DNA of 32,490 nt from Candidatus Chisholmbacteria bacterium RIFCSPLOWO2_01_FULL_49_14 (GTDB lineage: Bacteria; Patescibacteriota; Microgenomatia; UBA1400; Chisholmbacteraceae): assembly GCA_001816915.1 (NCBI GenBank), contig MHCL01000017.1, positions 1 to 32,490 of the forward strand. Reading direction: 5' to 3'. Below the pieces are notes generated by a model, which made no database searches, was not told the DNA's origin, and saw nothing but the letters and a program-made list of their open reading frames with translations. Below are positions 1-32,490 of this stretch, one piece after another (position 1 is the first letter of the stretch; each line of letters opens with the position of its first letter). The translations under genes were made by a program, and so were the position numbers.

Positions 1-89
1 AAGCCTCAAAAATCGGATTTCAGCCGGCAAATGAAGTCGTTGATGTATCCGGACAAACCGAATATCTCATTCAACTGGATTCACTTTAA
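1..89 (+). CDS. 3' end of a truncated CDS (…ASKIGFQPANEVVDVSGQTEYLIQLDSL*), probably a prepilin-like protein by context
   Basis: Open frame from base 3 to TAA at 87-89, immediately upstream of two prepilin-like genes. Confidence 0.5.
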   Translation, partial: ASKIGFQPANEVVDVSGQTEYLIQLDSL

Positions 90-93
90 GTAA

Positions 94-196
94 ATTAAAA
101 ATTTAAAATGAAAAGTTAAAAATTATAACTAAAAATGAAAAACTTTAAATTTTTAACTGCAATTTTTCACTCTAAACGTTCAGCTTTAAACTTTTG
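94..196. repeat. Degenerate A/T-rich heptamer array (aattaaa aatttaa aatgaaa agttaaa aattata ...) running into the next CDS start
   Basis: Period-7 alignment of successive units by eye. Confidence 0.5.
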
Positions 197-803
197 CCGG
201 AGGCAAACTGGCTTTACCCTCATTGAACTGCTCCTGGGCATGGGCATGTTCGTCGCTTTGGTTGCCGCCGTGATCGCGCTCCAATCGCTGCTCACGCAAG
301 GTGAAAACTTTAGCCTCAGCTCTTTCCTCACGGCCGAAAACGGCAACAGCGCCCTGCAGACCTTGACGTCGGAACTGCGCAATGCCCGCCAATCGGAAAA
401 CGGTTCATTCCCGATTGCCGAAGCCAGTGACCAGCAAATCATCTTCTACTCGAACGCCGACTCCGATGAGGATATCGAGCGCGTCCGCTACTTTCTGCAG
501 GGCAGTGAATTTAAAAAAGGCACGATCAATCCCACCGGTTTTCCGGCCCTCTATCCCGACGAAACAGAGGTCGTGAAGACCGTGGCGGAGTTTATCCAAA
601 ACGGCAGTAATCCGGTATTCTCCTATTACAACCAGGATTGGCCCGGGGACCAGGTCAACAATCCGCTTCCGACGCCCGCATCGCTCACCGATATTTCCTT
701 GGTCAAGATATCTGTTCGGGTGAACGAAGATCCGGCCAGAGAGGAAGGCGAATTCACGCTTGAGCCGTTTGTACAAATTAGAAGTCTGAAAACCAATCTA
801 TGA
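135..803 (+). CDS. Prepilin-type N-methylation domain protein (type IV pilus/T2SS minor pseudopilin-like)
   Basis: Class III signal motif TGFTLIELLLGMGMFVALVAAV followed by a hydrophobic helix. Confidence 0.85.
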   Translation: MKNFKFLTAIFHSKRSALNFCRRQTGFTLIELLLGMGMFVALVAAVIALQSLLTQGENFSLSSFLTAENGNSALQTLTSELRNARQSENGSFPIAEASDQQIIFYSNADSDEDIERVRYFLQGSEFKKGTINPTGFPALYPDETEVVKTVAEFIQNGSNPVFSYYNQDWPGDQVNNPLPTPASLTDISLVKISVRVNEDPAREEGEFTLEPFVQIRSLKTNL

Positions 804-2212
804 GAATATTAAAAATTTCTATTTGCCATCAGCCATTTGCCATAAGCCATCAGAACGGTTCCGTCCTCATTTCCCTCCTCATCACCGCCGCGACTTTTTC
901 CATCATCGTCTACTCACTCTTGGCAGTGATCGCCACCCAATTCGATTTCTCATTCCGCCAGGTCGCCCATGACCAGTCGTTAAACATCGCCGAAGCCGGC
1001 GTCAACTACTATCGCTGGCACCTCCTGCAGGCGCCCGCCGACTTCCAGGACGGAACGGGAACCTCCGGCCCCTATATTCACGACTACCGCGACCCGCAGG
1101 GAACGCTGATCGGCAAGTACAGCCTCGAGATCATTCCACCGGACCAGGGATCATCAGTCTTGACGATTAAATCAACCGGCTGGACCACCGACTTCCCGAC
1201 GGTCAAGCGGACCGTGGTCGTGAGGCTGGGCCAATCTTCTTATGCGTCCTACGCGTTCCTGAATAACGCCAGCCTCTGGTTCGGCACCGGCATTACGGTC
1301 AACGGCAAAATCCACGGCAACAACGGCATCCGTCAGGACGGCGTCAACGCCTCAACGGTTACCAGCGCCGTGTCAACCTATACCTGCGGCTCCGAGACCG
1401 GCTGCAACCCGCCGCAGACCAAACCGGCTGTCTGGGGTATCGGAGAAGATCAATCGCTTTGGGAATTTCCGGTCCCGGCCGTCGATTTCGACACGCTCTC
1501 ATTTGACTTTGTGCAAATGCGCAATCAGGCCCAAGCCAACGGGGTCTACTACGGCGTTTCCGGGGACTACGGCTACAATGTCGTGTTCAATGCCAACGCA
1601 ACGGTATCCATCTACCGGGTAACTTCGTCAAGCCGAGTGGACGGCTACGCCGTGGAAGACGGCTGCCAACTCCGCCGCCAGATCATCAACAACCAAACGC
1701 TTTTGGGAACCTATACCGTTTCCGAGACTCCGATCATCTTCCTCGAAGACCGGACCTGGGTGAGCGGTGTCGTCAACGGGAAAACCACGCTGGTCGCCGC
1801 GCGCTTCCCGACCGAAACCTACAGCACGGATATCTGGATCAACAACAATCTCACCTATCTTGCCAAAGACGGCAACCACTCGTTGGGGATCATCGCCCAG
1901 CACGATATCTACTACGCCCGCGACATCCCCGATAATTTTGAAATAGACGCGGCGCTCATGGCCCAGCAGGGGCACATCATCCGGCATGGATACCTCTCGT
2001 TTTGCGGATCCCACCCCAACGCCGTGCGCAACAGCCTGACGATTTACGGATCATTGATCTCAAACCTCAAATCCTACTGGAATTTCGGGACAACCCCAAG
2101 TTCCGGGTTCAGGACCCGCACCACAACCTTCGATCCGAATCTGGTCTACGAACCTCCGCCCTACTACCCGACTGTCGGCGGCTACGATTTCCTCTCCTGG
2201 AACGAAGAATAA
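800..2212 (+). CDS. PilX-like / pilus assembly-associated secreted protein
   Basis: N-terminal NGSVLISLLITAATFSIIVYSLLAVIA helix and AEAGVNYYRWHL; overlaps upstream prepilin gene by 4 nt. Confidence 0.65.
   Translation: MRILKISICHQPFAISHQNGSVLISLLITAATFSIIVYSLLAVIATQFDFSFRQVAHDQSLNIAEAGVNYYRWHLLQAPADFQDGTGTSGPYIHDYRDPQGTLIGKYSLEIIPPDQGSSVLTIKSTGWTTDFPTVKRTVVVRLGQSSYASYAFLNNASLWFGTGITVNGKIHGNNGIRQDGVNASTVTSAVSTYTCGSETGCNPPQTKPAVWGIGEDQSLWEFPVPAVDFDTLSFDFVQMRNQAQANGVYYGVSGDYGYNVVFNANATVSIYRVTSSSRVDGYAVEDGCQLRRQIINNQTLLGTYTVSETPIIFLEDRTWVSGVVNGKTTLVAARFPTETYSTDIWINNNLTYLAKDGNHSLGIIAQHDIYYARDIPDNFEIDAALMAQQGHIIRHGYLSFCGSHPNAVRNSLTIYGSLISNLKSYWNFGTTPSSGFRTRTTTFDPNLVYEPPPYYPTVGGYDFLSWNEE
825..852 (+). 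repeat. Heptamer array gccatca/gccattt/gccataa/gccatca inside the start of the 800-2212 CDS
   Basis: Four consecutive 7-nt units. Confidence 0.85.
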
Positions 2213-2216
2213 AAAT

Positions 2217-2244
2217 ATAGCTTATAGCTTATAGCTTTTAGCTT
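2217..2244. repeat. Heptamer array (atagctt)x3 + ttagctt
   Basis: Four consecutive 7-nt units. Confidence 0.9.
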
Positions 2245-2274
2245 TTGAGGCTTCTGGAAGAAACTTTTTTTCTT

Positions 2275-2302
2275 CCCTATACCCTAAACCCTTTACCCTG
2301 AT
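2275..2302. repeat. Heptamer array ccctata/ccctaaa/cccttta/ccctgat
   Basis: Four consecutive 7-nt units adjacent to the stop codon of the 2303-2965 CDS. Confidence 0.85.
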
Positions 2303-2965
2303 TTATTGTGGTGTACACACCGTTTCGGAGATGATATCAGGCAGGATATCGGGGCCGAGAAAGTCACAAACGAATGGTATTTTGTACGGCGGTTCTGCCT
2401 CGCCTCCCGTGCCGCCGGAGGGCGTCGGAGTCGGTGTGGGAACACCGGGAGCTGGCGTCGGGGTTGGCGTTGGGGTCGGTGACGGATGAAATACCGTTGG
2501 GATGGGGATTGGTGTCGGAGTGGGGGTCGGTGTCGAGCTGATAATTTCCTCAAGTGTCTGGACGAGTTCCTCAACCACATCCGGAATGGTCACATCCCCG
2601 ATCGGGATCAACACGGTGACTGACTTACCCTCTGAATCGGTAAGAGTCAGGAAATACCCGTCGATATGTTCATCATAAGCGCGGTAAGCTGAAAAATCCT
2701 GCCCCTCAAACCTGGAAAAAAACGCCGCGACCCGTTCCTCATCCCATTGCTGTTGAAAGACGCCCTCAGGAATCGTAACCGTCAATGTGCCCTGGCGGTT
2801 GAGGGTAAGGCTCGTGTCCCCGCGCTTGAGCGACACTTCCTGAACAAAAGGTGTTGTTTGCGCAGGAGAATGCCGGATGGAGATAAAAATCCAAATACCG
2901 ATGATCACCAGCCCTACGACCAGACCGATTCCCAAGAGCTTATAAATCCGCGCCGAATCCTCCAT
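2303..2965 (-). CDS. Membrane-anchored protein with extracytoplasmic TP-rich linker, unknown function
   Basis: N-terminal TM helix (LLGIGLVVGLVIIGIWIFISI), then (TP)n-rich low-complexity tail. Confidence 0.65.
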   Translation of the reverse strand: MEDSARIYKLLGIGLVVGLVIIGIWIFISIRHSPAQTTPFVQEVSLKRGDTSLTLNRQGTLTVTIPEGVFQQQWDEERVAAFFSRFEGQDFSAYRAYDEHIDGYFLTLTDSEGKSVTVLIPIGDVTIPDVVEELVQTLEEIISSTPTPTPTPIPIPTVFHPSPTPTPTPTPAPGVPTPTPTPSGGTGGEAEPPYKIPFVCDFLGPDILPDIISETVCTPQ

Positions 2966-3113
2966 ACCTCCATTTTACCCAGCTCACATCTTCTATGTCT
3001 ACCCACTGCAGGTCGGACTTGCAATAGGACGGATGTATCAAGACGAAACAAATCATTGACCCCTGGGTTAAAATATTGTCTAACCAGGAATTCTCGCAAT
3101 ACGGGAACATACT

Positions 3114-3476
3114 ATGCTGGGAAAAGAACAAGAAAGACCCACATTTCAAGATGTGATTCGTCTCATCATGGATTTTACTAAGATGATGCAAGACGAAGAA
3201 AGAGGTGCAGCTGAGCGCGAACGGTGGTTGAAAACGAATGTAAAAAACGACGAGCTTCGCGAAATACTTACAATCTCAGAGGAATCTCTAACAACGGAAC
3301 GAATCCTATTAAAACTAAAGGAAGTAGTTCCAACCATTATCGACCTGATGGATCCCAGCGAACTCGAACGATTTGATCAAGAGTTCAATGTTGCTCTGGA
3401 CCAGATAATTAGAGAGATAGACGCCCGACAATCAAGGCTCGACGAGATGGATGTAAATTTCGAACAAGGAACCTAG
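3114..3476 (+). CDS. Small helical orphan protein (possible divergent member of the 3.1-5.1 kb paralogue cluster)
   Basis: ORF with helical/charged composition; TTGACC-17-TCTAAC upstream (3052-3082 region). Confidence 0.55.
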   Translation: MLGKEQERPTFQDVIRLIMDFTKMMQDEERGAAERERWLKTNVKNDELREILTISEESLTTERILLKLKEVVPTIIDLMDPSELERFDQEFNVALDQIIREIDARQSRLDEMDVNFEQGT

Positions 3477-3649
3477 AATATGGCAGGTGAAGAGGCGTAA
3501 CGAACTTTGTGAGAAGAAGCCTGGGAGACGTGATACGCATCTTCGGAGAAAAACCACAATCGGGCTGATATATCAAACCAAAACAAAGGCTTGACCGCTA
3601 GAGTACAATACTATCTAATCGAGTAGTTTTCGAAAATAGAGAATCAAAT

Positions 3650-4045
3650 ATGGTGACAGATCGTACGGAATTTGAACTAAGATTGGCAGAAGTTGATGCG
3701 GGATTCGATAAAGTCTTAACACAGCTTGAAGCGATCGGTGGCGATGTAACTCCTGAAAACATCCAAACCAAGTCAGCTGCATACATCGAATTCCGACAGC
3801 AAAATCCTTCCCCAGAAGAGACTGATAACTGGCTAAATACTCATACGTCTGGTCAAATAGAACAGCGTCTCATACAGATAGCAGCTCTCCGGCATCAAGT
3901 TGAAATCAATATCGAACTTGCAAAAGAGAGAGGATTGGACGAGCTAGTAGGAGAACACGAACATCAATTAGGGTTTTTGGAGAACCTGAATACTCAAAGC
4001 AAGGCTTTAGGCAACTTCATGCGTTCGAGCGTTGAGCTCTTGTAG
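3650..4045 (+). CDS. Small orphan helical protein, paralogue of 4113-4607
   Basis: Shares GDVTPENIQTK...WLNTHTSGQIEQRLIQI..LR with GDVNPDNIVRK...WMDEHTSGAIERGLIFTTIYR; TTGACC-17-TCTAAT promoter-like upstream. Confidence 0.7.
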   Translation: MVTDRTEFELRLAEVDAGFDKVLTQLEAIGGDVTPENIQTKSAAYIEFRQQNPSPEETDNWLNTHTSGQIEQRLIQIAALRHQVEINIELAKERGLDELVGEHEHQLGFLENLNTQSKALGNFMRSSVELL

Positions 4046-4112
4046 GGCTGGACAGAAGAATATCAGCCTCGCCCGAACTCTAAAGCGTAAACGTTAAGCG
4101 GAGGTAAAAGAG

Positions 4113-4607
4113 ATGTCAACCAGCCAAGCCGAATTAGAACAATTCAAAACGCAACTTACCGGGATGCGTGAGGGATTCCTGCAGAAGATCCGAGACCAGA
4201 GAGAAACTGGAACCATGCTGGTTGGGGACGTCAATCCCGATAATATCGTCAGAAAAGCCGACGAATACGAACAGATGTGTGCGAGACCCAATGTAACCGA
4301 GGAGGAACTGAAGAGCTGGATGGACGAACATACCTCAGGTGCAATTGAAAGAGGTCTTATCTTCACAACGATCTACCGCAGAGGTACCGAACTCAGTCTT
4401 GGAAAAGTCAACGAAATACTTTCAGCTGATCTCCCTGATGAAAACTTGAGGAAGTATTTTTTAGACCTTCAGGACCTCTATCTTGGCAATCTGCCTAAAA
4501 TTGACCAAACAACAGACTACTTTCACACGATTGCATCTGGATTTACAGTCAGACGAGAGCAACTAGACGAAATCGAAGAAGTATTACAAAATCTAACGCT
4601 TGACTGA
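4113..4607 (+). CDS. Small orphan helical protein, paralogue of 3650-4045
   Basis: Strong SD (gcggaggtaaaagagATG); shared DEHTSGxIExxLI motif. Confidence 0.75.
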   Translation: MSTSQAELEQFKTQLTGMREGFLQKIRDQRETGTMLVGDVNPDNIVRKADEYEQMCARPNVTEEELKSWMDEHTSGAIERGLIFTTIYRRGTELSLGKVNEILSADLPDENLRKYFLDLQDLYLGNLPKIDQTTDYFHTIASGFTVRREQLDEIEEVLQNLTLD

Positions 4608-4673
4608 AAGCAAAAGGAGATAGAAGAAATGGGAATAGAATAACCAGAGCAAAGAGGACCATTCAAACGATTC

Positions 4674-5117
4674 TTGGACAGGTTTTTCGGACAACCAGAG
4701 AAACCAGCGGATCAAGAAAAAGTAGCCACTCAGAGGGCTGAAGTCATAGCGTTTTTTGAGACCACGCCTCTTGAGATCTTATACCAAAACATCATGAATT
4801 TTTCCGATATGCTGGCGCAGGGAGTAGATAAAGAGTTTCTGAAAGCATTTTTAGAGGAAATCGCACCAAGCAAGTTAGGCAAGAGCCTTGTATTGCTGGG
4901 TACTCTCAGGGAACTGGATCACCGCTCAACCGAAGATGCAAGTTGGGCGTTGTCGAGTTGGAAAGAGTTATCAGACTACATGGAACGACCGTTGACTCAA
5001 ACTGTTGATCTCTATGCTGGAGTACTTGCCCATAACGAACACGACTCTTTCGAGCATTTTATGTCAGAGTTCGACTCGACTAGAGAAACACTCGGACAAC
5101 AATCGCAAAGCGAATAA
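4674..5117 (+). CDS. Small orphan helical protein; true N-terminus uncertain (in-frame ATG at 4629 followed by TAA at 4641)
   Basis: ORF opens at TTG 4674; FSDMLAQGVDKEFLKAFLEEIAPSKLGKSLVLLGTLRE resembles the core of its neighbours. Confidence 0.6.
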   Translation: MDRFFGQPEKPADQEKVATQRAEVIAFFETTPLEILYQNIMNFSDMLAQGVDKEFLKAFLEEIAPSKLGKSLVLLGTLRELDHRSTEDASWALSSWKELSDYMERPLTQTVDLYAGVLAHNEHDSFEHFMSEFDSTRETLGQQSQSE

Positions 5118-5120
5118 TTC

Positions 5121-5330
5121 ATGGAACCACAACCTGGCCACCACGTAGAAAATCCGCAACCGGACCAGCAGACCGGGGCAAAACTTGAAAAACTCGGAAG
5201 CGATATAGAGGAAGGGACCGCAGAGATCGTTGGTGGTGTCGGCCAATTAGCACTCGGTTTAGCATCAATGTTCGCCCGCGTATTCGGAGTAAATCCGGAC
5301 AATTCACTAACACCGCCAAAAGAAACGTAA
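5121..5330 (+). CDS. Small protein with hydrophobic/glycine-rich helix
   Basis: ORF tightly following 4674-5117; GTAEIVGGVGQLALGLASMFARVFGV segment. Confidence 0.45.
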   Translation: MEPQPGHHVENPQPDQQTGAKLEKLGSDIEEGTAEIVGGVGQLALGLASMFARVFGVNPDNSLTPPKET

Positions 5331-5357
5331 GATGAGATCTAGAAGGAAGTGAACAAC

Positions 5358-5603
5358 ATGACCGAAGAAGGAACACCCGTACACCATCAACCAGATGTTG
5401 AACCGGAGCCGGAACAAGAGTCACTAAGAGAGTATTTCCGCTCGGAACTCGGAAGGACCATCAGAGGTTTCGGCCATGCCCTGGTCGGGTTACTTACTGC
5501 CCCCGGACGTGGTCCGGCAATCTCGGGAGACGCAACCGGGAGACCCTCTCAATCGCAGGAAACAACTCCTCAGGAACCCCCTCCCCCGCAAGACCCTCAA
5601 TAG
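5358..5603 (+). CDS. Small protein with hydrophobic helix and P/E/Q-rich termini
   Basis: SD agaaggaag upstream of ATG 5358 (ORF track opens at GTG 5349). Confidence 0.5.
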   Translation: MTEEGTPVHHQPDVEPEPEQESLREYFRSELGRTIRGFGHALVGLLTAPGRGPAISGDATGRPSQSQETTPQEPPPPQDPQ

Positions 5604-5615
5604 GCATCAACTACT

Positions 5616-6236
5616 ATGTCCTACACGGCCGAACAACTCCAGGCAGCTCATAAAGCTCGAGATGGTTCCCTTGCCTATCAACGAGTACTCGAAACGCAGT
5701 CTTTGGTCCAAGAACTTCGTCTGCTTCAAGCGGCATTGCTGCAACAACATCCGCCGGAGGAGGTGCGCGGTATTTGTGCAATAGGATCGCTGACGCTCCT
5801 CTTCGGATCTGAATTCGTTTCAATGACAGCAGGCGAACAATTCAGAGATCATGAAGCACGCTATAAATTTATCTTTCGATTTATCGAAGAACATCACGAC
5901 CAAGAGGGTTGGATGATCAAAATTCCATCCTCATCATCCGAATTCATCGAACTTATGGACACTCAAGCCGTAGCCGCACTCATTGAACTGCAAGGTCACG
6001 AAATCGGCATTATTCCAACCTGGAAATCGAATCCACAGAATGCAAAAGAGCCTCTGAGAAGATATATCGTCCTTGAAGCCGACCTTCCGGAAGTTGCCAA
6101 ACAGGTTGAAGAGGATGAGCTGGCCTCTCTCTATGCCGACGCTTTGATACTTGAACATCCGGATATGCAAGACAATTCCCTATTAGGAAAGCGTGCCGTT
6201 CTCGTCTTCACCCAAGAAATTCCGGCGATTGAATGA
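5616..6236 (+). CDS. Hypothetical protein
   Basis: 206-aa ORF with balanced composition, co-directional with cluster. Confidence 0.6.
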   Translation: MSYTAEQLQAAHKARDGSLAYQRVLETQSLVQELRLLQAALLQQHPPEEVRGICAIGSLTLLFGSEFVSMTAGEQFRDHEARYKFIFRFIEEHHDQEGWMIKIPSSSSEFIELMDTQAVAALIELQGHEIGIIPTWKSNPQNAKEPLRRYIVLEADLPEVAKQVEEDELASLYADALILEHPDMQDNSLLGKRAVLVFTQEIPAIE

Positions 6237-6355
6237 CAAACGAACCACGCGATCGCGTACCCTGCTCACATCTTTAATACATCTATAGATAACGTAATGA
6301 TACAAAGAAGATCATGAATCCTCTGCTTTACAGGGTGTGAGAAAATACTTGCAAG

Positions 6356-6883
6356 ATGAAAGCGGAAGTCGTGGGTTCCAATCTAGGTGATCTCGCCCGA
6401 GCCGCTTCGCAGCGGGATACTCCTTCCCATGTGATTGACGAACTCGTCAGCCACGAAGGCGACCACGAGATAAAGGACAATGAAGGGTTCGGCGTCTTCG
6501 GTCTTCTATTGGTAAGCGTAATACAGCAAGTGTATACCCTCTCCCAAAATCATATCGAAGTATTTGAACGCGAGATTGAGATCGTTGCCGGGGCATTCTA
6601 CCGGCCGATCGGTGACCGATCTCCCGAAGCGATGGTCTCTATAGCTTCTGGTCCGGGTTTTTCCGAAATGAGCGATCAGGACTGGAACGTGTACAACTCA
6701 GCCAAAGCGGACGAGGCTCGTTTAATGAGCCGGGAAGAAAAGAAAGATCCGGGCGATGGATCTACCGACGAAACAGATGAAAAGCAGGATTTCAGCCCCG
6801 GATCAACGGGAACAATCTTTCCCCAGCCAATGGAACAGACTGACTATCAGCAAGACTACTCATCCCTTCCCCTGGCGGCCTAA
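6356..6883 (+). CDS. Hypothetical protein with acidic/low-complexity C-terminus
   Basis: 175-aa ORF, co-directional with cluster. Confidence 0.5.
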   Translation: MKAEVVGSNLGDLARAASQRDTPSHVIDELVSHEGDHEIKDNEGFGVFGLLLVSVIQQVYTLSQNHIEVFEREIEIVAGAFYRPIGDRSPEAMVSIASGPGFSEMSDQDWNVYNSAKADEARLMSREEKKDPGDGSTDETDEKQDFSPGSTGTIFPQPMEQTDYQQDYSSLPLAA

Positions 6884-6889
6884 GATTGA

Positions 6890-6918
6890 CACAGGTTCTG
6901 ATCTCTGATATCATACGT
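6890..6918 (+). promoter_or_regulatory. Sigma70-like promoter for the AbrB/PIN operon
   Basis: Approximate coordinates; TTGACA-17 nt-TATCAT upstream of ATG 6943. Confidence 0.6.
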
Positions 6919-6942
6919 CTGACGTTTGATTCAGGAACAACC

Positions 6943-7194
6943 ATGTCCACCTACACAATTGACATCAGACCACGAAGACAGGCCACCCTCCCTAGACCGT
7001 TCTTGAAAAAGCTGGGAGCGGATGTTGGCGATGCGCTCCACGTTGAAGTCAGCGGTCAAAAAGCAATCGTCAAGGCGAAGAAACGCATCGCCCTCGATGC
7101 GTTTCGCGAGATTCAATCCGCGTTCTCCCGCTCCAAGATCTCAGAACCCACCCTCCGACGATCCGTTGAGAGCAAACGCACCCACACAAAGTAA
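6943..7194 (+). CDS. AbrB/SpoVT-like antitoxin
   Basis: MSTYTIDIRPRRQATLPRPFLKKLGADVGDALHVEVSGQKAIVKAKK matches the swapped-hairpin AbrB pattern; 3 nt before a PIN gene. Confidence 0.75.
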   Translation: MSTYTIDIRPRRQATLPRPFLKKLGADVGDALHVEVSGQKAIVKAKKRIALDAFREIQSAFSRSKISEPTLRRSVESKRTHTK

Positions 7195-7197
7195 TCC

Positions 7198-7623
7198 ATG
7201 GCAGCTCGCTCACGAATCTTCATCGACACAAACGTTTGGTTCTCTGCCTTCTATAGTTCTCCCTACGCTGAACGGATCATCAGGGCACACATAGAGGGAA
7301 AAATACAAGCTATTATTTCGAAGCAAGTTCTGGATGAACTCGTGCGAAATATCAGTGCCAAAATCCCTCATGCAGTGATCCCGCTAAAGAACCTCCTTGA
7401 AGCAACGCCCCCGCTGATTGTCGCCGATCCGCAGGGAGTACCCCAGAAACTGGGGCCCATGGTGCAAAGCAAGGACCAAAGTATCATGGCCTCAGCCGTT
7501 CGCTCTAAAGTGACGATCTTCGTGACCGGCAACACCAAGGATTTTGCTCAACAAAAACTCAAAGACGTCTACGGAATACTCGTCCTCACCCCGAAAGAGG
7601 CGGTCAAGCGTTTGAAGCTTTAG
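7198..7623 (+). CDS. PIN-domain toxin (VapC-like)
   Basis: FIDTNVWFSA, VLDELVRN, KDQSIMASA..VTIFVTGNTKDF PIN acidic residues. Confidence 0.85.
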   Translation: MAARSRIFIDTNVWFSAFYSSPYAERIIRAHIEGKIQAIISKQVLDELVRNISAKIPHAVIPLKNLLEATPPLIVADPQGVPQKLGPMVQSKDQSIMASAVRSKVTIFVTGNTKDFAQQKLKDVYGILVLTPKEAVKRLKL

Positions 7624-7780
7624 ATTCTTGCACTCCCCGAAGAACTCTGAAAAGCAAAGTCGAATAATCAGGTCGGTGCTCGTTTTTGGAAAAATTCGAA
7701 CGCATTTCGCCGCCTGCGGTGGCGAGGAGTCAGCCCAGCAAATCGTGGCTCGCCGCGCCGATGACAATTTCAAGTTTTTC

Positions 7781-7800
7781 CCTGCCTGTCGGCAGGCAGG
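7781..7800. repeat. Near-perfect palindrome CCTGCCTGTCGGCAGGCAGG (REP-like)
   Basis: 10+10 inverted repeat with one imperfect pair. Confidence 0.85.
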
Positions 7801-7846
7801 TTTGGCGGCAAATTCAAAAAATATGAACAGCATGCAATCATCAAAA

Positions 7847-8086
7847 TCAACTCTTGATACTTTTAACAAGCGCAATGATTGCAATGGTGCCCCATACAAC
7901 TTGTATGGCAAGAGCAGGCCACGCTTGTTGATAAAAAACATTTACTCCAACACCAAGAGCACCAAACAAATTCATGAATTGATAAATTCGACTATCGCCC
8001 TCAACTTTTTTATATGAAACAAGGAAATAAGCCAAAACAACTAAAAATGCTCCAATCCAACCCATAATTTGTGCAAATGTTTCCAT
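7847..8086 (-). CDS. Small two/three-TM membrane protein (CBU_0592-like)
   Basis: MGWIGAFLVVLAYFLVSYKKVEGDSRIYQFMNLFGALGVGVNVFYQQAWPALAIQVVWGTIAIIAL. Confidence 0.7.
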   Translation of the reverse strand: METFAQIMGWIGAFLVVLAYFLVSYKKVEGDSRIYQFMNLFGALGVGVNVFYQQAWPALAIQVVWGTIAIIALVKSIKS

Positions 8087-8090
8087 TTCT

Positions 8091-8522
8091 TTACAGCTTT
8101 TCTAATTTATGGACTTCGTTTAGTCCTTCTTCATCAAATTTTGTACTAAACCACACTTTTAAAATTTCTTTTGCGACCATATCACTAATAAATCGGAGGC
8201 TTAGGCAAAGAATATTAGCGTTGTCCCACTTTCGAGCTAGTTTAGCTGTTTCTGCATCCCAGCATAAAGCGGCTCTTGCTCTCCGAAAACGATTTGCAGC
8301 CATACAGACTCCTGTACCGCTCCAACAACAAGCAACACCGAACTCAAACTCTCCTTTGGCAACCCTTTCGCCAACTTCTTTACCTATATCTACCCATTTC
8401 CACTTTTTCTCTTCGCTGGCAAGATGGCCAATTTTTTCTACATCATGGCCAGCTTCTTGAAACCAATTGTTTATGAAATCAGTTAGAGGCGTACTTTCGT
8501 CACTTCCAAAAATTATTTTCAT
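8091..8522 (-). CDS. RpiB/LacA/LacB-family sugar-phosphate isomerase
   Basis: MKIIFGSDE...FGVACCWSGTGVCMAANRFRRARAALCWDAETAKLARKWDNANILCLSLRF. Confidence 0.8.
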   Translation of the reverse strand: MKIIFGSDESTPLTDFINNWFQEAGHDVEKIGHLASEEKKWKWVDIGKEVGERVAKGEFEFGVACCWSGTGVCMAANRFRRARAALCWDAETAKLARKWDNANILCLSLRFISDMVAKEILKVWFSTKFDEEGLNEVHKLEKL

Positions 8523-8642
8523 AATTTAAAATTTTCTTGCCCCAAAAATTAAAACGCAGTTCGGGCCGATATTTTTTCAGGTTCTTTGGCAGTTTTTGCC
8601 TCGCAAAGCGATGCGAACCGAAATCTCTTGCAAATTCCTTTC

Positions 8643-8731
8643 TGGTGCCCCCACCAGGAATCGAACCCCGAAGAACTCCTGCCTGATCCAGGGCTAACAG
8701 CCTCTGCTCTCAGTCGCATCGTCTACGGGGC
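8643..8731 (-). tRNA. Aberrant tRNA-like locus with encoded CCA; possible Asn(GTT) anticodon loop CTGTTAG
   Basis: GCCCC...GGGGGC-A-CCA acceptor ends, GGTTCGATTCC T-loop, CAG(A)GG-CTGTTAG-CCCTG stem with bulge; D-arm and T-stem are non-canonical. Confidence 0.4.
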
Positions 8732-8744
8732 AGGCCTAGATCGG

Positions 8745-8816
8745 TGTCCCTGGCAGGAATCGAACCTGCATCGGAGGTTTAGGAAACCTCTGCTCTATCC
8801 GTTGAGCTACGGGGAC
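8745..8816 (-). tRNA. tRNA-Arg(CCT)
   Basis: GTCCCCG...CAGGGAC acceptor; anticodon arm GAGGT-TTCCTAA-ACCTC. Confidence 0.95.
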
Positions 8817-8823
8817 TTCTGGG

Positions 8824-8895
8824 TCGGAGTGCCGGGAATTGAACCCGGTACCTCTCGGTCCCGAACCGAGCGTTCTACCGATGAACTACACTCCG
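8824..8895 (-). tRNA. tRNA-Pro(CGG)
   Basis: CGGAGTG...CACTCCG acceptor; anticodon arm CTCGG-TTCGGGA-CCGAG. Confidence 0.95.
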
Positions 8896-8982
8896 TAATG
8901 AGTACATGTGCAGTGTGCTCACTGATCGCAAACTTCCTCACTCGAATTCTATCACAACTCCTGACTCCCAAATCCTATACGC

Positions 8983-9011
8983 TTGACACTTCCTCATGTG
9001 ATATCATAACT
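8983..9011 (+). promoter_or_regulatory. Promoter-like site giving a leaderless or near-leaderless transcript of 9017-11206
   Basis: TTGACA-(16/17)-CATAACT, ATG 6 nt downstream. Confidence 0.5.
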
Positions 9012-9016
9012 TCAGC

Positions 9017-11206
9017 ATGGAACAGCGCGTTATTCTCGAGCTGCGAAATCCCAAAGATTCGGAAGAAACCCCGGAGGCTGCCGCCCAATTCTTCGCCGCC
9101 CTCCCCTACCTCAAATCCACGATTTGGCAGCATCTTGCCGGCACGCCGACTCCCATCTCCCTCGAGATAGCCACCATCAATCAAATCACCTATTTCATCA
9201 TGGTCATCCCCGCCGATGTCCAACAATATATCGAGTCGCAACTCTCCGCCTCCTACCCAAAGATCATCGTTTCGACAATCAAGGACTATCTTCCGGAAGT
9301 TGCCCAACTGAAACATCCCTCCGCCGCGCAATTGGTCCTCACATCCGCTTCTTATTTTCCCATTAAAACCTACAAAGAATTAAAAGACGTCGATCCCTTG
9401 GCAACCATTCTGGGCACCATGGCTAAAGCCCAAGCCGATGACTTCATGCTGGTTCAGTATCTGGTGAGTCCGGCTCCCAGAAATTGGCAATCAGCAGGAG
9501 CAAGCGCTGTAGAAAAGGGAGTGCCAGTCGTTGGCGGCGAACCGGGTGAGACCAAATCCCATCCGCAAAAAGATTTAATCGACCAGAAAATTTCGGAAAC
9601 CGGCTTCCGTGTGGGCATTAAACTCCTTACCGATTCCGAATCCAAATCGCGTTCCCAGCAGCTCTTGCAAAACCTCTCCGGTTCCTTCGGCTCCTTTTCC
9701 ATCGGCGAAGGCAATAGCCTGGGCCTCAAATACCCCCTGTTATCCAAGAAACAATTTCTGGCTTCCATCATCAGGCGTACCTTTCGTCATACGGCCGCGA
9801 GAAACTATCTGAATATATCAGAACTAGCCACACTATATCATCTTCCCAACCTGACGCTCTCAAAAATCAAGAACGTTGCCTGGGGGGCAAGCCTCCTCGG
9901 AGAACCGCCGGAAAATCTCCCGGTAGCCATGAATTTGACCGACGAGGAAAAGCGCGAAATCAACTTCATCGCCAGAACCGAATATAAAAATCGCACGCAG
10001 ATTTTCGGGATCAAACGGGAAGACCGCCGCCGGCACGTCTACGTCATCGGGAAGACCGGTACCGGAAAATCAACCCTCATCGCCAACCTCGCGATCGCCG
10101 ATATGCGAAACGGCGAAGGGGTAGCGGTGATCGACCCCCACGGGGATCTTTCCGAAATCCTTCTCGACTATATTCCCTCAAGCCGCATCAACGACGTCAT
10201 CTACTTTGATCCTTCCGACAGTGCCCGCGTCGTCCGCCTGAACCCCCTGGAAGTTACCGACCCAGCCCACGCCGAACTGGTGGCTTCCGGTATCGTCTCT
10301 ATCTTCTACAAGCTCTATTCCTACTCCTGGGGACCAAGGCTCGAATATATCCTGCGCAATACCCTCCTGACGCTCGTGCAGCGGCCAAACTCGACGCTGG
10401 ATGACGTTCCCCGGATGCTCACCGATGATTCCTTCCGCCAATCGGTCTTGGATAAGCTGCCGGATGATGTCCTGAAAGATTTCTGGATGCGGGAATACGC
10501 CAAAATGAACGAAAAACTGCGCAGTGAAGCCATCTCGCCGATCCTCAACAAAGTCGGCCAGTTCGTCACCAGCCCCACGATCCGCGGGGTGATCAGCTCG
10601 CCGGTCTCCTCAGTCAACCTTGAAGATCTGATGAACAACGGAAAAATTTTGATCGCCAATCTCGCGCAGGGAAAACTGGGAGAGGACAACGCCGCGCTCT
10701 TGGGCGCGATGCTCATCACCCGTTTGCAGCTGGCCGCCATGAACAGGATTAATATCCCGGAAAGCGAGCGCCGTGACTTCTTCCTCTACGTCGATGAGTT
10801 TCAGAACTTCGCGACGACGAGCTTCATCAAAATCCTCTCCGAGGCGAGGAAGTACCGATTGAACCTCATCCTCGCCAACCAGTATATGGCACAGCTTGTT
10901 GAAGAGCTTGAGAAAGCGATCTTCGGAAACATCGGCACGCTGGTGAGCTTCCTGGTCGGTGCGGAGGACGCGGCACGGCTCATGAAAGAATTCGGCGGCA
11001 TCTACACTGAAGAGGATCTCGTCAATTTGGGAAAATTCCAGATTGTGGCCAAACTCTCCATTGACAATGCGACGTCCGCGCCCTTTCCGGCCATAACCCT
11101 GCCTCTCCCCAAATCAAAAAACCAAAATCGCAAAAAAGTCCTGCGCGTCTCAAGCGAGCGCTACGCCAGACCGGTAAAAATAAACCCCCTCGGGCCGGAA
11201 GAATGA
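9017..11206 (+). CDS. VirD4/TraG/HerA-like DNA-translocation ATPase (type IV secretion/conjugation-type coupling ATPase)
   Basis: Walker A VIGKTGTGKSTLIANLAI, VAVIDPHGDL, LYVDEFQNF Walker B-like, ANQYMAQL. Confidence 0.85.
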   Translation: MEQRVILELRNPKDSEETPEAAAQFFAALPYLKSTIWQHLAGTPTPISLEIATINQITYFIMVIPADVQQYIESQLSASYPKIIVSTIKDYLPEVAQLKHPSAAQLVLTSASYFPIKTYKELKDVDPLATILGTMAKAQADDFMLVQYLVSPAPRNWQSAGASAVEKGVPVVGGEPGETKSHPQKDLIDQKISETGFRVGIKLLTDSESKSRSQQLLQNLSGSFGSFSIGEGNSLGLKYPLLSKKQFLASIIRRTFRHTAARNYLNISELATLYHLPNLTLSKIKNVAWGASLLGEPPENLPVAMNLTDEEKREINFIARTEYKNRTQIFGIKREDRRRHVYVIGKTGTGKSTLIANLAIADMRNGEGVAVIDPHGDLSEILLDYIPSSRINDVIYFDPSDSARVVRLNPLEVTDPAHAELVASGIVSIFYKLYSYSWGPRLEYILRNTLLTLVQRPNSTLDDVPRMLTDDSFRQSVLDKLPDDVLKDFWMREYAKMNEKLRSEAISPILNKVGQFVTSPTIRGVISSPVSSVNLEDLMNNGKILIANLAQGKLGEDNAALLGAMLITRLQLAAMNRINIPESERRDFFLYVDEFQNFATTSFIKILSEARKYRLNLILANQYMAQLVEELEKAIFGNIGTLVSFLVGAEDAARLMKEFGGIYTEEDLVNLGKFQIVAKLSIDNATSAPFPAITLPLPKSKNQNRKKVLRVSSERYARPVKINPLGPEE

Positions 11207-11262
11207 CAAATTCGGTCGAACTGTCTGGTTGACGGAATCGGTGGATGTGTTCCAAGAAACGG

Positions 11263-12126
11263 TTATTGTTCGAGATGTATGGCTGGAGAAAAGACCGGTA
11301 TCTCGTGATACAGGACCTCATCAAGTTCCACGAAGGGAATGGTACCTGCAGGAACCTGGAATGCTTTATCATGAACAAATTCTGTGTAGCCCGAATATGT
11401 AACCTTCATTTGGCGAAAAGCAACGGCTGTACCCGAACCAACGCAAAATGCCTCTTGAAAGTAGTGAGGGGTTTCCGGATCGGAAGAGATGACATTGACC
11501 GAGTTCTGGCAAGCTTCGATGATGAATATTTTATTTGCGTTCTTCTCGACAGTATCATAGACCTCCCGCTCCAATCCCGGCTCTGGAGACACGAGGGGAA
11601 TGCGAGTCAAGTTCACAGAACCATCAAATCCTCTGTAGGTGCCGCCTTGTCCCCAATCCGTTAACCATGATGGGTTTGGAGCTTCCGCTGAGGTAATAAA
11701 GACATGCTCCGGACGTACAACGGGATTTGGTCTTGCTTCAAAATAAACGTCCTCTCCGCTCGGATTATGAATGGAAGAAATAATGCCATTGTCGGATATT
11801 TCCTCAAAATAAGAAAATATCCTGGCTGCCGCATCGGGATCAAAACGCGCATCACCGAAATTGAACCAGCGAACAGAAGTCTGGGTCGTTTGAAAAACTC
11901 CGTTTTCTCTGACGGGCTGTTCTGCCATTTCCGGATAGTATCGTAGAACTTCCGGGTATTCAGAACCCAACCGTTCTCCTGAAAAAATTCCGAAACGGCG
12001 ATCAAGAAGATAGAGCCCCAGGCCGGCTGTGCCGACTGAGCCCGCAACAATCGCGGCTCGACGCGAAAAGTCCCGTTGACGTGCCGCCTGTCTTCTCCGG
12101 CTGCGCAGGCTCTCTTTTTTTGACAT
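11263..12126 (-). CDS. Hypothetical exported/membrane protein with N-terminal twin-Arg-like SRRAAIVAG + hydrophobic helix
   Basis: N-terminal RDFSRRAAIVAGSVGTAGLGLYLL; 287 aa. Confidence 0.6.
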   Translation of the reverse strand: MSKKESLRSRRRQAARQRDFSRRAAIVAGSVGTAGLGLYLLDRRFGIFSGERLGSEYPEVLRYYPEMAEQPVRENGVFQTTQTSVRWFNFGDARFDPDAAARIFSYFEEISDNGIISSIHNPSGEDVYFEARPNPVVRPEHVFITSAEAPNPSWLTDWGQGGTYRGFDGSVNLTRIPLVSPEPGLEREVYDTVEKNANKIFIIEACQNSVNVISSDPETPHYFQEAFCVGSGTAVAFRQMKVTYSGYTEFVHDKAFQVPAGTIPFVELDEVLYHEIPVFSPAIHLEQ

Positions 12127-12191
12127 AAAGTGGCTGAATACTACAACGCCAGATCAACGGTGTCAAAGTGGTTGAGCGCCAGCGCTACTTC

Positions 12192-12220
12192 TTGAGATCA
12201 CAGCTTATTTCCTGTACACT
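12192..12220 (+). promoter_or_regulatory. Promoter TTGAGA-17-TACACT, leaderless geometry relative to ATG 12229
   Basis: -10 ends 8 nt before ATG. Confidence 0.6.
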
Positions 12221-12228
12221 TCAAACCT

Positions 12229-12879
12229 ATGAGCAAATTCGTCATCGGCATCATCGGCATAACGGTCCTCATTCTGGTTATCGGCGTCGTCTTGACGAAT
12301 TCTTCAACTGTCACGACGAAGATAGACCCGCAAACTCTGCAAACAGAAATGGTTATCCAAGTAAGCGATTGGGTAAAGGGACCGGAAAATGCCAAGGCAA
12401 CGCTCATCGAATACAGCGATTTCCAGTGCCCCGCCTGCGCTTCATACTTCCCGCTTATAAACCAAGCGGTTGATGAGTTCAAAGACGGCCTGCGGGTCGT
12501 CTATCGGCATTACCCGATCCGGGAAATCCATCAAAATGCCCAGCTCTCCGCCCAAGCAGCGGAAGCTGCCGGCAAGCAGGGAAAATTCTGGGAGATGCAC
12601 GATAAGCTCTTTGACTTCCAAAGCGCTTGGTCGGAAAGCGGTAACGCTAAGGAAATGATCATCGGTTATGCGCAAGATATGGACTTGAACACCGACCAGT
12701 TCAGGACGGATTTGGACTCAAGCGAAGCGGCTGACAATGTGCAAAGCGACTATCAAAGCGGCTTGAGGTTGGGAATCAGTTCTACCCCGACATTTTTCTT
12801 AAACGGCACGAGAATCAAGAATCCCGGAACCTACGAAGAGTTAAAATCCCTCATCCAATCCGCCATCGACCAAAGCTAA
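12229..12879 (+). CDS. DsbA-family thioredoxin-like (Thioredoxin_4) membrane-anchored oxidoreductase
   Basis: N-terminal TM, SDFQCPACASYFP CxxC, STPTFFLNGTRIKNPGTYEELKSLI. Confidence 0.9.
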   Translation: MSKFVIGIIGITVLILVIGVVLTNSSTVTTKIDPQTLQTEMVIQVSDWVKGPENAKATLIEYSDFQCPACASYFPLINQAVDEFKDGLRVVYRHYPIREIHQNAQLSAQAAEAAGKQGKFWEMHDKLFDFQSAWSESGNAKEMIIGYAQDMDLNTDQFRTDLDSSEAADNVQSDYQSGLRLGISSTPTFFLNGTRIKNPGTYEELKSLIQSAIDQS

Positions 12880-12882
12880 TAA

Positions 12883-12916
12883 GACATACCTTGCAGGGAT
12901 CCTACCTTAAAGGTCA
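12883..12916. repeat. 34-bp repeat copy A: gacataccttgcagggatcctaccttaaaggtca
   Basis: Identical to 15082-15115; core related to 19837-19866 and 26291-26320. Confidence 0.95.
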
Positions 12917-13413
12917 GGAATCTGAGAAGCCTTTCGAAGCCCTTCCAAAAATCCTTTAACTCCCTCAACTGCGGTCCGCGTATTCCTGTGTTCTTCTCTT
13001 CCCTTGTCCGTATCAAATCGTGTCCACAGAATCTCAACTGGAAAATTCTCATCAGCGGGATCTACATACGAAAGTTTAATACGTTCCTCTTCCCTTCTCT
13101 CTGCTTCCCTACCAAAATCTTTAGAAATCTCTAACGTTCGCCGAGAATCAAGCTCCTCATAGCTGAGAATGTACTGGGTTCTATGCATTCGAAAAAGGTG
13201 AAAAGGAACATTGGGAGCGATATCTTTGAATAATTTAACTTCCCCAAAATTCTCTGCGGATAGAAGAAAAGACAAGTCTTTATCAAGGATATCACGAAAC
13301 TCCCCAATTAATCGTAGTGCATGCATAAACACATCATCGACAGCCAACAGCTCATCTGGAGAGCTGTCTCCTGTGATAATCGATCCTTCAGAATTTGTCA
13401 TAGATGACACCAA
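12907..13413 (-). CDS. Orphan protein, member of local paralogue family
   Basis: RLIGEFRDILDKD...TAVEGVKGFLEGLRKA pattern shared with the next two genes; its stop codon lies in repeat copy A. Confidence 0.65.
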   Translation of the reverse strand: MVSSMTNSEGSIITGDSSPDELLAVDDVFMHALRLIGEFRDILDKDLSFLLSAENFGEVKLFKDIAPNVPFHLFRMHRTQYILSYEELDSRRTLEISKDFGREAERREEERIKLSYVDPADENFPVEILWTRFDTDKGREEHRNTRTAVEGVKGFLEGLRKASQIPDL

Positions 13414-13418
13414 AATAA

Positions 13419-13916
13419 CTAAATCACTTGCTGAAAATCGACCAAAAATCCTTCGACTTGAGAAATCGCAGTTGGAGTCGAAAGGTGGAGTTCCAGACCT
13501 TCTTCATCCCAAATTTTATGGCTATCTCGTTTTCCCCTCTTAAATTTAATGAGGGCTGAATTATCAGGCTCCACACGCAAATCCATCATTACTGTCAGAT
13601 CTCCTTGGAGTTTCACTCCTGATAGTTCCCGGATAATCACTAACTCTTGGCCCAAACGGCCGTTATGACCCTTGATTGCACCGTAATCAATCGAATATCG
13701 AAAACTACCCCTCGTGATCTTAATCGGTTCGTGACCGAAGTTACTCCTGTCGTCAGGCTCTTCGCTGAGATAACCATCCACCAGGGTTTTCGAGAACTCG
13801 GGATCCGCTCTCAGGGTCTCTTTAAACAACCCGATTAATCGACTCGCTTCCGAAGTGATCTCAGCCAGGTTCAGTCGTCTCTCTTCACTTGGTGTTTCTG
13901 CTCCACCCCTATTCAT
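13419..13916 (-). CDS. Orphan protein, member of local paralogue family
   Basis: SRLIGLFKETLRADPEF...GSFRYSIDY...TAISQVEGFLVDFQQ. Confidence 0.7.
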   Translation of the reverse strand: MNRGGAETPSEERRLNLAEITSEASRLIGLFKETLRADPEFSKTLVDGYLSEEPDDRSNFGHEPIKITRGSFRYSIDYGAIKGHNGRLGQELVIIRELSGVKLQGDLTVMMDLRVEPDNSALIKFKRGKRDSHKIWDEEGLELHLSTPTAISQVEGFLVDFQQVI

Positions 13917-13926
13917 AATTCTCGGA

Positions 13927-13932
13927 AGTATA
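13927..13932 (-). promoter_or_regulatory. -10 box TATACT with leaderless-type spacing to ATG 13916
   Basis: TATACT-TCCGAGAATT-ATG, near-identical to the element upstream of 14051-15037. Confidence 0.6.
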
Positions 13933-14050
13933 CCACATCCTCCTGAAAAATCAACTATAGGCCATAACGGTACTCTTTTTAAACGCCAGGCGATCGCCGC
14001 TCAGTTAAAAAGAATCCTCGACGAGGAAAGCGAATGACACAGCAATAAAA

Positions 14051-15037
14051 CTATGCTGAATTTCTCAGAAGATCCTGAAGTTCCGTAATAAATCTCGCTA
14101 TTTCTGCCGTTGCAACCGCATTTCCTCTGGAGGATTTCATCTCTCCAGCTTCCGAAAAAGCTGATCTGTGCTCAATATATCCTAGATATTCTAGAATATA
14201 TCCTTGAGAAAGATAATCTATTTTTCTGAGAGTAATGCCCTCCAACTCTTGCTGTTGAACAAATCTAAGAGAGGGGAATTTAGAAATAGTAATCTCCTCC
14301 GTATCATCGAGCGATAGTTTACGTCTCACCTGGTAACGGAAACTCCCTTTGTCAAATTGAACATCAGCAATAAGCGGTGCAACATCTTCATGAGATTCGA
14401 ACAAATGAGCTCCCCTATAGTCGGCGAAAGCACGATCGAACTCCGTCGTCAACTGAGGAAAATCACGCAGAGCTCTCTTTATCTGATCGATCGCAAATTC
14501 TGCTCGCACTCTTAACCCAAAGGGGCTAAACTCAGCTTCAGCTGAATTCCTTAGGTCTTCCAAGAATTCTTCCGTTTGCTTTACGGCTGTAGGATCATCC
14601 TCGGATGAAAAGCTATTTCCATATTCATCACTAACGACTCTTTCATAACCAACGCGATGCCAGCGAGAAGGTTCTTCCCCTGAATCGTCCATCAGCGTCA
14701 CATGATCGGATAAGAAGCCCTCCCGCCCCACTGGTCTCCCAGTCCCAGGATGAGCAAGAAACCTGAGAATGTCAAGACTCCAGCGATCGCCGCCTTCAGG
14801 TCTCAGGGTAATATGGTAACGAAAATAACCACCTTCATGCTCGTATCGCAAAGGGTCGAAAACAATGCCAGACGGAAATTCATGGTACGGGGGTATATAT
14901 GGTTGTCTACCAAGTTGAGTCCGAAGATCGCGTAAAGTATCTATATACGCGCCCATCAACCTGTGCGTTTCCCGACCTAGCTCCTCATCGGACAATCTTT
15001 GTACTGCAAATGGTGCTTCTGTCTCTCTTGGACTCAT
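14051..15037 (-). CDS. Orphan protein with two tandem copies of the local paralogue domain
   Basis: Two repeats ending TAVKQTEEFLEDLRNSA and VATAEIARFITELQDLLRNSA, each with an internal G-x-FRY segment. Confidence 0.7.
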   Translation of the reverse strand: MSPRETEAPFAVQRLSDEELGRETHRLMGAYIDTLRDLRTQLGRQPYIPPYHEFPSGIVFDPLRYEHEGGYFRYHITLRPEGGDRWSLDILRFLAHPGTGRPVGREGFLSDHVTLMDDSGEEPSRWHRVGYERVVSDEYGNSFSSEDDPTAVKQTEEFLEDLRNSAEAEFSPFGLRVRAEFAIDQIKRALRDFPQLTTEFDRAFADYRGAHLFESHEDVAPLIADVQFDKGSFRYQVRRKLSLDDTEEITISKFPSLRFVQQQELEGITLRKIDYLSQGYILEYLGYIEHRSAFSEAGEMKSSRGNAVATAEIARFITELQDLLRNSA

Positions 15038-15047
15038 AATTCCCGGA

Positions 15048-15075
15048 AGTATACCACAACTAGTCTAGAATACAA
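15048..15075 (-). promoter_or_regulatory. Promoter TTGTAT-16-TATACT with leaderless-type spacing to ATG 15037
   Basis: TATACT-TCCCGGAATT-ATG. Confidence 0.65.
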
Positions 15076-15081
15076 CTATAG

Positions 15082-15115
15082 GACATACCTTGCAGGGATC
15101 CTACCTTAAAGGTCA
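15082..15115. repeat. 34-bp repeat copy B, identical to 12883-12916
   Basis: Direct base-for-base identity. Confidence 0.95.
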
Positions 15116-15143
15116 ATTCACTCACTGGAAACTGAAGACTTGT

Positions 15144-15176
15144 CCCTAAACCCTAACTCCTAACCCCTAAAACCTA
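15144..15176. repeat. Heptamer array ccctaaa/ccctaac/tcctaac/ccctaaa/acctact
   Basis: Period 7. Confidence 0.85.
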
Positions 15177-15188
15177 CTTCTTCTCTAC

Positions 15189-15226
15189 TATAAGCTATAA
15201 GCTAAAACCTAACCCCTAATCCCTAT
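15189..15226. repeat. Heptamer array tataagc/tataagc/taaaacc/taacccc/taatccc
   Basis: Period 7. Confidence 0.85.
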
Positions 15227-15228
15227 CT

Positions 15229-15699
15229 TTATTCTCTCTCTTCCTCGGAGTAGACGAAGACCTCAATATCCTTCTTGTATTCAAAAATCTCTTCCCGAGA
15301 GAAGATGAGCTTCTCTTCCTTCTGCGCCATCTCGATTGAATCGGAAGCGTGGATCAAATTAAGCTGTTGGGAGACCGCCAAATCCCCCCGGATCGAACCG
15401 GCCTCCGCCTCCCGGGCCTTGGTGATGCCGGTGAGCATGCGCACCGTCTGCACGCAGTCCAAGCCTTCCCAGAGCATGGCCACGACGGGCGCCACCTTCA
15501 TAAAACTCACCAACCTGGGGAAAAACGGTTTTCCCTTATGATGGGCGTACCAGTGTTCCAGCACCTCGTCCGTGAGTTGGAGCATCTTGATTCCAACGAG
15601 TTTCAGTCCCTTGCGCTCGAACCGGGAAATGATCTCGCCCACCAAACCCCGCTGCAACCCATCCGGTTTGACCATCACCACACTTCGTTGTGCCTGCAT
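15229..15699 (-). CDS. ndk: Nucleoside diphosphate kinase
   Basis: RSVVMVKPDGLQRGLVGEIISRFERKGLKLVGIKM, GSIRGDLAV, NLIHASDSIEMAQKE; SD CCGGAGGTACTATG. Confidence 0.95.
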   Translation of the reverse strand: MQAQRSVVMVKPDGLQRGLVGEIISRFERKGLKLVGIKMLQLTDEVLEHWYAHHKGKPFFPRLVSFMKVAPVVAMLWEGLDCVQTVRMLTGITKAREAEAGSIRGDLAVSQQLNLIHASDSIEMAQKEEKLIFSREEIFEYKKDIEVFVYSEEERE

Positions 15700-15713
15700 A
15701 GTACCTCCGGTTC

Positions 15714-15752
15714 AATGATAAATGAGTAATGAGTAATGAGTAATGAGTAATA
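15714..15752. repeat. Heptamer array (aatgagt)n immediately upstream of ndk
   Basis: aatgata + 4 x aatgagt + partial unit. Confidence 0.95.
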
Positions 15753-15768
15753 CCGTCATCTTTCAAAT

Positions 15769-15804
15769 CATTATTTCCTATTTCCTATTCATTATTTCCT
15801 CTAT
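15769..15804. repeat. Heptamer array attattt/cctattt/cctattc/attattt/cctctat
   Basis: Period 7; encodes the C-terminal EEIMNRK* of the M16 peptidase. Confidence 0.8.
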
Positions 15805-17106
15805 TGTAAGCAATTTCATGAACCGCTGTCTATGGGTTTTACTGTACGGCCCCACAATCGCCAAATTGAGATTCTTTTCTGTAAAAATCGTGCGCGCTAC
15901 GCGTACAATATCATCCCGGGTGACAGCAGAAATCCTGGAAAGATATTGGCTCGGCGTGAGAATTTTTCTCTCTAGAAGGAAGCGCCGGACAAAAAGATCG
16001 GCCAGATCATGACTGTCCTCAAGCTCCAGGATAAACCGGCCCTTGAGAAATTCTTTAGCCCGGGTTACTTCTTCCTCGGTGATGCTCCCTTCTCCTGTCT
16101 TCCTTGACACATTCCTGAACTGCTCGAGTACCAATCGCAACGCCGTGTCAATTTGGTTCGTATCGACTCCGGCGCTCACGCTCAAATCCCCGCAATCAAA
16201 ATAGGTATCAACATCAGCTTTGACGTAATACGCCAGTCCCCGTTTCTCGCGAATTTCCGTAAACAATCTCGAGCTGGCGCTGCCGCCCAGAATAACGGAC
16301 AACACACCTAACGCGTACCTGTCTTTATGCCCTCTCGGAAAAGTCCGAACTCCGAGGATGAAGTGCGACTGTCCGGTCTGCTTCTCAAAGAAGGAGACCG
16401 CGGGTTTTGCCTGCCGGAGAATGGCGGGCTTCCCCCAACCGTCTTTTCCTCGAGGTAAACCGGCAAAGGCTTGTCCAATGCTGTCTCGTATAACGGACAG
16501 GCCCAGCCCCGCATGCTTTATTCCGCCGACCACGCCGATAACCAGCCTTCCTGATGTATAGCGTTGCCGTAGATACGCCAGAAGGTCCTTGCGGGAAATT
16601 ACTTGCACGGAATTTCGGTTCCCGATCGTCTCTCTGCCGAGGCTCGTATTTCCGTAGATCAGCCGTTCATAGACGTCAGCGACTTTTTTCGGCGGGAGAT
16701 CATCGTACATGTTAATCTCCTCAATAATGACTCCCTTCTCTTTACTGACATCATTGGCAGCCAATCGCGGCCGCACCAGAATCTCCGAGAGGAGATCCGC
16801 GCCGCGCTGAAAATGAGAAGCGGCCAATTTGATATAGAAGCCGGTGAATTCCTTGCTCGTGTAGGCGTTAAATTCGCCGCCGATGGAATCAATCGCCGAG
16901 GTAACCTCATAGGCGGTCGGATATTTCTGCGTTCCTTTAAACACCATGTGCTCGAGGAAGTGGGAAATACCCGCCAGTTTCTCCGGCTCATCCCGACTGC
17001 CGGTGCGCACCATGACAAGCAAGGTCAAACTCGCAACACCCGCCATCGGCACAGTAAGAAGGGTAATTCCTGAAGGAAGGCTCAATCGATGATATGCGTC
17101 GTCCAC
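15778..17106 (-). CDS. M16-family zinc peptidase (insulinase/processing peptidase-like)
   Basis: ISHFLEHMVFKGT (HxxEH), GGEFNAYTSKEFTGFY, RGLAYYV. Confidence 0.95.
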   Translation of the reverse strand: MDDAYHRLSLPSGITLLTVPMAGVASLTLLVMVRTGSRDEPEKLAGISHFLEHMVFKGTQKYPTAYEVTSAIDSIGGEFNAYTSKEFTGFYIKLAASHFQRGADLLSEILVRPRLAANDVSKEKGVIIEEINMYDDLPPKKVADVYERLIYGNTSLGRETIGNRNSVQVISRKDLLAYLRQRYTSGRLVIGVVGGIKHAGLGLSVIRDSIGQAFAGLPRGKDGWGKPAILRQAKPAVSFFEKQTGQSHFILGVRTFPRGHKDRYALGVLSVILGGSASSRLFTEIREKRGLAYYVKADVDTYFDCGDLSVSAGVDTNQIDTALRLVLEQFRNVSRKTGEGSITEEEVTRAKEFLKGRFILELEDSHDLADLFVRRFLLERKILTPSQYLSRISAVTRDDIVRVARTIFTEKNLNLAIVGPYSKTHRQRFMKLLTIEEIMNRK

Positions 17107-17185
17107 GCCGCTATTGTAACACGCATTGGAGGAGTCGAAGAAAGAAAGTCAAAGATGTTTTTACGGTCTAAAGAAATATGTGGAG

Positions 17186-18073
17186 CTATTTGGACAAACA
17201 CTGAACCAGAAATGATATCCGCGTGTCCAGGAGTTTGAGATTTTCTTTTGGCGAAAGGTTGTTTGCATGTCCTCCGCCGGTCCCTTCGTATTCGTAAATC
17301 TGGCTCGATATACCGACACTCTTGAGTGCCGCAACCATGCGCTCCATCTGGCTTCTCGGGACCAGATGATCGTTTGTGCTTCTGGTAAACAACCAGGCTG
17401 CCGGATCCTGAACGGAGACGTGGGTGATGGGAGACAAATCCCTATAGAGCTGAGGATCATCCTCATACGTCACACCCCCGAAAAATTTGTCAACGAATTG
17501 CTGCTTTACAGGAGAATCCTGATAAAACGTTGGGTCGGTAAAATCAGTCGGACCATAATTGTTGGCAACGCAGTTGACTTTATTGGGAAACTCCATGGTT
17601 CCCAAAAGGGAACTGACATAGCCTCCCAAACTTCCTCCCATCGCCGCGATTCGCTGGGGATCAACTTCCGGCCGCTGCTTTAACCAGGAAAGGGCGTCTC
17701 TATTGTCGGGCAAAATTACTTTGTATCCGGGAGGAGGACTCTCCCGGAAGTTCACGGCTATCGCAACCAGCCCCTGTTTCGCCAACTGCCGGCAAATGAG
17801 GGAATAACCGGATTTATCCCCTCCTCCGCCGTGAATGAGGATCACACCGGGAACTTTCCCCGAGATGTTCTTCGGCTCACAGAGATCCAGTTTCTGCAAA
17901 GGTAATGTGCCGTAGGCAAGATCGTTGTCAACGATAATATCCCCGAAAAAGCCATCGGTCGCGGCAAGCCCCGAACTCTGCTTCTGACGGATGGCGATCA
18001 CCGAGGTAAGAAGCGTAAACAGCGTAAACAGACTGATAGCGATGATTCGATCTTTCTTCTCTTGGTGCATCAA
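17186..18073 (-). CDS. Alpha/beta hydrolase (dienelactone hydrolase/prolyl oligopeptidase-like), membrane-anchored
   Basis: GVILIHGGGGDKSGYS, AAMGGSLGGYVSSL nucleophile elbow, GGGHANN; N-terminal TM. Confidence 0.85.
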   Translation of the reverse strand: MMHQEKKDRIIAISLFTLFTLLTSVIAIRQKQSSGLAATDGFFGDIIVDNDLAYGTLPLQKLDLCEPKNISGKVPGVILIHGGGGDKSGYSLICRQLAKQGLVAIAVNFRESPPPGYKVILPDNRDALSWLKQRPEVDPQRIAAMGGSLGGYVSSLLGTMEFPNKVNCVANNYGPTDFTDPTFYQDSPVKQQFVDKFFGGVTYEDDPQLYRDLSPITHVSVQDPAAWLFTRSTNDHLVPRSQMERMVAALKSVGISSQIYEYEGTGGGHANNLSPKENLKLLDTRISFLVQCLSK

Positions 18074-18196
18074 AATCTGCTATTGATTGATACCAAATAA
18101 ATCTTAACACAGAGCATATTGAACTTCCAAGAACGTTGCGAAAAGTATCTATCTCAAGGAGAAGAAATGATGAACCCGTCTTCACTTTGGGAAAAA

Positions 18197-19444
18197 TCAG
18201 ACGATCTCCGTGAGAAGAATCTGTCCCGTTGCTCCCGCTCCGAAAAAGACCTGAAGTATCCGATCTCCCACCTGCAGGTTAGGCAGAACCCGCGCCATTT
18301 CCATTCCAAAGGTACAGGCCGGCGCATTGACATGCTCCCGACACCACGGCATAACGCTTTGCGAGAAACCGAGAAGCTTCTCCCGCAAGTGATTATGAAT
18401 CTGGAAACTCGGATGATGGGCCATGACATGCTCAACCCGTGAAGGATCAAACGGCTCTCCCATCCGTTCTCCGTACTGAACCTTGAATTTATCTGCAAGA
18501 CTACGCAGCAAGGTGAGAAACAAGCGGGTCGTTCCCAAATCATTCATGTACACCGCTTGGTCAGGTTTCGGATCAGGAATATGAGCTACCACTCCTCGCC
18601 CGTTCCTGCGCAACAATCCGCTGTACCCCTCTACCTCTTTGCCGGTAAAATCAATGGTCATTAGTCCCCCCAATGCTCCCCGCGTATCCGGTTCTCCGTG
18701 CGTCGCTCGCGCAAGCACACGCAAACGCTTCGGATCATAAACCAATGCCGCAGCTCGATCGGAAAAAAAAGACAACGACGTCCGATCGGTTACGCCCCTG
18801 GCATAGTTGTAGGCATCGGGATGTGTAAGATCAACCAAAGGCTCCCGCAATGACATCATCGTTTCGAGGCCGACAATCGCCTGCGGACCGTCCGGATAGT
18901 TAGCAGCCTCTTGCAGATGAAGGTCAAAGGCAAGCGCTGATGAATTACAAGCAGCGGCCACATATTCGGCGGGAACCTCACTGGAGACACCAAGGGAAGC
19001 CCGAACAAGGTTCGCGATGTCCTCAGAGAACGGCGTTGTCGAGGCAACGCTGATCCGTTTTAGATTTGAGGGATCGACTCCCACAGCCCGACAACTTTCA
19101 AGAATCGCCCTCCGGGACACTTCAGCTTGAAAGGGAAGAAGCTCGGAGTAAGGCATCAGCTTGCTCCAACGCGTCTGCGAAAATCCACTTTCAACATGAC
19201 TTCGGCCCAACTCTTCTCTCCCCATTACCCGTACGTGTTCATCTACCGCCCTGAGATGTTCATCCGGATTCATGGCAATCCCCCAGTCGCCGACGACCGC
19301 AGCCGCACCAAGCGCATGGTTCACCGCGGGTTCATGAAAGTGAAGTTCTTGGTACTCGACGGCTCGCTCCCCGACCATCCGGAGTTCGGATGAATATCCG
19401 TCTTCACCCTCATGGATAGATGCTTGCAGCAGATCATGACTCAT
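18197..19444 (-). CDS. Thiolase-fold protein resembling 3-oxoacyl-ACP synthase III
   Basis: AACNSSALAFDLHLQEA (candidate nucleophile Cys), VMAHHPSFQIHNHLREKLLG, NAPACTFGMEMARVL, VFFGAGATGQILLTEI. Confidence 0.7.
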   Translation of the reverse strand: MSHDLLQASIHEGEDGYSSELRMVGERAVEYQELHFHEPAVNHALGAAAVVGDWGIAMNPDEHLRAVDEHVRVMGREELGRSHVESGFSQTRWSKLMPYSELLPFQAEVSRRAILESCRAVGVDPSNLKRISVASTTPFSEDIANLVRASLGVSSEVPAEYVAAACNSSALAFDLHLQEAANYPDGPQAIVGLETMMSLREPLVDLTHPDAYNYARGVTDRTSLSFFSDRAAALVYDPKRLRVLARATHGEPDTRGALGGLMTIDFTGKEVEGYSGLLRRNGRGVVAHIPDPKPDQAVYMNDLGTTRLFLTLLRSLADKFKVQYGERMGEPFDPSRVEHVMAHHPSFQIHNHLREKLLGFSQSVMPWCREHVNAPACTFGMEMARVLPNLQVGDRILQVFFGAGATGQILLTEIV

Positions 19445-19562
19445 CTTGGGTTGTATTCTACACTAGAGAAAAGTGATCGCAAGAAGGAATCGGGGAACAT
19501 GCCAATCCCGGTGGAAGAGGAAAAACCACTCTATTCTCCAGCTGGATTTATGATGGAACCAA

Positions 19563-21359
19563 TTACATCTTCCGGGGAGCTTTGATACCAAGAAGAAAAA
19601 GCCCATTGGAAAGTATCTGCGAAACAGCGGTTGTCAGCTGCATCCGAAATGCCCGAACCCCTTTTTCTTTTGCCTGAAGGATCCGATGCTTGTTGTAGAA
19701 CGCGTTGAAACGCTGCGCCAGCTCAAAGAGATATCCGCAGATGACGTTGGGGGAAAATTCTTGAGCCGCCAGATCCACCGCCTCGGGATATCGATAGAGC
19801 CAGCGCAAAATGCTGAGTTCCTCAGCATTCAATTGAATACCTTTAAAGGATCCTACTTTAAAGGTTGAGTTTTTTGCTTGAGAAAGTACGCTTCGCGCTC
19901 TTGCGTACGTATACTGGAGATACGGCCCGCTGTTGCCCTCAAAACTGACCGACTCCTTGAAGTCAAACACAATATCCCGACCGATACTGCTCTTGAGGAG
20001 TGCGTACTTAACAGCCCCCAACCCGACCGTCTCCGCCACGGAATCCTGAATTGACTTATCAAGAGATCCGGCCTTTTGAATAATCTCCGTCACCCCGCCC
20101 TTTGCCTCATCCAAGAGCCACTCACCGGTTATCACATCTCCTGTTCTCGATGACATCTTTCCTCCCGGCAACCGTACCATCCCGTGCGAAATATGTTTCG
20201 TCTTCTGCCCGAGGGCCGGATTGATGAGTGAAAGGGCTTTCAGGACTACACGAAAATATTCATCGACTTCGTTACCGGTGATGATGACCGACTCATCAAA
20301 GGCAAAATCTTGGTACTTCGTGAGTGCCAAACCCAAATCCTTCGCCTCATAGGTCGGCAAACCCTGGGAATTAATGAACACTCTGGTATGCAGGCCATGC
20401 TTTTCTCCGGGGAAAACAATGGCACCCTGGCTCTCCTCGAAGATCCCATCCTTCAAATGTTGTTTGACGAGTTCCAGCCCAATCTTCCCAGCCTCCCGCT
20501 CGAAGTAGTAAAAATCGAATGCGGTCCCTAACCGTTTGTAAATGGACTCGAAGTACTCAAGGCTCCACTCCCTTCCCTTGTTGTAAAGCTCCTGAATCTC
20601 AGGATCCTGTGCATAAATCTTTGAATTAAGTTCCTTAATCTCCTTTTTGGCCCCCTCATCTTCTTCATAGGCTCTCGCACCCATCGCATAAGCCCGTCCT
20701 AATATTTTTACCCGTTCTTCGAGCGCCTTTTTCTCCCACTTTTGAATTTGTAATTTGGAATTTTGAATTTGCAAAAGCCCAAAAATGGCTTTGGCAACAT
20801 GCAGCCCGACATCACCCTGATAGTTTGCCCGCTTAACTGTGGCACCTGTCGCCTCCAGTAACCGCGCCAATGACTCTCCGACAATGTTTGAGTACAAATG
20901 ACCGATATGAAATTCCTTAAATGGGTTGGGATCTGTGAATTCAAGGAGAATCTTTTTTCCTTTACCCAAAGCATTCTCTCCATATTTATCTCCCAGATCT
21001 AAAATGCGTTTGAGTTCATCCAACAAAAAGTGTTCGGATATCCAAAAATTGATAAATCCCGGACCCGCTACCTCCACTTTGTGGAGAAATCCGAAATCCG
21101 AAATCCGAAATTCGAAATAGTCAGCAATCGCCTTTGCAATTTCCCTAGGAGTTTTATAGGGAGCAACCTGTGAGATTTTTTCATGCTTCATGCTTCGTGC
21201 TTCGTGCCTATGAAGTTGCTGGTGCAACTTCAGTGCGACATTCGTTGCATAGTCCCCATGCGCTTCATCCGCCGGATGCTCTAATGTTATATCTACCTGA
21301 GGAAGATTTAAGGCCTTCAACGCTTTTTTTATCTGAAGCTTCAGCTCATCTACAAACAT
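19563..21359 (-). CDS. argS: Arginyl-tRNA synthetase
   Basis: FTDPNPFKEFHIGHLYSNIVGESLARLLEATG, KMSSRTGDVIT, DALR-type C-terminus; start moved to MFVDELK. Confidence 0.95.
   Translation of the reverse strand: MFVDELKLQIKKALKALNLPQVDITLEHPADEAHGDYATNVALKLHQQLHRHEARSMKHEKISQVAPYKTPREIAKAIADYFEFRISDFGFLHKVEVAGPGFINFWISEHFLLDELKRILDLGDKYGENALGKGKKILLEFTDPNPFKEFHIGHLYSNIVGESLARLLEATGATVKRANYQGDVGLHVAKAIFGLLQIQNSKLQIQKWEKKALEERVKILGRAYAMGARAYEEDEGAKKEIKELNSKIYAQDPEIQELYNKGREWSLEYFESIYKRLGTAFDFYYFEREAGKIGLELVKQHLKDGIFEESQGAIVFPGEKHGLHTRVFINSQGLPTYEAKDLGLALTKYQDFAFDESVIITGNEVDEYFRVVLKALSLINPALGQKTKHISHGMVRLPGGKMSSRTGDVITGEWLLDEAKGGVTEIIQKAGSLDKSIQDSVAETVGLGAVKYALLKSSIGRDIVFDFKESVSFEGNSGPYLQYTYARARSVLSQAKNSTFKVGSFKGIQLNAEELSILRWLYRYPEAVDLAAQEFSPNVICGYLFELAQRFNAFYNKHRILQAKEKGVRAFRMQLTTAVSQILSNGLFLLGIKAPRKM
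19837..19866 (-). repeat. 30-bp palindromic element in frame within argS (encodes TFKVGSFKGI)
   Basis: atacctttaaaggatcctactttaaaggtt aligns without gaps to 26291-26320. Confidence 0.9.
20739..20771 (-). repeat. Heptamer array in argS coding region (QIQNSKLQIQ)
   Basis: aatttgt/aatttgg/aattttg/aatttgc. Confidence 0.85.
21085..21118 (-). repeat. Heptamer array in argS coding region (FEFRISDFGF)
   Basis: gaaatcc x3 / gaaattc / gaaatag. Confidence 0.95.
21181..21208 (-). repeat. Heptamer array in argS coding region (RHEARSMKHE)
   Basis: catgctt x2 / cgtgctt / cgtgcct. Confidence 0.95.
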
Positions 21360-21416
21360 GTGCCTAGTATACCAGCTCCTGAGGTTTCTGAAACGAAGCA
21401 AGAGAAGAAGTACGCG

Positions 21417-22064
21417 CTATTCGCTCATGGGAGCTACCCGATCAATAAAACCTATCTCTGCCAAACCATCCAAATCTCCGGATAGTGCCATAACCAGGCT
21501 CTTGGTAAGGGATCCATCCCCGGGTATACCTTCCCAGATCCGCTCAAAGATAGGAAGATAGTATTCATGACCATCATGAGGATCGAAAAACTCATCATAC
21601 GGAGCAACCGCGATGCTCAACAACCACGGCTCTTTTGCTTCTATCGACATCACCAACACTCCCAGCTCAAGCTCTTGCCATTGCAGGTAAAGAGCCCGAA
21701 TGGGATAAAAATCGTGCTCCTCCCCATGGATGGCATGCAAAATTGTGGAAACCAATCCCCGTACATCTTGAGCGTAGACCTCAACGGACTTCTTCTTGAG
21801 TGCTTGAGCAATATCCTGATTTGTATGATAACCATTCTCCGGAAGAAAAGGAGAGACATAATAATTAAAGAATTCCTCCCGCAAACTCGCGGCAAATCCC
21901 TCCAATGAATCTGTATCTAACTCGTCCGGATCAAACACGTTGACGGTTTCTGATGCTAGAGAAAAACTCTCAGATTCTTTGGCCTTTTCGAGAAAAGAGT
22001 CTGCACTGCGCAACACATCATCCCCATTTCCTGATCTTGATTGCAGCCATTCAATCTCATTCAT
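21417..22064 (-). CDS. Hypothetical protein
   Basis: 215-aa ORF with plausible composition. Confidence 0.6.
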   Translation of the reverse strand: MNEIEWLQSRSGNGDDVLRSADSFLEKAKESESFSLASETVNVFDPDELDTDSLEGFAASLREEFFNYYVSPFLPENGYHTNQDIAQALKKKSVEVYAQDVRGLVSTILHAIHGEEHDFYPIRALYLQWQELELGVLVMSIEAKEPWLLSIAVAPYDEFFDPHDGHEYYLPIFERIWEGIPGDGSLTKSLVMALSGDLDGLAEIGFIDRVAPMSE

Positions 22065-22122
22065 AATTTTACTCTAACACCCTGAGTATATTTTCACTAG
22101 CCGCACGTCTACTCTGAATAAA

Positions 22123-23028
22123 CTAATTGACCACCCAATACTTCTTTCCGTCAGAATCGACTTCGACGTCTCCGGAAATGTCGGTACGCAGAATCCGTGC
22201 CCCAACCTGATCCAAACGCATCAAAGTCTCCTGCGTCGGATGCCCGAATCGATTTTGTGCGCCGACGGAGATAATCCCCAATGCGGGATGCACCGCGTCC
22301 AAGAATTCCGCTGATGATGCGTATTTAGACCCGTGATGCCCGACTTTTAAAAGCTCAACCTTTCCAAGCACTCCATCGGCAACGAGTGCTTCCTCCGTAG
22401 AAAATCCGATATCGCCGACAAATAAAGCATCAAAATCCCCATACGTTAGTCTCGTAACGATCGAAGTTTCATTGATGTCCCCCTGATGGGTTGCTGCCCC
22501 CAAGATAGTTCCTCCGGTCTCAGGCTGCCACACCTCTGCCAAGCCGACCTGGTTACCGGGCCAAAGAACTGAAAGCTCAAACTCTCCTATGCGGATGATA
22601 TCACCACGGGATGGCAGATGAATGGAAGCTCCTTCCTTAAAAACGGCATCTTGAAATGCCCGAAAACCGGCGGTGTCATTGACAACCCCATTGACGATAA
22701 CCTGTTCAACGGCAAAGCGATCAAGAACGTCGACTAAGCCATTCATATGATCAGCCTGAGGGTGAGTTAAAACCACCACTTCGAGCGTCCTATCCCAGAA
22801 AGGAATGTGCTGCGACAGGCAATCCAAGACTTTGCTGTCGGGACCTCCGTCGATAAGCACCTGAGAAGATTGAGAGGACAGTAAGATCGCGTCTCCTTGA
22901 CCGACATCACAGGCAATGACGTGGGCATACTGATCGGGTAAGGAACGGATAATCCCGAAAAATAATCCTATTCCGATTGCGAAAATCAAGAAAATAATCC
23001 GAGGTATGGGATTTGCGCCGCTCATCAC
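22123..23028 (-). CDS. ComEC C-terminal-like metallo-beta-lactamase domain protein (separate polypeptide)
   Basis: IACDVGQGDAILLSS, VLIDGGPDSKVLDCL, VVVLTHPQADHMNGL, LKVGHHGSKYASS. Confidence 0.9.
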   Translation of the reverse strand: MMSGANPIPRIIFLIFAIGIGLFFGIIRSLPDQYAHVIACDVGQGDAILLSSQSSQVLIDGGPDSKVLDCLSQHIPFWDRTLEVVVLTHPQADHMNGLVDVLDRFAVEQVIVNGVVNDTAGFRAFQDAVFKEGASIHLPSRGDIIRIGEFELSVLWPGNQVGLAEVWQPETGGTILGAATHQGDINETSIVTRLTYGDFDALFVGDIGFSTEEALVADGVLGKVELLKVGHHGSKYASSAEFLDAVHPALGIISVGAQNRFGHPTQETLMRLDQVGARILRTDISGDVEVDSDGKKYWVVN

Positions 23029-24320
23029 TCGTCCCTCCTCTTGACTTGAATAACCGCCCGTGCAGGATGTCGGTTACTCTTCCATATCCAGAAAAACATC
23101 AGCGCGTAGTATGCGGCAACCCACCAGGCAGAATGAGAGGAAATGCTGATCGGGCGAAGCGGAAGTCCGTCAAACCAATTCACCACCACAATAAAAGCTT
23201 CCAACGGAACCCAGGCTAAGAGGGCAACGACTCGAGCCATATCCAGCCAGAGAAAACCGGCACCGGCCAGCAGTCCCCCAAAACCCATGATCACTGGAAC
23301 CAAATTCACGACAATCAGATTCACCAGAGGAGAAATCCAACTCACGCTCCCGAAATGGACCAGAAGGATGGGCAACACTGACAGTTGTGCGCCAAGTGTC
23401 ACTCCAAGATCCTCTGTGAGGTTTCTCCCAAGTAATCGGACGCCTCTGGCAAGCAGCGGAGTAAGTGTCGGTGTGAGCGCCAAAATGCCGAAGGTAGCCG
23501 CCACCGACAGTTGAAATCCAACATCATAGATCAGCAGTGGCGAGATCAACGCCATAAGCATTGATGTCAGTAAAAGCACCCATAATCCATGATATTGCTT
23601 GCCGAGAAACTGCGCGATAAACGCCAGTGATCCCATAATCGCGGCGCGAATAATCGGCGGTTCACCTCCGGCCATGATGGTATAAAGGATAATTCCCAAA
23701 ATCGCCAGAGGTAACACCCACCGCCTGTTGAGGAATTGCCCGAGCATGGTCATCAACAGTCCCGCCACCACCGAAACGTTATACCCGGAAGCGACAATCA
23801 CATGGATGGTGCCCGTTTGCCGCAGCGCTCGTTCGAAATCCTGCGCTAAACTTCGATGCACCCCTAAAACCACTCCTGCTGTCAGCGAGGCGTGCGGTTC
23901 GGGCAGTAAATCTGAGAAAATCTCTTGGAGACTTTGTCTCACCCCGTAGATCGAAGCGATGATCCGAATCGCCAGCGGACTTGCAACTCCATTCGTCTCC
24001 TGCAGTATGCGAATTTCTGGATAGATCAACCATAGTTCCGTTTGTCCGGAATCTGTCAGCCGTTCTTGGATATTGCCAATCAGTTGTACATGATCACCAT
24101 ACGAGAACCTCGGAAATGGTTCAGAGAGTACTTGGAAGCGTTCAATACGCATGATCTGTATTGATGCTTTTAGATATGGTTGTGAAGTCACATATCCTTG
24201 AATCCTTACCATGCTGTCGTTGGGGATCACATCGGTTGAATAGAGCGCTGCATGGTAGCGTAGAACCCACAGACCGGATAGTGCAATCAATAGCGTACTT
24301 ATTATAATAATACGCATCAT
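23025..24320 (-). CDS. comEC: ComEC/Rec2 competence membrane channel domain protein
   Basis: LTAGVVLGVHRSLAQDFERALRQTGTIHVIVASGYNVSVVAGL, GGEPPIIRAAIMG; multi-TM; overlaps the MBL gene by ATGA. Confidence 0.9.
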   Translation of the reverse strand: MMRIIIISTLLIALSGLWVLRYHAALYSTDVIPNDSMVRIQGYVTSQPYLKASIQIMRIERFQVLSEPFPRFSYGDHVQLIGNIQERLTDSGQTELWLIYPEIRILQETNGVASPLAIRIIASIYGVRQSLQEIFSDLLPEPHASLTAGVVLGVHRSLAQDFERALRQTGTIHVIVASGYNVSVVAGLLMTMLGQFLNRRWVLPLAILGIILYTIMAGGEPPIIRAAIMGSLAFIAQFLGKQYHGLWVLLLTSMLMALISPLLIYDVGFQLSVAATFGILALTPTLTPLLARGVRLLGRNLTEDLGVTLGAQLSVLPILLVHFGSVSWISPLVNLIVVNLVPVIMGFGGLLAGAGFLWLDMARVVALLAWVPLEAFIVVVNWFDGLPLRPISISSHSAWWVAAYYALMFFWIWKSNRHPARAVIQVKRRDE

Positions 24321-24420
24321 AATAGATCAAGTTTATCGTCGTTTGGCAACCGACTCGCAGGAATAGCAATCGATGTTTTTATGAGAATTCCTGCGCATTC
24401 CGGAGCATGAGATAAGCTGG

Positions 24421-25056
24421 TTAATAAAGCGAAATTTGAGATTTGATGCGTTCAAAAACATTTTTTGGGATACCTGCCTTGGATGTCAATTCGGAAAGAT
24501 CTCCGTACGGCCGATTGTCGACGATCGCCTGCGCCCGCTTTTCACCAATTCCCCAGAGAGAATCCAACTCCGCGAGGCTTGCCGTGTTAACATTTATCGT
24601 TTGGGTTTGATATCCAATCACCGCCCCACCGGCATCCGCCGGATTGTTTGAACCAAGAGTTTCTGCCGACAGATCTTCAGAAACGGTTGGAATATAAAGC
24701 TTGATGCCATCCGATAACAATTGTGCAAGATTGATATACTTCTCCACCCAATTCCGATCGGCATCCGCGGAAAATCCGCCGGCGGCAACCAACGCATCAT
24801 TCACTCGAGCCTCTCGGGGAAGACGGTAGAGTCCTGGTTTCTCAACGGCGCCTGCCACATCGACAACAATTTCTAGAGTACCGCTGGGCTCTGCCTCTTG
24901 AACAGGAATGATCTCAACCGTCGGTTTACTTCGGTTTATCGCGATGGTAACAGCGGAAAGCACACCCACGCCCAGCAGAAAGAGGCCTATCAGGGCAAGA
25001 AGCAGCGTCACCCGGTGTTCCTCAAAAACCCGATCGAGGTTGAGCAGGAAATTCAT
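24421..25056 (-). CDS. comEA: ComEA-like DNA-binding protein (SLBB + helix-hairpin-helix)
   Basis: DVAGAVEKPGLYRLPREARVNDALVAAGGF and INVNTASLAELDSLWGIGEKRAQAIVDNRP. Confidence 0.9.
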   Translation of the reverse strand: MNFLLNLDRVFEEHRVTLLLALIGLFLLGVGVLSAVTIAINRSKPTVEIIPVQEAEPSGTLEIVVDVAGAVEKPGLYRLPREARVNDALVAAGGFSADADRNWVEKYINLAQLLSDGIKLYIPTVSEDLSAETLGSNNPADAGGAVIGYQTQTINVNTASLAELDSLWGIGEKRAQAIVDNRPYGDLSELTSKAGIPKNVFERIKSQISLY

Positions 25057-25071
25057 GGGCAGCGTCCGGCT

Positions 25072-27756
25072 TTATGATAAGACGAAATTGACCAGTTTTC
25101 CCTTGACCCAAATGATTGCTTTGGGGTTTTCCGCAGTTACATACGGCAAAACACCCTTCACTTCTCTTGCAAGCGCGATAAGCTTCTCTTTATTTTCCGA
25201 ATCTTTCGCGGAAACGCTAAATTTCCCCCGCAATTTTCCATTGACTTGCACGACAATCTCAACTTCTTTAAATTGCGTCAGTTGCTCGTCAAAGCTGGGC
25301 CATTCGGCCACATGGATGCTGGAAAAGCTAGCTTTTGCTTCTTCTTTTTGTTGGATTACCTGCCATAATTCTTCGCTGATATGTGGGGAAAAAGGGGCAA
25401 GCAACTTGAGGAAGCTTCCGCAATCTTCTCTTGAAAGGCTTCCCCCATCTTCCCATTCATTGACGAACTCCATTAAAAACGCAATGGCGGTATTAAATTT
25501 AAACTTGCCGATGTCCTCCGTTACTTTTTGAATCGTCCGATGTAACGATCGCTCTAAATCCCTATTTGAATTTTTCCCTAATTTTGAATTTTTCAGTTGT
25601 AATTTTGAATTATCTTGATAGAGTTTCCAGACTCGCGTCAGGAATCTGTACATCCCTGCGATCCCGGTATCTTGAAAATCTCCACCCAAATCATAGGGTC
25701 CTAAGAACATCAAATACAATCTTAATGTATCAGAACCAAACTTATTGATATAGTCATCAGGGATAACGACGTTTCCCCGGCTTTTACTCATCTTCGCCCC
25801 GTCCTTGATGATCAAACCATGACTGAACAAGAAGGGAAATGGTTCCTCAAACGGGAGGTAATCCCAGTCATGAAGCGCCATGGTTACAAACCTGCTGTAG
25901 AGAAGGTGCAGCACCGCATGTTCGGCTCCGCCGATATAGGCGTCAACAGGTAACCACGACCTTGTGACCTCTTGATCCCAAGGAATCTCGAAATTCGAAT
26001 CTCGAAATTCGAAACGATTTGATATCTCCCCGTTTCGTGTTTCGTGCTTCGAATTTTTAAGGTTGACCGAAGGATATCTCAAAAAGTACCACGAGCTATC
26101 CAGAAAAGTGTCGGAAACATCCGTCTCCCGCTTCGCTCGTCCTCCGCACTGAGGGCATTTGGTGTACAACCAACTCTCGGGCGCTTTCTCGAGCGGGGCT
26201 TTGCCGTCTCCGGCGGGTCTGACGTTTTCGTAGCTCATCTCCGGCAGCAACACTGGAAGCTCCTCTTCGGAAGCCGGCCACCAACCGGCCATACCTTTAA
26301 GGTATCCTCCTTTAAAGGTTCTACCCCGCTTGGCACACTGCTGACAAAATAGCATCGGAATCGGAGGTCCCCAATACCGCTGACGGGAGATGAGCCAGTC
26401 CCGCAGGTGATAGCTGACAGCCTTCCTCCCGGCTTTCTTTGCCTCCAAATCCCTGAGTATCCCCTTCATCGCCTCTTGTGAACTGTATCCGTCATACAGC
26501 CCGGAGCCAACAAGTGTCCCGTACTCAGTAACCGCGACGTCTGCCACACTCTTCCCGGCAACTTCAATCACCTTTCGGATCGGTAAATGATGTTGCGAGG
26601 CAAACTCGTAATCCCGCTGATCATGCGCCGGAACTCCCATTACCGCCCCGGTGCCGTAATCCTTGAGCACAAACTCCGCAATCCAAATCGGTATGGGTTC
26701 ACCGGTCAACGGATGTTCACCGCGAAGTCCGCTGTCAACTCCCGTTTTCTCTTTCTCTGCCGCTTGACGCTTCTGCTCCGTCTTCTTGAGCGCCCCCTCG
26801 ATATAGCTCTTCACTTCTCTCAACTTTGAACTTTGAATTTTAAATTTTGAATTTAGGAGCGAAGCGACGATTGGGTGCTCCGGCGCCACCACCAGAAAGG
26901 TGACCCCGAATATCGTATCAAGACGGGTGGTGAAAGTGGTGATTGTCCTCCCCTTTCCGTAGTTCCAGTCAATCTCAGTGCCTTCGCTCTTGCCGATCCA
27001 ATTCCTCTGCGCGATCTTAATCTTCTCCGGCCAGCGCAATCCGACCAGGCGGGGATCGTATCCCTTTGGCATTGGCCTGAACTGTGTACGAATAACCCCA
27101 TTGTTTCCGGTTTCCTGTTTCTTCTTTCCTGTGCCATCGATATTATCAAGCAGTCGCTGCGCGTACTCAGTGATCTTAAAGAACCACTGCTCGGTTTCCC
27201 TGCGCGTCGTCTCACTTCCACAGCGTTCACATCTCCCGCCCTCGACTTGCTCATCCGCAAGGACAGTCTTGCATGATGGACACCAGTTGACCATCGCCTT
27301 CTTGCGAACGGCCAACCCGTGCTTGAACATCTGCACAAATAACCACTGCGTCCACTTGTAGTATTTAGGATCGTAGGTCTCAAGTTTCTGATCCCAAGCA
27401 AACCCATTTCCGATTGCGGACAGCTGCTCATAGAAGCGCCGTTCAGAAACCTTCGCCTGCTCCGCCGGATGCTTGCCGATGCTGATGGCGTAATTTTCCG
27501 AGTGAATGCCAAATCCGTCCAAACCGATGGGTTCAAAGATATCGTATCCCTGCATGCGCTGGTATCGCCCGTAGACGTCTGCTCCGGTGAACGCGTACAT
27601 ATTCCCGACATGCAGCCCCTCAGCCGACGGGTATGGGAACATCATGAGGTTGAAGAAAGGCTTCTTGGCTTTGCGAAGATCAGGCTGATAAATACCCGCT
27701 TCTTTCCACTTCTTCTGCCATTTGACTTCAATCTTTCTGTGATCGTATACGTCCAT
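25072..27756 (-). CDS. leuS: Leucyl-tRNA synthetase
   Basis: MMFPYPSAEGLHVGNMYAFTGADVYGRYQRMQGYDIFEPIGLDGFG, KMSKSRGNVV, CP1 editing domain GAVMGVPAHDQRD. Confidence 0.97.
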   Translation of the reverse strand: MDVYDHRKIEVKWQKKWKEAGIYQPDLRKAKKPFFNLMMFPYPSAEGLHVGNMYAFTGADVYGRYQRMQGYDIFEPIGLDGFGIHSENYAISIGKHPAEQAKVSERRFYEQLSAIGNGFAWDQKLETYDPKYYKWTQWLFVQMFKHGLAVRKKAMVNWCPSCKTVLADEQVEGGRCERCGSETTRRETEQWFFKITEYAQRLLDNIDGTGKKKQETGNNGVIRTQFRPMPKGYDPRLVGLRWPEKIKIAQRNWIGKSEGTEIDWNYGKGRTITTFTTRLDTIFGVTFLVVAPEHPIVASLLNSKFKIQSSKLREVKSYIEGALKKTEQKRQAAEKEKTGVDSGLRGEHPLTGEPIPIWIAEFVLKDYGTGAVMGVPAHDQRDYEFASQHHLPIRKVIEVAGKSVADVAVTEYGTLVGSGLYDGYSSQEAMKGILRDLEAKKAGRKAVSYHLRDWLISRQRYWGPPIPMLFCQQCAKRGRTFKGGYLKGMAGWWPASEEELPVLLPEMSYENVRPAGDGKAPLEKAPESWLYTKCPQCGGRAKRETDVSDTFLDSSWYFLRYPSVNLKNSKHETRNGEISNRFEFRDSNFEIPWDQEVTRSWLPVDAYIGGAEHAVLHLLYSRFVTMALHDWDYLPFEEPFPFLFSHGLIIKDGAKMSKSRGNVVIPDDYINKFGSDTLRLYLMFLGPYDLGGDFQDTGIAGMYRFLTRVWKLYQDNSKLQLKNSKLGKNSNRDLERSLHRTIQKVTEDIGKFKFNTAIAFLMEFVNEWEDGGSLSREDCGSFLKLLAPFSPHISEELWQVIQQKEEAKASFSSIHVAEWPSFDEQLTQFKEVEIVVQVNGKLRGKFSVSAKDSENKEKLIALAREVKGVLPYVTAENPKAIIWVKGKLVNFVLS
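25563..25612 (-). repeat. Heptamer-type array in leuS coding region (DNSKLQLKNSKLGKNSNR)
   Basis: aattttg/aattttt/cagttgt/aattttg/aattatc. Confidence 0.8.
25984..26060 (-). repeat. Two adjacent heptamer arrays in leuS coding region (LKNSKHETRNGEISNRFEFRDSNFEI)
   Basis: cgaaatt/cgaatct/cgaaatt/cgaaacg and gtttcgt/gtttcgt/gcttcga. Confidence 0.9.
26291..26320 (-). repeat. 30-bp palindromic element in frame within leuS (encodes TFKGGYLKGM)
   Basis: atacctttaaggtatcctcctttaaaggtt; matches the argS copy. Confidence 0.9.
26821..26855 (-). repeat. Heptamer array in leuS coding region (LNSKFKIQSSKL)
   Basis: aactttg x2 / aatttta / aattttg / aatttag. Confidence 0.9.
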
Positions 27757-27804
27757 ACTCCTTACTCCTTACTCCTTACTCCTTACTCCTTACTCCTTAC
27801 TCCC
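27757..27804 (-). repeat. Heptamer array (actcctt)6 directly abutting the leuS start codon
   Basis: Six perfect units plus a partial unit. Confidence 0.97.
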
Positions 27805-27872
27805 AATCATTCTACACACCAGAGAGGAAGGGCGCAAATATCCACACAGACCTATGATAAAATACCTTCTGC

Positions 27873-27948
27873 GGGCCTATAGCTCAGCTGGCAGAGCGCT
27901 GCATTCGCATTGCAGAGGTCGCCGGTTCGATTCCGGCTAGGTCCACCA
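27873..27948 (+). tRNA. tRNA-Ala(CGC), CCA encoded
   Basis: GGGCCTA...TAGGTCC acceptor; CTGCA-TTCGCAT-TGCAG anticodon arm. Confidence 0.95.
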
Positions 27949-27968
27949 AGTCAGACTTGGTCCACCAA

Positions 27969-28041
27969 GGGCCGTTAGCTCAGCTGGTAGAGCGTTTGCA
28001 TGGCATGCAAAAGGTCAGCGGTTCGATCCCGCTACGGTCCA
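27969..28041 (+). tRNA. tRNA-Ala(GGC), CCA not encoded
   Basis: GGGCCGT...ACGGTCC acceptor; TTTGC-ATGGCAT-GCAAA anticodon arm. Confidence 0.95.
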
Positions 28042-28046
28042 CAAAA

Positions 28047-28104
28047 TCAGTTGTCAGCGATTCAGTTTTTCAACTTTGAATTTTTTAATTGTTAACTGAT
28101 AATC
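28047..28104. repeat. Degenerate heptamer array upstream of the zinc-ribbon CDS
   Basis: gattcag/tttttca/actttga and ttaattg/ttaactg/ataatca. Confidence 0.55.
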
Positions 28105-28278
28105 ATGGCCGACCTCACGCTTATCTGTCAGAATTGCGGAAACGAATTCCTTTGGTCGGAAGGAGAGCAGGAGTTCTATACCCAAAAAGGCTTAAGCCAG
28201 CCGAAGTTTTGTCCCATCTGCCGCGCTCGCAAAAAAGCAGAGGAACGCCAATGGGCATCGTATAGAAAAAAAAGCTAA
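28105..28278 (+). CDS. 57-aa zinc-ribbon protein (zf-trcl-like), absent from the ORF track
   Basis: MADLTLICQNCGNEFLWSEGEQEFYTQKGLSQPKFCPICRARKKAEERQWASYRKKKS*, CxxC...CxxC. Confidence 0.9.
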   Translation: MADLTLICQNCGNEFLWSEGEQEFYTQKGLSQPKFCPICRARKKAEERQWASYRKKS

Positions 28279-29024
28279 CCGACGATTGGTGTACCAGAAG
28301 AATCACCAGAATCGGAAGCACCCTCGCCTCTCTCTCTCAAATAATCGAGGAGAAACTCTAGACGTGTTCGCACTTCCTCAGTAGGAGATATTGAAACGAA
28401 AGGTTCGCCTCGACTATAAAGGAGAAAGATCACTTTCTTATCAGGAGCAGGTCCAAGCTGATCGGCAATCTGATAGACCTCTTCGTAAGACAGGATAACT
28501 TCCTCGGGATTGTGATAGTCTCGGCTCGGATCAAACATAATCAGTCCTTCGACTTCCCGAACCGGCAAACTCAGACCACCATCTTCAGCGTTTACTTCAC
28601 CCTTTTCGGGAACAATCATGTGACCAGGAAGCAAAGTACTCATGTGACCATGTGCCTCTTGGCCAAAAGGATGAGAAAGCACAAACCCACCAACAAATGC
28701 TGGTGATAATGTGGCTTGAGCGAGTTCTTCGGCGCTCGCGATCAATACCCTTCTATCCAACCTGAATAGTACAGAAAGCACCGCCAGGGCATCGAAGAAG
28801 TTTCTACCCTCTCTGAGAGATTCAGCATCGAAGTATTCCATAACCCACTTCCCGAATAAAGCAACTAGGGAGACTGAGGCACACAGATCCAACCGCTTCT
28901 CCGGAAGACTCTTCCACCATTCAATCGCCTCATCAATACGTAGAAATGACTCCATTCCTGAATCAGAAAGAGGTCTGAGCCGATCCAATTCAGACCTCAT
29001 ATTCGAAGCTTTCTCTTGTTCCAT
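28275..29024 (-). CDS. Hypothetical protein
   Basis: 249-aa ORF; TATAAT 7 nt upstream of ATG. Confidence 0.65.
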   Translation of the reverse strand: MEQEKASNMRSELDRLRPLSDSGMESFLRIDEAIEWWKSLPEKRLDLCASVSLVALFGKWVMEYFDAESLREGRNFFDALAVLSVLFRLDRRVLIASAEELAQATLSPAFVGGFVLSHPFGQEAHGHMSTLLPGHMIVPEKGEVNAEDGGLSLPVREVEGLIMFDPSRDYHNPEEVILSYEEVYQIADQLGPAPDKKVIFLLYSRGEPFVSISPTEEVRTRLEFLLDYLRERGEGASDSGDSSGTPIVG

Positions 29025-29031
29025 ACCCGCA

Positions 29032-29037
29032 ATTATA
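29032..29037 (-). promoter_or_regulatory. -10 box TATAAT with leaderless spacing to ATG 29024
   Basis: TATAAT-TGCGGGT-ATG. Confidence 0.6.
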
Positions 29038-29084
29038 CCGAAAAGTAAAAAACTTGAAGTCTATGTATGCCAAACCATTCCCCT

Positions 29085-29260
29085 TTGAAGCTCCTGCAGC
29101 TTGGAATGAGTCGAACTCAGGCGGGACACGGAAACTGACCCTGAGCGAGTCGAAGGGGAATTTCCGAGGGTCCCCGCCGAGTGAGACGATGTGACACCGG
29201 CAGAGATTCATGGGGCAGGCTTTCTTGGTTACTTCTTTGCCTGAACAAAGAAGTAACTGC
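29085..29260. repeat. Composite repeat-like region with several inverted repeats, including a perfect 12-bp hairpin at 29228-29257
   Basis: gttacttctttg-cctgaa-caaagaagtaac; ccctgagcgagtcgaaggg; cggaaa/tttccg. Confidence 0.7.
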
Positions 29261-29332
29261 TCCTCCTGGATAAGCAAGGAATCAGTCGATGTCATTGACT
29301 CTCCTTATGAAATCTCGTAGTCTCAAATCAGT

Positions 29333-29584
29333 ATGGCTGAGTCTCTAACCCACTTCCTTGACCATCACCATAGGCTCGGATTCCTCTTCATTCTGCTTAT
29401 GCTCGCAACCATTCCTCTCTTCGTTTGGGCGCTCTACCAGCCAAAACAGTTCGAAACCCAAGCCTATTATCCCGGAAAATGCGCTGTCCCGAAAATTCCC
29501 CGCACCAGGATCTGTTCAACCCAATGGGCGCTGCAAATTGACAACCAGGGCTGCCGCCTCTTCGTCTGTCAGGATAGCCTGTAA
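29333..29584 (+). CDS. Small membrane-anchored protein with Cys-containing C-terminal segment
   Basis: TM helix LGFLFILLMLATIPLFVWAL then KCAVPKIPRTRICSTQWALQIDNQGCRLFVCQ. Confidence 0.55.
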   Translation: MAESLTHFLDHHHRLGFLFILLMLATIPLFVWALYQPKQFETQAYYPGKCAVPKIPRTRICSTQWALQIDNQGCRLFVCQDSL

Positions 29585-29618
29585 TCACTTCACCCCTAAC
29601 GATTGCTGGGAAACCCGT

Positions 29619-30722
29619 CTATTGAAGATAATTCAACGGGTCCACGTGGACGCCATGCTGAATGATCTCAAAATGAAGGTGAGTGCCGGTGCATCTTCCC
29701 GTACAGCCCATTTGACCGACCACGTCTCCCCTATTCACCGTCTGACCGACGGAAACATTGATCTTTGAAAGATGCGCATAGAGGGTCTGGGAGCCGTTTC
29801 CATGATCCAGAATCACACGGTTCGCGTAGCCTCGATTATCCGGCCACCCGGCCAGCGCCACAGTTCCAGCATCAGCGGCAAGAATAGAACCTCCGCCTTT
29901 GTTGGCGATATCAAGTCCCTGGTGATACCAGACAAAGCGCTGCGAAATCCGCCCGGCAGCCGGCCAAACGAACTGCCCGGTAGCCGACACCACACCCGCA
30001 TCAGGCGTCTGCAGTCGCGCAAAGCTTGCGGCCGGAGCAACGGGTTTCACATCGGGTTTAACGCCATCCGGAACGATGATCGTCTGGCCCACGGCGAGCG
30101 CAAACGTTTCATCATTGGTAAAGGTATTGAAGGGAAAATCGACAATTGCCTGCGGTTCCGCTTCGAATTTCTTTGCAATCGAGTAGATGGTATCTCCCTT
30201 ATTCACGGAGTGAACGATGCCGGTGACCGGCGGGATCTTGAGAATCTGTCCCGGCTTGATGCGGTCCGTCTCTCCCATCGAGTTTGCCCAGAGAACCGTA
30301 TCGATGGAAACGCCGAATTTATCGGCTATGGTGCTCACGGTGTCTCCGGACTGGACTTCATATTCCAGCACATCAGCCCTGGGTTTATCCGAGATACGGG
30401 TCACGATGGCTTTATCGGGTTCGGAGGCCGTCCCCAAAACTACTTCCGACGGCAGTTCATCATCAAAAGTCGCTGCTTGTCCGGGAAACGTTTGAGCAAT
30501 GAGGAGCGGCCCGAAGGCAACCGCGGCAAATGTCAGCCCCGCCATAGCCGAATGGACAAACGGCTGGGCATACTTTCCCCTTCGCCGATAAAGACCGGAA
30601 ACAAAAAGGCCTTTTATCCCTTCAAACCTCCAAAAAGTATGCCCAATACGCTGGGAGGCGTAAGAGTATAATGACTGGAAAAACTCAACCAGCTCAGAAG
30701 TAAACTGGCGAAAGACAAACAT
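29619..30722 (-). CDS. LysM-containing M23 peptidase (murein hydrolase-like)
   Basis: Two LysM motifs (YEVQSGDTVSTIADKFGVS; HSVNKGDTIYSIAKKFE) and HQGLDIANKGGGSILAADAGTV...GTHLHFEI. Confidence 0.95.
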   Translation of the reverse strand: MFVFRQFTSELVEFFQSLYSYASQRIGHTFWRFEGIKGLFVSGLYRRRGKYAQPFVHSAMAGLTFAAVAFGPLLIAQTFPGQAATFDDELPSEVVLGTASEPDKAIVTRISDKPRADVLEYEVQSGDTVSTIADKFGVSIDTVLWANSMGETDRIKPGQILKIPPVTGIVHSVNKGDTIYSIAKKFEAEPQAIVDFPFNTFTNDETFALAVGQTIIVPDGVKPDVKPVAPAASFARLQTPDAGVVSATGQFVWPAAGRISQRFVWYHQGLDIANKGGGSILAADAGTVALAGWPDNRGYANRVILDHGNGSQTLYAHLSKINVSVGQTVNRGDVVGQMGCTGRCTGTHLHFEIIQHGVHVDPLNYLQ

Positions 30723-30810
30723 AACTTCCCTCGATTAAAGGGATCGGCAAGCCCGCATCCTAGCACATCAGAAGCGCGCTTTCAATTGAACGTTTCCCGA
30801 AAAATCGGCT

Positions 30811-30834
30811 AAAAAAACCGCCCATTTGGCGGTT
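30811..30834 (-). terminator. Intrinsic terminator downstream of rho
   Basis: AACCGCC-AAATG-GGCGGTT followed by T-tract on minus strand. Confidence 0.85.
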
Positions 30835-30868
30835 AGTATGCCTTGAACTCTTATCGCTGGACGTGAAA

Positions 30869-32320
30869 TTACCCCTCTTTGAGTGAAGCTAAAAATTCCT
30901 TGTTATTTTTCGACTTCCGCAGACGATCAATCAGAAGCTCCGTACGCTCATCCTTGTTCAGAACATCGATCATCCGCCGCATGATAACAATGCTTTGGTA
31001 GGAAGAGGAATCAAACAAGAGCTCTTCCTTGCGGGTGCCGGACCGTTGGACATCAATCGAAGGGAAAATCCGCCGGTCGGACAAGTGTCGGTCAAGATGC
31101 AGTTCCATGTTCCCCGTGCCCTTGAACTCCTCATAGATGAGATCATCCATTCGGCTTCCCGTTTCAACCAATGCCGTACCCAAAATGGTCATCGATGCGG
31201 TTTTGTTGCCGTCCGGTGTTTCAAACGGTTCAAAATTTCTGGCAGCGCCGAAAAATCGCTTCGGAGGATACAAGGCCGCCGGGTCGAAACCTCCTGAGAG
31301 CGTCCTTCCCGAAGTCGGAATTGCCAGATTGTAGGCGCGCGCCAACCTGGTAATCGAATCGAGGACAATTACCACATCCCTGCCCATTTCCACCAAACGT
31401 TTCGCCCGTTCCAAAGCGGTTTCCGCAACCCAAGTTTGCTGTTCGGCAGGTTCATCAAAATTTGAAGAGGCAATTTCTCCCGTTCCGTTCGTCACTTTTT
31501 CAATATGACGTCCGATGTCGGTCACCTCTTCCGGGCGTTCTCCGATCAAAACGGCCATGATATGGACATCAGGATAGTTAGCAGCCACACCGGCAGCAAT
31601 ATCCTTAAGAATTGTCGTCTTCCCTGCCTTGGGCGGAGAAACGATCAACCCTCGCTGTCCTTTGCCGATCGGCGCGACCAAATCGATGACCCGGTTGGAA
31701 AGCGGTTCCTTTCCCGTCTCAAGAACCAATTTCTCATTGGGAAAGATGGGTATCAGCTGATCAAAGTTGACCCGCCGTGTTAACGCGGAGACTTTTTTCC
31801 CATTCACCTGTTCGACTTTTAAAAGTCCCCAGTAGCGTTCATTCTCTTTTGGTCTCCTCGCCGGCCCCTCGACAAGATCACCAGGCCGCAAGGCAAATCG
31901 GCGGATCTGCGATGAAGAAATATAGACATCTTCGGTACTTGGCGCAAACTTAGGTCTGAGAAGCCCATGACCTTCAGGCCGGGTATCCAGAATCCCCGAA
32001 ACGATCTCCGTCGGGAGCCCGGCATCCGGAATAATCCGATCATCAACAAACCCCGTAAAACCAACCCCACCGGGAGTCTGCGGCATCGCAACTGAGGCAT
32101 CAGGAACAGGAACCGGCGCCGACTCGCTTACAGTGGATTGAGAGTCCACCCCATCGCCAACAATTTGCTCAACGGTGACTTCTTTGGCTGTTTCTTGAGG
32201 GATAATCGGATTCTCCGCAGCCATCACTGGCTTGGTATTGCTCATGTCGTTTTCCTTCTTCGCTGAAGTCTTCGCTTCAGGGATGAGTCTCCTCTTGGAA
32301 GAAGTCGCTCGAACTGCCAT
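30869..32320 (-). CDS. rho: Transcription termination factor Rho
   Basis: GKGQRGLIVSPPKAGKTTILKDIA, LIGERPEEVTD, VIVLDSITRLARAYN, FFGAARNFE. Confidence 0.97.
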   Translation of the reverse strand: MAVRATSSKRRLIPEAKTSAKKENDMSNTKPVMAAENPIIPQETAKEVTVEQIVGDGVDSQSTVSESAPVPVPDASVAMPQTPGGVGFTGFVDDRIIPDAGLPTEIVSGILDTRPEGHGLLRPKFAPSTEDVYISSSQIRRFALRPGDLVEGPARRPKENERYWGLLKVEQVNGKKVSALTRRVNFDQLIPIFPNEKLVLETGKEPLSNRVIDLVAPIGKGQRGLIVSPPKAGKTTILKDIAAGVAANYPDVHIMAVLIGERPEEVTDIGRHIEKVTNGTGEIASSNFDEPAEQQTWVAETALERAKRLVEMGRDVVIVLDSITRLARAYNLAIPTSGRTLSGGFDPAALYPPKRFFGAARNFEPFETPDGNKTASMTILGTALVETGSRMDDLIYEEFKGTGNMELHLDRHLSDRRIFPSIDVQRSGTRKEELLFDSSSYQSIVIMRRMIDVLNKDERTELLIDRLRKSKNNKEFLASLKEG

Positions 32321-32490
32321 AAAAATATCTCTAGGTTGTGCGTAAAAAAGAAGTCTCTACACAATTCATGATCTGGAAAGCCTCTGTCTGTCGGAATTCG
32401 TTCAGAAAACACAAATCTTCCCCAGAGGAAGGAGCATGATCATTCTTTCAGCCGGAAAATATTCTGTCAAGTCCCAAAGTGGGTAATATG

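Follow-up and report, generated by a model that had tools for sequence, protein, structure and literature searches.

The argS gene, encoding arginyl-tRNA synthetase (ArgRS), is located on the reverse strand of the analyzed window, a 32,490-nt stretch of contig MHCL01000017.1 of Candidatus Chisholmbacteria bacterium RIFCSPLOWO2_01_FULL_49_14, and carries three short arrays of tandem 7-nt units that we named sites A, B and C (Table 1). The product was assigned to ArgRS by the NCBIfam profile TIGR00456 (402 bits, cut-off 262) and by the Pfam domains Arg_tRNA_synt_N, tRNA-synt_1d and DALR_1, all above their cut-offs; apart from the tracts it is the ordinary enzyme that the original prediction had described. 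Tandem Repeats Finder (TRF) located all three arrays, with limits that match those predicted, and 1000 codon shuffles of argS yielded not one period-7 tract as high as the weakest of the three real ones, placing them beyond chance. As predicted, the frame is kept throughout, all three tracts lying within one ORF of 598 aa.

A second array-bearing gene of the window is leuS; both ArgRS and the leucyl-tRNA synthetase LeuRS are essential. In the following, the genome of the window is labeled G000, a relative from the same family G001, and further relatives carry other G numbers. Other heptamer arrays occupy the leuS loop at 25983..26051 in G010 and G021, and in most relatives this loop is short; the weak array of leuS lies within a 31-aa in-frame insertion (residues about 208-238) that is absent from both same-family genomes and from nearly all order relatives aligned. 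Further heptamer arrays are intergenic.

Table 1 Array-bearing genes and heptamer arrays of the window.
Feature	Position	Strand	Remarks
argS, arginyl-tRNA synthetase	19563..21359	-	598 aa, ATG at 21359; TIGR00456, three Pfam domains
argS site C array, AAATTCA-type	20740..20771	-	QIQNSKLQIQ, residues ~197-207; TRF 20740-20771
argS site B array, ATTTCGG/ATTTCGA	~21085..21118	-	FEFRISDFGF, residues ~81-92; TRF 21086-21118
argS site A array, GCACGAA/GCATGAA	~21180..21208	-	RHEARSMKHE, residues 51-60; TRF 21180-21207
leuS, leucyl-tRNA synthetase	25072..27756	-	TIGR00396, 830 bits
Heptamer tracts in leuS loop	25983..26051	-	NLKNSKHETRN...RFEFRDSNFEIPW
Heptamer array in leuS	26822..26854	-	NSKFKIQSSKL; register and length match G001
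Weak heptamer array in leuS	27103..27128	-	within the 31-aa insertion
(TCCTTAC)n array	27752..27803	+	leuS start/upstream region
Intergenic array, (AATGAGT)n	15714..15751	+	
Intergenic array, (TATAGCT)n	2216..2246	+	
Intergenic arrays, CCCTAAA and CTATAAG types	15144..15225	+	

Elsewhere in the window, comEC consists of two adjacent ORFs (an N-terminal channel part and a Rec2 metallo-beta-lactamase part) with comEA adjoining (22123-25056), two tandem tRNA-Ala genes (CGC and GGC) at 27873-28042 are reported by TRF as a 96-bp repeat, and a palindrome-like sequence, CCTGCCTGTCGGCAGGCAGG (7781-7805), is read through to give the peptide PACRQAG of overlapping ORFs.

Array sites in the ArgRS of relatives

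The ArgRS sequences of 30 relatives, among them no genome of the same genus, were aligned. Their argS genes contain 26 period-7 tracts, compared with 0-3 at other periods, and all 26 are confined to five sites (A-E). One site often holds different units in different relatives, as at site C with AAATTCA in G000, AAGTTAA in G001, AAATCTC in G002 and AAAATCA in G021. The arrays do not fall on conserved core positions of ArgRS: the array-site columns have a mean conservation of 0.11 vs 0.54 for the whole gene, although site B aligns gap-free to the corresponding segment of array-free relatives.

The tracts had originally been interpreted as inserts, and their insertion as ongoing. However, the site B segment comprises 24 residues in most array-bearing as well as most array-free ArgRS, and the site C segment has a median of 38 residues whether or not an array is present; a clear increase in length is seen at site A alone (36 residues with an array, 21 without). 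Recent insertion into argS was therefore ruled out at B and C. Arrays of the same kind occupy sites A and B in both same-family genomes and are hence not recent but at least as old as the family, and they lend no support to ongoing insertion.

In an AlphaFold2 model of ArgRS (mean pLDDT 83.6; seven sequences in the input alignment), site A covers a helix end and a loop, with pLDDT values below 50 at residues 56-65, and site C lies in a loop between helices (pLDDT below 50 at 201-203), consistent with the loop position suggested for all three tracts. Site B, in contrast, is ordered, with block means of about 89-91, and extends from the end of a helix (71-84) over a short helix (86-89) to the approach to a core strand (92-98), an ordered helix-to-strand segment that rules out a loop position for this site. 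The ordered site B is also the one with strictly conserved length, whereas the loose-loop site A is length-variable.

Period-7 arrays across genomes and orthologs

The G000 sequence was rebuilt to 1,211,783 of 1,211,858 bases in 29 contigs and scanned for exact lag runs of at least 12 matches at periods 2 to 24. Period 7 yielded 67 runs, with echoes at 14 (12 runs) and 21 (10 runs), compared with 0-4 elsewhere and with no exact lag-7 run in a third-order Markov null sequence. A mismatch-tolerant scan (score of at least 10) detected 170 period-7 arrays vs 1-18 at periods 5, 6 and 8-11. Although genes account for 80% of the DNA according to a home-made gene caller, they hold only 42 of the 170 arrays (with an earlier version of this caller the split was 41 within genes, 23 in partial overlap and 106 between genes). 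G001 follows the same pattern, with 179 period-7 arrays in 951 kb, 52 of them in genes. As heptanucleotide simple sequence repeats should, these are tandem arrays of 7 nt beyond chance in both genomes, and in G000 they are enriched outside genes. Judged by eye from their translations, further array-bearing genes are valS-, tsaD-, mnmA-, miaA-, uppS-, lgt- and gdhA-like. In G000 and G001 together, strong genic arrays are narrowly distributed in size, 59 of 73 measuring 28-36 bp. Where paralogs within G000 were compared for a recent event, the heptamer array was common to the copies. Within the phylum the distribution is patchy: judged from 20 short samples, certain genomes have an excess of period 7 and others lack it.

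Octamer-type arrays (by eye, NNNTCAGA / NNNTCCGA and AACAATTA types) occur where relatives or paralogs have heptamers, namely at G000:C16 about 10450-10660 (L052), in the G001 ortholog of C3:24794 and in a sample of G012 (L183), which contains three period-8 arrays and no period-7 array. One of four paralogs has a 27-bp palindrome, CCCCAGTACCGTTCGGTACGGGGCAGG, that interrupts a CATGATT array midway and keeps the frame (G000:C10 about 95618-95648, L087).

The units themselves follow a preference. G000 contains 71 distinct units, which after rotation and orientation share a cyclic consensus of 3.27 bits vs 2.65 +/- 0.05 for column-permuted units; the G001 repeats reach 4.19 vs 2.92 bits, and in both genomes the consensus reads about RRRTTWA. 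In long arrays, departures cluster in a small subset of the seven positions (variance 76 vs 35 +/- 3.9). This combination of a shared consensus and position-specific deviations argues that the units are not random heptamers, and plain slippage of local sequence fails to predict them. Furthermore, one DNA unit occurs in both orientations relative to the reading frames of different genes, being translated as EIRNSKFE in one and as FEFRISNFEF in another, which points to a process acting on the DNA and not on the peptide.

The length-neutrality seen at two argS sites recurs in other genes. Among G000-G001 orthologs, 15 array sites are shared, 10 of them with a net length difference of 0, and the 21 sites with an array in only one genome show a median net change of 0 residues, 13 of them being within two residues of equal length and 3 gaining seven or more. 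This distribution differs from the +10 residues of an insertion (p=6e-5) and resembles that of array-free variable windows. Usually, then, the arrays take the place of resident variable protein segments without adding length; the clear 31-aa insertion in leuS is a counterpoint.

Where orthologous arrays are in register, their differences tend to recur in the same phase. At argS site B, all units are ATTTCGG in G001 and all are ATTTCGA in G002 (4/4 differences in one phase, p=0.0005), an uppS-like gene shows ten differences in two phases (p<5e-5) and leuS likewise shows in-phase differences (p=0.04); the pairs were picked and aligned by hand, making these p-values indicative. Judging from the sequences, such in-phase differences would be the pattern given by concerted evolution, and could alternatively reflect the independent origin of a different unit at the same tolerant site.

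Possible origins of the arrays

We consider it probable that the argS tracts belong to a genome-wide population of heptanucleotide simple sequence repeats that is written over tolerant segments by 7-nt misalignment. Because a seven-base unit shifts the frame unless the number of units changes by three or a multiple of it, growth one unit at a time is implausible in argS. The arrays would have required either several units in one step with a compensating loss, or length-neutral overwriting, and the length data favor the second or an equivalent process. Misalignment by 7 nt could occur during replication or repair, by slip-and-return or by misaligned template switching or gene conversion within an array, and with an in-register return it would overwrite and homogenize the sequence in a 7-base register. 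In an essential gene, the survivors would be those changes whose net length is a multiple of three and which are free of stops in all three frames, so that the places where arrays remain would be set by purifying selection acting on the frame, on stop codons and on what the protein tolerates. An ordered segment such as argS site B would then stay strictly length-neutral and a loose loop such as site A would be free to vary in length. No benefit of the tracts to ArgRS is implied. With regard to the conditions that may let slippage occur, the MutS domain MutS_V (PF00488) was not detected in G000, G001 or G002, and among 44 genomes of the order 5 have a match and 39 are without one. MutS acts poorly on 7-nt loops, however, and its absence may therefore be incidental.

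Instead of general misalignment, a dedicated or biased DNA process might write sequence near RRRTTWA in a 7-base register over resident DNA, the affected segments of essential proteins being rewritten in concert with length and frame fixed; we regard this as rather unlikely.

Less likely still is that a discrete mobile element of about four heptamers inserts in frame as a block, in the manner of Rickettsia palindromic elements, with later losses trimming the flanks. The uniform size of the strong genic arrays and the weak array within the leuS insertion fit this idea, as does the recurrence of the same units in unrelated genes and distant genomes, one 21-mer being found in 12 of 240 genomes of the phylum and its reversed control in none. 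Yet the net length change has its median at 0 and not at +10 aa, orthologous sites differ in their units, dozens of units exist rather than one, and no conserved flanks, inverted ends or palindromic fold were seen in the alignments read. The Rickettsia elements, as described in PMC10969869, likewise consist of repeated DNA that lies in metabolic genes and keeps their frame, but they are palindromic insertions of about 150 bp, whereas the arrays studied here are short, tandem and usually add no length; the increase in the length of array-bearing genes by about the length of the array, expected for such elements, was not observed among the G000-G001 orthologs.

Equally low is the credence we give to the arrays being sequence-specific DNA- or RNA-binding sites, kept for regulation or chromosome organization, with the genic copies tolerated or functional. 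The shared cyclic consensus with its position-specific degeneracy is compatible with binding sites, and a regulatory role has been proposed both for the four-unit heptamer elements of Geobacter (PMC2700814) and for the TAACTGA repeats of Beggiatoaceae (PMC4679880). Against it stand the multitude of distinct units in G000 and the complete change of unit at the same site between relatives.

The remaining alternatives are far weaker. Arrays occur in several synthetase genes, as would be expected if the peptides themselves were selected as useful low-complexity inserts, but the peptides that one DNA unit encodes on its two strands are unrelated, different peptides occupy the same site in relatives and arrays are depleted in genes, which leaves peptide selection very improbable. 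Phase-variable contingency repeats, which would turn genes on and off by frameshifts of +/-7, appear even less plausible: 7-bp repeats are tied to variable expression at the Haemophilus hmw loci, but argS and leuS are essential and open, and the orthologs aligned are in frame. An assembly artefact of this metagenome-derived genome, which is split into contigs, is the least credible possibility, since other, independent genomes have the same sites, among them G007 in one 1.05-Mb contig and G001 in an 866-kb contig.

Comparison with known heptamer repeats

Heptanucleotide simple sequence repeats are a known class in prokaryotes. Among long simple repeats, heptanucleotides are reported to be the most abundant category in the majority of prokaryotic genomes; they are phylogenetically scattered, and polymerase slippage has been proposed as their origin (Mrazek, Guo and Shah 2007, as cited in PMC4679880 and PMC4692102). 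The same survey, as cited there, noted units of a multiple of three nucleotides as the most probable ones within coding regions, whereas here arrays of a non-multiple of three recur in essential genes, at sites that are fixed and mostly length-neutral.

Geobacter metallireducens has 49 elements of four heptanucleotide repeats within and between genes (PMC2700814), and intragenic heptamers are therefore not new in themselves. These elements and the arrays described here are alike in consisting of four or so heptamers. However, the Geobacter elements follow one GC-rich consensus, GGACCGG, with a proposed role in regulatory RNA, while a unit shared in this way is not what we found: G000 has many units with an AT-rich consensus, and orthologous arrays change in concert. 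The TAACTGA repeats of marine Beggiatoaceae (PMC4679880) and the GGGNATC repeats of Xanthomonas and Nostoc (PMC4692102) are also heptamer arrays in mainly intergenic positions, and those of Xanthomonas vary in length and sequence between relatives, as here; yet in each of these studies one unit type dominates, and the Beggiatoaceae copies in ORFs are chiefly located at protein ends, unlike those described here. The ORF repeats of Borgs (PMC9879509) resemble our arrays in being rapidly evolving tandem repeats inside genes with an A-rich bias. Their unit lengths are all divisible by three and they tend to create disordered regions, whereas the present arrays have a unit of 7, are mostly length-neutral and in one case occupy an ordered segment. 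Within a limited search of the open-access literature, what seems to be new is that mostly length-neutral arrays recur at fixed sites of essential genes throughout a lineage and that their units change in concert.

Seven ought to be about the worst repeat unit for a coding sequence, as a change by one unit breaks the frame. The existence of fixed, mostly length-neutral sites in essential genes therefore speaks against genic arrays having grown in simple steps. Orthologous coding arrays also make the bacterial preference for seven bases testable, since selection fixes their length and exposes the copying of units. For annotation, peptides of this kind should be taken as a reflection of repeats in the DNA and not as domains of the predicted proteins. 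The case of argS shows how frame-wrecking repeats can persist in essential genes.
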